From Paenisporosarcina antarctica (GTDB lineage Bacteria; Bacillota; Bacilli; Bacillales_A; Planococcaceae): a stretch of 64,000 nt of DNA. A program made the position numbers and the translations under genes. The notes below the pieces were generated by a model. It searched no databases. It saw only the letters and a list, made by a program, of their open reading frames with translations, and was not told the origin of the DNA. Location: the NCBI RefSeq assembly GCF_004367585.1, contig NZ_CP038015.1:2734001-2798000 (forward strand), given 5' to 3'. Below are positions 1 to 64,000 of the stretch, one piece after another (position 1 is the stretch's first letter; every line of letters starts with the position of its first letter).

Positions 1-546
1 AGCCGAACTGATAAATGGCAGGAAAATCAGCGGGTACGAGTAGGCTGTCGCCCCTTCCATAGACTTGGCTGTCAATCCGGGAATGACCGCCAACCATGTC
101 AGCGCCAGCGTAAACAGACCGAGTATCCCAGCTACCGCGAACCAATCCATGAGATTTGCGCTTGAACGGAAGCCCATCAATAGTGCGACCAGGATAACCA
201 CCACGAGAGTCAGCGCATTGGAAACAAGCGAGGTCAACACGTGAGCCCATAATACCGATGAGCGCTTGATTGGCATGGTAATGAAACGGGCCATCAGTCC
301 ACTATTTACATCCGTAAACAGCCGCACGGAAGTGTAAGCGACGCCGGATGCGATAGCAATCAGCAAAATTCCTGGTAATAAATAATTGACGTAGTTGTCC
401 GTGCCTGTATCTATGGCGCCTCCAAATACATAGACAAACAGCAACATCATCATAATCGGCGTAATTGCCACCGTGATAATCGTATCCGGGCTGCGCATGA
501 TGTTGCGCATTAAACGCCCTAGTAATACCCCTGTTTTACTGTTCAT
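1..546 (-). CDS. ABC-2 type transporter permease (partial, C-terminus outside window)
   Basis: Membrane permease of a drug-efflux-type ABC transporter, partner of the ATPase encoded immediately upstream. About 182 N-terminal residues are visible, with hydrophobic segments near residues 20-42, 55-75, 100-125 and 135-160. This is the layout of ABC-2 permeases of the DrrB/YadH group. The ATG at 544-546 directly follows the TAA stop of the ATPase (547-549), so the two are probably translationally coupled. The frame runs open through base 1, so the gene continues beyond the window. The family assignment is good; the substrate cannot be inferred. Confidence 0.85.
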   Translation of the reverse strand, partial: MNSKTGVLLGRLMRNIMRSPDTIITVAITPIMMMLLFVYVFGGAIDTGTDNYVNYLLPGILLIAIASGVAYTSVRLFTDVNSGLMARFITMPIKRSSVLWAHVLTSLVSNALTLVVVILVALLMGFRSSANLMDWFAVAGILGLFTLALTWLAVIPGLTAKSMEGATAYSYPLIFLPFISSA

Positions 547-1308
547 TTATATCTCCTCCTTTGTGCCGATGATCGCGAGGAAAATTTCCTCCAATGTCGG
601 CTGCTTCTCAATGTACTCCACTTTTGCTGGTGGGAACATCTCTTTAAGTTCGGTAAGGGTACCGGTTGTGATGATTTTTCCTCCATGCAGAATGGCGATA
701 CGGTCCGCCAGTTGTTCGGCTTCCACCAGATACTGAGTCGTCAGCAAGATGGTCGTGCCGCCGCCGGCAAGCTCCTTGACAGTATCCCAGACTTCAATCC
801 GTGCTTCGGGATCAAGCCCTGTCGTCGGTTCGTCAAGAAAAATGACCGCTGGCGTCCCTATTAGGCTCATGGCGATGTCAAGCCGGCGCTTCATCCCACC
901 GGAATACTGGTCCGCTCTGAGGTTAGCCGCATCGGTCAAGCTGAATTTTGCAAGCAGATTGTCAACGACTCGAGCGGGATTGGAAACTCCCCGCAACTTG
1001 GCGATCATCATCAGGTTTTCCCGCCCGGTGTGCATGCCGTCTAAGGCTGCGAACTGCCCTGTCAGGCTGATGCTCTGGCGAACATGATCCGGTTGACGCT
1101 GGACGTCAAAGCCGCAAATACCTACTTCGCCGCCATCGGGCTTCATCAGCGTCGAGAGGATGTTGACCGTCGTCGTCTTGCCCGATCCATTTGAGCCCAG
1201 CAGTGCGAAAATTTCGCCACGCCGCACCTCAAAATCCACCCCCTTTAAGACTTCCTTGTCTTTAAAGGATTTTTTTAACCCTTTTACTGAAATCACTGCA
1301 TTACTCAT
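547..1308 (-). CDS. ABC transporter ATP-binding protein (DrrA-like)
   Basis: Cytoplasmic ATPase that powers the adjacent ABC-2 permease, 253 aa. Walker A is GSNGSGKTT (about residues 38-46), the ABC signature is YSGGMKRRL, and Walker B is VIFLDEPTTGLDP. The H-loop region reads TTQYLVEAEQLADRI, typical of the DrrA/daunorubicin-resistance group. The ATG start is preceded by an AGGAGG-like site. The gene lies downstream of padR and the DUF1048 gene. A 37-bp element shared with the padR promoter lies just upstream, so PadR probably represses this pair. The substrate is unknown; toxic hydrophobic compounds are usual for this arrangement. Confidence 0.9.
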   Translation of the reverse strand: MSNAVISVKGLKKSFKDKEVLKGVDFEVRRGEIFALLGSNGSGKTTTVNILSTLMKPDGGEVGICGFDVQRQPDHVRQSISLTGQFAALDGMHTGRENLMMIAKLRGVSNPARVVDNLLAKFSLTDAANLRADQYSGGMKRRLDIAMSLIGTPAVIFLDEPTTGLDPEARIEVWDTVKELAGGGTTILLTTQYLVEAEQLADRIAILHGGKIITTGTLTELKEMFPPAKVEYIEKQPTLEEIFLAIIGTKEEI

Positions 1309-1330
1309 ATTTTTTTCCTCCTTATACTCT

Positions 1331-1367
1331 TCTATTTAGTCTGACTGATAATAAGTACAACTTACTA
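1331..1367 (-). promoter_or_regulatory. Candidate PadR operator/promoter upstream of the ABC ATPase
   Basis: This 37-bp segment matches the segment upstream of padR (2188-2224) at 30 of 37 positions. Both sit at a similar distance from a start codon and share GTCTGACT, ATAAT and ACTTA blocks. Two copies of one element in front of the regulator and its target transporter suggest a common operator. This is inference from the sequence; no binding data are available. Confidence 0.5.
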
Positions 1368-1394
1368 CCGTGTTAAAAAAATAACTGATTAGCG

Positions 1395-1412
1395 AAGGTG
1401 GCAATTCACCTT
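1395..1412. other. Hairpin between the DUF1048 and ABC genes
   Basis: Perfect 6-bp inverted repeat AAGGTG/CACCTT around a 6-nt loop, about 25 bp downstream of the DUF1048 stop. No T-run follows on the minus strand. It could be a weak attenuator or processing site. Confidence 0.3.
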
Positions 1413-1437
1413 TGTAACACTTATTCAGTCGTATTAT

Positions 1438-1785
1438 CTATTGAATTTTTTTTCCTAATCGCTTCATGATACTTTGATTCAAATCTTCACGATACTTGGC
1501 GGCATAGGTTTTAGCGTTTGCCACTAGTTCGTCAGCAAAAGACGCCACGTCGTCCCCAGTGATTTTCAGCACTTGTCTGCCTTCCGCCGCACCGGCTTCG
1601 AACAACTCGATTAATTCATACTGGATGTGCAGCATATCCATCCCGCTGCCCGCTGAGAATTGCCACATGTAGTTTTGAATTTTCTTAAATACAAACTGGT
1701 AGTCCTCTGGCAGGGCTTCAACCCGTGCCATCATCATCTTGTATTCTTTTTTATCACCAATCATTTTTTTGAACATTGCCATCAT
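1438..1785 (-). CDS. DUF1048 family protein
   Basis: Small cytoplasmic protein of 115 aa in the DUF1048 family (PF06304), helical and rich in Met, Lys and Glu. The family commonly sits beside PadR regulators and ABC transporters in Firmicutes, and its biochemical role is not established. A longer frame runs upstream, but AGGAGG nine bases before the ATG at 1783-1785 fixes the start at residues MMAMFKKM. The gene follows padR and precedes the transporter, so it is probably co-regulated by PadR. Confidence 0.8.
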   Translation of the reverse strand: MMAMFKKMIGDKKEYKMMMARVEALPEDYQFVFKKIQNYMWQFSAGSGMDMLHIQYELIELFEAGAAEGRQVLKITGDDVASFADELVANAKTYAAKYREDLNQSIMKRLGKKIQ

Positions 1786-1853
1786 GTTATTTTTCCTCCT
1801 TTTTAAAGCTGAACAAGACATTCCAAAAATAGCGAACGGACAATATTGTGAGG

Positions 1854-2174
1854 CTAGATTGACTTCAAGACGTTAATTTTTGATGATACAAACTCCCATT
1901 TTCTCCAAAACAATTCAAGTTCCTGGCTGCCAGCCTCATTAAGTGAGTAAAACTTGCGGGGAGGCCCCATATCTGATGGTTTCTTTTCTACGTTCACCAG
2001 GTTTTTCTTTTCTAATCGCACGAGGATGGTGTAGACAGTCCCTTCAACGACTTCGCTAAACCCAAGCTGGTTAAGGTGGCGGGTAATCTCGTAGCCATAG
2101 GTTTCATGGCGGCTGATGATTTCCAGCACACATCCTTCCAGCGATCCTTTCAGCATTTCAGTTAAGTTTTCCAT
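1854..2174 (-). CDS. PadR family transcriptional regulator
   Basis: Winged-helix repressor of 106 aa. The N-terminal domain has the PadR pattern: residues LEGCVLEIISRHETYGYEI, then GTVYTILVRLEKKNLV, then GPPRKFYSL in the wing, followed by a short C-terminal dimerisation helix. PadR proteins of this short class usually repress a neighbouring transporter and release DNA when a ligand binds. AGGAGG lies eight bases before the ATG. A palindromic region and a 37-bp element upstream are likely autoregulatory sites, and the same element recurs before the ABC genes. Confidence 0.9.
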   Translation of the reverse strand: MENLTEMLKGSLEGCVLEIISRHETYGYEITRHLNQLGFSEVVEGTVYTILVRLEKKNLVNVEKKPSDMGPPRKFYSLNEAGSQELELFWRKWEFVSSKINVLKSI

Positions 2175-2187
2175 GATCAGTGCCTCC

Positions 2188-2224
2188 TCTATTCTGTCTG
2201 ACTTATAATCAGTATTACTTAGTA
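2188..2224 (-). promoter_or_regulatory. Candidate PadR operator/promoter upstream of padR
   Basis: Partner of the element at 1331-1367 (30 of 37 identical positions). It sits directly upstream of the padR ribosome binding site and contains TACTAAGTA-like and GATTATAAG sequence on the minus strand, which could supply a -10 region. Autoregulation is inferred. Confidence 0.5.
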
Positions 2225-2261
2225 TTTAGGGGAATTTTTACTTAATCGCATTTGAGAAAAC

Positions 2262-2311
2262 ACACTACTAAGTATCGCTTACTACAAGTACAATGTAACA
2301 CTGAGTAGTGT
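2262..2311. promoter_or_regulatory. Inverted repeat upstream of padR
   Basis: ACACTACT at 2262-2269 and AGTAGTGT at 2304-2311 form a perfect 8-bp inverted repeat. With one neighbouring extension it matches at 11 of 13 positions. The spacer holds more TACTAAGTA-like sequence similar to the padR element, so this may be an upstream operator half-site pair. Confidence 0.35.
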
Positions 2312-2338
2312 AGGTGTCAATTATTTATCTTAGAAATA

Positions 2339-2536
2339 TTAGTGCAACTTTTTTTGACTTTTCTTATATAATTTATAAGTAGAAATAATGCCATAGACCC
2401 CTAAAAATAAAAGAAAAGCAGAAAGAACTATATCAAACAAAACCATTTTTATAACCACATACCTATATTTATAGTTATCCATCCGACCTAAAAACCTCAG
2501 TAAGTTGATATAAAACCAGGAATGGGAAGTAGTCAC
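2339..2536 (-). CDS. Hypothetical small membrane protein
   Basis: A 65-aa frame starting with GTG and having only a weak ribosome binding site. One clear hydrophobic segment (about residues 30-52) is followed by a Lys-rich tail. An internal ATG at residue 19 would still keep the membrane segment. No family is recognised. Low codon evidence and a poor start make this a tentative call. Confidence 0.25.
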   Translation of the reverse strand: MTTSHSWFYINLLRFLGRMDNYKYRYVVIKMVLFDIVLSAFLLFLGVYGIISTYKLYKKSQKKLH

Positions 2537-2576
2537 CTTCAGTCCAAAGTTAAGCTAGTGGAGAGATATTGGAGGC

Positions 2577-2615
2577 AAAAAAAAAACCGTATGCGAGAAT
2601 ACGCCAACGGTTTTT
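2577..2615 (-). terminator. Terminator downstream of the SunI-like gene
   Basis: Inverted repeat with outer arms ACCGT/ACGGT and inner GTAT/ATAC, flanked by A and T runs on both sides. On the minus strand the hairpin is followed by at least nine T, consistent with intrinsic termination of the gene ending at 2626. Confidence 0.7.
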
Positions 2616-2625
2616 GACAGGCTAT

Positions 2626-2895
2626 TTATTTAATTGAATGGATGTACGAGTTAAGTTTTTTTTGTATTGATATATAGTTGGTTGTAAATAAGATATATGT
2701 GTTTTCGTTTGTAATGATAACTACTCTATCTGTTGTGCCATACGGCATTCCAATTCTTATTGCCTGTTTTTCTTTTCCGCCATAAGTGTCATCTGTGGTA
2801 ACTGTTAAAATATCACATATTGGAATGGTTATCTTGGATAATAGCCATCGAATCACAATATCAGAATTAACTTTCTTTACAAATATCTCAAACAA
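2626..2895 (-). CDS. SunI-like (PH-domain) small protein
   Basis: An 89-aa protein resembling the sublancin-immunity SunI/YolF family of PH-like domains. The segment with DDTYGG, then KEKQAIRIGMPYGTTDRVVI and YILFTTN, is the strongest match to what I remember of that family. SunI is a membrane-linked immunity protein in Bacillus; no bacteriocin gene is visible here, so an immunity role is only suggested. The start is TTG, with AAGGAGGG five bases upstream. It lies in a run of small accessory genes on the same strand. Confidence 0.6.
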   Translation of the reverse strand: MFEIFVKKVNSDIVIRWLLSKITIPICDILTVTTDDTYGGKEKQAIRIGMPYGTTDRVVIITNENTYILFTTNYISIQKKLNSYIHSIK

Positions 2896-3120
2896 AATAT
2901 CCCTCCTTACTATTAATTAACTTATTTTAAACATATTTAGATAATCTGTGCGTAAACCATCGATTCACTTATTCAACTGGATTGCATCTGCATACAGCCA
3001 ATGTTGAGATAACAACATGATTAGGATGTCTTCATCAAGATTAATTTTAAGAAAAACTACCTTTTAAAAGGCAGCCGGTTCTTCAACTTAAGCACTAAGT
3101 TAGTAGAATTTACTGTACCC

Positions 3121-3939
3121 CTAGATGTTAAGTCTACTAGTTAATAAGTTTAAGCTGTACAAGGCAAACTCTTTAACATCCTTATTTTTACTAGCAGAAA
3201 ATTCTTTTAGAACTTCCATTAAATAATCATCATTTATCATTCCCTTATTTTCACCTTCAGCACAGCATGATAAGAAAAGTATTAAATTAAAATGAACTTT
3301 AGCTTTTTCGTGCTTTCTCATTTTTTCAACCAAGTATCTTATTAAATCGTTATTGGTAGAAAGGATTTCTCCTAGCAATCTATCTATTTCTTTTGGTTTT
3401 CCGTTTACTATCACAAGATCAATTTTAGTGTAGTAGTCAATGATTTGCTGTTCAGACAGTGAAGTAAATATATCTATGTCCTCTTCTTCTATTTCTTCAA
3501 CCAGTCCATTTATAAACTGCTCAAAATCATTTGCCAATTTAATCTCTTGGTTTGCTTCAACATCTATGAAAATAACAGAGGGGGTTTTTTTGGTTCTATA
3601 ATCCAAACAAATAAACATAGGTGCCTCTGTCGAAATTATCAATAATTTTTTACTCCGTATTCCCCATTCTTTACGTAAATATATACTATCTAATAATCCC
3701 GGATTTTCGCCTATCCCATATAAAAAATCTATATGTACAGAGTTGTTGGCCCACCCATTAGGGACAATTGTAGGGTAATATTTCTTTTTTAAATAAAATC
3801 CATTTCTTTTTGTCATTAAACTAATATATGACTCGGGTAATTCCAGTTTTAATTCTTGTTGAACATTACGTATTGTTTCTAGATTAACTTCACCTTTAAA
3901 ATATTCATCTAATTCTTCTTCCCACAAATCTAAATTCAT
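3121..3939 (-). CDS. SMI1/KNR4 (SUKH) family protein
   Basis: 272-aa cytoplasmic protein. Residues 1-150 follow the SMI1/KNR4 fold: an N-terminal helix, then ELKLELPESYISLM, N-G-F, a central WANNSVHIDFLYGIG segment, and a later CLDYR. In bacteria this superfamily is common among immunity proteins against polymorphic toxins. The C-terminal ~100 residues form a helical extension of unknown role. AAGGAG lies shortly before the ATG. There is no adjacent toxin gene, so it may be an orphan immunity gene. Confidence 0.75.
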   Translation of the reverse strand: MNLDLWEEELDEYFKGEVNLETIRNVQQELKLELPESYISLMTKRNGFYLKKKYYPTIVPNGWANNSVHIDFLYGIGENPGLLDSIYLRKEWGIRSKKLLIISTEAPMFICLDYRTKKTPSVIFIDVEANQEIKLANDFEQFINGLVEEIEEEDIDIFTSLSEQQIIDYYTKIDLVIVNGKPKEIDRLLGEILSTNNDLIRYLVEKMRKHEKAKVHFNLILFLSCCAEGENKGMINDDYLMEVLKEFSASKNKDVKEFALYSLNLLTSRLNI

Positions 3940-4188
3940 CTACAACTCTCCTTAACGAACTGACTTATCATTCATATCAACCAAAATATACCAAACTTTA
4001 TTTCTGGATGCAAACTGTGCTTTTAAAGATCACTTCCACACGTAAGTGTATGCCTCTGCATAACCAGTTTACTTAACACCAGGATGAGGAAGTATACGAC
4101 TTTATTATTAAAGAAAAAAGCAATACTTAACGTCATTAACGTTAAATACTACTTCTTGTCATACTGTATATAAGCCCCTCATTAATTA

Positions 4189-4470
4189 TTATTCTGCACC
4201 TTGCTCTCTTAGAAAAATAGTGACTTCCTCATTTCCATATTCTTTTGCATTCGAGAGAGCAGTATTTCCATCATCGTCTTTCGAATTAATATCCGCACTT
4301 CTTTTAACGAGCAATTCGACGGTTTCCAGGTGGTCGTAACAACTAGCAATGATCAAAGGTGTAGTATTGTCATCTGACTTAATATTAATCTCAGCCCCGT
4401 TATCTAGAAGATATTCAACGATTTCTACATTTCCATCTGCAGTTACTAGTATTAATTCCAGAAATCTTCG
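4189..4470 (-). pseudogene. Ankyrin-repeat protein remnant
   Basis: The minus strand is open for 93 codons and encodes ankyrin repeats: TADGNVEIVEYLLDNGAEIN, then TPLIIASCYDHLETVELLV, then a repeat with DDDGNTALSNAKEYGN. There is no start codon, and a stop immediately precedes the first repeat, so the N-terminus is lost. The C-terminus ends naturally at TAA (4189-4191). It is probably a decayed member of the accessory or immunity gene group here. Function cannot be assigned. Confidence 0.75.
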
Positions 4471-4529
4471 TCATAAATAGTTGTGAATTCTAGTACTTTA
4501 AACCATTAATTTATATATGATATTTATTC

Positions 4530-5120
4530 TCAGTTTTCATCATCAATAAATAAAGTGAGGATGGAATCAAGTGGTTCAGTTCCATTGGCAACCGCATTTA
4601 CTTTATCAATATATTGTTTACTAATTAAGTGTTTTAGCGGTTGTTCTACTTCATTAAAATATTTAAATGCCACTATTGCCTTTTCATCCCACTCTCTAAA
4701 ATGCATTAAATAGTCATTTGCAGTTACTTTTGTTCTCGTTGATCCTTCTTCAACTGTACATTCAAACTCTTCATCATCACCTAACGTTCCATAATCACAT
4801 GTTATTTGTTCACCAGGTTGAATATCCCTCCCAGCTAACTCAAAATCATATGCAGTATCTGCACAATTTGGATTGAAGCTATGATTCACATACCTTGCAT
4901 GATCCCAACAAAGAACATATTCGCCGTCATCGTCTTCATAAGAGTATTTATATATATATTCTTTTCTAGCATCATCAAGACTTTCGATATCTTCCTCATC
5001 AAGAACAATATCCAGCTTATCTTTAATCCAAACAATTGTTCCTTTAGGGATTAATTTTGTTGCATAAACCCCAATTCCTACTTCTTCACTTACATACCGG
5101 ATTTCTGTATCTGGGTGCAT
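4530..5120 (-). CDS. SET domain-containing protein
   Basis: 196-aa protein with a SET methyltransferase fold. GVYATKLIPKGTIVW is near the N-terminus, the cofactor motif YVNHSFNPNC is in the middle, and GEQITCDYG follows. A C-terminal helical region runs to about residue 190. Bacterial SET proteins may methylate protein lysines, but the substrate is unknown. A longer frame exists, but AAGGAGG at about 5133-5139 lies inside it, so the start is the ATG at 5118-5120 (or the TTG just before). It is isolated among accessory genes, and horizontal origin is plausible. Confidence 0.75.
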   Translation of the reverse strand: MHPDTEIRYVSEEVGIGVYATKLIPKGTIVWIKDKLDIVLDEEDIESLDDARKEYIYKYSYEDDDGEYVLCWDHARYVNHSFNPNCADTAYDFELAGRDIQPGEQITCDYGTLGDDEEFECTVEEGSTRTKVTANDYLMHFREWDEKAIVAFKYFNEVEQPLKHLISKQYIDKVNAVANGTEPLDSILTLFIDDEN

Positions 5121-5524
5121 CAATTTACCATTCCTCCTTAATATCCACAAAGCTCATATTGCAGCTGTTGAATAAATAACTTCTCGTACAAAAGTATTCA
5201 GTCTGTTTACAACATCGTCAGTTTCAATATCTTTATGCGGATACACTACATTTTGAGAGGGCGGCCACTGTCGTAATACCTACTTTTTCGACATTGACTC
5301 TCAAGTTTTATGGTTTAATGTGTAAGGAAAGCATAGAATGGCACCTGCAAAATTCACCGTTACAACGGTCACGGTGAACCTTACCATAAGTAAATTAGGT
5401 TTTTGGTTTTTCAAGAAAATAGTCTGTACTGAGGGATAAGTTTGGGCTACTAGTTTTAGATGAGGAAAATACGGTGTTTGGAATGGTCTTTATTAAAGAG
5501 GAAGAGGTAGAATCTCAGGGTCCG
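5121..5524. other. Intergenic region with a hairpin and possible gene debris
   Basis: Contains a perfect 8-bp inverted repeat TTCACCGT/ACGGTGAA at 5353-5378. A stop-bounded minus-strand stretch (about 5154-5283) could be the 3' end of a lost gene. No intact gene is seen. Confidence 0.3.
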
Positions 5525-6820
5525 TTACTTTTCTTCCGAATTCATTTCACGATATTTTTGCATACGCTGGTGCAGTAGGCCGTCTGTTTGTTCATTTTCT
5601 CCTGTGACAAAATCAGTCATGTAATACTTCAAATAATCTCCATAGTGATTCTCAGTTTTCAACAACAGTTCATCGACATAGAGTGCGCCCTTGGGCAATT
5701 GATCCAAAAGCAGTACGGATAAGGAAGCATATACGCCGCACGCTACTTGAAAGTAGGTGGCATTTGTTTTGTATTTTTTATAGATGTCTTTATTACACAA
5801 CACATTATACATATACCTTTCCTTGTCCGGATAAACGAGCAGTACACCGACTAAATCCTCGCCTTCCAATGGAGCATCCTTAGGGTCTAGCACCTTCATT
5901 TCATAATCCCATAATTTATCCACGTCATCTAAATTTGTACGGATAAGATTAGTAGTATGGTCATTTACCTTGTACAAGAATCCGCCTTCCATATCATATA
6001 ACTTACCAAGTGTATAAACTTCTTCGTGCGGCATTAAGCAGCCATAAAACTCTTTGTTCCCTAACGTTACCTTGAATTCTAGATCATAGACTTTCTCATA
6101 GAAGAAGAGGGGATTATGGTGCTTCATGAACATGGGAAAACTTAGTATCGCTTCATCGAGGAAACATTCAGGTGACCATGTGGTGTAGATTACGTTTTTT
6201 TTAGCCTTTTTCTTATTTTTATAAAACGAATTGTCATGTTCCACAATGTAACAACCAATTGGTTTATTTTCTGATGTGTCCGTCCTTATCAGTTCAAGAG
6301 CCATCCATTGAACAACACCTGGATTCATGCCCGAACCAATAATCGCTGTTGAATTTGAAAATTTATCTTTATACTTTTCCAAATGCCTCATCCGTTCAAT
6401 CAAGCCAAATCCTTCATACAGCTCTTCGTTCTCATCAATCATTGCATTCTCTAATGCTGTATTGACATAGTTGACACCAAGCTGATCGCAGCACTGTATC
6501 ATCTCAACTGTGTCCGCCCAAGAAAGATCGATGACAACAGTCGTTATGGATTGTTTCAGGTGTTCTTTAAATTGCTCCGTGTCTTTCAAATCAAATTCAT
6601 GATATATAAATTTATCTTTTAATTGTGGATAAGAGAGAGAGTAGACAGTTTCTTCTTTTTGTTTAGAATCTATCAAATGAATGACGCAATTATTCATTAC
6701 ATGATGGATCGGATCTTTCTCATCCTGTACAGAGTTATTGAGGATAGAAAGTACTCCGTTCGCCGCACCTCCTGCACTGCCCAGTATTGTGATAATATGT
6801 TTATGTTTATTTTTATCCAT
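5525..6820 (-). CDS. Saccharopine dehydrogenase-like / homospermidine synthase-like protein
   Basis: 431-aa putative NAD(P)-dependent enzyme. The N-terminus has a Rossmann motif (ILGSAGGAANGVL). VVIDLSWADT and GVNYVNTALE follow, as in saccharopine dehydrogenase and homospermidine synthase relatives. The middle segment GSGMNPGVVQWMAL matches the family substrate domain. The substrate cannot be fixed; polyamine or lysine-like metabolism is possible. It is a single gene without operon partners. Confidence 0.65.
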   Translation of the reverse strand: MDKNKHKHIITILGSAGGAANGVLSILNNSVQDEKDPIHHVMNNCVIHLIDSKQKEETVYSLSYPQLKDKFIYHEFDLKDTEQFKEHLKQSITTVVIDLSWADTVEMIQCCDQLGVNYVNTALENAMIDENEELYEGFGLIERMRHLEKYKDKFSNSTAIIGSGMNPGVVQWMALELIRTDTSENKPIGCYIVEHDNSFYKNKKKAKKNVIYTTWSPECFLDEAILSFPMFMKHHNPLFFYEKVYDLEFKVTLGNKEFYGCLMPHEEVYTLGKLYDMEGGFLYKVNDHTTNLIRTNLDDVDKLWDYEMKVLDPKDAPLEGEDLVGVLLVYPDKERYMYNVLCNKDIYKKYKTNATYFQVACGVYASLSVLLLDQLPKGALYVDELLLKTENHYGDYLKYYMTDFVTGENEQTDGLLHQRMQKYREMNSEEK

Positions 6821-7301
6821 TTCACACCTCTTTTAGTTTTATACATAATCTATGTAAAAGAAGAGAAACGGTATAGGTGATTATCACCTGTCTTTCTAAA
6901 TATATATTTTCATGCTATACAAATAATGTTTCATGGCAGCAGAAACAGCTTGTCCAAAAGAAAGAAAGAGAGGAAAGGAGTTAGCTATGGGTAAATACAG
7001 GTTTATCAGCAATAGCCTACTATTCATTAGGTAAAACAAAAAGCCTGTTAGTTGAACAAGTAGAATACTTATTTAATTAAATTGAAATAAAGGATACTTA
7101 GGGTAAAGAATTCGCTGCCTTTTATGGCGGCGATTTTGGTGGGGGAACTATTGGTTTGTTTGTAGCAATCCTTGCGGTGAGTCTTTCCATTACTTTACGA
7201 AGATTTTTTTCAGTGCTTATATATTTAACCAGCCGCCTTAATGACTTCTCGATGTGATTTTTATTCCAATTGTCTTATACCAATTCATCAATTTCCTTAA
7301 G
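6821..7301. other. Intergenic region, possible decayed plus-strand gene
   Basis: Around 6970-7260 the plus strand has a good AAAGGAG site and an ATG at 6987. The frame stops after about 15 codons and protein-like stretches continue in other frames (for example residues GGDFGGGTIGLFVAILAVSL). This looks like a frameshifted small membrane protein. No intact gene can be supported. Confidence 0.3.
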
Positions 7302-7454
7302 TTAAAATATATGTCTAATTAAACGTATTATCAATCTCGGAATAAACAATATGATTTCTGAAATTACTATAAATATAATTGACTCTTTCAATTCACCTAA
7401 TATGTAATTTAGAAAACCGTCTTTTTTCTTTTTACTCTTTCCTTCTTTTTTCAT
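7302..7454 (-). CDS. Small membrane protein, 50 aa
   Basis: Short gene with a very Lys-rich N-terminus (MKKEGKSKKKK), then one hydrophobic helix (about residues 25-43, IIFIVISEIILFIPRLII) and a basic tail. AAAGGAG lies eight bases before the ATG at 7452-7454. The frame is intact to TAA at 7302-7304. The charge pattern suggests a single-pass inner-membrane peptide. No family name is known to me. It sits beside another membrane protein on the same strand. Confidence 0.6.
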   Translation of the reverse strand: MKKEGKSKKKKDGFLNYILGELKESIIFIVISEIILFIPRLIIRLIRHIF

Positions 7455-7572
7455 CTAATAATCTCCTTTAAAAAAACTACGGGGTACTCTACAAATTTTA
7501 CGTTAGGTGTACAGGATAATTTCGTCCTTGTTTGCCTAGAGCATATTTCCGGCTAGAAATCACACTAATATT

Positions 7573-7956
7573 TTAACTGCGTTTCTCTTTAAAATAGACT
7601 AGATCAACAAACACGAATGCAAAAGATAAACTGATGGAGTTTATAACTATCGTATACAAATCCGATTGTAACGGTTTATACATATAACCAACAAGATAGG
7701 AAATCGCACAAAGAAAAACAAAATAAGTAATAAATTTTAACAGTCTATTTCTTATTTCTCTCCATTTCAATTTCTTTATATTGATCATTATGGCAATAAA
7801 AAAATAAAATACAGAGAGAACCAGAAATATCATATAGCCGCTAATAAATACAAAAGAAAAAGAACCATTGACGTCTTTAAATATGATGAAAAATGTAATA
7901 ATACCACCTACTAAAAGCAGTACAAAAATAAAGAGTGTTAAACTATTTTTCTTCAC
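7573..7956 (-). CDS. Hypothetical multi-pass membrane protein
   Basis: 127-aa protein with four predicted hydrophobic segments (about residues 7-27, 34-58, 73-95, 100-120) separated by short basic loops. The start is GTG with GGAGGTG closely upstream. No family is recognised. It lies in the accessory region between small membrane and WGR-like proteins, and an immunity or stress role would be speculation. Confidence 0.55.
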   Translation of the reverse strand: MKKNSLTLFIFVLLLVGGIITFFIIFKDVNGSFSFVFISGYMIFLVLSVFYFFIAIMINIKKLKWREIRNRLLKFITYFVFLCAISYLVGYMYKPLQSDLYTIVINSISLSFAFVFVDLVYFKEKRS

Positions 7957-8035
7957 TTTACACCTCCAATCCTTTGTTTTTATGTTTTAGATTTTCAATG
8001 AATACGCGAACACCAGCTGTACTATTTTTCTGTTA

Positions 8036-8086
8036 CATAGAACAAGTGCGAAGTGACTTTATTTGTCACTTCGCACTTGTTCTATG
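8036..8086. terminator. Perfect 22-bp inverted repeat with 7-nt loop
   Basis: Arms at 8036-8057 and 8065-8086 are perfectly complementary around TTTATTT. The inner core GAAGTGAC/GTCACTTC is the same core found in hairpins at 12628-12660, 17707-17743 and 24451-24487, while the outer arms differ. It may terminate the WGR-like gene that ends at 8140, although no T-run follows on the minus strand. Confidence 0.6.
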
Positions 8087-8139
8087 TTTAGGTATGTAGG
8101 CGATTTGCTGTTCAAACATTGTATACATCTTCTTTTGTT

Positions 8140-8667
8140 TTATGTAATATCAAAATTAGTATCTTTTGGATATAGAGAAACATATTCTTCATCTTCATCT
8201 AAAAAGGCAATTTTAACATGATCTAATAACTGGTTATTAGATAATTCTTCAAGTGTCGTTTTTAAAGCTCTTTGGACATCAATCACATAGTTGAAGACGT
8301 TATTGCTACCACTACCAATGTCTCCCCCATCGCTCGAACCATTTCCAGTCCTACCTAAACAGTCATTCATCAATTCTTCTACCAACTGTCTTCTTTCATG
8401 CGCTTCGTCCATTTGATTTTCTTCATAACGATATTGGACGACAAGCTCGATTAACTCCTCTTCATCAAGATGTTCATACCCTTCATCCAACTTCTCTTCA
8501 GCTAATATTCCTATCACCTTTTTAGCTTTTTCAAATAACTTTAATTTCACTTCTTCTGTTCCACCAATATCTCCAACAACTCCAAAGTGTACAATTACTG
8601 TTTTACCATCTTTCCAAGCTTTCCAATAAACCAACTCATTATCTACTTTTTTAATTAACTTAATCAC
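8140..8667 (-). CDS. WGR-like domain protein
   Basis: 175-aa protein. Residues 10-50 (YWKAWKDGKTVIVHFGVVGDIG) resemble a WGR-type domain, with the usual W, HFG and VGD positions. The middle is acidic and helical, followed by a Gly/Ser-rich linker (about residues 105-123) and a short C-terminal domain. The start is GTG with AGGAGG eight bases upstream. WGR domains occur in nucleic-acid-linked and immunity-type proteins. No specific function can be given. Confidence 0.5.
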   Translation of the reverse strand: MIKLIKKVDNELVYWKAWKDGKTVIVHFGVVGDIGGTEEVKLKLFEKAKKVIGILAEEKLDEGYEHLDEEELIELVVQYRYEENQMDEAHERRQLVEELMNDCLGRTGNGSSDGGDIGSGSNNVFNYVIDVQRALKTTLEELSNNQLLDHVKIAFLDEDEEYVSLYPKDTNFDIT

Positions 8668-8888
8668 TGTTAATTCCTCCTATGAGTTATAAGTGTTATA
8701 GAAACAAGATCACTCTTCAATGCTGAGTTTGGTTAGTTAAACAAGATACTATCATTCTTATAGAAGTAAAGCATTTATTAGCTAAAGTACAAGATTAATT
8801 AATTTCAAAAAATAGCTCCACACCTTACTTTCCTTTATCAACTTGTTTCATGAGACGATTTTTGAGGGTCTCTATTGATAATAAAAAA

Positions 8889-8945
8889 TTTATCGGCCAA
8901 CTTGAGATGTTTATCGGCCATTCTGGGGATTTATCGGCCAAACAC
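8889..8945. repeat. Phased short-repeat array A (core TTTATCGGCCA)
   Basis: Three copies of TTTATCGGCCA begin at 8889, 8910 and 8930, so spacing is 21 and 20 bp with unrelated DNA between cores. The same spacing and TTTA start are seen in arrays at 44648, 46745, 46982, 48440, 48677 and 60575. Confidence 0.75.
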
Positions 8946-8990
8946 GTCTCACAGCCTAGTTAACTTGATGATACAACTACTAATTAATCC

Positions 8991-9280
8991 AGGGACATTG
9001 TTGTCTGACTTAAGATCAGGATAGTATACGAAACTCTATTTTTTTATATATGGGTTTATGGAAATTGTAGATAGTGTAAAGAATGCAAATAGAGGCCGAA
9101 ATTGTATCTTCGGCCGAATGTCTTTTTGCAGCAAGTGTCCATTCCCTAGTTAACCGAAATCATAGATCTGCGCACGAAAAGGTTGTAGGAGAGCGACGTG
9201 CCAACGTCACATCGCTCGTTTTCTTCATTCCTAGGTTATCCTGCAGCGGATTTTGCCGTCCATAGCGAACCGGAAACCAT
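8991..9280 (+). repeat. Dispersed element R, copy 1
   Basis: About 290-bp element from AGGGACATTGTTGTCTGA to CGAACCGGAAACCAT. It contains the GGCCGAA/TTCGGCC hairpin (9094-9115), a TAGTTAACC block, and a second hairpin with arms GAGCGA/TCGCTC. It is homologous along its length to 12385-12721 and in part to 14165, 17525, 17863, 24451 and 34271. No transposase gene is inside. Confidence 0.8.
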
Positions 9281-9296
9281 ATACAGTGTAGAACAT

Positions 9297-9379
9297 ACAT
9301 CTTTCACTTTGAGATTTCCATACATTCCCTTGGTTATCGTTGAAGCTGGTTTGCCGTCCAAAGCGCTCCGAAACCATAG
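9297..9379 (+). repeat. Dispersed element R, truncated 3' copy
   Basis: Repeats only the 3' part of element R (TTCCCTTGGTTATCG to GCGCTCCGAAACCATAG) immediately after the full copy at 8991-9280. It is degenerate compared with the full copies. Confidence 0.55.
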
Positions 9380-9523
9380 TCGGGGCAGTGTGACAAACTC
9401 TTCTTTCCAAATTTCCATAAATCTTTTTTCGTAGAATTTTCGGTATTTTCAAATAATATGGTAGAATATACAGATAATCCTACTATTCTATCGAATAAGG
9501 GAACTCAGAAAGGAAGATGTTCA

Positions 9524-11116
9524 ATGTTCTCTCCATTAACTCCACTCGATTGGAAGCGCAGGGCGGTAAAGTATTACCCTGAAAAAATTGCTGTAATAGA
9601 CGAGGAAAAGAAATTTACCTACAAGGAGTTTGGAGAACGCACAGACCAACTTTCAATTGCCCTACATGAATCAGGCATTCGAAAAGGCGATCATGTAGCT
9701 GTCATGTTGCCGAATACACATTATATGCTCGAATGTTTTTACGGCATTTGTCAAATTGGCGCGGTCATGGTGCCATTGAATTATCGCTTAACATCAGCTG
9801 ATTTGGAGTACATCATCAATCATAGTGATGCCAAAATGCTCATTATCGATGAAGAATTCAGCGGATTAATTGAAGAAATTGCAGGAAATTTAAGTTTTGA
9901 AGAATTTGTTGTCGTGAAAGTACCTGGACAAAAGTCTTCATTAAAAGCAGTAGAATATGAGCAATTCCTTGTTCAGTCAGACGCAAACACTGCACTTCCT
10001 GTGGTAGACATTGATGAAAACCAAATGCTCACTTTGAATTACACAAGTGGCACAACGTCAAAACCAAAAGGCGTCATGTTACCACATCGCAGCAATTACA
10101 TGAATGCAGCGAATTTCTTATATCATTTAAATGTAAAACATGATGATGTCTATCTTCATACGTTACCGATGTTCCACGCGAATGGTTGGGGTGGCGTTTG
10201 GGCGCTAACTGCAGCAGGTGCTACACATGTGTGCTTGCGAAAAGTGGATACTTCTTTAATTCTTGATTTATTTGAAAGTGAAAATATTTCCTTACTATGT
10301 GGTGCACCAACTATTGTAAATATGTTGGTAAACGATCCGAAAGCAAAAGAAGTTCAATTAAAGACCGAACTGCGAATGGCAACTGCAGGATCACCTCCCG
10401 CAGCCGCTCTTATTCAAAAAGCGCAGGAAATTCTTGGCTTGAATATGATCCATGTTTACGGGTTAACGGAAACGTCTCCTTTCATCTTGTATTGTGAATG
10501 GAAAAAGGAATTCGAATCGAAAACAAAAGATGAACAAGCTTCGATCAAAGCGCGACAAGGCATCGAACTTGCCTTTAACGGGGAAACGAAAGTGTTAAAT
10601 CCTGAAGGCGTAGAAGTGGCATGGGACGGCAAGGAAATGGGCGAAATCGTAACCCGCGGAAATGTTGTCATGACAGGGTATTATAAGGATCCACAAAAAA
10701 CGGCAGAAGCGATTAAAAACGGTTGGTTCTATACAGGCGATTTGGCTGTAACTTATCCAGATGGATACATTGAGATCCAGGATCGTATTAAAGATTTAAT
10801 TATTTCAGGTGGAGAGAATATTTCTTCTACAGAAATTGAAGGCGTGCTTTACAAGCATCCTGACGTTTTGGAAGTAGCTGTCATTGCTGTTCCTCACGAA
10901 AAATGGGGAGAAATACCAAAAGCAATTATCGTGCTCCACCCGGGTGCAAAAGTAACAGAGGCAGAAATCATCACCTACTGCCGCTCCATTATGGCCCATT
11001 TCAAAGCACCAAAAGAAGTGGAATTCGTGGAATCCTTGCCAAAAACAGCAACCGGCAAACTACAGAAATTCCGTTTGAGAGAAATGTACTGGAATAGCTC
11101 GAAGAAAGTAAATTAA
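9524..11116 (+). CDS. Acyl-CoA synthetase (AMP-binding family)
   Basis: 530-aa ligase that activates a carboxylic acid, probably a fatty or short/medium-chain acid, to its CoA thioester via an acyl-adenylate. Motifs in order: YTSGTTSKPKG (P-loop), YGLTETSPF, YTGDLAVTYPDGYIEIQDR, and PKTATGKLQK with the C-terminal catalytic Lys. Substrate specificity is not readable from sequence. An upstream in-frame ATG exists, but AGGAAG sits seven bases before the ATG at 9524-9526. It is monocistronic with a terminator at 11135-11172. Confidence 0.88.
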   Translation: MFSPLTPLDWKRRAVKYYPEKIAVIDEEKKFTYKEFGERTDQLSIALHESGIRKGDHVAVMLPNTHYMLECFYGICQIGAVMVPLNYRLTSADLEYIINHSDAKMLIIDEEFSGLIEEIAGNLSFEEFVVVKVPGQKSSLKAVEYEQFLVQSDANTALPVVDIDENQMLTLNYTSGTTSKPKGVMLPHRSNYMNAANFLYHLNVKHDDVYLHTLPMFHANGWGGVWALTAAGATHVCLRKVDTSLILDLFESENISLLCGAPTIVNMLVNDPKAKEVQLKTELRMATAGSPPAAALIQKAQEILGLNMIHVYGLTETSPFILYCEWKKEFESKTKDEQASIKARQGIELAFNGETKVLNPEGVEVAWDGKEMGEIVTRGNVVMTGYYKDPQKTAEAIKNGWFYTGDLAVTYPDGYIEIQDRIKDLIISGGENISSTEIEGVLYKHPDVLEVAVIAVPHEKWGEIPKAIIVLHPGAKVTEAEIITYCRSIMAHFKAPKEVEFVESLPKTATGKLQKFRLREMYWNSSKKVN

Positions 11117-11134
11117 TTTAATAGTAGAACCTCC

Positions 11135-11172
11135 CCCGCCTATGGACAACTGTTCCTAGGCGGGTTTTACTT
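11135..11172 (+). terminator. Terminator of acyl-CoA synthetase gene
   Basis: Stem CCCGCCTA/TAGGCGGG (11135-11142 and 11157-11164) followed by a T-rich stretch. Confidence 0.85.
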
Positions 11173-11230
11173 TTGGGGTGAGTGAACTGGCATTATTAAA
11201 ATTTATACTACTGGAATTTTGTATAAGAAA

Positions 11231-11264
11231 ATGAGCTTGGAAATGTTTCTCCAAGCTCATTTTT
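11231..11264. terminator. Bidirectional terminator
   Basis: Arms ATGAGCTTGGA/TCCAAGCTCAT, flanked by T-rich DNA on both strands. It ends just before the stop of the DUF4181 gene at 11266 and probably terminates it on the minus strand. Confidence 0.75.
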
Positions 11265-11265
11265 A

Positions 11266-11670
11266 TTAGTAAATAATTAAATCATAATTAAATTGAATGA
11301 CTATTGCTAAGGCAAGTAACACTATTACCCCTTCGCTAAGCGTTAGTATATATTGTTTGGGGTTCTGAGAATATTTCCTCTCAAAAAAAGCTCTTACTGG
11401 ATAATCTAGTCCAATGATGAAAATAGGTAGTAGTAAAAAATAATTCGGATAATTTTCAACTATCACCAACATATTGGTAATTATTATTACAATAACAGAA
11501 GTAATTCTCATAGCCCAATCAATTTTCTTATGCAAATTGTTTATATGGTTGTAAGATAAAAAGGGTTTTTTTTCTTTTTCAATCTTAAGTACTTTTCTCA
11601 AAAGAAGCTTTACTACCATATTTAAGCCAAACACAATCAACACAAAGAGTGCCAACTTTATCCAAAACAT
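11266..11670 (-). CDS. DUF4181 domain-containing membrane protein
   Basis: 134-aa membrane protein with segments at about residues 4-22, 52-72, 75-92 and 112-130. The cytoplasmic motif FLSYNHINNLHKKIDW after the first helix is characteristic of DUF4181 in Bacillales. Function is unknown. A TTG two codons upstream is in frame, but GGGAGG fits the ATG at 11668-11670 better. Confidence 0.7.
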   Translation of the reverse strand: MFWIKLALFVLIVFGLNMVVKLLLRKVLKIEKEKKPFLSYNHINNLHKKIDWAMRITSVIVIIITNMLVIVENYPNYFLLLPIFIIGLDYPVRAFFERKYSQNPKQYILTLSEGVIVLLALAIVIQFNYDLIIY

Positions 11671-11821
11671 ATGCAACCTCCCGTTATTAAAGTGACCTAC
11701 CCTATATCCTCCGTTGTAAAGTTGAAATTCATTTTATAAATTCTATGTATTTTCACGCTGAAAAGCGCTTATAACAAAACTTGTTATGCACCAGTTAGTT
11801 AAAGAAGGTTAAATAGAATCT

Positions 11822-12034
11822 TTATAAAAACAATTTATATAAAATATATCCAACTATTAAAACGACAATTAATAATACTGTTCCTTTCCAACCCATACCT
11901 TCTGAAAAATCAGATAAATTTGCATTTTCACCTCGACTAAATCCATCTCTTAATGCACCGCCAGGATTTTTTATAAGTTCTTTTTGTCTTAATTTCTCTC
12001 TTTTTTCTTTTGGAGTTTCTTGTTCATTATTCAA
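11822..12034 (-). CDS. DUF6366 family small membrane protein
   Basis: 70-aa protein. The N-terminal half is charged and conserved-looking (ETPKEKREKLRQKEL, then NPGGALRDGFSRG), followed by GMGWKGT and one C-terminal membrane helix. This pattern fits DUF6366 as I remember it. The start is TTG with AGGGGGCG about six bases upstream. Function is unknown. Confidence 0.65.
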   Translation of the reverse strand: MNNEQETPKEKREKLRQKELIKNPGGALRDGFSRGENANLSDFSEGMGWKGTVLLIVVLIVGYILYKLFL

Positions 12035-12384
12035 ACCAATCGCCCCCTAGTATGAATACTGCGTTTTCTAATTTCTTGATTACAACTTATTAAACTTTCC
12101 AGGCCCGTTAATTATAGATTAATCCTACTCAGGTAGTTGCACTAGCCAATCACCCTATACTATTTACTGGAGGAACGATGATTAGATCAGCTAACAACTT
12201 AATAATTCTCCTAAACCATGCTACTTCTTGATTTCTTTAAGTAATTCTTTCACAATCTCTGTATTAATTTTAACATAAATATTCAGAAAAATTTGTAAAT
12301 TACAGTATTGCAGAGGATCTGATGGTTTTGTTCTTTTCACTATGCTCCTGCCCGAGTTCACATACATATGAAGTCCAAAAATCG
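12035..12384. other. Intergenic DNA
   Basis: AT-rich DNA between the DUF6366 gene and repeat R copy 2. I see no gene, terminator or repeat in it. Confidence 0.4.
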
Positions 12385-12721
12385 AGGGACATTGTTGTCT
12401 GAAGTAGGATTCGGATAATATGCGAAACCCAACTTTTTAAAAATGAGGGTTTATGGAATTATAGCTATTATAAAGAATGCATGTAGAGGCCGAAATTGCA
12501 TCTTCGGCCGATTGTCTTTTTGCAGTACGTGTCCATTCACTAGTTAAACCAAAATCAAAGACCTGTGCACGTCCATGTTTTTGGAGAGCGATGGACGCAC
12601 ATCAGCGGATTACCTATATGAACGAGGGAGAATCGAAGTGACAACTTCACTTCGATTCTCGTTTTCATTCTCTCGGTTATGGTTGCCGTATCTTTGCCCT
12701 CCATAGCGAACCGGAAACCAT
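12385..12721 (+). repeat. Dispersed element R, copy 2 (longest)
   Basis: Full-length copy, AGGGACATTGTTGTCTGA to GCGAACCGGAAACCAT. It contains the GGCCGAA/TTCGGCC hairpin and a hairpin with 14-bp perfect arms at 12628-12641 and 12647-12660 (core GAAGTGA/TCACTTC). It is homologous to copy 1 along its full length. Confidence 0.85.
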
Positions 12722-12743
12722 GTTTAACAATGGAAACTTGCTA

Positions 12744-13787
12744 CTATACATGCATTTCAGTTCCAAGTAACCATTTAAACCATCTACCGTGACCATCTGT
12801 TTCGGCAATTGTTTGCTTATATTCAATTCCATCTAAATAATAATCTAAATGTAAATTTCTATCTTGAATATTGTTGTAAACATGAAATACATCTCTTTTC
12901 ATCCCAATTGACTCTACAATGGTTAACAGTGAATTTCTGGTTTCTAGCGACATTTGATTTGCCACATGAGTATGGAAAATACAAATTGTGCTATCCACAG
13001 GCACATTTTCAACAATTTCACTTAGTAATGCTACCCCATCACCTTCAATTAATTGAACTGGATAGTCTTTGACATAACTAGCTGCACGTTCAAACATCTC
13101 TAGTCGCTCTTTGTGCTCAGTCCAAATTAATGATTTCAGCCATACATATTCTTCTTGATCATTTAGATCAACTATATTTAAATCAATTCCAATTCTATTT
13201 GAAATGGGTGGCGGTGTTGGATATAAAAATGGTGTATTGTCACCCATTACTTCTGATGTAATGGTTAGTTTTGAATGTTTGTCTCCAACAACTTCATCAG
13301 CATTATATGAATATGAATACTTATCCCACAGTAATTGTAAACCTGCACTAGTTCCAATTTCGATAAGTGCCAATGGTTTTTTGGTCTTCTCGTAAATGAA
13401 ACTAAAAGCAGGATATAGGTAAGCACATCTTCGGACCTCGTTTGTTTGAACAAGCTTTGTTTGTAGTATCCGAATCAGTTCATTTTTATGTTCTAAACAA
13501 AAGTCTTTAAAGGAATCAAATGATTCGTTATAGGCCTTTGCTTCGACGACCATACTAGGATAGTATTCTTTTAATTTGTGGTCTTTACCTTTTAATAGCA
13601 GATAATGCACAGCACCGAAAAGCAAATTAGGTATTGGTTGACCGTTTCTCGAGTTTAAGGAAATCTCAAGTAGTTCTATATCTTTCGCAATTTTTAAGGA
13701 CAAGAACTCATATAATTTACTTGAATTTTTGCATTCTTTTTCAGAGAAATTTACAAACAGATGTGATACTACTTCTCTAGTTAACAA
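12744..13787 (-). CDS. DUF2332 family protein
   Basis: 347-aa cytoplasmic protein of the DUF2332 family. The diagnostic segment LIEIGTSAGLQLLWDKY (about residues 140-156) resembles a SAM-binding glycine loop. Later conserved parts are IGIDLNIVD and FHTHVANQMS. A methyltransferase activity is possible but unproven. The start is TTG with AAGGAG seven bases upstream. It is a lone gene between repeats. Confidence 0.75.
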   Translation of the reverse strand: MLTREVVSHLFVNFSEKECKNSSKLYEFLSLKIAKDIELLEISLNSRNGQPIPNLLFGAVHYLLLKGKDHKLKEYYPSMVVEAKAYNESFDSFKDFCLEHKNELIRILQTKLVQTNEVRRCAYLYPAFSFIYEKTKKPLALIEIGTSAGLQLLWDKYSYSYNADEVVGDKHSKLTITSEVMGDNTPFLYPTPPPISNRIGIDLNIVDLNDQEEYVWLKSLIWTEHKERLEMFERAASYVKDYPVQLIEGDGVALLSEIVENVPVDSTICIFHTHVANQMSLETRNSLLTIVESIGMKRDVFHVYNNIQDRNLHLDYYLDGIEYKQTIAETDGHGRWFKWLLGTEMHV

Positions 13788-14164
13788 ATTATCACTCCTT
13801 ATTCATATTAAAATTTTTGCTTAAACACTATTTTACCACATTTATGCATTTTTCCTTTTATTTCAATAAAAAATTGAAACAATATGTTATTTATAGAAAG
13901 AACCTCAATTGTGCTCCATCTCAATAGCTAGTCAATTTATTCCATGAGATGATTCTTTTGGCAACAATCGAGTAACTACAAGGGAATACTGTCAGTTTCG
14001 CTAAAAAACGACCAGAAACCTCTCATTATATGCTCCCTATCATCGTGTTATAACTAAACACTTCACTTAACTTACATAAATATGAGCTAAAAGTTGAAAA
14101 TAGCCTAGATGAAAAAGAATAACCACAGCACATGCCAATTACTGGATGTGTTTTTTATTTAAGG
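13788..14164. other. Intergenic DNA
   Basis: AT-rich region upstream of the DUF2332 gene, expected to hold its promoter. No gene seen. Repeat R copy 3 begins at its right end. Confidence 0.4.
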
Positions 14165-14237
14165 ATGCTTTTGCAGTAAGTGCCATTCACTAGTTAACCC
14201 AAAATCAAAGACCTGTGCACGGAGCGAACCGGAAACC
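14165..14237 (+). repeat. Dispersed element R, copy 3 (internally deleted)
   Basis: Holds the middle block (TTTTGCAGTAAGTG to GACCTGTGCAC) fused directly to the 3' end (GCGAACCGGAAACC). The hairpin segment between them is missing, which indicates an internal deletion. Confidence 0.7.
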
Positions 14238-14266
14238 TCAGATGATAGTGTGTTTGAATATAACAA

Positions 14267-14297
14267 AAGACTCCTTCCCATACCGGGAAAGAGTCTT
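14267..14297 (-). terminator. Terminator of the adaptor gene
   Basis: Arms AAGACTC and GAGTCTT with inner TTCCC/GGGAA. It lies seven bases after the HlyD-like stop at 14304. Confidence 0.7.
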
Positions 14298-14303
14298 CTA
14301 TAG

Positions 14304-15602
14304 TTAAAATATAAGATGTTTCAAGTAGAATTTCCATCCTGCATCCTTAGTTGATTTCCAAGATGGAGAGTCCAGTGGCATCGGGAAGAAAATGGCTGGT
14401 GCATATTTGTAGTCGTTAATTTTCGGTTCATAAAGCACCACTGAATTAGGTTGTAAACCTCCACTAATTACCGAACGTGTTTTCCAGTCAAACTGCATCG
14501 TTACAGGTGTTTCTACCGCATAGCCGTCTTCATTTACAATATGTACGACAGCTGACTGCTCAAAACGATCGTATAGCCAAGCGGTGTTCACTGAAATAGC
14601 CTGTTGCGCTTCGTTTACAACTACCAGTGCATTTGCATTATTACCAAATGGTAAATTATCAATTGGTTCGTTAGGTTGAATACGAACTTCATAGTAAGCA
14701 AGTGGATTTATATGTTCTTCAGGATCTAGAGCTTTATATGCTGTTAAGAAATCAGAATCTGTTGAAGGAACTTGGGATATTTCCGTTACAATTCCTTCAA
14801 TGGATTGATCCATTCCATCGGCTTGCAAACGTACGCGATCGTTCACTTCTACGTCTTGCCATTGCTCGTCCGTCGCATATGTGACGATGATTCTTTCGTT
14901 ACTATAAATTTCAATTGCAAGGCGGTCATTTTTATCTCGAATCGCCGATACAACTCCATCAACAGGGCTAATTAAAGCAGCCGCTCCTTCTTGAGCAAGT
15001 TGCGCTTCGACAACAACTAATTGTTGATTCACTTCTGATCGACTTTCTTCGGCATGTGCAATAGCCTGTGCGAAGGCACCATCTTGTTGTACAGCAAGGT
15101 CAACACCGACATCGACATTAATATCAACGTTCACAGTTTGCTCTTCAGTGTCTTCTGTCACTGTATCATTTGAGTTTCCTGTAGAATTACTTGAGTCGCT
15201 AACATCCGCACGGTCTGATTGTAATGAACTAATCGTCGCGTTTATTTCAGTTAGTTGACGTTCAAGTCCTTCACGCTCAGATTCCCAAAGTGTCCGCTGC
15301 TCGTCTACAGTTGACGTGTTAAGAGTGGCGAGTTCTTGACCAGTCGTAACGACGTCTCCATCTTTGACTAACCAGTTTTGAATAATTTCATCATTTTCCG
15401 CGTAAACAGTGCTGACACTAAGGGGTGCAATGAGAGATTCTTTCGGTAATTTCTCTTCATAATCCCCAGTAGCTACACGCTCGTATTCATGCACATAAAA
15501 TACTTTCGCAAATGTGCTTTTGTCGCTAAACAACAGAATGGCGTTAGCCGCAAGAAAAGTTGAAATCCCGATAGATATACCAATTGTTACCCATTTATTC
15601 AT
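14304..15602 (-). CDS. HlyD/YknX-like efflux adaptor protein
   Basis: 432-aa membrane-anchored adaptor. One N-terminal helix (about residues 5-25) precedes an extracytoplasmic part. That part has a biotinyl-lipoyl half (WLVKDGDVVTTGQELATL), a coiled-coil hairpin with a Ser/Asp-rich insert (about residues 115-150), the second lipoyl half (SPVDGVVSAIRDK), and beta-barrel domains. Adaptors of this kind work with MacB-type ABC transporters. The upstream gene resembles YknW, but no ATPase or MacB permease is adjacent. The ATG overlaps the preceding stop by eight bases, with AGGGG eight bases upstream. Confidence 0.75.
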   Translation of the reverse strand: MNKWVTIGISIGISTFLAANAILLFSDKSTFAKVFYVHEYERVATGDYEEKLPKESLIAPLSVSTVYAENDEIIQNWLVKDGDVVTTGQELATLNTSTVDEQRTLWESEREGLERQLTEINATISSLQSDRADVSDSSNSTGNSNDTVTEDTEEQTVNVDINVDVGVDLAVQQDGAFAQAIAHAEESRSEVNQQLVVVEAQLAQEGAAALISPVDGVVSAIRDKNDRLAIEIYSNERIIVTYATDEQWQDVEVNDRVRLQADGMDQSIEGIVTEISQVPSTDSDFLTAYKALDPEEHINPLAYYEVRIQPNEPIDNLPFGNNANALVVVNEAQQAISVNTAWLYDRFEQSAVVHIVNEDGYAVETPVTMQFDWKTRSVISGGLQPNSVVLYEPKINDYKYAPAIFFPMPLDSPSWKSTKDAGWKFYLKHLIF

Positions 15603-16287
15603 TGAAGACACCCCTTTCTATGTAGTGGGCGAACCAGTCTTCAAGAGGAAGTAAGCCTATTGATGCTGTAATTAGTGCCATGACAATATGAATGAAAAGG
15701 AGAAGTACTAACCATTTACGCGGGTTCGTATCCGTAAAGGCATGGATAAAACGAACTTGAAGCGCAATAATAAGCGCTGAGAAAATCGTTAATTGATTGA
15801 AGAAAAACACAAGAAAAGTGTCTTCAAAAACGGCGGCTGCAAGTGGTCCAAATGAAAACAAGGATATATGCGTCGTAAATCCTGTCATCATAAAGATTAA
15901 CCATAATAATGCTTTTTCAAGTAGAAGAATTCCAACTACATACAGTTGTAAAACGGCGAGTCTAGATAACTCGATTTTTGTAATTCGATTTAATAGGAAT
16001 GCAATGCCAAAGAAATGGAATGACATGTATAGTACTGCCCAAAGAATAATTCCGACAAGTGAAGAGAGACGTGCTAGAGTATATGGATCCGCGCCACCAA
16101 ATGCGTATAAGGGAGTGATGTGATGAGTATTTATTCCCCACATTTCTTGTGCTACATATAAGACTAGTCCAAAAAAGCCAACCATCCACACACGATTTTT
16201 GAAGCCACGCATGGTTCCCGAACCGAGATTACCTATTAATTCTTGTTGATTTGTGAAATATCGCCAAAATCTGAAATCAAAAACCAT
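15595..16287 (-). CDS. YknW/Yip1-like membrane protein
   Basis: 230-aa integral membrane protein with about five hydrophobic segments (residues 32-50, 70-98, 108-135, 140-175, 190-215). Its position directly before an HlyD-like adaptor matches yknW-yknX of Bacillus subtilis, whose products act with the YknYZ ABC transporter against the SDP toxin. The Yip1-like assignment rests on topology and context rather than a clear motif. AAAGGA lies ten bases before the ATG. Confidence 0.55.
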   Translation of the reverse strand: MVFDFRFWRYFTNQQELIGNLGSGTMRGFKNRVWMVGFFGLVLYVAQEMWGINTHHITPLYAFGGADPYTLARLSSLVGIILWAVLYMSFHFFGIAFLLNRITKIELSRLAVLQLYVVGILLLEKALLWLIFMMTGFTTHISLFSFGPLAAAVFEDTFLVFFFNQLTIFSALIIALQVRFIHAFTDTNPRKWLVLLLFIHIVMALITASIGLLPLEDWFAHYIERGVFNE

Positions 16288-16483
16288 AACTTGAAGTTCC
16301 TTTCCTTACCTACCAGTAGCTATTAATCTTCCTTTACTTTACCAAATTCCGACAACATTTGGAACGTCTAAATGTTACAGTTCGGTAATTAATTTCAAAA
16401 AACTTTCCAAATTGCTTTTAGAAATCAAAATGCTACCCACATGCACACACTGAAATATGAAAAGTGCCACCTCTAATAACGCA

Positions 16484-16519
16484 AAAAAGGATGAGCACCC
16501 ACCTTTGCTCATCCTTTTT
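16484..16519. terminator. Strong bidirectional terminator without an adjacent gene
   Basis: AAAAAGGATGAGCA and TGCTCATCCTTTTT form a near-perfect 13-14 bp stem around a short loop, with A and T runs. No convincing gene ends here on either strand. It may end a small RNA or be left from a lost gene. Confidence 0.7.
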
Positions 16520-17025
16520 GGCATTGATTTGAAAATAAGATTTAGGCCCCCACCTAAACAGGGTGATAGGATATATGGCTCGAAGGCAACACTGCCGTGC
16601 ACTGTTGTGTAGGAATGAGTCGTGTTTACCGTATCGCTATGTATCTATCCAGCTCCCTCTATTTTTCCTTTCCCAAAAAAGGAATTAATAGCTCTTCTTT
16701 ATTGTAAGTGCGATCTAATCAGATGGGAATATTTTCAGGCAAGTTTGAATTTTGCCCCCTGTTTGCACTTGTAAAATTGAATTTCACTTCGAAATATAGC
16801 CTCAAAATTGAATTTTGACGTTACGGAAAAATAATTAGCTAATTATTATAGTAAAACCCTATTTATAACCTTCTAATAATAATTTTCTGAATATACTATA
16901 TAATTCGGTTTCCTCCGAGAAATTCTTGACTGATACAACTGCCTCCTTTCTTTTTGAACATGATCAGCCAATCAGGCTACGGAGACTTCTTCTTGCAGAA
17001 AACTACCCCAAAAGGATGTGTTTTT
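16520..17025. other. Intergenic DNA with AATTTTG-type repeats
   Basis: Contains three GAATTT words beginning near 16747, 16779 and 16810, about 31-32 bp apart (three helical turns). No intact gene is seen before 17026. Confidence 0.3.
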
Positions 17026-17130
17026 ATGAAACATAGCAAACTATTCGGCTTCAATACTGTTGATTTATTGTTCGGGGTCATCGGTTCAAGTGCATCAGTG
17101 ATCATTCTCTACCTCCTTACGTCCCATTAG
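17026..17130 (+). CDS. Possible 34-aa membrane peptide
   Basis: ATG preceded by AAAGGATG seven to eight bases upstream. The product is a short hydrophilic N-terminus followed by one helix (LLFGVIGSSASVIILYLL) and ends at TAG. The size and ribosome binding site suggest a small membrane peptide. No family is recognised. Confidence 0.35.
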   Translation: MKHSKLFGFNTVDLLFGVIGSSASVIILYLLTSH

Positions 17131-17254
17131 CTACATGTTTATGTTCAAGAGAAATTTACTCTAAACCCTTCTCCAACTAAAAACTGTGGAGGTCACCGAA
17201 AAATTCAATTTATAAGTTCTTAGCTTATGGACTAGTAAAGGTGTGATTTCCGTT

Positions 17255-17467
17255 GCAGCTCACTTTCATGTTTCGAAGCTAGCAAAGCGATGCAGAAACA
17301 GAAACAGGTGGACGCGTTCCGCGGGGCGATCGACAAGCCTCCTCGTCCGCTTGAAAACCCTTGCTCCTGCGGTTACTCGTCGCAAACGAATTGTACACAA
17401 TTCGTTTCCTGCGGGGGCTCGTCTGTCTCGCTTTTCCCGCCGGAGTCGCCACCTTCCACTTCAATCA
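17255..17467 (+). repeat. GC-rich dispersed element S, copy 1
   Basis: Shares GTTTCGAAGCTAGCAAAGCG with 24118-24196, and TTTTCCCGC, GGAGTCGCCA and CACTTCAATC-type ends with 58566-58728. It carries an inserted 22-bp palindrome-like block (17388-17409, arms AACGAATTGT/ACAATTCGTT). GC content is clearly higher than the surroundings. Similar elements occur widely in Bacillales intergenic DNA. Confidence 0.75.
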
Positions 17468-17524
17468 CTTGTAGATATATTTTCTTTCATCTACACTCCC
17501 AAAAACCATGCTATACAACTCTAT

Positions 17525-17801
17525 TAAAATGGGATTGCAGATACTTTAAAACGAGATTAGATCGGCAGAAATTGTATCTTCGGCCGATCTTTTTCAAGAC
17601 AGTAAGTGTCCCTTCTCTAATTAACCCAAAATCAAAGAATTGTGTACGTCATGTTTGTAGGCGAGCGACGGACGCACACCCGCCGCAGGATTGCCTATAA
17701 GAACGAGCGAAGATAGAAGTGACAACGTCACTTCTATCTTCGCTTTCATTCCCTAGGTTATGATTGCAGCAGTTTTGCCGTCCAAAGCGATCCGGAAACC
17801 A
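17525..17801 (+). repeat. Dispersed element R, copy 4
   Basis: Near-full copy, with a diverged left hairpin and a 17-bp perfect hairpin at 17707-17723 and 17727-17743 (core GAAGTGAC/GTCACTTC). It ends at GATCCGGAAACCAG. Confidence 0.8.
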
Positions 17802-17862
17802 GAGTAGACGCAGGGGTTCTATAGGTTCTGCCCTTTATCTTTTCTTTCTGTAAAGTGTTACG

Positions 17863-18143
17863 AGAGGATGTTGCGAACGGTATAGTATGCGAAACCCTTC
17901 TTTCAAGTAACGCAGAATAATATTATATAGGTAGCAACAAGCCGCCGAAATTGCATCTTCGGCTGCTTCCTTTCTCAGCAATAAGTATCCCTTCTCTATT
18001 TAACCCAAAATCAAAAAACTGTACACTCCATGGTTGAAGGAGAGCGACGGACGCACAACAGCCGTAGGATTGCCTATCTTCGCTTTCATTCCCTAGGTTA
18101 TGGTGCAGCTTGTTTGCCGTCCAAAGCGAACCGGAAACCATAG
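17863..18143 (+). repeat. Dispersed element R, copy 5
   Basis: Copy with GCCGAAATTGCATCTTCGGC near the left, TTAACCCAAAATCAAA in the middle, and CGAACCGGAAACCATAG at the end. The core hairpin is deleted (GCCTATCTTCGCTTTC joins directly). A short 3' echo (TTTCATTCCCTAGG) follows at about 18188-18202. Confidence 0.75.
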
Positions 18144-18289
18144 TCGATACATTATAGAAAATCCTTCTTTCACTTGGAGATCTACGCTTTCATTCCCTAG
18201 GATTGTCTCAATTATTTCACGTGGAACTATTTAATTTTTCTTCGATACTAACTAAAGAAGGCCTTACACCTAAAAATGGACACATAAAA

Positions 18290-18328
18290 ACACCTCCCGC
18301 ATTTCTTTAGGTAGGTGTCTTCATTTTC
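18290..18328 (-). terminator. Terminator of the IDEAL-domain gene
   Basis: Arms AGACACCT/AGGTGTTT with a T-run on the minus strand, about 30-70 bp after the stop at 18358. Confidence 0.55.
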
Positions 18329-18357
18329 TATTAAGTCCCATGGTTATCCTCCAACGG

Positions 18358-18792
18358 TTAGTCTATTAGGCGGTTAAAGAGACTCTCATCTCTCATCAAC
18401 AGTGCGTAGTCAATCATCCGGCTACGATTTGCTTCTTCTAGTAACGAAATGAATTCTTTCGCTTCCTCTTTTACATCGCTCGTAATCTCGCCATTATCAT
18501 CTTCCCCGTGTTTTAAGATAGTTTGCAAATGCATATGAATATCTGACACTAACAATAATTGATAGAGTGGTAAACGAATAAATCTATTTCCTTTTTGAAA
18601 GACGAAGACCTCGGACAAGTTTTCGACTTGATACGTATTCATATTAACAATAATTTCTTTTCCTTCTACTGGGATGAAGTGAAAAAGTTCATCATCTTTC
18701 TTAATGGAAAAGTATTGATATGCAAAAACCAATTTCATTTTTTGACCTTCTAATTTCGAATAAAATGGTTTCATAAGTTGTACGTGTAACAT
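18358..18792 (-). CDS. IDEAL-domain protein
   Basis: 144-aa cytoplasmic protein. The last ~22 residues (SRMIDYALLMRDESLFNRLID) match the short IDEAL motif (PF08858). The N-terminal ~100 residues are predicted beta-rich and unassigned. IDEAL motifs occur in several Bacillales proteins such as YpiB and ComK-linked products, and function is poorly known. A strong GGGGGG-type ribosome binding site precedes the ATG. Confidence 0.6.
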   Translation of the reverse strand: MLHVQLMKPFYSKLEGQKMKLVFAYQYFSIKKDDELFHFIPVEGKEIIVNMNTYQVENLSEVFVFQKGNRFIRLPLYQLLLVSDIHMHLQTILKHGEDDNGEITSDVKEEAKEFISLLEEANRSRMIDYALLMRDESLFNRLID

Positions 18793-18874
18793 TGTAATCC
18801 CCCCTTTTTTACTAAATATTCTGACTACTACTATTATATCACACTACCCTTCTTTTCGTGCATGACACATTCTG

Positions 18875-18906
18875 AAAAAGACTGCCTTTTAATAGGCAGT
18901 CTTTTT
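18875..18906. terminator. Bidirectional terminator
   Basis: AAAAAGACTGCC/GGCAGTCTTTTT, perfect 12-bp arms (18875-18886 and 18895-18906). It terminates the minus-strand gene ending at 18911. Confidence 0.9.
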
Positions 18907-18910
18907 GACC

Positions 18911-19255
18911 TTACCTATTTGGTTTCTTGAATGTAAAAAAACCATATCCTTGTTCATGATATTGAATAAAAAATCCACGCAGTATGTATTGAAGCGTTGA
19001 TTCATATTGAGTTCCCATTGATTCTTTGATACTAAAAGAGCATTTATTATTTACAAAATCAATTTCCATATCTTCAATTTGGATACTGTTGAAAGTTATA
19101 CGTTTGATACGTGCCACACCTTTGTCATTTGATAAAATAACTGCTGATTTTCGTTCTCCCTTTGGGGTAAAATAAAACAGAAATTCTTGGCCGTTTTGAT
19201 TTTTTATAGCACTTTGATGTAACCCGGGTAATATGAACTCATAGTGTGGGCAAAT
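18911..19255 (-). CDS. Hypothetical protein, probable ATT start
   Basis: A 114-codon frame with protein-like content (CPHYEFILPGLHQSAIKNQN, then EFLFYFTPKGERKSAVILSN, then ARIKRITFNSIQIEDMEIDF). The first ATG/GTG in frame is the GTG at 19115-19117, which has AAAGGT abutting it and no proper spacing. Coding character extends upstream to a TGA at 19259-19261. The only position with a spaced AAAGG site is ATT at 19253-19255. Either ATT initiates, as in infC, or the true start was lost. No family is recognised. Confidence 0.5.
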   Translation of the reverse strand: MCPHYEFILPGLHQSAIKNQNGQEFLFYFTPKGERKSAVILSNDKGVARIKRITFNSIQIEDMEIDFVNNKCSFSIKESMGTQYESTLQYILRGFFIQYHEQGYGFFTFKKPNR

Positions 19256-19543
19256 AAATCAACCTTTCATCATTTAGTTAACTTAACCTTAGTTATTTAG
19301 CCTTATTAATTGGTACAATATAACTAAGTTAATTTTACTAAAAATTCTGTTTAATGGCAATCGAATTACGCTATTATTCCACATTATTTTACAAATACTG
19401 CGAATGACATATAGAACTTTCAATTTTAGACACCCATACTCTAAAGAGATGTTGAATTAATTACCCCATCGAGATCTAGGTCACGTAAACGTCAATAATT
19501 TTGATCCTGTTTACTATGTTAATTTTAAAAATTAAATGTATTT

Positions 19544-19571
19544 TTGACAGATTATCTTCATTTACTATCTT
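19544..19571 (+). promoter_or_regulatory. SigA-type promoter of the SWIM-SNF2 operon
   Basis: TTGACA at 19544-19549 and TATCTT at 19566-19571, spaced by 16 bp, about 80 bp upstream of the first start. A 15-bp direct repeat TTTACTATgTTAATT / TTTACTATcTTAATT (19510 and 19561) overlaps it and may be an operator. Confidence 0.55.
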
Positions 19572-19649
19572 AATTGTTTCCTTTCGCTTACGGTTTTGTA
19601 CAAAAAGCCGTATAATGAAAGGAAACCTTTTTTTTTGGAGATGTTACTG

Positions 19650-21200
19650 TTGAGCCATTCATTATTTAATATTGCCGTACGTTACCAAACTCATATCCAA
19701 CAATGGATGGAGACTATTTCTGATGACCTGAACCCGTCTATTAAAGAAGATGAAGAGCTTGTACGTCGCGCATCCTTCTCTGTACGTAATGGGATAGTAA
19801 GTACGCTTTCGTATGATCCTTACGAACATGTATTAACAGCAAAAGTTCAGGATGTTACTCCTGTCATTGTCACTATTTATTTACTTGATGAGCAAGTGAA
19901 GTGTAATTGTCCTGAAAATCGTCTATGCCGTCACAGTTTAGCTGTCATTTTTAGTTTATATATGCAAAAATTTTCTTTATCTGAGTGGGTTCAAGAATGG
20001 CGTTCGAAAAAGACAGAGCAACTTTCTCTGCTTTCAAATGAACGTACGCCTGAAAGTTGGAACGCAATTGTTCAATCGGCGTTTAATGCAGTTTCGGCTG
20101 ATTGGTCTTGGAAAGAGCGTTATTATATCGACAACTCAATTATGCAAATGAAGCAAAAACTAAAGAAGTATAGGCCTTTTGAACGCGAATGGCAGCCTAT
20201 TTACGATATATATACACGTACGATGTTAATACGCTTATTGTTTGAATCCACTGAAGAGCTAAACGAAAGTATGTTTCGTTCCTCGATTCAAGCGGATATT
20301 GAAGAAATGCAACATCAGTTGTTGAATCTTTCGAATAAACCACGTTTGTTCGCAGCGGATGCTTTTTATGATGCGCTCGTTTTGCATGTACGTTATATCG
20401 TCTACGATTTTGAAGCAATGTTTGATCTTCGTTTCAATTTGCTACATGCATTTTGGGTTATTTTATTTTCAGAAAAAACCCGTCGTGAAGAAGAATTTTC
20501 TTACTTAAATGAATTAATAGGTTTTAATAACGACTTATTCCGGGCATTCTTCTGTGTGTTGCTTAAGAAAAAGGATGAATTACAACTCATTACACAAAAA
20601 GTTCATGCTAGCAATATGCCTGAATGGATGCACCTAGCCAAGCTAGCAAAAGAACAAGATGATTTAACCTCATTAACAACTATTTTGTATGCGATGCGTC
20701 CACATATTTTTGATTATGTAAATAGTCATTTGTCTGCTTGGAACCGTTCTTTGTTCGTATCCAAATTATATGAGTTGTACAAATTTATTGACATTCCAGA
20801 CGCGGAACGCGAACAACTTTTTTGGCAATTTGGAACGTTTGGTGTACGCGCCTATTCAGATTTCTTAATTGAACAAAGCCGTTTTAAAGACTGGGTTGCT
20901 CTGCATCACCGCTTTGAGTCAACACTTGATTATGCGGAGTCTTGTGGCATGAAGACCGTGTTACAGGAAGCACCTGAAACGGTATTGCCTTTTTATCATG
21001 TTCTTGCGGTCAGTGAAGTGCGTGAACGAAATCGCCATAATTATAAACAGGCCGTTCGTATTTGGAAAAAAATGAAATCAGCTGCTAAGAAAAGTGGCAA
21101 AACCGATTATTGGAATGACTACGTGAACGAAGTACAACTAAAATATAAACGCTTACGTGCTCTCCAAGAGGAGATACAGAAAGGAAACTTGCCATTATGA
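19650..21200 (+). CDS. SWIM zinc-finger protein
   Basis: 516-aa protein with a SWIM-type zinc finger CNCPENRLCRH at about residues 92-102, followed by a long helical region. SWIM proteins next to SNF2 helicases are a recurring Bacillales pair and probably act on DNA together. An ATG lies at 19641, but GGAG directly abuts it; TTG at 19650-19652 has GGAG nine bases upstream and gives residues SHSLFNIAVRY. The stop TGA overlaps the next ATG by four bases. Confidence 0.85.
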   Translation: MSHSLFNIAVRYQTHIQQWMETISDDLNPSIKEDEELVRRASFSVRNGIVSTLSYDPYEHVLTAKVQDVTPVIVTIYLLDEQVKCNCPENRLCRHSLAVIFSLYMQKFSLSEWVQEWRSKKTEQLSLLSNERTPESWNAIVQSAFNAVSADWSWKERYYIDNSIMQMKQKLKKYRPFEREWQPIYDIYTRTMLIRLLFESTEELNESMFRSSIQADIEEMQHQLLNLSNKPRLFAADAFYDALVLHVRYIVYDFEAMFDLRFNLLHAFWVILFSEKTRREEEFSYLNELIGFNNDLFRAFFCVLLKKKDELQLITQKVHASNMPEWMHLAKLAKEQDDLTSLTTILYAMRPHIFDYVNSHLSAWNRSLFVSKLYELYKFIDIPDAEREQLFWQFGTFGVRAYSDFLIEQSRFKDWVALHHRFESTLDYAESCGMKTVLQEAPETVLPFYHVLAVSEVRERNRHNYKQAVRIWKKMKSAAKKSGKTDYWNDYVNEVQLKYKRLRALQEEIQKGNLPL

Positions 21201-23926
21201 CTTCCAGTGTATCGCCTTTTATGAAAAACCTAATTCTGTCATTCGAACAAATGGATGATGGTTTTACGACCGTACATGCCTATAACGATGATGGTATGCG
21301 GTTATTTACCGAACAATGGATTTCGTTTATTTCCTTTCAACATGAATCATCTTTTTATGGTTTGCATCACGATGAAGAAACTCGCTTTCAAACATTAGAG
21401 CTAGTGGAACTTTTTTCTCAATCCAATATACATCCTTATGTACATGTTAGTGGGAGAGCACAAGAAGATGATGTAACCATTTCAACAATTCAGCAAGCCT
21501 CAAGTTTGTGGAGTTCCCCTACGCTGTGGGATCAACTTAGTATTGAAGACGAGTCGCTAGTCCTTCATGCAGAGGATGTAAGTGATGAGGCACAAGCAAT
21601 GCTTACTTCTGCTATCCAACAAAAGCTATACAGTGCCGGTTTAACGTTTTCGGATATTCCAACACTCCTGCCCTTTTTCAAACAAGGTGGATGGCCCTTA
21701 CAACCACAGAGTGGAAATGCAGATGTCAACGTGGCACTCCGTTTGTCCGAACCTGAATCTTTTCCAGATGATTGGCTTCTTGAAACAGTTGTTCGTGGGA
21801 AGAGAAGTTCTTCGCACTGGACACCGCCTGTTCGAAAGAAGCAATCATCAATTTCAGATGCTTTACCGGATAAATGGAAAATTCACGCACCTTATGTTTA
21901 TGAGACGCAAACCCAAATACTCGACTTGATGAATATTGAAGCGAGTCCAGAATCTTTTTTATCCCGTAATTTAAGCGATTTGGATGTTCGTCACTTCTTA
22001 CGTGATGATGCTGCCCGGTTGCAAGCACTTGGTTTTGAAGTCATTTTGCCTGCTTGGTTAAAAGTCGTGAAGGACTCAAAACTTCGTGTCAAATCGAATG
22101 CGAATACCACTTCATTTAAAACGACTGCCGGATTGAATGAAATCTTGACGTTCGATTGGAATTTCTCCTTAAACGGTCAAGCCATTTCAGAAGATCAATT
22201 CAAACAAATGGTTGAAGAAAATCGTGAATACATTCGTGCTGGAAATGAGTGGTTCCGTATTGATTCAAACTGGATGCATGAGATTCGTCAATTAATGGAT
22301 CAAACGGAAACCGAAAACTGGACCGTCAAAGAATTGCTATTTCGTGAGTTGCCAGATGCATTGGTACAAGGGGAAGATAGCGAAGATGAAGATGATCCGT
22401 TATTCCAATTCGAGCTAAATCAATCTCTGAAGAAGTATTTGGAACAGCTTCAAGATAAAAAAGAATTACCTACAACCATTGTGTCTCCTCACCTGTTAAC
22501 AGAGCTACGTCCTTATCAACAAGAAGGATTTGATTGGCTCGTATTTATGCGTGAGCAAGGATTTGGCGTTTGTTTAGCGGATGATATGGGGCTCGGAAAG
22601 ACTGTACAGTTGATTGCCTATTTACTACATGTGCACCGGACCAATAAAACGAACAAGCCATCGTTCATCATTTGCCCAACATCTGTTTTAGGAAACTGGC
22701 AAAAAGAGTTGGCGCATTTTGCACCTGACTTAGATGTTCATGTGCATTATGGCCAAACACGTTCAAAAGAAGAATCCACAGCTGCCTTTCTTGAAAATAT
22801 AAAACCAGATGTAGTGTTAACCACGTTTGGTACGGCTTCACAAGATGCTGAATCTTTAAGTGAAATCGAGTGGTCAAGTGTGACGCTTGACGAAGCCCAA
22901 AATATTAAAAATATGCATACAAAACAAAGCCGTGCCATTCGTAAATTATGTGGTGAACACCATTTAGCATTAACAGGAACGCCAGTTGAAAATCGATTGT
23001 CTGAGTTATGGGCCATTTTCGACTTCATTTACAAAGGATATTTAGGTAGTTTCCGGAAGTTCCAAGAAAACTATATTGCACCGATTGAGCGTGATGATTC
23101 TGAAAATCACAAGCAAAAATTGCGTACAAAAATCCGTCCTTTCTTATTAAGACGTACAAAACAAGATCCAGAGTTGCTGTTAAATCTTCCAGATAAACAA
23201 GAGCAGCGCGAGTATTGCCCGTTAACGACTGAGCAAGCGGCGCTTTACGAAAGCTTGATTCAAGAAACGCTGTTCAAGCTCGAAACATTAACAGGTTTTG
23301 AGAAAAAAGGACTTATCTTAAAAATGTTAACCAAGCTGAAACAACTGTGTAATCATCCAGCCCTTTATTTAAAAGAGGGGTTTGGTGAAGCGGAGTATAT
23401 GATGGAGCGTTCTGAAAAATTAGCGCGCATTGTAACACTTGCAGCTGAAATTGCGGCTCGTGGTGAGCAATGTCTCATTTTCACCCAGTACATCGGAATG
23501 GGTCACCTATTACAACATTGTTTAAGTGAGTTACACGACATTGATCCACCATTTTTATCAGGAAGTATGCCAAAAGCGCAGCGCGACAATTTAGTTGAAG
23601 CGTTCCAAGAAAAAGAATTCCCTGTGTTTATTTTGTCGTTGAAAGCTGGCGGAACGGGACTTAATTTAACAGCTGCTAACCATGTCTTGCATGCCGATCG
23701 TTGGTGGAACCCTGCCGTCGAAAATCAAGCGACCGACCGTGCATATCGCATTGGTCAAACACGTTTTGTGCATGTGCATAAGTTTGTGACGATTGGTACG
23801 ATTGAAGAAAAAATCGATAAGTTGCTTGCCGATAAGCAAGCATTATCCGAAGACTTAATTCAATCAAGTAAATGGATTACGGAAATGGCAGATGAAGATC
23901 TAAAGGAACTTTTAACTTTAGGATAA
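21197..23926 (+). CDS. SNF2-family DEAD/DEAH-box helicase
   Basis: 909-aa ATP-dependent DNA translocase. The N-terminal half (about residues 1-430) is an SNF2-associated domain. The motor shows DDMGLGKTVQL (motif I), LDEAQNIKN (II), LTGTPVENRLSELW (III), FLSGSMPKAQR and LSLKAGGTGLNL (V), and ATDRAYRIGQ (VI). It starts at ATGA overlapping the SWIM-protein stop, so translation is coupled. A role in DNA repair or recombination, or defence against foreign DNA, is possible but not shown by sequence. Confidence 0.92.
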   Translation: MTSSVSPFMKNLILSFEQMDDGFTTVHAYNDDGMRLFTEQWISFISFQHESSFYGLHHDEETRFQTLELVELFSQSNIHPYVHVSGRAQEDDVTISTIQQASSLWSSPTLWDQLSIEDESLVLHAEDVSDEAQAMLTSAIQQKLYSAGLTFSDIPTLLPFFKQGGWPLQPQSGNADVNVALRLSEPESFPDDWLLETVVRGKRSSSHWTPPVRKKQSSISDALPDKWKIHAPYVYETQTQILDLMNIEASPESFLSRNLSDLDVRHFLRDDAARLQALGFEVILPAWLKVVKDSKLRVKSNANTTSFKTTAGLNEILTFDWNFSLNGQAISEDQFKQMVEENREYIRAGNEWFRIDSNWMHEIRQLMDQTETENWTVKELLFRELPDALVQGEDSEDEDDPLFQFELNQSLKKYLEQLQDKKELPTTIVSPHLLTELRPYQQEGFDWLVFMREQGFGVCLADDMGLGKTVQLIAYLLHVHRTNKTNKPSFIICPTSVLGNWQKELAHFAPDLDVHVHYGQTRSKEESTAAFLENIKPDVVLTTFGTASQDAESLSEIEWSSVTLDEAQNIKNMHTKQSRAIRKLCGEHHLALTGTPVENRLSELWAIFDFIYKGYLGSFRKFQENYIAPIERDDSENHKQKLRTKIRPFLLRRTKQDPELLLNLPDKQEQREYCPLTTEQAALYESLIQETLFKLETLTGFEKKGLILKMLTKLKQLCNHPALYLKEGFGEAEYMMERSEKLARIVTLAAEIAARGEQCLIFTQYIGMGHLLQHCLSELHDIDPPFLSGSMPKAQRDNLVEAFQEKEFPVFILSLKAGGTGLNLTAANHVLHADRWWNPAVENQATDRAYRIGQTRFVHVHKFVTIGTIEEKIDKLLADKQALSEDLIQSSKWITEMADEDLKELLTLG

Positions 23927-23937
23927 TATTTATTTTG

Positions 23938-23968
23938 AGCACCTGTCGCATTGCCGACAGGTGCTTTT
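23938..23968 (+). terminator. Terminator of the SWIM-SNF2 operon
   Basis: AGCACCTGTCG/CGACAGGTGCT (23938-23948, 23955-23965) followed by TTTT, 12 bp after the helicase stop. Confidence 0.9.
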
Positions 23969-24076
23969 CTGGGTTCTTTTTCAAATGACATTGCTGAAGA
24001 ATTTTAGTCGGCTATAATTGATTTATTTATTTGCTGCGGGACTGTCCAGAAAGTCAGTAAAAATGAATTTTTAAAG

Positions 24077-24284
24077 CAGTCTTTTCTTACGATTAGTCAA
24101 GTATCCTTATTGCTTTGCTTTCCAGCGCACTTTTATGTTTCGAAGCTAGCAAAGCGATGCAGCTCACCTTCATGTTTCGAAGCTAGCAAAGCGATGCAGA
24201 AACAGAAACAGAGATGGACGCTTTCCGCGGGCACGGCCACCGCCTCCTCACCGTACGCCCCACGGAACGGAAATCAGCGTGTAT
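24077..24284 (+). repeat. GC-rich dispersed element S, copy 2
   Basis: Begins with AGTCTTTTCTTACGATTAGT, shared with 58566. It contains a tandem duplication of the GTTTCGAAGCTAGCAAAGCG block, then GGACGCTTTCCGCGGGCACGG and an end GGAACGGAAATCAGCGTGTAT shared (inverted) with 59335-59480. Confidence 0.75.
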
Positions 24285-24450
24285 TAGCCTTTTTTCAGTT
24301 TCATAGATATTTATAAAAAAATGACATTAGTGAAATTCCATCCCTTTCTCCTGTTTTATCGAGAAGGAGATTTTATTTCACCAACGTTATATTGTACAAC
24401 CTCTTTTTACTTTCTTTAAGTTTTTATAGTTTGGTTAAATTGACTATAAA

Positions 24451-24546
24451 AAAAGTACGAAGTGACATAACGTCACTTCGTACTTTTCTCAGATTCCCTA
24501 GGTCATAGTTACAGTGGATTTGTTGTCCAAAGAGAACCCGTAAAAC
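24451..24546 (+). repeat. Dispersed element R, copy 6 (3' part), also a terminator
   Basis: Perfect 16-bp hairpin AAAAGTACGAAGTGAC/GTCACTTCGTACTTTT (24451-24466, 24472-24487), then TTCCCTAGGTCATAG and the degenerate end AGAGAACCCGTAAAACC. With its A/T tails it probably terminates the minus-strand gene ending at 24552. Confidence 0.75.
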
Positions 24547-24551
24547 CTTAT

Positions 24552-25505
24552 TTATTTACACAGTTCATATTCTTTCATCAGATTATCCATGATCTTTTGT
24601 ACCGAGAATATTTCCTTAATTTCATGAACTCTTGAACCAGCAAATACTAAGCCGTTATCGACGTCTCCATCAACTGAGTTTTTTAAGGAATCTAGTGTGC
24701 AAAAACGATAATCGCAACTTTTAAGACAGTCGTAGCATTTTTTAATCTTAACTTTTTTATTTCCATAAATCAGGTCGGTAAATTTATTTTTTATTGCGCG
24801 TCCTTCCAGTCCTACAGTAGTTTTCACAAGGACCGTTTCTCCTTCATTACAATCCAAATACATTTGTTTAAAATTTGAATGTGCATCGCATTCATCACTC
24901 GCTACAAATCTTGTGCCCATTTGTACACCTGCAGCACCCATTTGAATTGCTTTGTCTATATCAGCACCATGCAGAATACCGCCAGCCGCTATCACTGGTA
25001 TTTTTACAGCTTCTATAACTTCTGGAAGAATATCAAATAACGGTCTTTCCGTACCAAGATGTCCACCCGCTTCAAAACCTTCCACTACAACAGCTGAAGC
25101 TCCAAGTCGTTCGGCTAGTTTAGCAAATTTAGCTGATGAGACAATCGAGATGACAGGCACACCATACTCTTTACCCCAGGTATACATATCTCGTGAAAAT
25201 CCAGCACCAGATATGATAAAATCAACTTTTTCTTCCATAGCTGCTTTGATTGTTTCGGCAAAATCATTCATAGCAAACAATACGTTAACGCCAATATAAC
25301 CTTTTCCATTAGTGAGTTCTCTTGCTTTGCGAATATGTTCTCTTAATATATCGATTGAAATACCCGTGCCAGAAATAGTACCTATACCACCAGCATTTGC
25401 TACAGCGGCTGCTAATCCGCTTAAAGAAACTCTGACACCCATTCCACCTTGCATGACTGGTATTTTTGGTGTCATATGTTCAATGATCATTTTTGGAATG
25501 CTCAT
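24552..25505 (-). CDS. Nitronate monooxygenase family flavoprotein
   Basis: 317-aa TIM-barrel FMN enzyme of the 2-nitropropane dioxygenase family. Family motifs: PVMQGGMGVRVS, AAAVANAGGIGTISG, VVVEGFEAGGHLG, PVIAAGGI and GAAGVQMGTRFVA. FabK-type enoyl-ACP reductases share this fold, so the substrate is not certain. A C-terminal cluster (CYDCLKSCDYRFC) adds four closely spaced Cys not needed in classic members. AGGAGGG precedes the ATG. Neighbours deal with nitrosative stress. Confidence 0.82.
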   Translation of the reverse strand: MSIPKMIIEHMTPKIPVMQGGMGVRVSLSGLAAAVANAGGIGTISGTGISIDILREHIRKARELTNGKGYIGVNVLFAMNDFAETIKAAMEEKVDFIISGAGFSRDMYTWGKEYGVPVISIVSSAKFAKLAERLGASAVVVEGFEAGGHLGTERPLFDILPEVIEAVKIPVIAAGGILHGADIDKAIQMGAAGVQMGTRFVASDECDAHSNFKQMYLDCNEGETVLVKTTVGLEGRAIKNKFTDLIYGNKKVKIKKCYDCLKSCDYRFCTLDSLKNSVDGDVDNGLVFAGSRVHEIKEIFSVQKIMDNLMKEYELCK

Positions 25506-25603
25506 AAAATATTACCCTCCTAATGATATGTGCAATTTTTTGACTCATCGCATGAATCTTAACTTCTGTAAAGAGTTCAAAGTTATTCAAAATTCAAATT
25601 AAT

Positions 25604-25656
25604 CTGACTGATACAAATATCTCGCCCGTAATAGATGGCGCGATATTTGTTCAGTC
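25604..25656. terminator. Terminator-like inverted repeat after the hemerythrin gene
   Basis: Long imperfect stem GACTGATACAAATATC / GATATTTGTTCAGTC downstream of the stop at 25666. The minus-strand T-run is weak. Confidence 0.55.
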
Positions 25657-25665
25657 AAAATCAAA

Positions 25666-26232
25666 TCATACTATTTCTTTTATTTGCAGAGTGAGTTGTT
25701 CTTTTTCCTGAGCTGATAACATTTGTTCAGCCATAGGGAACAGAACTAATTCTTCCTTCATAAAATGATCCGTCAGAATTGTATAAGCATCATTTAAAAA
25801 AGCGATTTTCGTTTTAGCTTCATTATAATCAACAATAAGGTTTGACTTTTTCATTGAATCCATAAAGCTATTTAAGTTTTTCTTGGCCTGCTCATGTTCG
25901 TATTCCATTACGACTATCGGACCTGTATTTTTGCCTATATGTTCAGCCATCAAGGGGAATAACACATTTTCCTCCCGTATCGAATGCGGCTCAAGTTCAT
26001 CTGTGAAATCAATTACTTTACCCTGTAATTCTATTAATAAAGAATTATAGTTTCCTTCATTGCTGTTCGAATCAATACTCTTTGCAAAATCATGAAATAG
26101 ATTCATTTTTTCACGAATAGATATATGTTCCTCTTTCAATTGTTCAAGTGCAGGACACAACTTTCCTTCATAACTATTGGTTGGAGTTTGCATCGTACTC
26201 ATACTCCCACATCCTGTGAATTTTTTTGTCAT
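25666..26232 (-). CDS. Hemerythrin domain-containing protein
   Basis: 188-aa protein with a hemerythrin-like HHE fold that binds a di-iron centre. Candidate ligands lie in LKEEHISIREKM, ELEPHSIREENVLFP, MEYEHEQAKKNL and LTDHFMKEELVLFPMAEQ. Such proteins sense or bind O2 or NO. It follows the RIC gene on the same strand and fits a nitrosative-stress cluster. AGGAG lies seven to eight bases before the ATG. Confidence 0.85.
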   Translation of the reverse strand: MTKKFTGCGSMSTMQTPTNSYEGKLCPALEQLKEEHISIREKMNLFHDFAKSIDSNSNEGNYNSLLIELQGKVIDFTDELEPHSIREENVLFPLMAEHIGKNTGPIVVMEYEHEQAKKNLNSFMDSMKKSNLIVDYNEAKTKIAFLNDAYTILTDHFMKEELVLFPMAEQMLSAQEKEQLTLQIKEIV

Positions 26233-26298
26233 TGATTTATCTCCTAAGGTATTGCTTGAGCAAGCTCTTATTTCATGTTATTTCAAGTTAGTACTTCG

Positions 26299-27009
26299 TT
26301 ATGTAAAACGAGGAAACAAAATATTATTTTCAAGATGAATATGTTGGAACATATCAGCTTCTAATTCTTCTAACTTTTGATACGTTAGCGTGTAAGTTCT
26401 GCAGGCTTCCGGAGGCAGTGCATAATCATGGGTAACAACTCGCATTTCATTAAGAAAGTCCCCAATACCACTGTGATCAGCTTCGAGGATAAAAATTGAA
26501 TTTGATATTTGGTTATATATTCGAGGAGAGGAATTCAATTCATATTCTCTAATGATTGGAAAAACATTCTCTTCTTCTTCAATCAAATGCTGATCTATCT
26601 CTATTTTCATTAAATTAAATAACTCATGGAGTTTTGACAACTCTCTGTGATTTGCTCCATGGATTCTTAGAATTTTGTAAACGAACACGCTTAAAAGTGG
26701 AAGTTCTTTTTTCAGATAAATATGATGTGTAGTTACTACGTGATCAATCAAGTCCATATTAGACACTTCCAACCAATTTACATCATGATTTGTGCCTTTA
26801 TTTGCTTGAGCATTCATCTGATTAAGTTTTTCAATAAATGACTTCGCCTCAATATTCTGCTGTAAAAGCACTGCACTTAATGGACGATCTCCACCGCAAC
26901 AAAAATCAATGCGCTTTTCTTTAAATAATTTGCTAGCACCAGGATAATTAGCCACAATTTCTCCTATAGAATCAGATCCATTAAATCTATTATCAACTGA
27001 ATTCTCCAC
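26299..27009 (-). CDS. ric: Iron-sulfur cluster repair di-iron protein (RIC/ScdA/YtfE)
   Basis: 236-aa repair protein for nitrosylated Fe-S clusters. An N-terminal domain with IDFCCGGDRPL is followed by a hemerythrin-like domain with His/Glu ligands (TTHHIYLKKELP, IDQHLIEEEENVFP, LEADHSGIG, FQHIHLENNILFP). A frame with an ATG at 27055-27057 exists. The AAGGG site ten bases before GTG at 27007-27009, and a TATAAT inside the longer N-terminus, argue for the GTG start. An FNR-type box and -10 sit exactly upstream (27040-27082). It acts with the neighbouring hemerythrin and DUF2249 genes. Confidence 0.88.
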   Translation of the reverse strand: MENSVDNRFNGSDSIGEIVANYPGASKLFKEKRIDFCCGGDRPLSAVLLQQNIEAKSFIEKLNQMNAQANKGTNHDVNWLEVSNMDLIDHVVTTHHIYLKKELPLLSVFVYKILRIHGANHRELSKLHELFNLMKIEIDQHLIEEEENVFPIIREYELNSSPRIYNQISNSIFILEADHSGIGDFLNEMRVVTHDYALPPEACRTYTLTYQKLEELEADMFQHIHLENNILFPRFT

Positions 27010-27039
27010 TGAAATCTTTCCCTTCCGTTTTCTATATTG

Positions 27040-27082
27040 ATTATAAATTAAATCCATTAAGCCTCACGTGAGATAAATCACT
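27040..27082 (-). promoter_or_regulatory. Class II FNR-type promoter of ric
   Basis: CGTGA-N6-TCACT (centre 27074.5) lies exactly 32 bp from the centre of a TATAAT -10 (27040-27045). That equals a site at -41.5, the class II geometry of Bacillus Fnr (TGTGA-N6-TCACA). The transcription start would be near 27033, short of the upstream ATG. Confidence 0.65.
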
Positions 27083-27291
27083 TCCTTTATAATTATTAAA
27101 ACCTATTTGAATTTGCATTTATAACGCCAAATTCTCCCCTTGCTTTACGCAATGTGGAACACACACGCCTGGTAATTCTGTGGGGTAAAGATTGATAAAA
27201 GATTGGTTACGGGTGTTTCATCTAATTTTCTATAACTCCTTTAATGTCACCTTCCTTTTTTTAAACTTTATCATTAATAAAAATCTATATA

Positions 27292-27334
27292 TGTGATACA
27301 AATCATCGTGTCTATATTTTTATTTCAATACAAT
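27292..27334 (+). promoter_or_regulatory. Class II FNR-type promoter, plus strand
   Basis: TGTGA-N6-TCATC (27292-27307, centre 27299.5) and TACAAT (27329-27334, centre 27331.5) are exactly 32 bp apart, the same geometry as the divergent ric promoter. It drives the broken DUF2249 gene, which starts after AGGAGG at 27361. Confidence 0.6.
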
Positions 27335-27372
27335 GGGACTTGTCAGCCTAATAAAAATTCAGGAGGATAAAT

Positions 27373-27561
27373 ATTCGACAACATTTACAAGCACTGTTAA
27401 CGCAACGGAGTACCCACCAACAATTGAAACATAAAGTGATTTTCGAAACTTTTAACAATTTACAACCAACGGAAGCAATGCTTCTAATTAATGATCATGA
27501 TCTAAACCTTTACGTTTTCAATTTGAAGAGAAAGAAGGATTTACGACACTCAGTCGTCTGA
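27373..27561 (+). pseudogene. DUF2249 domain protein, frameshifted
   Basis: AGGAGG at 27361-27366 is followed after six bases by ATT and an open frame with residues KHKVIFETFNNLQPTEAMLLINDHD, typical of DUF2249. After HD the expected continuation (QFEEKEGF) is in another frame near 27518-27545, while the original frame ends at TGA 27559-27561. So the gene has a frameshift and lacks an ATG. DUF2249 genes often accompany hemerythrin and denitrification genes. Confidence 0.7.
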
Positions 27562-27659
27562 GGTTTCCGGCCGAGACATTGTCAATTCCTCATCCTGACA
27601 CATTTAATGTGAGTGGCATTACTTTAACTAATTTGATAATAGTACTACTTATGTACAAG

Positions 27660-27690
27660 AACCGGCCGTGCTTCACGCGACCGGTTTCCT
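27660..27690 (+). terminator. Terminator after the DUF2249 pseudogene
   Basis: AACCGG/CCGGTT with inner CGTG/CACG, followed by TTTCCTCTCTT. Confidence 0.5.
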
Positions 27691-27712
27691 CTCTTGTCAA
27701 TCAATTGTAAAA

Positions 27713-27853
27713 CTATTTGCCTACTAATCTTAAAGTTGATTCTGTGTGTTTGTGTTCGAGTACTTGGATTCGCTCATTCAAATTAGCTATCATACGAATT
27801 AGTTGCTCCATATGTAATTCCATTCGAATGAAATGATCAGGCAATTCTTTCAT
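27713..27853 (-). CDS. Small coiled-coil protein, 46 aa
   Basis: Compact gene downstream of ssbB on the same strand. The product is mostly one helix with heptad-like pattern (HMEQLIRMIANLNERIQVLEH). AAAGGA lies 11 bases before the ATG at 27851-27853. A longer upstream frame exists but lacks a ribosome binding site. No family name is known; a dimeric accessory protein is plausible. Confidence 0.5.
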   Translation of the reverse strand: MKELPDHFIRMELHMEQLIRMIANLNERIQVLEHKHTESTLRLVGK

Positions 27854-27938
27854 ATTGGGTGAATTCCTTTCTCTTGGATTCGAGTGATTCAAGATTTTGT
27901 GTATTAGCCTACGGTGCGGTCTACCGAGGCTTTTGGAT

Positions 27939-28358
27939 TTACACAACAGGTAATTCTTTATGCTCTTCGTCTGTAAAAATAAAGTCGTCTTTAGCTTTCG
28001 ATTCTTTATTAACAAAAGTACCTTCAGAAGATTCTTCTGTTTTAGGTTTTGTTTGTAAAAACTGAACTTCGTCGACGATCACTTCTGTTACAAAGACGCG
28101 AGTGCCATCTTCTTTTTGATAGGACCTTGAATGGATATGTCCACTGATTCCAACGAGTGAGCCTTTACCACAATACTTGACAGTGTGTTCAGCTAGTTTT
28201 CCCCATACCGTACATAACACAAAATCCGCATCATCTGCTTTTGCGTTTTTATAAGTACGTTGTACGGCTAAGACGAAACTTGCTTGGACTCTTCCTTCTG
28301 ACAAGCTTCGAAGTACAGGATTTTTTGTCATGCGCCCAATCATCCCAACTTGATTCAT
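27939..28358 (-). CDS. ssbB: Single-stranded DNA-binding protein (SsbB/YwpH-like)
   Basis: 139-aa OB-fold protein (MNQVGMIGRMTKNPVLRSL; FVLAVQRTY; VWGKLAEHTVKYCGKGSLVGISGHI). The C-terminus lacks the acidic DDIPF-type tip of the essential SSB and ends EHKELPVV, as expected for the shorter competence paralogue SsbB. Its neighbour ywpF and nearby fabZ and mbl match the B. subtilis ywpH region. AAAGGAGGGG precedes the ATG. Confidence in SSB is high, in the SsbB subtype moderate. Confidence 0.85.
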   Translation of the reverse strand: MNQVGMIGRMTKNPVLRSLSEGRVQASFVLAVQRTYKNAKADDADFVLCTVWGKLAEHTVKYCGKGSLVGISGHIHSRSYQKEDGTRVFVTEVIVDEVQFLQTKPKTEESSEGTFVNKESKAKDDFIFTDEEHKELPVV

Positions 28359-28623
28359 TTATCCCCCTCCTTTCTTGGTATTGAATTTATTGTACAAATA
28401 ACATTAAATTGTGTGCAAATCGCAAAAAATTTATTTTGACCACTTTTCAGGCGGGAATAATTCGATTTTTAATGTGCTTTATTTTCACAAAAACCATATA
28501 AACCTATATCGCTGTAGGCTATACCTGCTTATGCTAAAATTCAATTTTGACCACATTTCAAAGATTTTTATACTTTGTGTTATAATTAGTTCATATAGAC
28601 TTCGCGGAGAGGGTGTGCGCTTA

Positions 28624-29061
28624 TTGAAAACATTTAAAATGCTATCCATGACAGCTGTTCTAGGGGACCAAAATATCTCAATTCCTCTGATAGATGGTAT
28701 CATTATTAATCAAGAAAACAGCCACCGATCTTGGACTTTAGAGATGTATGTAGATAATACTAATAGTGATCTTTTTGAAGATCATAGAGTTTCAGGTGAC
28801 TTGATGGAAGTAAAAGTCGTCATTTCATATCCTGAAAACGAACCAGCGAGCTTTGAAGTAATTGTCTATGAGGTCAAAAAAATAGGCGATTATGTTTCAG
28901 TGTTGTTTAAAGGAACATTAAAACGTGCTCGTCGTAAGTATGCAGAACAACTGCTAACTGAACTAATCTCACATGGATTATCAGGGGACGCACTTGTTAT
29001 TCAATTTGAAGAAGGTATGCGTAAGCGTCCTCAATTAGAAAAAGACTCGGCGAAAGTTTAG
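28624..29061 (+). CDS. ywpF: YwpF family protein
   Basis: 145-aa protein of the YwpF family (PF14183), function unknown. Residues KTFKMLSM and IPLIDGIIINQENSHRSW are the recognisable part. An in-frame ATG lies far upstream at 28411, but GGAGAGGG eight bases before TTG at 28624-28626 sets the start. A TATAAT with extended TG (28578-28586) lies just upstream. It is divergent from ssbB, as in Bacillus. The terminator overlaps its stop. Confidence 0.8.
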   Translation: MKTFKMLSMTAVLGDQNISIPLIDGIIINQENSHRSWTLEMYVDNTNSDLFEDHRVSGDLMEVKVVISYPENEPASFEVIVYEVKKIGDYVSVLFKGTLKRARRKYAEQLLTELISHGLSGDALVIQFEEGMRKRPQLEKDSAKV

Positions 29062-29076
29062 CCGAGTCTTTTTTAT
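29041..29076 (+). terminator. Terminator of ywpF, overlapping its stop
   Basis: AAAGACTCGGC/GCCGAGTCTTT with T-run. The stop codon at 29059-29061 sits in the loop. Confidence 0.9.
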
Positions 29077-29098
29077 TTCACTAAAAGTATAGGCTAAG

Positions 29099-29344
29099 TT
29101 ATCTCATTTCATCTCCTGGTGCAATTGGTTCTGTCCCTCGATCATTCATACCTTCATTACCATCTATGTCTCTTGTTTCATCAGGTAAGTTAGTTCTTTC
29201 ATCAGTACCCGGAACTACATCTCTTGTTTCTTCACGATAATCTTCCATAGGAGTTTCGTTAACTCCCGGTACGTCGTCTCTCATATTACATCCCGAAAGT
29301 ACTAAAGCACTTAAACCTAATACGACCATTGTTTTTTTCCACAT
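29099..29344 (-). CDS. Lipoprotein, copy 1
   Basis: 81-aa lipoprotein with signal peptide MWKKTMVVLGLSALVLSGC; the lipobox is LSGC with the acylated Cys at about residue 19. The rest is short, acidic and Asp/Glu/Arg-rich with no fold. A paralogue with the same first ~45 residues lies at 29767-30033. AAAGGAGG precedes the ATG. Function is unknown; it resembles small envelope or spore-region lipoproteins only in general. Confidence 0.75.
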   Translation of the reverse strand: MWKKTMVVLGLSALVLSGCNMRDDVPGVNETPMEDYREETRDVVPGTDERTNLPDETRDIDGNEGMNDRGTEPIAPGDEMR

Positions 29345-29766
29345 AAAAAAGTTCCCTCCTTTCTGGCATTGTTTACCACACAGCGGTGTGATTCACATTA
29401 TGTTGCCCGAGAAAGAAGAGAACTATCCGATAATATCTTTGTTTTTCATTCAAAATGAAATGGAACGTAAGATGCTATTTATATCTTTACTATTCCTTCA
29501 AATGGTTTGTAAGAAAAATTGGTTCTAGTGCAAATAAAATAACGATTTCGCCGTCACGATAGCATGTCCTTTGCCCATTGCGCCACGACTTCTTCAAGTT
29601 AATTCCGCGCACCTCCGCTTGGGCCCACAGTACCTGGGTCATAAGGGTAAACAACACGATGTTGTGCAATTAGCCTTAGAGAAACTCATTCGAAAACAGG
29701 TTTTCGATTCATTGCTTCTATAGTCGGAGTCGAGCTAAAGTGTGCTTCCTGTTGTGCTTTTTTTAT
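29345..29766. other. Duplicated intergenic block between the two lipoproteins
   Basis: 29366-29455 nearly repeats 30052-30140, the region upstream of the second lipoprotein. The rest holds a fabZ 3' remnant and a short palindrome TCGAAAAC-AG-GTTTTCGA at about 29688-29710. Confidence 0.7.
29517..29589 (-). pseudogene. Decayed 3' end of fabZ (duplicate)
   Basis: Matches the 3' part of intact fabZ (about 30284-30372) over blocks TCTAGTGCAAATAAAATA, ATTTCGCCGTC and GCATGTCCTTTGCCCATTG, with small deletions. It is part of a tandem duplication of fabZ-3'/lipoprotein. Confidence 0.8.
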
Positions 29767-30033
29767 TTATCGGTCCATGTCATCTGCGTCACGCGCATCC
29801 ATGTCATCTTCTAATATTTCTTCTTCTGGCGTATTTCTGTCTTCCGTCATGTCTTTATCCTCATCACGATTTTGGTCTTCTGTCGTTGGACTTGTACCTG
29901 GAACTACATCTCTTGTTTCTTCACGGACATCTTCCATAGGGGTTTCGTCAACTCCCGGTTCGTCGTCTCTCATGTTACATCCCGAAAGTACTAAAGCACC
30001 TAAACCTAATCCGATCAATGTTTTTTTCCACAT
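29767..30033 (-). CDS. Lipoprotein, copy 2
   Basis: 88-aa paralogue of the lipoprotein at 29099. Signal peptide MWKKTLIGLGLGALVLSGC, then NMRDDEPGVDETPMED nearly identical to copy 1, then a divergent acidic tail. AAAGGAGG precedes the ATG at 30031-30033; an eight-codon upstream extension covers that ribosome binding site and is rejected. It arises from the same tandem duplication. Confidence 0.75.
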   Translation of the reverse strand: MWKKTLIGLGLGALVLSGCNMRDDEPGVDETPMEDVREETRDVVPGTSPTTEDQNRDEDKDMTEDRNTPEEEILEDDMDARDADDMDR

Positions 30034-30263
30034 AAAAAAGTTCCTCCTTTCTGGCATTGTTTACCACACAGCAGTGTGATTCACATTATGTTGCCCGAGA
30101 AAGGAAAGAACTATCCGATAATATCTTTGTTTTTCATTCAAAATGTTTTCGATGTATGATGATTCCCGCTTACACCCATATTACAATGTATTTAAAAATT
30201 GCACATTTAATATGGATTGTTCCCACAAATGGATTGCAAATTACAAAGAAGTTCAATTGAAAT

Positions 30264-30710
30264 TTATTCTGCTTTTTCAACAATTGGTCCTAGTGCAAAT
30301 AAAATATCGGTTTCGCAAGCGATTTCGCCGTCAACTGTAGCGATAGCATGTCCTTTGCCCATTGCGCCACGAATTTTAGTAAACTCCACTTCTAGACGAA
30401 GCTGATCACCAGGTACTACTTGACGTTTGAAACGGCAATTATCAACGCCTGTTAAGAAAGCCAGACGTCCTTTATTTTCTTCTTTATTTAATAAAGCTAC
30501 TCCACCTACTTGAGCTAGTGCTTCAATTATTAATACACCTGGCATAACTGGGTATCCAGGAAAATGTCCGTTAAAAAAATCTTCATTAATTGAGACGTTT
30601 TTTAATCCAACAGCACGCTTGCCATCTTCTATTTCCGTGATTCGATCTACTAATAAGAACGGGTAACGATGTGGTAATATCGCTTGAATTTGTTGAGCTG
30701 ATAATATCAT
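30264..30710 (-). CDS. fabZ: 3-hydroxyacyl-[ACP] dehydratase FabZ
   Basis: 148-aa hot-dog-fold enzyme of fatty acid elongation that removes water from 3-hydroxyacyl-ACP. The catalytic His is in [12 protein letters not shown] and Glu in [20 protein letters not shown] is at the N-terminus. GGAGG eight bases upstream selects the ATG at 30708-30710 over an earlier TTG. The stop is followed by the lipoprotein region. It sits in the mbl-epuA-fabZ order. Confidence 0.95.
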
Positions 30711-30725
30711 GTTAAGTTCCTCCAA

Positions 30726-31019
30726 TTATGACTCTTTGCCATTTAAAATATCCAAAATATGTTGCCATGTTTCCCATTTGAGGGCATCTTTAGGTTCGCC
30801 GTCTCCAACGTATCCATAGCCAATCATCAATCCTGCTGCCATTGCTCCAATGACCAGTGCTACTATGAGAATGATGCGAAGCCAAATCGGGAAAAGACGG
30901 ATTTGAACCCACCATGTTTTCTTTTCATCCTTAACTTTGGCTTTTTCAGCTTTGTGCTGTTGTCGCTTTGAAGGCGTTGGCGTATTCTCTTGTTGTTGGT
31001 CTTTTACATCATTTGTCAT
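30726..31019 (-). CDS. EpuA-like DNA-directed RNA polymerase-associated membrane protein
   Basis: 97-aa protein of the family often annotated as DNA-directed RNA polymerase subunit beta (EpuA, PF11772). That name is probably a misnomer. It has a charged N-terminus rich in Lys/Gln, then RLFPIWLRIILIVALVIG forming one membrane helix, then MIGYGYVGDGEP. It lies between mbl and fabZ. Function is unclear. Confidence 0.7.
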   Translation of the reverse strand: MTNDVKDQQQENTPTPSKRQQHKAEKAKVKDEKKTWWVQIRLFPIWLRIILIVALVIGAMAAGLMIGYGYVGDGEPKDALKWETWQHILDILNGKES

Positions 31020-31073
31020 TCGCCGTTCTCCTTATCATATATCAATACATAGATGTCTGTTTATCGTTTAAAA

Positions 31074-32063
31074 TCATGTTGAAACTTTCCCAATATTATT
31101 AAGTAAAATACCTGTCCCAATAACCACACAATTCATTGGCTCATCTGCAATTAATACAGGAACTTTTAACGCTTCTGCAAGCAATGAATCAATGCCATGC
31201 ATCAATGCGCCTCCACCTGTTAAAATAACACCACGGTCAATAATGTCAGCAGAAAGTTCAGGCGGTGTTTGTTCTAAGACGTTTCTCGCTGCTTGTAAGA
31301 TCAATGCGATGGATTCACGCATACATTCTTCTATTTCTGGAGAACGTATCGTAATCGTGCGTGGAAGACCTGTTATCATATCACGACCACGGATTTCCAT
31401 TTCTTCATTGCGTCCATCTGAGAAGGCTGTACCGATTGTGATTTTAATATTTTCAGATGTACGTTCACCAATTAATAATTTATAATGTCGTTTTATGTAC
31501 TGTAAAATGTCATTATTGAAAACATCTCCGGCAACTTTAATCGATTCAGAAGTGACAATGTCGCCCATCGAAAGGACTGCAATATCAGTTGTGCCTCCAC
31601 CAATGTCAATAATCATATTGCCACTTGGTTGGAAAATATCCATCCCTGCACCAATCGCTGCTACTTTTGGCTCTTCTTCCAAGTAAATCTTCTTGCCACC
31701 AGATTTTTCGGCTGCTTCACGTATCGCTTTTTGTTCCACACTTGTAATATTTGTTGGACAACAAATTAAAATTCGCGGCTTGGAAAAATATCCTTTGACA
31801 TTTAATTTATTTATAAAGTACTTTAACATCATTTCAGTGACATCAAAATCAGCAATGACTCCTTCTTTAAGTGGACGAACCACTTCAATATTCCCTGGAG
31901 TACGCCCTACCATTTTGTAAGCATCTTCCCCGACTGCAAGAACTCGTCTCGTTTTACGGTCCAATGCTACAACAGAAGGTTCGTTTAAAACGATTCCCTT
32001 GCCTTTTACGTGTATTAAAATATTTGCCGTTCCAAGGTCAATTCCAATATCTTTTGCAAACAT
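31074..32063 (-). CDS. mbl: Rod shape-determining protein Mbl (MreB-like actin)
   Basis: 329-aa bacterial actin that organises lateral cell-wall synthesis. ATP-binding motifs: GIDLGTANILI (phosphate 1), IDIGGGTTDIAVLS (phosphate 2), and GVILTGGGALMHGI (adenosine). Its position directly downstream of spoIIID matches mbl of Bacillus. The start ATG at 32061-32063 has AAGGGG upstream. Confidence 0.93.
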   Translation of the reverse strand: MFAKDIGIDLGTANILIHVKGKGIVLNEPSVVALDRKTRRVLAVGEDAYKMVGRTPGNIEVVRPLKEGVIADFDVTEMMLKYFINKLNVKGYFSKPRILICCPTNITSVEQKAIREAAEKSGGKKIYLEEEPKVAAIGAGMDIFQPSGNMIIDIGGGTTDIAVLSMGDIVTSESIKVAGDVFNNDILQYIKRHYKLLIGERTSENIKITIGTAFSDGRNEEMEIRGRDMITGLPRTITIRSPEIEECMRESIALILQAARNVLEQTPPELSADIIDRGVILTGGGALMHGIDSLLAEALKVPVLIADEPMNCVVIGTGILLNNIGKVST

Positions 32064-32186
32064 GGACCATGTTTCCCCTTCCTATATATATCTCTTATAT
32101 TTAGTGAATATTAACGGTATTCTTTTGTCTCTACTAACTGACAATTCTATCATATAGAACTTCTAATTACATCTTTTTTCACGTGG

Positions 32187-32225
32187 AAAAGACGCCATGA
32201 CGTGTCTAACGTCATGGCGTCTTTT
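32187..32225 (-). terminator. Terminator of spoIIID overlapping the coding end
   Basis: Perfect 16-bp arms AAAAGACGCCATGACG / CGTCATGGCGTCTTTT (32187-32202, 32210-32225). The spoIIID stop TGA (32212-32214) lies inside the stem. A T-run follows on the minus strand. Confidence 0.92.
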
Positions 32226-32484
32226 CTGGTTGTACTACTTTTTTCTTCCACATTTGTTTCGTCGCTTCCCCGCCTCTAATATGTCGGATAGATTTATGAT
32301 AAGCGAGAATTTCACTTACTTCTTTGGCCAGTGGTTCATTCACTAGTTTTAAGCGTTCTGTTAAATCTTTGTGCACTGTGCTTTTCGAGTAGCCCGATTT
32401 CTTTGCAACCGCGCGTACTGTCAAGCCAGTTTCCTGCACTAATTCACCAAGGTCAAGGCAACGTTTCCGGATCTGTTCGTGCAA
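32212..32484 (-). CDS. spoIIID: Stage III sporulation transcriptional regulator SpoIIID
   Basis: 90-aa DNA-binding protein controlling mother-cell genes after SigE. The HTH is seen in VRAVAKKSGYSKSTVHKDLTER, and SIRHIRGGEATK is the basic C-terminal signature. The start is TTG with GGAAGG eight bases upstream. The terminator stem includes its stop codon. It lies between spoIIQ and mbl as in other Bacillales. Confidence 0.95.
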   Translation of the reverse strand: MHEQIRKRCLDLGELVQETGLTVRAVAKKSGYSKSTVHKDLTERLKLVNEPLAKEVSEILAYHKSIRHIRGGEATKQMWKKKVVQPEKTP

Positions 32485-32539
32485 GTCCGCATCCTTCCGT
32501 ACCGAACGATTCTTATACCGTATGCCTTAAACTTTGAAA

Positions 32540-33205
32540 TTAGAACGCTAAGTACGTTCGTGGATTCATAACTTCGCCTTTATCATCAAAAACTTCGAAT
32601 TGTAAATGAATGCCCGCTGTTGGGTTAAATTCATTTTCAGTTGAGGTTGCCATAGCTTGCCCTTGTTTCACAACATCGCCAGTTTTCACTAAAATTTCAG
32701 TGACGGAACGATAAACTGTGAGATACCCATTTTCATGTTCAACAATAATCTCGTCACCAATAAATGGATCTAGATTAACTTCTTTTACTGTTCCACTCAT
32801 GGCAGATACGACTTCAAACGGTTGACCTTCAATCGAAATTGAAACACCGCTATTTGTTTCGTAAGTTTGGTTGAATACAAGAAGAGAGTTCTCTTGCGAT
32901 TCTTTAGAAGCTTCAGTGTCATAGAAATCTTGTAAAATCGTCATTTGATCAAGCATTGCTTCATCAAATGGGAATTTCATGTTCTCTTTTTGAGCTGTTA
33001 CAGGAACTTTCGCTTCTTCACCATTTGGATTTATTACTAGACCAGAATCTGCGACATCACTCTCTGGGCCGACAAACGCATTATAACCCCAAATCATGCC
33101 TACAAATAATAGCGAAAACCCAACGTAGATTGACGGCCAAAGCCACTTGTTCTTTTTACTCTTGATTTTTACTAGAGAAGGATTATTAGATTTTTCCTCT
33201 CGCAT
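32540..33205 (-). CDS. spoIIQ: Stage II sporulation protein SpoIIQ (degenerate M23 peptidase)
   Basis: 221-aa forespore membrane protein that forms the engulfment channel with SpoIIIAH. It has an N-terminal helix (about residues 20-40) and a LytM/M23 domain (about 110-215). Metal ligands are lost: the usual HxGxD reads NSGVSIS, and HLHFEV reads HLQFEV, so it is non-catalytic. An AGAGG eight bases before ATG at 33203-33205 selects this start over an ATG three codons earlier. It lies downstream of spoIID. Confidence 0.93.
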   Translation of the reverse strand: MREEKSNNPSLVKIKSKKNKWLWPSIYVGFSLLFVGMIWGYNAFVGPESDVADSGLVINPNGEEAKVPVTAQKENMKFPFDEAMLDQMTILQDFYDTEASKESQENSLLVFNQTYETNSGVSISIEGQPFEVVSAMSGTVKEVNLDPFIGDEIIVEHENGYLTVYRSVTEILVKTGDVVKQGQAMATSTENEFNPTAGIHLQFEVFDDKGEVMNPRTYLAF

Positions 33206-33240
33206 ATTCATCACCTCTTGTTGCTAGTGTTGTCAGCGAT

Positions 33241-34173
33241 TTAATTTTTTAAACATGCAGATTGAATAGATTGGAAATTTTTTATTTCTGTCTTTGGATA
33301 ATAGTGCTTTAAGATCGATTCCACCTTGCTTCCTTCCTGTGCCATTGCGTTAGCCCCGTATTGACTCATCCCTACCCCATGCCCGTATCCTTTCGTTGCT
33401 ACGGTAATGAGATTAGGGTTGGATGTATCAATTTCAAAATCTGTTGACGGGAGCCCTAAAACTTCTCGAATTTCACGGCCTGTCCATTCGTGTTGTGTAG
33501 TAGTCATTTGTTGAATTCGTTGTGATTTATTTTCTGTCAATACCATCTTTTTGAAGTGATCAGCTGTCCAAGTAAAGCCAAATGCATCGTTCCATTCTTT
33601 CAATGTAAATGATTTTGACTGGTTAAACTTAGGAGAAATTGTATCTCCTTTACTGTCCGTTGAAATCAAATAAGGAATTTCATTGCCACTATATCCTTCT
33701 GCGCTTTCCGTCATTCCGTTACTGGTTGAAAAGAACATCGCCGTAATGGGTTCATTATTGTACGTAATAATTTTAGAAGCTGTTTGGGTGACTGCTTGTG
33801 TGATATTTAGAGGAGGTTTACGTTCGCTAGGGGAAAGGAACGCTTGATGTGAAGTCGTTGGTTTAATAGAAGTTGCTCCGAAGTTTGTTGTTTTGAGTGC
33901 AAATGTGCGAGCTGCAATGGCTTGTGCTTTTAAAGCCTCTAACTGAAACGTAGACGGCATTTCCGCTTGAACTACACCTGCAATGTATTCTTCTAATGGA
34001 AGAGGCTCAGCAAGCCCTTCAACACGAATCATTACGGGATCACACGCAATAGCGGTTTCGGTTTTAGATTCAGATTTTGGTACTTGCTGTTGTTGCTTTG
34101 GTATCTTTTTTATTAATTCCAGTGGCAGGAGAAATAATGCGAGACATACAATTATAACGGCTAGGTATCTCAT
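33241..34173 (-). CDS. spoIID: Stage II sporulation protein SpoIID (lytic transglycosylase)
   Basis: 310-aa mother-cell enzyme that cuts septal peptidoglycan during engulfment. One N-terminal helix is followed by VVQAEMPSTFQLEALKAQAIAARTF (AEMP carries the catalytic Glu) and GYGHGVGMSQYGA. There is no ribosome binding site before the ATG. A SigE-type -10 ends six bases upstream, suggesting a leaderless mRNA. SpoIIQ is 35 bp downstream. Confidence 0.93.
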   Translation of the reverse strand: MRYLAVIIVCLALFLLPLELIKKIPKQQQQVPKSESKTETAIACDPVMIRVEGLAEPLPLEEYIAGVVQAEMPSTFQLEALKAQAIAARTFALKTTNFGATSIKPTTSHQAFLSPSERKPPLNITQAVTQTASKIITYNNEPITAMFFSTSNGMTESAEGYSGNEIPYLISTDSKGDTISPKFNQSKSFTLKEWNDAFGFTWTADHFKKMVLTENKSQRIQQMTTTQHEWTGREIREVLGLPSTDFEIDTSNPNLITVATKGYGHGVGMSQYGANAMAQEGSKVESILKHYYPKTEIKNFQSIQSACLKN

Positions 34174-34179
34174 GAACTG

Positions 34180-34208
34180 ATTGTATGAAAATAACGCCCA
34201 CTTTATGA
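34180..34208 (-). promoter_or_regulatory. SigE-type promoter of spoIID
   Basis: CATACAAT (34180-34187) is a perfect SigE -10. TCATAAA lies 14 bp upstream (34202-34208) as a -35-like match. The predicted start of transcription coincides with the spoIID ATG. Confidence 0.65.
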
Positions 34209-34270
34209 TTGACTGAACTCGAATAGATTTTCACAACCCTGTTTTAAAAATTACCTACTATAATTAAAAC

Positions 34271-34511
34271 CTTGGTTTCCAAATCGCCATAGCCGGCAAT
34301 CTTGCTGCAAATATAACCTAGAGCATGAATTCGAAGCAAGAAGTGACGTTGTCAATTATTGCATCAATCGTTCTATAGGCAATCTCGCGGCGGATTGTTC
34401 GTCCGTCGCTCTCCTATAACCTTCACGTGTACAGGACTTTAAGTTTGGTTTATCTAGAGAATAAACCTAGTTCCTTGTAAAACAGATGAAAATACAATTT
34501 CGACCGATTTC
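34271..34511 (-). repeat. Dispersed element R, copy 7 (inverted)
   Basis: Reverse-oriented copy. Read on the minus strand it runs from GGTCGAAATTGTATTTT through GGAGAGCGACGGACGA and GACAACGTCACTTCT to GGAAACCAAGG. The left arm of the core hairpin is lost. Confidence 0.7.
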
Positions 34512-34839
34512 TACTCATTTTGAAGTATCTGCAGTCCGCAAACCCACAGTCTGGAAATTTGTAAAGCTGTGTTTTTCACTCATTCAGTCGCTTTTCAAAC
34601 ACAATTCCCCATCGATTTGAGGACAACATCGGCATGTGAATTCCCACAGGAGCGTAGCGAAAACAAAAGCATTTTAGCTCTTTCCCTCCCAGCAAAACCC
34701 GCCAATCACTGCGGCGTGGCCATGAATCACTTCATCCTTTCTACTATTTAGGTACGAAATCTTGATTTGTACTGCCGGATGCCTCCGCCAGCTATTTTTG
34801 TGACAAGAAGTGATGGATATCGTTTCCATTATTTCACTA

Positions 34840-34935
34840 TTACAACGTGACGCTCAATTTTTACAACGTGAACTCACTTTTTTACAACTTCACCTTCAAT
34901 AATTACAACGTAACTCCTCATAATTACAACTGAGC
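34840..34935. repeat. Phased short-repeat array B (core TTACAACGTGA)
   Basis: TTACAAC words begin at 34840, 34861, 34882, 34903 and 34924, exactly 21 bp apart. A sixth at 35009 lies 85 bp (about 4 x 21) further on. The intervening ~10 bp vary. Not open for translation throughout. Confidence 0.85.
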
Positions 34936-35052
34936 CTTCGCTCGACAAGAGATAGTATATTTCAATACCCGACAATTACTGAGGCAGGGATACCGTGATC
35001 CATCATTTTTACAACTGAACTATCAATCGACAAGATACTTGCTTTAATTCAA

Positions 35053-35088
35053 AAAAACCCTTCATCTAGGTATAAGATGAAGGGTTTT
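35053..35088 (-). terminator. Terminator of murAA
   Basis: AAAACCCTTCATCT/AGATGAAGGGTTTT stem 20-60 bp after the murAA stop. Confidence 0.88.
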
Positions 35089-35110
35089 GGAATAGGATAG
35101 TATAAGGACA

Positions 35111-36409
35111 TTAAACTGTTTGCATTACTACCTCATCAGATGATTCAGTTGAAACACGTTCAATATCTGCACCAAGTGCTGCTAATTTCAAGTGGAAATT
35201 CACATAACCACGATCTAAATGATAAAGCTCAGTCACACGTGTTACGCCTTCTGAAGCTAAACCAGCTAAGATTAATGCTGCTGCTGCACGTAAATCAGTT
35301 GCTGCCACTTCTGCACCTTGAAGGTTAGATGGTCCTTGCATAATTACTGATCGGCCATCAATTTTGATGTTACCGTTCATGCGACGCAATTCTTCCACAT
35401 GCATAAAGCGGTTTTCAAAGACAGTTTCAGTTATCATACCATTACCTGTAGCCGTTAACATCAATGCCATTACTTGAGATTGCATATCAGTAGGGAAACC
35501 CGGGTGAGGCATTGTTTTAATATCAACAGATTTCAATGTTTTATCTACACGAATACGAAGTCCGTCTTCTTCTTCATTAATATGAACGCCCATTTCCTTC
35601 ATTTTAGCAATAAGTGCTGTCATATGTTCAGGAATTGCGTTCACGATTGTTACATCACCTTTTGTGATAGCTGCCGCTACCATAAATGTACCTGCTTCTA
35701 TGCGATCAGGAATAATATGGTGGAGTGTACCTTCAAGTTCGTAAACACCTTCAATACGAATTGTGTCCGTTCCTGCACCGATAACTCGGCCACCCATTTC
35801 GTTTATGAAGTTTGCTAAATCGACAATTTCTGGCTCTCTAGCTGCATTTTCAATAAATGTCGTACCTTCTGCAAGTGCTGCAGCAGACATAATATTTTCT
35901 GTTGCGCCAACACTAGGGAAGTCTAAATAGATTTTAGCACCTTTTAAACGACCATCAATTTTTGCTTCAACATATCCGTGACCGAACGAAATTTCCGCTC
36001 CCATCGCTTTAAATCCTTTTAAATGCTGATCAATTGGACGTGACCCAATGGCACAGCCACCTGGAAGTGAAACTCTAGCAAAGCCATTACGCGCTAAGAT
36101 TGGTCCCATTACTAATATAGATGCACGCATTTTACTCACATATTCAAATTCGGCTTCACTTGACAACGTTGATGATGAATCAATGATGACTTCATTTTTT
36201 TCTGGGAAATATTCAACTGTAGCTCCCAGACTTTTTAATACTTCATTAATCGTATAAACATCCGCTAAGTTTGCTACATCACGAATAATGTTCTTGCCTT
36301 TCGTGGCTAATAGAGCTCCTGCTAAAACCGGTAATACCGCATTTTTAGCACCCTCTACTCGTACTTTACCAATTAACTTGTGTCCGCCTTTTACAACAAT
36401 TTTTTCCAA
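35111..36409 (-). CDS. murAA: UDP-N-acetylglucosamine 1-carboxyvinyltransferase MurAA
   Basis: 432-aa cytoplasmic enzyme for the first step of peptidoglycan synthesis (PEP plus UDP-GlcNAc). The catalytic Cys loop is [26 protein letters not shown] holds the Lys near the N-terminus, and [11 protein letters not shown] and [11 protein letters not shown] are further family motifs. The start is TTG at 36407-36409 with GGAGGG eight bases upstream; an earlier TTG in frame is covered by that site. This paralogue lies near the atp operon. The second, MurAB, begins at 63742. Confidence 0.95.
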
Positions 36410-36781
36410 AACATGACCCTCCAAATTCTCTATTATGATTTTACTCTATGTGTGTCGATTTATATCGTATGATGTCAGTTATAAGGAATAAAACATTACT
36501 TATGTTACAGTCATTTTGTGTATTACACAAGTAACGATACACTCATTTTAAAAAAGATTTATTACAAAGAATGGTCTTATATAATACGTTAATTCCGAGT
36601 GCTTTGTGTGGGTCAAAAATGAAACTCTTTCAAACTCTTAATCCTTAAGTGACTACATTTACATTTCCCTATTTTAATAGACTTAAAACATACTTCGACA
36701 ATTTATTTCCCGGGGAATATTTTATTCTCTCCATGGCCATAGCTACGAAACATTCATCTTTATGGGCACAAAGAGAACGAA
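36410..36781. other. Intergenic DNA between murAA and ywzB
   Basis: AT-rich, expected to hold the murAA promoter. No RNA, repeat or terminator could be recognised with confidence. Confidence 0.35.
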
Positions 36782-37018
36782 TCACGAAAATATGTAAGGC
36801 AATTGTCTTGACCAACCGGACATCGATAAGAAAAAGTTAGACACTGATGCGCCAATAGCAATACTTACTAGAATATATAAAACTTGCACCTGAAAAACAT
36901 GGTTTTTTTTCACGACTTTTTCTAACATAACTGCACGTAATGCAAAGAAAGTAATGCCAATAAAGAAGGCATGTGATAAAACGCCTACGAGTGCTTGTTG
37001 CCCAATTTGGTTGTACAT
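36782..37018 (-). CDS. ywzB: DUF1146 membrane protein (YwzB)
   Basis: 78-aa membrane protein with two hydrophobic segments (about residues 10-30 and 45-65) and the DUF1146 family pattern. It is conserved downstream of the atp operon in Bacillales, as ywzB. Function is unknown. AAAGGAG eight bases upstream selects the ATG at 37016-37018 over an earlier one. Confidence 0.8.
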   Translation of the reverse strand: MYNQIGQQALVGVLSHAFFIGITFFALRAVMLEKVVKKNHVFQVQVLYILVSIAIGASVSNFFLSMSGWSRQLPYIFS

Positions 37019-37119
37019 AGGATTGACTCCTTTCAAAGTTAAGTTGTTACACACAATCAATCTTTGGGAGTTCGATTATCATGATTATATGAATTCAATA
37101 CTAGATGCTCAATAAAAAA

Positions 37120-37158
37120 GCGAGTCGAAGAGAGTTGCTCTCATCGACTCGCCCTATT
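37120..37158 (-). terminator. atp operon terminator
   Basis: Stem GCGAGTCGA/TCGACTCGC with inner GAGAG/CTCTC. A T-run follows on the minus strand, just after the atpC stop at 37162. Confidence 0.88.
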
Positions 37159-37161
37159 TTT

Positions 37162-37590
<429 letters not shown>

Positions 37591-37593
37591 TTA

Positions 37594-39021
<1,428 letters not shown>

Positions 39022-39039
39022 CTATCTAACTTACTAATT

Positions 39040-39918
<879 letters not shown>

Positions 39919-39945
39919 TTATCGTTTTTTATTCATCCAAAAAGA

Positions 39946-41481
<1,536 letters not shown>

Positions 41482-42018
41482 TTAACCAATTAGTTCTTTT
41501 TTCAAGCGTTCTAACTTCGCACTAACACTGTTATCGAAAATACGGTTACCAATTTGTAAACGAATTCCACCAAGTAACGATGGATCGATTTCATTCTCAA
41601 TACGTAAAGCTTTTTTCCCTACTTTGCTAGCAAATGCAGTTGAAATCGCTTCACGCTCAGCATCTGTTAAAGGTCGTGTTGAAAATACTTTCGCATCTAC
41701 AATACCTTGAGCTGCGTTTGAAAGTTCTTCAAACTCAGTAACTACTGCTACCGTTTCGTTAATACGTTTATTGTCAATTAATAATTGTAGTGTGTTTACG
41801 ATAAATGGATTGGCATTACTGAACAATTCACGAATTATTTCTTTTTTACGATCTAAAGAAAGCTTTGGTGAAGCGAGCAATACTGACAAATCCGGATTTT
41901 CTTTAAAGACAACTTTTACTTCACGTAAATCTTCTTCTACGTGAGTTAGTTGGTTATGCTCTTGTGCTAGTTGAAATAACGCAAGGGCGTAAGGTTTTGC
42001 TGTAGTTGATTGACTCAT
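41482..42018 (-). CDS. atpH: ATP synthase F1 subunit delta
   Basis: 178-aa peripheral stalk subunit linking alpha to b. The N-terminal helical bundle ([14 protein letters not shown]) and the C-terminal part ([25 protein letters not shown]) match the family. Its ATG overlaps the atpF stop by four bases (ATGA), so the two are translationally coupled. Confidence 0.96.
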
Positions 42019-42545
42019 CCTACATCGCCTGCCTTCGCAATCGTTTCTTCTATTAACGCACGGTTATCTTCCTCAGAAATTTGTTTTCCAAGAACTTTAG
42101 ATGCGGCAAGTACAGATAGAGAAACAACTTGCCCACGTACTGCTGCTATTGCTTTTTCTTTCTCTGTTTCAATCTCACGGACAGCTGATTCTTTCATGCG
42201 ATTCGCTTCAGCGCGTGCAACAGTGACAATTTCTCCACGTTGTACTTCGCCTTGTTTCTTAGCGTTTTCAACAATCGCTTGTGCTTCCGTTCGTGCTACT
42301 TTTAATAAACTATTTTGTTGTTCTAATAATTTACCTGACTCTATGCGGCTATTTTCAGCTGCTTCGATTTCATTCGCAATTAATTCTTCACGTTGTGTCA
42401 TTATGCCCATCAATGGACCCCATGCGAATTTCTTCAGCAATAGCATCAAAATGATGAAAATAATTAAGGTAGTAAAGATGTCACCAGTGTTCAGCAAAGC
42501 CACTTCACCTTCAGTGGCATTCAGTACTAGGTAGTCTAAAAACAC
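42015..42545 (-). CDS. atpF: ATP synthase F0 subunit b
   Basis: 176-aa peripheral stalk subunit. It has a single N-terminal membrane helix (about residues 20-40) followed by a long charged helix for the stator. The start is GTG with GGGAGTG upstream. It overlaps atpH by four bases. A perfect hairpin separates it from atpE. Confidence 0.96.
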
Positions 42546-42645
42546 GATTGTTTCACTCCCTTCCAGAACTTTATTCTATGTGTGATGCTAAAAATTTGAT
42601 TTATTGAATAATAAGTATCTCAAAGATGTTTACTTCTCAAAAATT

Positions 42646-42669
42646 AATGGCGAAGAATACTTCGCCATT
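42646..42669. other. Hairpin between atpE and atpF
   Basis: Perfect 10-bp arms AATGGCGAAG/CTTCGCCATT around AATA, in the atpE-atpF gap. On the minus strand it follows the atpE stop. It could be an RNA processing or stabilising site that raises subunit c expression over the downstream genes. Confidence 0.6.
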
Positions 42670-42683
42670 TCAAAAATTTTAGA

Positions 42684-42947
<264 letters not shown>

Positions 42948-42975
42948 TTATTTGCTCAAATAAATGAACATTATA

Positions 42976-43695
<720 letters not shown>

Positions 43696-43721
43696 TCATT
43701 CACCTCTCTTTCACAATTCGT

Positions 43722-44093
43722 TTAATGGTGTTTCACATGGTATACAATTCTGTCTACAAGTAAGTAAACATACGGAATCATCAACCCGATGACCGTGCTA
43801 GCTAAGTGAATATGTTCGGGGATGGATATGGCAATCGCGACAGCCGCAATACCCGAGGCGAACCTAAGTGCAGTGCCAAGCGACGCTACTTTCTTCCCTT
43901 CACTTAAGGAGCGGTCGAATTTTTCCAATCTCCGTACGAGGAGCCAAAAATTATACAACCCGAATAGGGAGCCTATTGCTAAGCCAGCAAACACCGATTG
44001 GACAGGTGTAAAACCCCATCCGAGTGCACAGAATGCGAGCAAAAAAAATACGAGTTTCTTTTGCCTTGCGTAAACTTGCTGTAAATCTTGCAT
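43722..44093 (-). CDS. atpI: ATP synthase protein I
   Basis: 123-aa membrane protein with four hydrophobic segments (about residues 13-35, 38-58, 72-92, 95-115). It assists c-ring assembly or Mg/cation handling. AGGAG lies about 11 bases before the ATG. Directly upstream is a recognisable but disrupted atpZ, which normally precedes atpI. Confidence 0.88.
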   Translation of the reverse strand: MQDLQQVYARQKKLVFFLLAFCALGWGFTPVQSVFAGLAIGSLFGLYNFWLLVRRLEKFDRSLSEGKKVASLGTALRFASGIAAVAIAISIPEHIHLASTVIGLMIPYVYLLVDRIVYHVKHH

Positions 44094-44096
44094 AGG

Positions 44097-44318
44097 TTAT
44101 GTATCTCCTGAACCGTATTTTCGAAAGGACAGAATCATGACTGTCACACCAGTATCTAGTCCAATGAACAGACACAGCACTAAAAAATAACGGGGTGGTG
44201 TCTATTTCGCGTGTAGCCACATAGTTGTGAACACGTCGAGTAAAATAGAACCAACAAGTTGTGAGACAATAGCCGACTATAAGGCTATTACTTATAAAGA
44301 ACCTCTTGTTATACGCAT
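44097..44318 (-). pseudogene. atpZ: atpZ pseudogene with three in-frame stops
   Basis: The frame from ATG 44316-44318 (AGGGG five bases upstream) to TAA 44097-44099 is 74 codons, the usual AtpZ length. Recognisable parts are SAIVSQLVGSILLDVFTTMW and FLVLCLFIGLDTGVTVMI, ending RKYGSGDT. Codons 9 (TAA), 14 (TAG) and 39 (TAG) are stops, with no indels. AtpZ is a small two-helix membrane partner of AtpI. It abuts atpI. Confidence 0.75.
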
Positions 44319-44647
44319 GATAACCCCTAAGTTTTTACAAAATACGCAAAAACCGCGAATCTAATAGAAAGTAGATATGACAGGCTTTCAAAGCGTCGTT
44401 ACTGATGAGAACCTTCTGAATTATATCCTTGATAAGCATACAATAGGGCTAAAATGATGTCAATTGATTCCCTAGATTAACTTCACAATGTCTTCACACT
44501 TGACATATTGTAGACAAATTCATGAACAGCGGGCTCAGTTGTTATGAAATTCAGGTAATTTAGACTACATTTATTCAATATATTATTATATTATCGTAAT
44601 ATACTTTGTCGAGATTTAAGGGATGTTCAGGAGTGGAGATCGATTGT
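44319..44647. other. Intergenic DNA upstream of the atp operon
   Basis: Presumed promoter region of the atp operon (minus strand). No clear -35/-10 pair or riboswitch could be assigned. Array E begins at 44648. Confidence 0.35.
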
Positions 44648-44725
44648 TTTATACTCGTTTATTTGGATTTGACCCCATTTTCTAGGTGTTTATCCCTGTT
44701 CACGATTGCTTTATTCCCTTTAACC
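44648..44725. repeat. Phased short-repeat array E
   Basis: TTT words begin at 44648, 44668, 44689 and 44710 (20, 21, 21 bp), followed by TA-T-CC-type cores such as TTTATCCCTGTTC and TTTATTCCC. This is a degenerate array with the same spacing as the others. Confidence 0.55.
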
Positions 44726-44744
44726 GCGCTTTAAAAAACAAAAA

Positions 44745-44760
44745 GGCTGCCGAGGCAGCC
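44745..44760 (-). terminator. Terminator of mnaA
   Basis: GGCTGCC-GA-GGCAGCC with T-run on the minus strand, eight bases after the mnaA stop at 44769. Confidence 0.85.
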
Positions 44761-44768
44761 CTAATTTT

Positions 44769-45884
44769 CTATTTAGTTAAATAGATTTTTAATGCTTCGA
44801 CGATGCGTCTTGATGCTTGTCCGTCACCATAAGGATTTGAAGCTTGTGACATGGATGCATAAGTTGCTTCATTCGTTAGCAACTCTTTTGCTAAGCCATA
44901 AATTGTTTCCTCATCAGTACCCGCTAACTTCAATGTACCTGCTGCAATTCCTTCAGGACGTTCTGTTGTATCGCGTAATACAAGGACTGGCTTACCTAAA
45001 GAAGGTGCTTCTTCCTGAACGCCCCCTGAATCCGTCAATATAATGAAGGAACGTGATGCAAAGTTATGGAAATCTAGTACGTCTAGAGGTTCTATTAAGT
45101 GAATGCGTGGGTCGTTACCCAGTACTTCATTCGCTATTTCTCTAACAACTGGATTCATATGAACTGGATACACAACTTGTACATCATCATGTTCTTCAAT
45201 TAATCGCTTAATTGCACGGAACATGTTGCGCATTGGATCTCCTAAGTTTTCTCGTCGGTGAGCAGTTAATAAAATCATGCGGTCTGTACCGATTTGTTCC
45301 AACACCGGATGCGTATACTCTTCACGGACCGTTGTTTTCAATGCGTCAATGGCCGTGTTGCCAGTAACGACGATTGAATCTTCCGGTTTGTTTTCACGGC
45401 GAAGGTTAGCAGCCGATACTTCCGTTGGTGAGAAATGAATATCAGCCATCACACCTGTTAATTGTCGGTTCATTTCTTCTGGGTACGGTGAATACTTGTT
45501 AAACGTACGAAGTCCCGCTTCCACGTGACCAACCGCGATTTGATTATAAAATGCCGCTAAGCTAGCAATAAAAGTCGTTGTCGTATCGCCATGTACTAAT
45601 ACGATATCAGGCTTCGCTTCTTTCATGACTGCATCCAAACCTTCAAGTCCACGCGTTGTTACGTCGATTAATGTTTGGCGGTCTTTCATAATGTTCAAAT
45701 CGAAGTCTGGCGTAATGCCAAATGTGTCTAATACTTGGTCAAGCATTTGACGATGTTGCGCAGTTACTGTGACGATGGATTCGATTTCATCTGTATGTTT
45801 CTGAAGTTCTAAAACAAGTGGTGCCATTTTTATTGCTTCTGGTCGAGTTCCAAAAATCGTCATGACTTTAAATTTTTTAGTCAT
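44769..45884 (-). CDS. mnaA: UDP-N-acetylglucosamine 2-epimerase (non-hydrolysing)
   Basis: 371-aa cytoplasmic enzyme giving UDP-ManNAc for teichoic acid linkage units. N-terminal motif TIFGTRPEAIKMAPL, then VHGDTTTTFIASLAAFY, and C-terminal DSGGVQEEAPSLGKPVL. It lies downstream of upp and upstream of atp, as in Bacillus (yvyH/mnaA). The start ATG at 45882-45884 has AGGATG upstream. Confidence 0.92.
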   Translation of the reverse strand: MTKKFKVMTIFGTRPEAIKMAPLVLELQKHTDEIESIVTVTAQHRQMLDQVLDTFGITPDFDLNIMKDRQTLIDVTTRGLEGLDAVMKEAKPDIVLVHGDTTTTFIASLAAFYNQIAVGHVEAGLRTFNKYSPYPEEMNRQLTGVMADIHFSPTEVSAANLRRENKPEDSIVVTGNTAIDALKTTVREEYTHPVLEQIGTDRMILLTAHRRENLGDPMRNMFRAIKRLIEEHDDVQVVYPVHMNPVVREIANEVLGNDPRIHLIEPLDVLDFHNFASRSFIILTDSGGVQEEAPSLGKPVLVLRDTTERPEGIAAGTLKLAGTDEETIYGLAKELLTNEATYASMSQASNPYGDGQASRRIVEALKIYLTK

Positions 45885-45905
45885 CAGCTAAGCACATCCT
45901 AACAC

Positions 45906-46565
<660 letters not shown>

Positions 46566-46656
46566 CTATTATAGCAGAAAAAAACGATAACGTTCTACTC
46601 GATTGTTATTTACACTTTTAAGAAAGTTTCGTTTATTAGACTATTTTGTGGTGGTA

Positions 46657-47180
46657 AAGGTTCCTTCTTGATTTAATTGGTTTTGTTTTTTGCTGCGCTG
46701 CTGTTTGGGCAGAGTAAACTTCGTTTAAAAATGGCATCTGCGATTTTAATCCTGTTCATCTTGATTTAATCCCGTTCGCACGTTGTTTATTTCTTTTCAC
46801 GATCACTTTATTCCCGTTCAAAATTTGTTTATTCCTGTTCAACTCCCATTTAATCCCATTCGCCCAATTTCTCCCACAAAAATAACCTGAAACACGTAGT
46901 GTGTAGGGGGCTAATTGGTTTGGTTTTCGCTTCGCTGCTGTTAGAGCAGAGTAAACTTCGTTAGGAAGTGACAGCGGCAATTTTATTCCTGTTCATTTTG
47001 ATTTAATCCCGTTCGCACGTTGTTTATTCCTGTTCACGATCACTTTAATCCTGTTCATACTCCGTTTATTCCTTTTCAACTCCTATTTAATCCCATTCGC
47101 CCAATTTCTCCCACAAAAATACCCCGTAACACGCAGTGTGTAGGGGGCTAATTGGTTTTGGTTTTCGCTTCGCTGCTGTT
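46657..47180. repeat. Two ~240-bp repeat units with phased array C (left pair)
   Basis: Each unit has TCGCTTCGCTGCTGTTAG, GAGTAAACTTCGTT and GTGTAGGGGGCTAATTGG blocks, plus six TTTA(A/T)T cores. Cores start at 46745, 46765, 46786, 46807, 46828, 46849 and, in the second unit, 46982, 47002, 47023, 47044, 47065, 47086. Spacing is 20, then 21 bp throughout. A pair of near-identical units lies at 48350-48872. Confidence 0.9.
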
Positions 47181-47239
47181 AGAAAACAGAGTTATAACTT
47201 TCCTTTCAATTTATTAAAGTTATTAGATAGAATAGATAT

Positions 47240-48202
47240 CTATTTATTATCATTCATGTAATTTAGCATATACTCCCGTTTTTTCTTAGAACCTGATGAA
47301 TCAACATTTAATTTCTCTAGAATTACAGATGCCTGTTTACAGGTTTCAATATGAAGAAAACGTCTGCATTCTTTATTGTTTATTTTCCTATCAATCAACA
47401 TAGCAAAATCGTTAAATGCATTTAGATGCCCTATTTTTGTGGTCTCACCACATTTTTGACATCTCCACTCCCGATATAACTTATTTACAGTAAATTCAGA
47501 GCAGAATTTACAATTGACGCCAGTAATAATATCTTTAGGTTCTATAAAATAATTAGTTGTTATTGGAAAGGGATTGTATTCCTGATGGGCCATTAGAATA
47601 GTATTTAATAGTGTATTTACCTGTTCAGGATTTAATTTCACTTCTGTTCTAGGACGTGTACGTATATAATGCGGCAATTCCTGTAATCCCATAATTGGAA
47701 TTTCTGTTTCATCAAACTGAAGGGAACGATTTGCATCTTTAAAAATAATTACCCGATTGATAGGTATATCGATATTTCTCATATCAAAAAAATCCTGCAA
47801 CAAGTCGGTTATCTCAATTACTTGTCCTATTGGATTTTTATAATAATCAATTTGACCAGAAGTTAACGTTCTTTCTAGCTGAGGATGATTTTTACGAATT
47901 TTAATGTGACCGCCGATATTTTTCATTTCTAAAATAATTACATAATATGGCGTGATTATTAAAGAATCAATCTGAAACCAAGCTGAAGAGTAAAGATGTA
48001 GATCGTGTAAAACATAGTAATCAAATCTAAATTTTACTCGTTCAAAAAGTTTATTTAATAATTCCTCTCCTTTTATACCGGATACGATTTGCCTTTGCAA
48101 CCCGTCTAAAAAAGTATATTGGGGATGCAAAGGAGTTAGCCGCCGAATAGCTGCCTCCACTCCCAATAGTTTCAAAGAATCCGAACGATATTTCATTATC
48201 AT
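47240..48202 (-). CDS. NERD-domain nuclease-like protein with zinc ribbon
   Basis: 320-aa protein. A NERD (nuclease-related) domain lies at about residues 30-160, with IKGEELLNKLF, YYVLHDLHL, QIDSLIITPYYVIILEMKN and the catalytic-type pattern. A C-terminal zinc ribbon has CKFC and CQKC. NERD proteins are often in mobile or defence loci, but the target is unknown. GAGGAG precedes the ATG. It is flanked on both sides by the same repeat pairs. Confidence 0.75.
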   Translation of the reverse strand: MIMKYRSDSLKLLGVEAAIRRLTPLHPQYTFLDGLQRQIVSGIKGEELLNKLFERVKFRFDYYVLHDLHLYSSAWFQIDSLIITPYYVIILEMKNIGGHIKIRKNHPQLERTLTSGQIDYYKNPIGQVIEITDLLQDFFDMRNIDIPINRVIIFKDANRSLQFDETEIPIMGLQELPHYIRTRPRTEVKLNPEQVNTLLNTILMAHQEYNPFPITTNYFIEPKDIITGVNCKFCSEFTVNKLYREWRCQKCGETTKIGHLNAFNDFAMLIDRKINNKECRRFLHIETCKQASVILEKLNVDSSGSKKKREYMLNYMNDNK

Positions 48203-48349
48203 TATTTATCTCCTCTCATAACAGTTTCTTAACTTAAATTTTATTACAAGACACTTTTTTTTACATCTAAGATAGGCAAACTTGAATTTTGACTATGCTT
48301 ATTAGAGGGAAAATTCATTTTTACTATAAAATAATCAGGGATTTTTAAA

Positions 48350-48872
48350 ATTTGGGGTTTTGGAAGTTTTGCTAATTGGTTTTTTTCGCTTTGCTGCTGT
48401 TAGAGCAGAATAAACTTCGTTTGAAAGTGCATCTGCAATTTTAATCCTGTTCATTTTGATTTAATCCCGTTCGCACGTTGTTTAATCCTGTTCACGATCA
48501 CTTTATTCCCGTTCAAAATTCGTTTAATCCTGTTCAACTCCTGTTTAATCCCATTCGCCCAATTTCTCCCACAAAAATCCCCCGTAACACGTAGTGTGTA
48601 GGGGGCTAATTGGTTTTGTTTTCGCTTCGCTCGTGTTAGAGCAGAGTAAACTTCGTTAGGAAGTGACATCTGCAATTTTAATCCTGTTCATTTTGATTTA
48701 ATCCCGTTCGCACGTTGTTTAATCCTGTTCACGATCACTTTATTCCCGTTCAAAATTCGTTTAATTCTGTTCAACTCCTGTTTAATCCCATTCGCCCAAT
48801 TTCTCCCACAAAAATACCCCGTAACACGTAGTGTGTAGGGGGCTAATTGGTTTGGTTTTCGCTTCGCTGGTT
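48350..48872. repeat. Two ~240-bp repeat units with phased array C (right pair)
   Basis: Same unit as 46657-47180. Cores start at 48440, 48460, 48481, 48502, 48523, 48544 and 48677, 48697, 48718, 48739, 48760, 48781 (20, then 21 bp each). Short frames inside give a heptad-like peptide (NGIK, NRIK, NGNK), probably incidental. Confidence 0.9.
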
Positions 48873-48894
48873 TTAACAATGAAGATACAAACGT

Positions 48895-51084
48895 TTATTG
48901 TTCTTGCTTATCTAGAATTTTATCCATTTCGTCAAAAGGCATTGGTTTGTAGAAGTAGAAGCCTTGACCACGTTTGCATCCAATGGCACTTAGGATACTT
49001 AGTTGATCAGCTGTTTCTATACCTTCTGCGATAGATTCCATATTTAAATTAGTGGCGAGTTGGACTATGGTTCGAACAATCGCAAGTGTACCACCGCTAT
49101 CAATATTTGAGATAAAGCTTCGATCAATTTTAATTTCACTTACTGGTAATTGTTGCAAGTAACTGAGAGATGAAAAGCCCATGCCAAAATCATCGATAGA
49201 GCTTTCAAAACCAGCTAATTTCAATTGTTCGAAAATAGTCTTAGCTAGTTCAAAGTCTACCATGCCAATACTTTCGGTAATTTCTATGCGTAAATATTTT
49301 GCTTCAATGTCGTAATCTTTTACGGCTTTACGTAAATCTGCGACAAAATATGGATGGAAAAAGTGATCAGTTGAGATATTTATTGCAACCGGTAATAATT
49401 GTTTGCCCAGTTTCTTGCGTTTTTGAAGCCATTCTAATACTTTAACTAAAGTGATTTGATCTAGCGTCCTAATTTTCCCAGAGTTTTCAGCGGCTTGAAT
49501 GAAGACGTCTGGTGGTACTTGTCCAAGTTCAGGTGAAGACCATCTTGCCAGTGCTTCAAATGAAAAGATCTTACCGCTTTGCAAATCTACTTTCGGTTGG
49601 ACATGAACATCAAATTCATTTTTTTGTAGAGCATGTGACAAATGATTGGCAATCGACAATTTCCGCTTAGTCTCTTCTTCTTGATCAACTGTGAAAAATG
49701 ATAACGCATTGCCAGCTCTTTTTTTCGCGTCAGAAATGGCCGTATCTGCAAAGCGAATTAGTTCTTCACTATCGATTGATTTACCATGAAAAGGTGTTAC
49801 ACCAATTTTCATCGTGACAAATACTTCATCTTCTCCAAGTAGAAAAGGATCGTTGACAATATTCATCATGTCGTTCGTGTAACGTTCAATTTCAGACGAT
49901 GGAATTAAACTTGCAATTACTAATGTAGGACTAGCGAAACGCGCAATGACATCACCTAGTTTGCAAATTCGTTGCATGCGATTAGACATTTGTTTAATTA
50001 AATCATCTCCAGCTGCTCGACCATAAACATCACCGATATGTGCAAACTCAGATGACTCAATCATCGCGACGAACCCTGGTTCATCTTCTGCTAATAGATC
50101 TTTTAATTCATTGATAAAATAATGACGATTAGGAATACCTGTATCGGCATCCATATAAGCGAGCTGCAACACTTCTTCTTGATGATCCAAATACTTCACG
50201 GCAAGTGAAATGAGTGGAGCTAACCGTTGCATGAACTCTATATCTACTTCACGTGGCTTACTGGGTTTTGTAAAATATGTTGCAATAGTTCCTACTACTT
50301 TATTTTCCTGTGTCAAGATTGGAATAGACCAACAAGCACGCAATCCGTGAGCAAGTGCAGTTTGTTTATAATCAATCCAAAGTGGGTCCGTTTCTATATC
50401 TTTAACGATTACTGGTTTTTTTAGATAAGCTGATGTGCCACATGACCCTTTGTTTCTGCCGATTTTCATACCATGAATGACTTGGTTATAGCTTTCTGGT
50501 AACGATTTAGCCGCTGTTATTAGTAAACGGTCATTATTTAGCAATTGAATCGAGCATTTCGTCTGTTGTTGAAAAAAACTTTCAGCCACATCACATACTT
50601 TTTGAAGTAATACGTTTAATGCATATCCTTTTTCGATACCTTGATAAATTTCTTGTTGAACATCAAATAGTGCTTCTGTTTGTTTACGGCGGGTAACATC
50701 TATTTGAAGACCTATGTAATACAACAGCGTTCCTTGTTCATCACGTATTGGTTGGATAACTAATTCATTCCAAAATGGCGTTCCATCTTTTTGATAGTTT
50801 AATAGTTCTGTATGTATGGGAGTTCCTTTTGCAAGTTGCTGTTTTATATCGTTACTTGCGAACTCGTTCGTATCGATGCCTTGTAGGAAACGGCAATCTT
50901 TTCCGAGTGATTCTTCTCGAGAGTACCCTGATAATTGCGAGAATTTATCATTTACATAGACCAGTTGGTTATTTTTATACTGTGGATTGCACACGACAAA
51001 ACTCGTTTGATATTGGTCGCCTAAACGACATAACCCATCAAATAATAAATCTTTGCTTAATTCTCTTGGAAATTTCGTTTCCAA
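48895..51084 (-). CDS. LOV-GAF-degenerate GGDEF-EAL photoreceptor phosphodiesterase
   Basis: 729-aa predicted blue-light-regulated c-di-GMP phosphodiesterase. The LOV domain (about residues 20-130) has the photoactive Cys64 in GKDCRFLQG, with N45, N96, N106 and Q127 at flavin-contact positions. GAF follows (about 150-300). The GGDEF signature is replaced by ASPTL at about residues 384-388, so no cyclase is expected. EAL is intact at about 510-512 (FEALARW), with EITES, IDDFGMGFSS, KIDRSF and EGIET. AGGGG eight bases before TTG at 51082-51084 fixes the start. It lies in an insertion between glyA and upp. Confidence 0.82.
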   Translation of the reverse strand: METKFPRELSKDLLFDGLCRLGDQYQTSFVVCNPQYKNNQLVYVNDKFSQLSGYSREESLGKDCRFLQGIDTNEFASNDIKQQLAKGTPIHTELLNYQKDGTPFWNELVIQPIRDEQGTLLYYIGLQIDVTRRKQTEALFDVQQEIYQGIEKGYALNVLLQKVCDVAESFFQQQTKCSIQLLNNDRLLITAAKSLPESYNQVIHGMKIGRNKGSCGTSAYLKKPVIVKDIETDPLWIDYKQTALAHGLRACWSIPILTQENKVVGTIATYFTKPSKPREVDIEFMQRLAPLISLAVKYLDHQEEVLQLAYMDADTGIPNRHYFINELKDLLAEDEPGFVAMIESSEFAHIGDVYGRAAGDDLIKQMSNRMQRICKLGDVIARFASPTLVIASLIPSSEIERYTNDMMNIVNDPFLLGEDEVFVTMKIGVTPFHGKSIDSEELIRFADTAISDAKKRAGNALSFFTVDQEEETKRKLSIANHLSHALQKNEFDVHVQPKVDLQSGKIFSFEALARWSSPELGQVPPDVFIQAAENSGKIRTLDQITLVKVLEWLQKRKKLGKQLLPVAINISTDHFFHPYFVADLRKAVKDYDIEAKYLRIEITESIGMVDFELAKTIFEQLKLAGFESSIDDFGMGFSSLSYLQQLPVSEIKIDRSFISNIDSGGTLAIVRTIVQLATNLNMESIAEGIETADQLSILSAIGCKRGQGFYFYKPMPFDEMDKILDKQEQ

Positions 51085-51134
51085 TATCGGCACCCCTTTT
51101 ACAAATCGACATACTACTATGTTAGAGGAAATCA

Positions 51135-51170
51135 ACAAAAAAAGCTATATTTGATTGCTCAAATATAGCT
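51135..51170 (-). terminator. Terminator of glyA
   Basis: AGCTATATTTGA/TCAAATATAGCT (51143-51154, 51159-51170) with a T-run on the minus strand. Confidence 0.9.
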
Positions 51171-51197
51171 AAATTACTAATTTTTCACAATATTATA

Positions 51198-52433
51198 TTA
51201 GTTATACAATGGGAACTTTGAAGTTAATGCTGCTACGCGTTCCGCAGCTTCTTTGTGAATCGCTTCGTCTTCATGATTTTTCAATAATTTAGCCATGATA
51301 GACGCAATTTCTTTCATTTCTGGTTCCTTAAATCCACGTGACGTCACGGCAGGTGTTCCGATACGAATACCTGAAGTAACAAATGGGCTTAGTTGTTCGA
51401 AAGGAATGGTATTTTTATTTACGGTAATCCCTACTTCGTCCAATACTTTTTCCGCCACTTTACCTGTTAAGTTTAATGAACCTAAGTTAATAAGTAGTAA
51501 GTGGTTATCAGTACCACCAGAAACAATGTCAATACCTTCATCAATCAAATAGTTCGCTAAAGCTTTTGCATTTTTGACGACTTGTTGAATATACGCTTTA
51601 AATTCTGGTTGTTGTGCTTCACCGAATGCTACAGCTTTAGAAGCGATGACGTGCATTAATGGACCACCTTGAATTCCTGGGAAAATTGTTTTATCAATTT
51701 TCTTAGCAAATTCTTCAGTTGTTAAAATTAATCCACCACGTGGACCACGAAGTGTTTTATGTGTCGTTGACGTAACAAAATGAGCGTGTGGAACTGGGTT
51801 TGGATGTTCTCCAGCTGCAACTAAACCAGCAATGTGTGCCATATCAACCATCAAGTAAGCACCTACTTCGTCCGCAATTTCACGGAATTTAGCAAAATCA
51901 AGTGTACGAGAATAAGCACTAGCTCCCGCAACAATCATTTTCGGTTTATGTTCCAAGGCTTTTTCACGAACTTCTGAGTAATCAATCGTTTCTGTCACTT
52001 CGTCAACACCATATTCAACAAAGTTGTATAAAATTCCACTAAAGTTAACGGATGAACCATGAGTTAAGTGCCCACCATGAGATAAATTCATACCAAGAAC
52101 TGTATCGCCTTCTTTAAGTACCGTCATGTAAACCGCCATATTAGCTTGTGAACCTGAATGTGGTTGTACGTTTGCATGTTCTGCACCGAAAATTTCTTTC
52201 AAGCGGTCACGTGCAATATTTTCTACCGTATCGACGTGCTCACAGCCACCGTAATAACGTTTTCCAGGGTAACCTTCTGCGTACTTATTCGTTAATACAG
52301 ACCCTTGAGCTTCCATTACTGCTTCTGATACAAAGTTTTCAGAGGCAATTAATTCAATATTCCCTTGTTGACGTGTTTTCTCCGCGTTCATGGCTTCAAA
52401 AACAGCTTTGTCTTGCTCAGCAATAATCTTCAT
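51198..52433 (-). CDS. glyA: Serine hydroxymethyltransferase
   Basis: 411-aa PLP enzyme converting serine and THF to glycine and methylene-THF. The PLP Lys lies in [36 protein letters not shown] and [18 protein letters not shown] are family motifs. AAAGGGG lies about ten bases before the ATG. In most Bacillales upp follows directly; here an insertion intervenes. Confidence 0.97.
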
Positions 52434-52454
52434 GTGTCCATATCCCCTTTAAGT

Positions 52455-53006
52455 CTATTTATTTTTATATACTGCTCGCTCTCCGCCAATAAGTTTCGGA
52501 CGAGTAGTAGCGAGTGTAACAATTGCTTCACCAATTTGTTTAACAGAAGTTCGAATCGGCACTGCGACAGGTTTTATGTGCATGCCGATGAGTGTTTGTC
52601 CAATATCAATGCCACCATGGGCTTGTACATGTTCGACCACAACCGGATCAGCAAATTGCATAAAGGCATAAGCAGACATGGAACCTCCAGCTTTTTGAAC
52701 AGGAATAACGGATACAGGTTCTAGATTGAAGGCTTTCGCCGTTTGTCTTTCCATTGTAATTGCCCGGTTAATGTGTTCGCACCCTTGAAAGGCTAAATGG
52801 ATGTCATATTTTTCGGCAAATGCTAGCAGTGGCGCAAATAAGCTTTCCGCTACTTCAAGACCACCTGCAGACCCAATTCGTTTGCCTACAATTTCAGAAG
52901 TTGAACAACCAATGACTAGTAGTTGACCTGATGTAAATGTGACTTGAGTTGCAAAGTCACCCAACAATTCTTCGATTTGAGACCGCCACAGTGTATGTGC
53001 ATCCAT
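52455..53006 (-). CDS. ywlG: TIGR01440/UPF0340 family protein YwlG
   Basis: 183-aa conserved cytoplasmic protein of unknown biochemical role, encoded between rpiB and glyA as in Bacillus. It has a Cys-containing VIGCSTSEIVGKRIGSAGG segment. GAGGAG precedes the ATG. It is well conserved; function is unassigned. Confidence 0.88.
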   Translation of the reverse strand: MDAHTLWRSQIEELLGDFATQVTFTSGQLLVIGCSTSEIVGKRIGSAGGLEVAESLFAPLLAFAEKYDIHLAFQGCEHINRAITMERQTAKAFNLEPVSVIPVQKAGGSMSAYAFMQFADPVVVEHVQAHGGIDIGQTLIGMHIKPVAVPIRTSVKQIGEAIVTLATTRPKLIGGERAVYKNK

Positions 53007-53020
53007 ATGACCAAACTCCT

Positions 53021-53461
53021 CTATTTGTTTTCGAGTTCAGTAAGTTTAAAGATACGTCGTTCGTGACGACCGCCTTCGAACTCACCTTCTAACCATGTTT
53101 TCACGATTTCCCGTGCTAAGCCACCGCCAATTACACGTTCGCCCATTGCTATTACATTCGAGTCATTATGACCTCTTGTTGCTTTCGCACTAAATACATC
53201 ATGCACCAATGCGCAACGAATGCCTTTTACTTTGTTTGCAGCAATTGACATGCCAATTCCCGTTCCACAAATTAATATGCCGCGGTCAAAGTTTCCAGCA
53301 GCTACGCCTTCTGAAACTGGTTGTGCATAATCTGGATAATCGACGGAATCATTTGTTGGTGGACCAAAATCTTGAAACGTGTGACCTAGTTCGTCAAGTA
53401 AAGAGGTAATCTCTTTGCGTAAAACATTACCGCCATGATCGGAAGAAATCGCGATGTTCAT
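53021..53461 (-). CDS. rpiB: Ribose 5-phosphate isomerase B
   Basis: 146-aa enzyme interconverting ribose 5-phosphate and ribulose 5-phosphate. Motifs: AISSDHGGNVLRKE, DYPDYAQPVSEGVAAG, GILICGTGIGMSIAANKV and RGHNDSNVIAMGER. The Cys in ICGTG is characteristic. AGAGGG lies about eight bases before the ATG. Confidence 0.95.
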   Translation of the reverse strand: MNIAISSDHGGNVLRKEITSLLDELGHTFQDFGPPTNDSVDYPDYAQPVSEGVAAGNFDRGILICGTGIGMSIAANKVKGIRCALVHDVFSAKATRGHNDSNVIAMGERVIGGGLAREIVKTWLEGEFEGGRHERRIFKLTELENK

Positions 53462-53786
53462 GTGTTAGTCCCTCTTTTCTATTTATATTCGCTTTTATCT
53501 TACCATTTTTCATAGGAAAAGCGCAAAGTGACATTTTGGTAAATCTTTCTGACTAAAGAATAATAGTGCTGCTGGATTGGGCTACGAGAGAATATATTTG
53601 TTCTTTTATATAAAGAGTCAATTTTGGTCTCTTAGTGCTTACTCTATTTCAAACCTTTTTTTAAAGTTAGTAGTGACACTTACTTTAATGAAATAATAAT
53701 CGGTGGCAGACGTAGCCACAACTTCTCCTCAAATTGTGGCTCTCATCAACATTCCCCACTCTCGCGGAAATCGTTACAAAAAACAC
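53462..53786. other. Intergenic DNA
   Basis: Gap between rpiB and the ywlE terminator, presumably with the rpiB operon promoter. No gene or repeat is seen. Confidence 0.35.
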
Positions 53787-53819
53787 AAAAAAAACAGCCC
53801 AGTTTGAACGCAGGCTGCA
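53787..53819 (-). terminator. Terminator of ywlE
   Basis: CAGCC/GGCTG stem followed by at least eight T on the minus strand, just downstream of ywlE. Confidence 0.7.
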
Positions 53820-53825
53820 TGGTAG

Positions 53826-54266
53826 TTATTCATCGTTAAATTTAACAAATAAATCAGTGGTTAATATAGAAAGTTCTTGAAACGTTTGACGGTACATATA
53901 AACGTCTCCGCCAAAAGGATCAGACACATCAAGTGCACCATAAGGTCGTACATATTCTTTAAAGGTGAAAATTTTGTTTGCCACCGCAGGATAGGATTGC
54001 ATAACAAGCTGCTTATGTGCAGAAGTCATGGTTAAAATTATATCTGCCCAGCGCACATCTTCGTTACTTACTTGGCGTGAAAGGTGCTTGTAATCAATGC
54101 CTAAATCACGGATGACGTGCTTCGCATTTTCAGAAATGTCACCACCGTCCATGGCGTAAATGCCTGCCGAACGAACGTGCATATCTTCCTTTTTGTGAGA
54201 CTTAAATAGTGCTTCCGCCATTGGACTTCGGCATGTATTACCAGTACAAATAAAATAGATGTTCAT
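53826..54266 (-). CDS. ywlE: Low-molecular-weight protein arginine phosphatase
   Basis: 146-aa phosphatase that removes phosphate from arginine residues and opposes McsB. The active-site loop is CTGNTCRSP; Thr in the third position after Cys is the arginine-selective feature of YwlE. The acid loop is DPFGGDVYMYRQT. GAGGG lies shortly before the ATG. Gene order matches B. subtilis. Confidence 0.92.
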   Translation of the reverse strand: MNIYFICTGNTCRSPMAEALFKSHKKEDMHVRSAGIYAMDGGDISENAKHVIRDLGIDYKHLSRQVSNEDVRWADIILTMTSAHKQLVMQSYPAVANKIFTFKEYVRPYGALDVSDPFGGDVYMYRQTFQELSILTTDLFVKFNDE

Positions 54267-54275
54267 GTCATTCCC

Positions 54276-54767
54276 TCATTTGTTAAGCAATGTGAGCAAT
54301 CCCATGACCATGAGACATACTCCAGATATTCGTGTTAGAATGGGCCCTTTGATCATTTCACTTTTAAGCGCAATGTAGGAAAACACTAACGCGAAAAAGC
54401 CAGCACTTAATAAGAAATAACCCTTTTGTAAATGTAGCATACCAAAAGATAAGCTAACTGAAAAGGTATCTAGACTTACAACAACCGCAAGTAACACTGG
54501 TGGAATAAATGAGGACTTAGGATTGTGTTGATTTAAACATAAATGAACACCTGTTAAAAATAATAGGATGCTTGAAAGAAGACGACCACCCTCTACCATG
54601 AATGATGTCACCCATTCTCCAGCGAGAAAGCCTAACAGAGGGAAAACCATATGTAAAAATGCTGTCCAAATGGCGAGGAAAAGTGGAAAACGAATTTTGG
54701 GCAAGACACTATACAGAGCAACTACATCGAGGGCGGTAAGTAGCCCTGCAAAAAGTTCTGTAGACAA
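54276..54767 (-). CDS. mntP: Manganese efflux pump MntP family protein
   Basis: 163-aa membrane protein with six hydrophobic segments and the MntP/YtaF pattern (LDVVALYSVLP; SLDTFSVSLSFGM). It probably exports Mn2+; the usual first motif is partly altered. An earlier ATG at 54804-54806 has no ribosome binding site, while GGGGAG nine bases before TTG at 54765-54767 fits well. It is between ywlC and ywlE, as ywlD in Bacillus. Confidence 0.8.
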   Translation of the reverse strand: MSTELFAGLLTALDVVALYSVLPKIRFPLFLAIWTAFLHMVFPLLGFLAGEWVTSFMVEGGRLLSSILLFLTGVHLCLNQHNPKSSFIPPVLLAVVVSLDTFSVSLSFGMLHLQKGYFLLSAGFFALVFSYIALKSEMIKGPILTRISGVCLMVMGLLTLLNK

Positions 54768-54824
54768 TGAAAAAATCTCCCCTCTACTTTGCATTGCTAT
54801 TAGCATATGCAGAATAGGAAGAGA

Positions 54825-55859
54825 TTAGGAGTGCCACCAATTTCCATTTGCAGCTTTTTCTAATCGATTTAAAATTGCTGCACCAACGCCAGTTTTTATC
54901 GGAACCGTCACCAGAATAATATCTGTCACCGTATCGTCGCATGAACGTAAATGAGCATATAAATGACGTGCTGAAGTTTCTAGGTTTTGTTGATTACCTA
55001 GCGAAAAGAACCAGTCTGCATGGTACTGTTTAAATTCATCGGGTGCTAATAAAGCAACTTTTTGATGTTTCATATGTATAGATGTAATGGCATTTTCTAC
55101 AGCTTCGTGGTCTGGTTCAATTAAAAACACTGGAGCATCAGGAGCATAATGTGCATATTTCATACCAGGTGCACGTGGTACTGTTTCATCTTCCACTGTT
55201 GTTGTATCAGGATCAATTACTTCTCCGATTACATCACGCAGCATTTGTGCTGTAACACCGCCTGGTCGAAGGATAACTGGAGGGTCTACAGTGAAGTCAA
55301 CTACTGTTGATTCCAATCCGATACCGGTAGCACCACCATCCAAAATCAGTGGGATACGTCCTTGTAAATCCTTTTCAACATGAAGAGCTGTCGTTGGACT
55401 CGGCTTGCCACTGCGATTTGCACTTGGTGCAGCAACAGGTTGACCTAGTCTTCTTAGTAATTCTAGTGCAATAGGATGATCAGGCATGCGTAATCCTACT
55501 GTCGACAAACCTGCCGTAACATTTGGAGCAAACGTATTGGGAATTGCGTTTAATATGACAGTTAACGGTCCTGGCCAGAAGGTCTCTATGCAGTCGTTAG
55601 CTTTTTGCGGAATATCTTTAACATACTTTAAAATATGATGTGCTTCCCCAACGTGGACAATCAACGGATTATCTGAAGGTCTTCCTTTTGCTTCGAAAAT
55701 TTTTGCTACAGCTTGTTCATTCGTTGCAATAGCGCCTAATCCATAAACCGTTTCAGTTGGAAATGCAACAATTTCGCCTTGAATTAATTTTTCCACAGCT
55801 TGTGTATAAGCTTGCGTTTTATTCACATTGTTATCCACAATTAGTCGTGTCGTTATCAT
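54825..55859 (-). CDS. ywlC: L-threonylcarbamoyladenylate synthase (Sua5/YwlC)
   Basis: 344-aa enzyme making threonylcarbamoyl-AMP for tRNA t6A. The TsaC core (IVAFPTETVYGLGA, KGRPSDNPLIVH, PVAAPSANRSGKPSPT) is followed by the C-terminal Sua5 domain from about residue 210. AAAGGTG nine bases before ATG at 55857-55859 selects this start over the GTG in that site. Confidence 0.95.
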   Translation of the reverse strand: MITTRLIVDNNVNKTQAYTQAVEKLIQGEIVAFPTETVYGLGAIATNEQAVAKIFEAKGRPSDNPLIVHVGEAHHILKYVKDIPQKANDCIETFWPGPLTVILNAIPNTFAPNVTAGLSTVGLRMPDHPIALELLRRLGQPVAAPSANRSGKPSPTTALHVEKDLQGRIPLILDGGATGIGLESTVVDFTVDPPVILRPGGVTAQMLRDVIGEVIDPDTTTVEDETVPRAPGMKYAHYAPDAPVFLIEPDHEAVENAITSIHMKHQKVALLAPDEFKQYHADWFFSLGNQQNLETSARHLYAHLRSCDDTVTDIILVTVPIKTGVGAAILNRLEKAANGNWWHS

Positions 55860-55941
55860 GCGATAATTCACCTTTCTTTCGCGATTTGATGCTAGTTATT
55901 CACAACTTGTTGATAACTAGGTGCAGGATTGGGGATAACTC

Positions 55942-56514
55942 TTACCAAAACTTCTTTTTTATCCACTCCCATGTCCAAAACTTCACCGGCTCTTCTTTCA
56001 CTGTTTGTTCTTCTTCTTGATAACAAACTTTTGGAAATAACGCACACCACCAATTGTCTCCTTTACCATTTCCAATCGTCAGAACGAGCGCTTGGTGGAA
56101 ACCTTGTGGATAAAAGTAAGTTCCATCTGATTTTGGTGGAATCAATGCTTCTTCTAAGCTAATGTGAATAGCTTGCTCCGTAATGGCTTGTGCTTTTTGT
56201 GTGATTTCAGCTGAAACTTGAGTAAGTTCTAGTTCTAGCTGGTCCGTTGTTTGAACCGTGTTAGCGGCTTTTTGAAATAGAGGTTGAAGTTCTTGTAAAA
56301 TAAGTGATTTTATTTGTTGATCTTCTTTTGTATTGCTGTTTGCGATAATTCTTATTTGAACAGCGTCTGCCGGCACTGCATCTGCCGCTGTGCTTCCTGA
56401 TGGTAATAAAAATAATAGAGTTTGTATAAACACGAGCGCCATTATCAGTTCAATCCATGGAGATCTCTTCTTTTGCGGTTCTTCGTTTCTGAAAATCTCG
56501 TAATCTTGTATCAT
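55942..56514 (-). CDS. spoIIR: Stage II sporulation protein R
   Basis: 190-aa forespore-secreted signal that activates SpoIIGA and SigE. It has an N-terminal helix (about residues 22-42), then IRIIANSNTKEDQQIKSLI and GDNWWCALFPKVCYQ, both family signatures. AAGGGGG lies eight bases before the ATG. It sits between prmC and ywlC, as in Bacillus. Confidence 0.93.
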   Translation of the reverse strand: MIQDYEIFRNEEPQKKRSPWIELIMALVFIQTLLFLLPSGSTAADAVPADAVQIRIIANSNTKEDQQIKSLILQELQPLFQKAANTVQTTDQLELELTQVSAEITQKAQAITEQAIHISLEEALIPPKSDGTYFYPQGFHQALVLTIGNGKGDNWWCALFPKVCYQEEEQTVKEEPVKFWTWEWIKKKFW

Positions 56515-56558
56515 TGTTCATTCCCCCTTGCGCTCATTGTGGACAAGGTGTGGATAAA

Positions 56559-57425
56559 TTATTCAACAATCTCACAAAAAATCATTCTTTCTTTTCCATT
56601 GATATCTTTGACAATCTCAACCCGTGCAGTTGGAAACGACTTTTGAAAGATGGATTGCACGACAGGACCTTGCTTGTAGCCTATCTCTAAGCCGATTAAT
56701 GCAGGTCGTTTCAAAATTGCTGGTAGTTCTTGCGCCAGTCGTTTGTATAAGTAAAGTCCTTCTTCATCAGCAAAAAGTGCACGATGTGGTTCATAGTTTA
56801 GCACGGTATCTGATAGAGTAGGAGCTTCGTCTTGTGAAATATAGGGTGGGTTAGATAATACAATATCCCATTTTTCATCGGAGATTGGCCTCGTTAAATC
56901 ACCTTGTATAAAGGTAATGTTTGCGTCAAGTTCAGTTGCGTTTAATTTAGCGACTTCTAACGCTTCAAATGATAGATCCGTTGCTGTTACTTCTAAAGTT
57001 GGGTTTTCAAGCTTCATTGTAACGGCTATCGCACCACTGCCTGTTCCAATATCAGCCAGGTTTAACTTCGATTGTTTATTGAACATACGTTTTATTCGAG
57101 AAATCGTTTCAACAATGAGTTCTTCCGTTTCAGGGCGTGGAATTAGTACATCTTGATTTACTTGAAAAGTACGTCCGTAAAATTCTTCTGTCCCCATAAT
57201 ATATTGAACAGGTTTTCCTGCTCGGTGTTCTTCAATGAGTGACCAGTAGCGCTCAAATTGTTGTACTGAGATTTCTTCACGCATGTCTATCATTAATTCG
57301 ACGTGCGTTTTGTTTAACACATGTTGAAGCAGCATACGCGCGACCACTTCTTCTCTTCCATTTTCAGATAAAAAAGAAGAAGCCCGAGCGAGGGCCTCAT
57401 AAACATATTTACACATTGGTTTCAT
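56559..57425 (-). CDS. prmC: Release factor glutamine methyltransferase PrmC
   Basis: 288-aa methyltransferase acting on Gln of the release-factor GGQ motif. SAM binding is in [14 protein letters not shown], the active site is LSNPPYIS, and [11 protein letters not shown] is a further motif. It overlaps the 3' end of prfA by 17 bases, and an internal ATG three codons later is possible. The coupled order prfA-prmC is usual. Confidence 0.92.
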
Positions 57426-58488
57426 TCATACGCTCAAGTCGTTCGGTTTGGTCAGTAACAATTAACACATTCACGATTTCATCGAGTTTACCTTCCATGA
57501 TTTGATCCAGTTTTTGAATCGTTAAACCTACACGGTGATCAGTTACTCGGTTTTGTGGATAATTGTACGTGCGAATTCGTTCTGAACGATCTCCAGTACC
57601 TACTGCAGATTTACGCACAGCATCATATTCAGCTTGTGCTTCTTGACGGAATTTATCGGCAACACGCGCACGAAGAACGACCATTGCACTTGCCTTGTTT
57701 TTAATTTGTGATTTTTCATCTTGGCAAGTTACTACTGTGCCCGTTGGAATATGCGTTAAACGAACTGCTGACATCGTTGTATTAACCGATTGTCCCCCTG
57801 CCCCTGAAGATGCATACGTATCTGTACGAATATCATTTTCATGAATATCCACTTCTACTTCTTCCACTTCTGGTAGACATGCAACAGTTGCAGTCGATGT
57901 ATGAGTACGGCCACCAGACTCCGTTTCAGGTACACGTTGTACACGGTGAGCCCCATTTTCGTATTTCAGTTTCGAGTATGCGCCTTGTCCTTTGATCATG
58001 AAGATTACTTCTTTATAGCCTCCGATTACTGTCGGTGAAGCGTCCATGATATTAATCTTCCAACCTTGTGCTTCAGCATAGCGGCTGTACATGCGGAACA
58101 AGTTCCCTGCAAATAGAGCGGCTTCATCGCCACCTGCAGCACCACGAATCTCCATTATTACGTTCTTATCGTCATTCGGGTCTTTTGGAATTAATAACAA
58201 TTTTAATCGTTCTTCGAGCTCCACAATTTGTGATGCTAAATCATTCATTTCTTCTTTTACCATTTCACGCATGTCTGAATCTAACTTATCATCGAGCATA
58301 GCTCTTGCTTCAGCATGCTGTTCTTTAACTAATTTGTGTTCACGATATGCATCGACAATATATTGCAAGTCCGACTGTTCTTTCGAAAGTGCGCGAAATT
58401 TATTCATATCATTAACAATCTCAGGGTCACTGAGTAATTCATTTAAACGATCATATCGGTCTTCTACCGATTGTAAGCGATCAAACAT
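57409..58488 (-). CDS. prfA: Peptide chain release factor 1
   Basis: 359-aa translation termination factor for UAA and UAG. GGQ lies in [13 protein letters not shown], and the codon-recognition PxT-type segment is [20 protein letters not shown] lies shortly before the ATG. Overlaps prmC. Confidence 0.97.
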
Positions 58489-58565
58489 ACTTTCACCTCA
58501 TCCGTTCATATGATTAACACTACTACTATATAGAAAAAAAGTGAAAAACGCTACTCTAGCAAAGA

Positions 58566-58728
58566 AAGTCTTTTCTTACGATTAGTCAAGTATCCTGTTG
58601 CTTTCCGTTCCAGATGGACGCTTTCCGCGGGCACGGCTTCAGCCTCCTCGTCGCGAAAAACACGCTCCTGTGGGATCTTCAGCTCGCGCTTTTCCCGCTG
58701 GAGTCGCCATCTTGCACTCCAATCAACT
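58566..58728 (+). repeat. GC-rich dispersed element S, copy 3
   Basis: Begins AGTCTTTTCTTACGATTAGT (shared with 24077) and includes GGACGCTTTCCGCGGGCACGG, CCTCCTCGTCGCG, CTCCTGTGGGATC and TTTTCCCGCTGGAGTCGCCA. An inverted copy lies at 59335-59480, with an ISL3 fragment between. Confidence 0.8.
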
Positions 58729-58855
58729 AAAATTGCCCGTTAAAATTGCATAAGAATATACAAATTTCCTGATTCAGTAAAATGCTTAAAAGTAGAATTA
58801 TGCTCCTTTTGAGCGTAATTGTTTTTGTTCGCTTTGTTTATCAGCTGGTTTTAAT

Positions 58856-59152
58856 TTAAAGGGTAAAATAATACGGTTTAAATTGCTTTGCAGCTTGGTT
58901 ATTCAAGCGTTGAACAGTTGTAGGTGAGATGGAACAATCTCTTACCTTAGACGTTAAGGATTGTGCTTCAGCAGACTTTAGTATGACTTGTGCCTTTACA
59001 TTTTGTGAAATATACATATTCTTTTGAACGATAGGTGTTTCAGTGAAACTATAATTACACGCTTTACATATGAAATGTTGCTGTTTCAAAAGTAAATAAG
59101 TTGGATTTACATCCGTAATTGGTAAGGTAATTCGAGATGATTGAGTCCGATT
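58856..59152 (-). pseudogene. ISL3-family transposase N-terminal fragment
   Basis: About 98 codons of the zinc-finger and helix-turn-helix end of an ISL3 transposase: QSSRITLPITDVNPTYLLL, then KQQHFICKACNYSF, then VQKNMYISQNVKAQVI, then SPTTVQRLNNQAAKQF. The catalytic DDE domain is missing, and a stop precedes the first codon. It lies between two inverted copies of element S. Confidence 0.75.
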
Positions 59153-59334
59153 TTAATAAACCGTATAGTCAATTTTTCTGAGACCGCACCCTTGGCGATG
59201 TGTAGGGTTGTCTGTAAATTTCCCAAGGACATATGTACATACTTTCCCTTTAAAAGTCCCTTCTTTTATGAAGTTTTCTTCAAAAGTAGTGGTAGGAATC
59301 TATTTGAACTTATGTTTCCTATATTCTCTTAGCT

Positions 59335-59480
59335 GATTGGAGTGCAGAGCGGCGACTCCGGTGGGATAAGCGTGACAGGTGAGACCCCACAGGAGCACGG
59401 TTTTTGCGACGAGGAGGCTCACCGCACGCCCCACGGAACGCGTCCGCTCGGAACGGAAATCAGCGTGTATCAGGCCTCAT
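59335..59480 (-). repeat. GC-rich dispersed element S, copy 4 (inverted)
   Basis: Reverse-oriented relative to copy 3: GGAGTGCAGAGCGGCGACTC to GGAACGGAAATCAGCGTGTAT, with ACAGGAGCACGG and GACGAGGAGGCTCACCGC. High GC. Confidence 0.8.
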
Positions 59481-59681
59481 ATTCTTCAGTGTAGTAGGTT
59501 TGGCTAAATACGCAACTTCGTGTTGCTTCTGCGATTACTCGTCGCAAAATACAGAGTCAAGAGCTTTTGCAACGTCCTGTGGGCCCAAGCTTAGGTGATC
59601 TAGTAAAAAAGCATGAATCTGCTCCCTTACTCAACAACATCGTTTAACAGAGTCATTTAAAAAGACAAAGAGCAGCAATCG

Positions 59682-60296
59682 CTACTCTTTGTCGTACACT
59701 AATGAAGTTTGATGTGTAACACCCGCCGGTACTTCGTGGTGGTGACGACAACGCGGTTCGTAAGCTTCAGTTGCACCAATTAAAATAATTGGATCTTCGT
59801 AGCCTGCTGGTTGTCCGTTGATAAGACGTTGCGTACGACTTGCTGGCGACCCACACACTTGGCATACGGCCTGTAATTTCATGACTTGTTCAGCAATAGT
59901 CATTAATGTCGGCATGGGTCCAAATGGTTCGCCTCGGAAATCTTGATCAAGTCCTGCAACAATTACGCGGAATCCATGATCTGCAAGACGTTGAACGACA
60001 TCAACAATGCCTTCATCAAAAAATTGTGCTTCGTCAATTGCAATAACATCATATTCATCCGAAATATATGCCCAAATATCTTTTGAGCTCTCGACTGGTC
60101 TCGCAATCACTTTTGCACCATTGTGACTCACTACTTCTTCTTCACTATATCGATTATCTATTTGTGGTTTGAACACGGCAATTTTTTGTTTCGCAAATTG
60201 TGCGCGTCGCACTCGACGAATTAATTCTTCTGATTTTCCGGAAAACATACTTCCGCAAATGACTTCAACCCAGCCAGATTGTGACATCACATACAT
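59682..60296 (-). CDS. tdk: Thymidine kinase
   Basis: 204-aa salvage enzyme phosphorylating thymidine. P-loop [24 protein letters not shown] with Walker B acid, and zinc-binding CQVC. C-terminal [19 protein letters not shown] eight bases before ATG at 60294-60296 selects that start over one six codons earlier. Confidence 0.96.
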
Positions 60297-60574
60297 GGAA
60301 GTCACTCCTTTCAAAACTCTCTATGCACTATCATACCCAAAATAGAGATTGATTTCCCGTCTTTTTTTTTATTAGAACATATGCTATGGCGGATTTATGA
60401 AACTAAATATTCACTTGTTAAATTGATGGAGTTGGCAAGTCACGTCTTAAAGAGTTGACTGAGGCAGTGAACAAGATGCATCGAATATGGTTTACGGGTA
60501 GCTTTAGATGACAAACTAGCTAGCATCATAGCCTAAAGAAAACGCTATTTACAAAAATTGTGATAGGTGGTTGG

Positions 60575-60700
60575 TTTATTCGGCTAGAGAGTGGTTTTAT
60601 TCGGCTTCAGACGCTGTTTATTCCGCTTCGTAGTCATTTTAATCGGCTTCGCGGGCCATTTAATCGGCTTCACACCCGGTTTAATCGGCTTCACCCATTA
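60575..60700. repeat. Phased short-repeat array D (core TTTAATCGGCTTC)
   Basis: Cores starting with TTTA begin at 60575, 60596, 60617, 60638, 60659 and 60680, exactly 21 bp apart. Another TTTAATCGGCC occurs at 60768. Cores are TTTATTCGGC early and TTTAATCGGCTTC later; the ~8 bp between are unrelated. Confidence 0.9.
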
Positions 60701-60835
60701 AAAGGGATTATTTGTTCCTATTTTCGCTACGCTTCTGTTATAGTTGTTCATTTCCTATATAACTTGTTTTAATCGGCCAACTCTCACGGAACACTCGAAA
60801 TGAATAGTAGACAGTTCGACACACTAACAACAAAA

Positions 60836-60873
60836 AAATAGTCGCTTAGAGCCGGAGCTCTAAGCGACTATTT
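60836..60873 (-). terminator. Terminator of rpmE
   Basis: AAATAGTCGCTTAGAGC/GCTCTAAGCGACTATTT, 17-bp arms with T-rich flank, just after the rpmE stop at 60879. Confidence 0.93.
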
Positions 60874-60878
60874 GATCA

Positions 60879-61094
60879 TTATTCTTGGATATCTTCTTTA
60901 AGACCATATTTTTTGTTGAAACGGTCAACACGTCCATCCGCTTGCGCGAATTTCTGTTTGCCAGTATAGAATGGATGACATTCTGAGCAAAACTCAACTT
61001 TAATGTCTTCTTTTACTGAACCTGTTACAAATGAGTTACCACATGAACATGATACTGTAGCTACTTTGTGTTGGGGATGAATTCCTGTTTTCAT
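60879..61094 (-). CDS. rpmE: 50S ribosomal protein L31 (zinc-binding type)
   Basis: 71-aa large-subunit protein of the Zn-binding bL31 type: Cys16/Cys18 in VSCSCGNSF and Cys36/Cys39 in [24 protein letters not shown] is the family signature. GAGGAG precedes the ATG at 61092-61094; an upstream nine-codon extension covers that site. Confidence 0.95.
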
Positions 61095-61281
61095 CTTAAA
61101 TCTCCTCTCGCCCTGAACCATCTGGAACAGAGTTGTTTATTTGACTGTTACCTTACACGACCCGTTTAATTCAGTCGTATATGTTACAGAGTATGATAAT
61201 TCTACCGATTCAAATTATAGCAAATATACTTAAAGAAATCAAGTACGTCGTTCAAATAACTACTGAATGAACTACACTTTT

Positions 61282-62565
61282 TTACAGTAAGCCTTTACCG
61301 CCTCTTTTTTCTTTCATTTCCGTATTTAATTGTTCAAAAAATTCTTCATTCGTTTTAGATTGACTTAGTTTCTTCAAGAAACGCTCACCGAAATCGTTTG
61401 AATCTGAGAACGTTTTACGGATTGCCCAAAGTTTTTCAAGTTGGTCAGCAGGAATTAGTAATTCTTCTTTTCGTGTTCCCGAGCGACGAATGTCTAGTGC
61501 TGGGAAAATTCGGCGTTCTGCTAAATTGCGGTCAAGGTGAAGTTCTAAGTTACCTGTTCCTTTGAATTCTTCGTAAATAACTTCATCCATACGTGATCCT
61601 GTTTCTACTAAAGCAGTTGCTAAAATCGTTAAACTTCCGCCTTCTTCAATATTACGAGCTGCACCGAAGAAGCGTTTAGGACGATGGAATGCTGCTGGGT
61701 CAATACCACCTGATAATGTACGGCCACTTGGTGGTATTACTAAGTTATAAGCACGAGCAAGACGTGTAATTGAATCCATTAATATAATAACATCACGTTT
61801 ATGTTCTACTAAACGCATCGCACGATCAAGCACTAACTCGGCTACTTTGACATGATTTTCAGGCACTTCATCAAATGTAGAGCTCACAACGTCTGCCTTA
61901 ACTGAACGCTCGATATCAGTTACTTCTTCTGGTCTTTCATCAATCAGTAACACAATCAGTTCAGCATCAGGATAATTTGTGGAAATCGAGTTTGCAATTT
62001 CTTTAAGAATCATCGTTTTCCCCGCTTTTGGCGGTGCTACTATTAATCCACGTTGACCAAAACCTACGGGTGCAACTAGATCCATGATACGTGTCGAAAG
62101 TTTACTTGAATCAGTTTCTAGTTTAATATGACGGTCTGGATAAAGCGGAGTTAACGCTGGGAAATGAACTCGATCTTTCGCTGAATCCGGATCCTCCCCG
62201 TTCACTAATTCCACCTGTAATAAACCGTAATAGCGCTCATTTTCTTTAGGCGGACGGACTTTACCTGTTACTTTATCTCCGTTACGTAAGTCAAAACGTC
62301 GAATTTGGGATGCAGAAATATAGATATCTTCTGAACTTGGAGAATAGTTGATTGGGCGCAAGAAACCAAAGCCTTCAGACTGAATGATCTCTAAGACACC
62401 TTCCATGAAGAAAAAGCCTTCTTGTTCGGCTCGTGTTTTTAAAATCGAAAAAATTAGTTCTTTTTTCGTAAGTTTACTGTAGTAAGAGATTTTCAACTCC
62501 CGCGCAAGCGCATACAGTTCTTTTAACGTCATACTTTCTAGGTCAGCAATCTTTAAAATTGACAT
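61282..62565 (-). CDS. rho: Transcription termination factor Rho
   Basis: 427-aa hexameric RNA helicase. It has an N-terminal Rho_N helix domain, a cold-shock-like RNA-binding domain ([20 protein letters not shown]), Walker A in [11 protein letters not shown], Walker B in [12 protein letters not shown], and a Q-loop/R-loop region ([21 protein letters not shown]). No long linker insertion is present. It lies between glpX and rpmE. Confidence 0.96.
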
Positions 62566-62645
62566 GAAATGGCACCACTCTTTTACATATTTTGTTGTGT
62601 CTACTCAGGATGGATGGTTTTGCAAGAATTGGTTTTAGTAGAAGA

Positions 62646-62670
62646 TGCCTGACCAAGATGTGGTCAGGCA
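62646..62670 (-). terminator. Terminator of glpX
   Basis: TGCCTGACC/GGTCAGGCA with a weak T/C-rich tail on the minus strand, 14 bp after the glpX stop. Confidence 0.65.
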
Positions 62671-62683
62671 CAAATTATTGAAG

Positions 62684-63652
62684 TTAGACTTCCATCATAT
62701 GATGAGGTTTTTTCTTCAAGCTGTGTCGTCCCTCTATGAAACGGACTGTACCTGATTTAGCACGCATGACTAATGAATGAGACTCTGCATAGGCTCCCTT
62801 AAACTGAACACCACGCATTAGCTCACCATCTGTTACACCAGTTGCTGCAAAGATTGCGTCATCACCTTTTACAAGGTCTTCCATTCGAAGTACACGATTT
62901 ACGTCTAGCCCCATACGAATACAACGTTGTAATTCTTGTTCGTTTTGAGGAACTAGTCTACCTTGAATTTCGCCACCTAAACACTTTAATCCTACTGCAG
63001 CTATAACGCCTTCAGGAGCGCCGCCAAGTCCGAATAAAATATCTACGCCTGTTTCATCAAATGCTGTGTTGATTGCTCCTGCTACGTCGCCGTCATCAAT
63101 CAATTTAATACGAGCACCTGATCTGCGAATTTCATCAATAAGTTTTTGATGACGTGGACGGTTTATTAGAGTTGCCACAACGTCTTCGATGTCTTTATTT
63201 TTTGCACGAGCAACCGCTAATAAGTTATCCGTTACAGAAGCGTTAATATCGACTTTACCTCTTGATTCAGGACCTACTGCTAATTTTTCCATGTACATAT
63301 CTGGCGCATGAAGTAAGTTGCCTCGGTCTGCAATTGCAAGCACTGCTAATGCATTCCAGCCACCAGATGCGACGATATTTGTTCCTTCTAATGGATCTAC
63401 TGCTATATCAACAGCTGGACCACCCAAGCCTAGTCCTAGTTCTTCACCAATATATAGCATTGGTGCTTCGTCCATTTCGCCTTCGCCAATTACGACAACA
63501 CCTTGCATAGGGATTGAATTAAAAACGTCACGCATAGCTGTAGTTGCTGCATCGTCCGCTTCAATTTTCAAGCCACGGCCCATCCAACGTGCCGAAGCGA
63601 TTGCTGCGGCCTCCGTAACACGTACTAACTCCATTGATAAACTGCGTTCCAT
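62684..63652 (-). CDS. glpX: Class II fructose-1,6-bisphosphatase
   Basis: 322-aa gluconeogenic phosphatase. Metal and phosphate sites: [16 protein letters not shown] and [27 protein letters not shown] is C-terminal. The order murAB-glpX-rho is typical of Bacillales. The start ATG has a GGGAGG-type site upstream. Confidence 0.95.
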
Positions 63653-63689
63653 TTAAAGTGCCTCCCGTTATACGGTCAATTATTTATGT

Positions 63690-63735
63690 AATTCTTCCAC
63701 CTGTCATTATATCATAGGAGGCAAGTGGAAGAATT
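63690..63735. other. Hairpin between murAB and glpX
   Basis: AATTCTTCCAC/GTGGAAGAATT around a 24-nt loop containing TATAAT on the minus strand. It may be a terminator of murAB or a promoter region of glpX; the sequence does not decide. Confidence 0.45.
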
Positions 63736-63741
63736 TTTAAT

Positions 63742-64000
63742 TTAGAATTTTTCTTTAAATATAGGTTTTGCGTCTTCTAAAGTTTCACGACGAATATCTG
63801 CCCCTAGCCCACGCAATTTATCAATTATTGAGCTGTAGCCACGTTCGATATGGTAAATGTCGCGAATTTCCGTCTCGCCTTCAGCAATTAGTCCCGCTAA
63901 AACAAGAGCTGCCCCTGCTCGTAAATCAGATGCATAAACTGAAGCAGATTCTAATTTTGTTGGACCTGAAATAATCGCAGTTCGCCCTTCGACACGAGCA
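63742..64000 (-). CDS. murAB: UDP-N-acetylglucosamine 1-carboxyvinyltransferase MurAB (partial)
   Basis: C-terminal ~85 residues of a second MurA. The visible part includes [32 protein letters not shown] and [13 protein letters not shown], ending IFKEKF. The N-terminal part, including the active-site Cys loop, is outside the window. It differs from MurAA at 35111. Position upstream of glpX-rho matches murAB (murZ) of Bacillus. Confidence 0.9.

Follow-up and report, generated by a model that had tools for sequence, protein, structure and literature searches.

Array D lies within the 64,000-nucleotide stretch of DNA analysed here (the window), which corresponds to C1:2734001-2798000 of a 3.97-Mb genome (G000). 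The array occupies the gap between two genes, past the hairpin of gene 60879-61121 in that gene's direction and ahead of gene 59682-60314; we take the former to encode a protein like ribosomal protein L31 and the latter a protein like thymidine kinase. Its TTTAWTCSGC cores start on the + strand at 60575, 60596, 60617, 60638, 60659 and 60680, every step being 21 bp, and the third core is TTTATTCCGC, in which C replaces G. A preliminary description of this stretch had claimed six cores at exact 21-bp steps, phased by two helical turns on the same face of the DNA, and this was borne out at all six positions. The lone core beyond the array (Table 1) is possibly a remnant.

The exact two-core pattern with 21-bp spacing was matched five times in the window and not at all in 100 shuffles. 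A core-blind scan of the window over periods 14–35 yielded seven clusters at period 21 and between zero and two at every other period, with array D as the top score. One of the seven, at 37263, is marginal and falls within coding-like sequence; the other six are array D, four CC-type arrays and one array with a WTTACAACGTGA core. Pairs of TTTAWTC words (≤1 mismatch) occurred on the + strand 31 times at a distance of 21, 19 times at 42 and 12 times at 63, compared to 3, 1 and 2 times on the - strand, an excess at 21 and 42 bp that agrees with the proposed phasing. The preliminary description had also proposed a test for DNA curvature: the predicted static curvature of array D was 83, against 34.5 for letter shuffles (sd 18.6), with assumed wedge parameters. 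Over 40 arrays, the median z was 1.25, and 35% exceeded 2. Two inverted repeats were found at array D, both imperfect and touching the array end, rather than one per unit, and none was found in one CC array.

Next to the thymidine kinase-like gene, inverted arms at 58641-58730 and 59329-59419 surround ≈600 bp, and this element (58641-59419) looks like a small mobile element. A separate family of dispersed repeats, with motifs like GCCGTCCAAAGCGAACCGGAAACC, is also present in the window.

Table 1. Arrays and associated features, in window coordinates.
Feature	Position	Strand	Description
GCCGTCCAAAGCGAACCGGAAACC-like repeat copies	9138-9384, 12380-12729, 14183-14247, 17565-18147, 34273-34461	both orientations	
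Third-family array	34839..34943	+	core WTTACAACGTGA, five units at 21-bp steps
Degenerate CC-type array	44648..44730	+	≈four units
CC-type array	46745..46869	+	TTTAWTCCYGTTC, six units
CC-type array	46982..47106	+	TTTAWTCCYGTTC, six units
NERD gene	47240..48202	-	320 aa; lies between CC-type arrays; encodes a PD-(D/E)XK nuclease domain, a zinc ribbon and a winged helix (predicted)
CC-type array	48440..48564	+	TTTAWTCCYGTTC, six units
CC-type array	48677..48801	+	TTTAWTCCYGTTC, six units
Array D, GG type	60575..60700	+	six 21-bp units: core TTTAWTCSGCTTCR plus variable part
Lone TTTAATCGGC core	60768..60777	+	88 bp past last core of array D
Terminator-like hairpin	60836..60873	-	17 pairs; behind gene 60879-61121

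Array families and the anatomy of the unit

Three families of array are found in the genome, all phased at 21 bp and all represented in the window: the GG type, to which array D belongs (16 loci), the CC type, TTTAWTCCYGTTC (18 loci), and WTTACAACGTGA, or WTTACAAC type (28 loci). These 62 loci are two-core matches clustered by hand, with the weak single hits at 342080, 969037, 3572466, 81445 and 1897239 omitted. The genome-wide excess at 21 bp that had been predicted was seen for the GG two-core pattern, which gave 94 matches with ≤3 mismatches (some CC arrays included) against 4 for the reversed control. The corresponding numbers were 80 and 0 for the CC pattern (≤2 mismatches) and 86 and 0 for the WTTACAAC pattern (≤1 mismatch). 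A pattern scan of the genome collection returned five stretches. One, from Paenisporosarcina sp. OV554, holds such an array; four derive from MAGs and were viewed by period scan only.

In stretches fetched from the genome, 27 of 47 GG and CC arrays had six units, and 166 of their 219 unit steps were 21 bp and 49 were 20 bp. The 21-bp unit consists of a core of ≈12 bp followed by a variable part. Over 85 GG and 134 CC units, the information content was 0.67–2.0 bits at positions 1–12 and 0.02–0.32 bits at positions 15–21, a contrast that is partly built in, since the arrays were detected via their cores. Position 5 is A or T (C and G, 0.00). Positions 5 and 8 of the GG core are linked: among 71 units, 34 had A5-G8, 19 T5-G8, 17 T5-C8 and one A5-C8. 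Such complementary swaps might be tolerable to a minor-groove reader. Several core families, represented by the arrays of L118, L119, L120 and L159 and by the WTTACAACGTGA arrays, close with one common unit, ACAACTGAGC, after which comes a short hairpin that ends in GCTC.

The preliminary description held that the spacers were unrelated, which is correct within array D, but between some copies elsewhere in the genome the spacers recur, and those arrays were therefore copied whole. It also set the array apart from a tandem minisatellite and from CRISPR; both distinctions stand, the first because the unit is not conserved throughout and the second by the size of core and unit. A coding repeat was rejected: 19- and 20-bp steps occur within arrays, and the reading frame is therefore not kept.

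NERD genes and the arrays beside them

Between the CC-type arrays of the window lies a gene whose product matches the NERD family (PF08378) at 55 bits, above the curated cut-off of 22.1. At E values up to 1, Pfam returned NERD plus three weak, unrelated families. The residues G..GE, D79, E92 and K94 and four cysteines are invariant in 34 of 34 aligned NERD proteins, and the conserved NERD residues are those of PD-(D/E)XK nucleases. AlphaFold2 modelled the whole protein at a pLDDT of 92.9; for the C-terminal part the value was 87.7. The best fold matches for the N-terminal domain were the nucleases Cdn1, McrC and Can2 (Z about 7), and the C-terminal part aligned with a large number of winged helices, among them AntR, CadC, HpaR and Z-alpha, at Z values near 6.5–7 (about 6–7 over the winged-helix matches as a whole), as well as with proteasome and TREX-2 winged helices, which have other roles. 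These middling Z values indicate the type of fold rather than the function; among the matches listed in the fold searches, none reached an E value of 0.001 or better, and all Z were <8. A sequence search of solved structures gave no match at E < 0.02, and in a search for plasmid or phage carriage the window protein had no match at E 1e-5.

Within this bacterial family, 59 of 61 genomes had a NERD domain match. Full-length relatives are spread over several families of the class, where some match was found in 45 of 121 genomes. An excerpt of a 2022 paper states that, to its authors' knowledge, NERD domain function had not previously been studied experimentally (PMC9040797). In PMC10910872, as far as its excerpt goes, "NERD" is an abbreviation within a figure legend.

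There are five NERD matches in the present genome. Two of them are enclosed by arrays of a single family: CC-type arrays surround the NERD gene of the window, and GG-type arrays the one at C1:3692713. The two proteins are 60% identical, and their cores have TTTAWTC and TTC in common. Two further NERD genes, one of them broken, adjoin 21-bp arrays with other cores, and the fifth match had no 21-bp array within its fetched stretch. In the array-NERD-array units in the window, at C1:3692002-3693456 and in G004, both arrays have the same orientation. At C1:2332000-2338000 (L320), a broken NERD gene has a 21-bp array on each side, the cores resembling TACAACCTGGA. For the WTTACAACGTGA family no intact partner could be named in this genome, and the broken gene may once have been a relative of that family's partner.

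The association extends to other genomes. In the home family, a noncoding 21-bp array lay ≤300 bp beyond the 3' end of the NERD gene at 27 of 40 loci, and at 5 of 122 control genes (P 3.5e-16, Fisher); ≤300 bp before the 5' end, the numbers were 10 of 40 and 4 of 107. In other families the arrays were found 5' of the NERD gene in 10 of 20 loci (4 of 107 control genes; P 6.4e-7) and 3' in 3 of 20 (P 0.08, not significant). The same test at period 20 gave 9 of 40 in the home family and 4 of 20 in other families, as mixed steps would give, and there was no such excess at periods 19, 22, 23 or 24 (at most 3 of 40). Period-21 arrays scored above shuffles in 35 of 40 home-family NERD loci and 9 of 20 control stretches (33 of 40 and 7 of 20 with a stricter cut), and in 12 of 20 loci and 5 of 19 controls for the other families; the controls are contaminated, since some stretches pass on coding repeats and others on genuine scattered arrays.

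The 40 home-family loci were hand-picked, roughly in list order, from the class of about 61–70 bits, skipping contig ends, short frames, frames with stops, higher-scoring types, G000 and some remaining rows. L158, L165 and L175, which represent another protein type, and L163 and L191, which are short, were kept. The 20 loci from other families were also hand-picked, and loci from one genus are not independent. Control stretches came from the same contigs, ≈40 kb from the NERD genes, or from similar places; L265 was dropped due to overlap with a NERD locus. In NERD-free genomes, no noncoding array was found in ≈201 kb, nearly all of it from G075, making this a weak control; the control loci of NERD-bearing genomes gave four in 178 kb. 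In G032, which is NERD-free, 9 of 10 stretches read as N.

The cores vary among NERD loci, for example TTCCAACTTGGA, ACCGCACCTC, AAGTTGATCGTA and CGCTCATAGAA, and the single period of 21 bp is common to many unrelated cores. The NERD-linked arrays of L174, L184, L191 and L193 are far longer, with 15–49 units, and in those of L191 and L174 steps of 19 and 20 bp occur in a fixed pattern.

Variation and inheritance of protein and core

Protein identity was correlated with core similarity across 42 loci (rho 0.262, equalled in 0 of 1000 permutations). By segment, rho was highest for the winged helix (0.227), followed by the linker (0.182), the recognition helix alone (0.177), the nuclease (0.158) and the zinc ribbon (0.129). 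The sample comprised 42 of 64 loci, omitting those with no array scoring 99 or more, proteins of <250 aa, and L158, L165 and L175. A smaller sample of 27 of the 30 array-bearing loci (with a row in A1) gave a rho of 0.214 (2 of 2000).

The same NERD locus in two related genomes, L161 (G081) and L173 (G025), provided a direct comparison. The two differ at 56 of 4000 aligned positions outside L161:2701-3000, and at 110 of 300 inside. This block begins late in the NERD gene, just before the recognition helix, includes the wing, and ends past the array. Before the block, the two proteins differ in three residues; after its start, they read ISSRHAAKRLLRFLPLSYKKGHSYYEIPE and LPSRYAAKRLLRLLPIVKRGKYTYYEIPE, respectively, and the corresponding array cores are TTCGCTCAWC and TTCGCCCGYAAG or similar. 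The word is changed only in part, TTCGC being common to both cores. A more distant outgroup, L164 (G066), has the L173-type helix, core and block. Judged from these alignments, the DNA-reading part of NERD and the array were in this one case exchanged as one block, and this joint exchange of helix and wing with the array is the strongest sign, albeit from a single case, that one reads the other.

For one core, TTCGCCCGNAA, dispersal was followed in 12 genomes. This core adjoins NERD genes in G066 (L164), G025 (L173) and G021 (L187) and lies ≈500 bp from a NERD match in G081 (C45). Core pairs numbered 94 in G066, 14 in G025, 8 in G021 and 9 in G081, and among the eight other genomes there were none in seven and one in G018; G074 had one reversed-control match.

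Where this genome has a GG array between its L31-like and thymidine kinase-like genes, other genomes have different contents. With the core TTCCTACGTGAC, this gap contains an array-NERD-array unit in G004 and one array and one NERD gene in G005, and in G006 an array of TTCCTACGTGAC type within a 3.6-kb stretch that has no NERD-like frame. In G001, the cores are like GCGTAAGATAAC. No array was seen in this gap in G002, G007 or G008, and G003 is broken there. In another lineage, an array common to G025 and G066 is reduced to a single unit in G081, with 84 bp lost. An insertion with a corresponding empty site was not seen; this one close three-way comparison (G025, G066, G081) showed inheritance and loss of units.

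In five pairs of orthologous arrays (G066 compared with G025 or G081), 16 of 147 core sites and 72 of 239 spacer sites differed (P 1e-5), while their flanks, coding and noncoding mixed, differed at 339 of 2107. In the two pairs least affected by the array-finding method, the numbers were 10 of 72 and 40 of 128 (P 0.007). As far as these alignments go, arrays that have become fixed last, and their cores are kept. Constraint on the cores of arrays that have no NERD gene beside them is not required by a purely selfish model, and it suggests that such arrays have a function, either for the host or for a NERD protein encoded elsewhere.

Interpretation and relation to known systems

The link of arrays to NERD genes, the differing cores, the covariation, the swap and the constraint on cores are established at the level of sequence. 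On this basis, array D is probably a copy, without the adjoining NERD gene, of a phased array to which a NERD-domain nuclease would bind, nuclease and array forming a pair that would work like RAYT and REP. Its likely partner is the NERD protein encoded at C1:3692218-3693147, between two GG-type arrays. Each NERD protein would read its own ≈12-bp core via the winged helix, so that several molecules would be lined up along one face of the DNA, with the nuclease domain acting at the array or close to it. Arrays would then be copied to other sites through cutting and inter-array recombination, which might also carry a NERD gene to an array site or remove it, leaving lone arrays where they are harmless, mostly behind gene ends. 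By thus copying both the arrays and the NERD gene enclosed by them, the pair would be RAYT-REP-like in action.

The preliminary description proposed a nucleoid or architectural protein as the ligand. A protein-binding array is still the best reading, but a general nucleoid protein no longer serves as the main one. A dedicated partner is indicated because there are many cores, each with its own NERD, and because one locus shows a joint exchange of helix and core. A general nucleoid protein as sole reader is less likely, as it leaves the many cores and the NERD link unexplained; a structural role of the scattered copies is one possibility.

A further proposal, though a doubtful one, is a new class of nuclease-repeat partnership in which the several NERD paralogues of a genome each have a private word, carried by helically phased arrays scattered behind genes and maintained by selection to direct, restrain or exempt the nuclease. 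Specificity would then change by swapping a cassette of recognition helix, wing and array, and the arrays might act as self tags or DNA-level antitoxins.

It is unlikely that the scattered arrays primarily serve the host, in nucleoid organization, segregation, supercoiling or control of transcription at gene ends, with NERD or another protein as the reader. The constraint on cores at orthologous arrays fits such a role, as does the distribution of arrays. Taking a DnaA-like frame at ≈3.797 Mb as the replication reference, 53 of 62 loci have the same orientation relative to replication, and there is a large array-free gap around the presumed terminus (C1:1239708-2078491, 1.240–2.078 Mb; P about 4e-5 with weak hits omitted). 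With the weak hits at 1897239, inside this gap, and 81445 included, the largest gap is 658 kb (P 4.8e-4). In 36 of the 47 GG and CC arrays, the first predicted frame past the array's 3' end is oriented towards it, and six of the remaining 11 arrays are behind rRNA operons, five of them 317–323 bp past the 5S gene and the sixth at 1.2 kb. The latter probably spread together with the operons, because the 23S-5S parts are near-identical. However, core sequences are unlike among paralogues and among closely related species, the same gap gains and loses arrays, and the shared orientation may be a consequence of gene direction alone.

Self tags or decoys are quite unlikely. On this view the nuclease has other DNA as its target and is bound and restrained, or exempted, by the arrays, and losing arrays would be harmful. 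The invariant nuclease residues, the many arrays per NERD and the constrained cores are all compatible with such a function, but PADLOC gave only a single weak match (E 0.004), and arrays persist beside a broken NERD gene. It is improbable that the arrays are operators through which NERD regulates its own or nearby genes, the scattered copies being by-products. Half of the other-family loci do have an array 5' of the gene, but in the home family the arrays are mostly 3', and the scattered arrays are located behind gene ends.

An RNA element, such as an RNA antitoxin array or a structured RNA, is highly improbable. Most shuffles fold less well than the + strand of array D (z -2.31, 4 of 200 being equally good), and a hairpin closes some arrays ahead of a NERD gene, but this was one strand of four tested, the other three (z 0.72 to 1.24) being no better than shuffles, and the partner protein has a predicted winged helix. 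An ordinary minisatellite grown by slippage is scarcely credible: it would fit the loss of units between cores and the length of some arrays, but spacers within an array are unrelated (in part a result of finding arrays by their cores), the arrays are linked to NERD genes, and one period serves many unrelated cores.

Several known systems resemble the pairing of NERD genes and arrays in part. CRISPR arrays have regular cores and differing spacers, with repeats of >20 bp and spacers of similar or greater length. Here, the whole unit is 21 bp with a core of ≈12 bp, the spacers are inherited rather than newly acquired, the copies are scattered, and the partner is NERD. Iterons and partition-site arrays consist of direct repeats about two helical turns apart that are read by a winged helix, but the present arrays are scattered throughout the chromosome, with many cores and a nuclease domain in the partner. 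Type III toxin-antitoxin systems such as ToxIN combine a short repeat array, a hairpin and a nuclease gene, as do some of the loci described here. However, Pfam identifies the protein as NERD, not a ToxN-type endoribonuclease, and the arrays are found on both sides and scattered, with little RNA structure. SmdA of S. aureus is a NERD membrane protein that lacks several conserved NERD residues (PMC9040797); it has the NERD domain in common with the array-linked proteins, while a zinc ribbon, winged helix and arrays are not mentioned for it in the excerpt of that paper.

The closest likeness is to RAYT-REP/BIME, described in an excerpt of PMC2817692 as a nuclease gene flanked by repeats with which it coevolves, with repeat abundance that tracks the partner, extragenic copies and several classes per genome. 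Here too, gene and repeat coevolve, as seen in both the correlation and the block swap, and for the one core followed the repeat count follows the partner. The differences are in the parts: a PD-(D/E)XK nuclease with a winged helix rather than a tyrosine (Y1/HUH) transposase, phased direct repeats with variable spacers rather than palindromic units, and flanking arrays that are direct, in all three array-NERD-array units, rather than inverted. Among the matches listed in a search of open-licence literature, no title or abstract joined NERD proteins with repeats. The NERD-array pairing appears to be undescribed: to our knowledge neither the NERD nuclease family nor this type of phased repeat is part of any known gene-repeat system. 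In its mode of working the pairing would be close to RAYT-REP.

A cognate DNA word for each NERD gene makes a little-studied domain testable, as nature supplies dozens of protein-site pairs and, at one locus, an exchange of helix and word. If the pair is RAYT-REP-like, it would represent an independently invented system of a gene plus scattered repeats; if the arrays restrain the nuclease, it would be a new mode of self-recognition. The pairs of NERD proteins and cores also form a natural data set for how a winged helix changes its DNA word.
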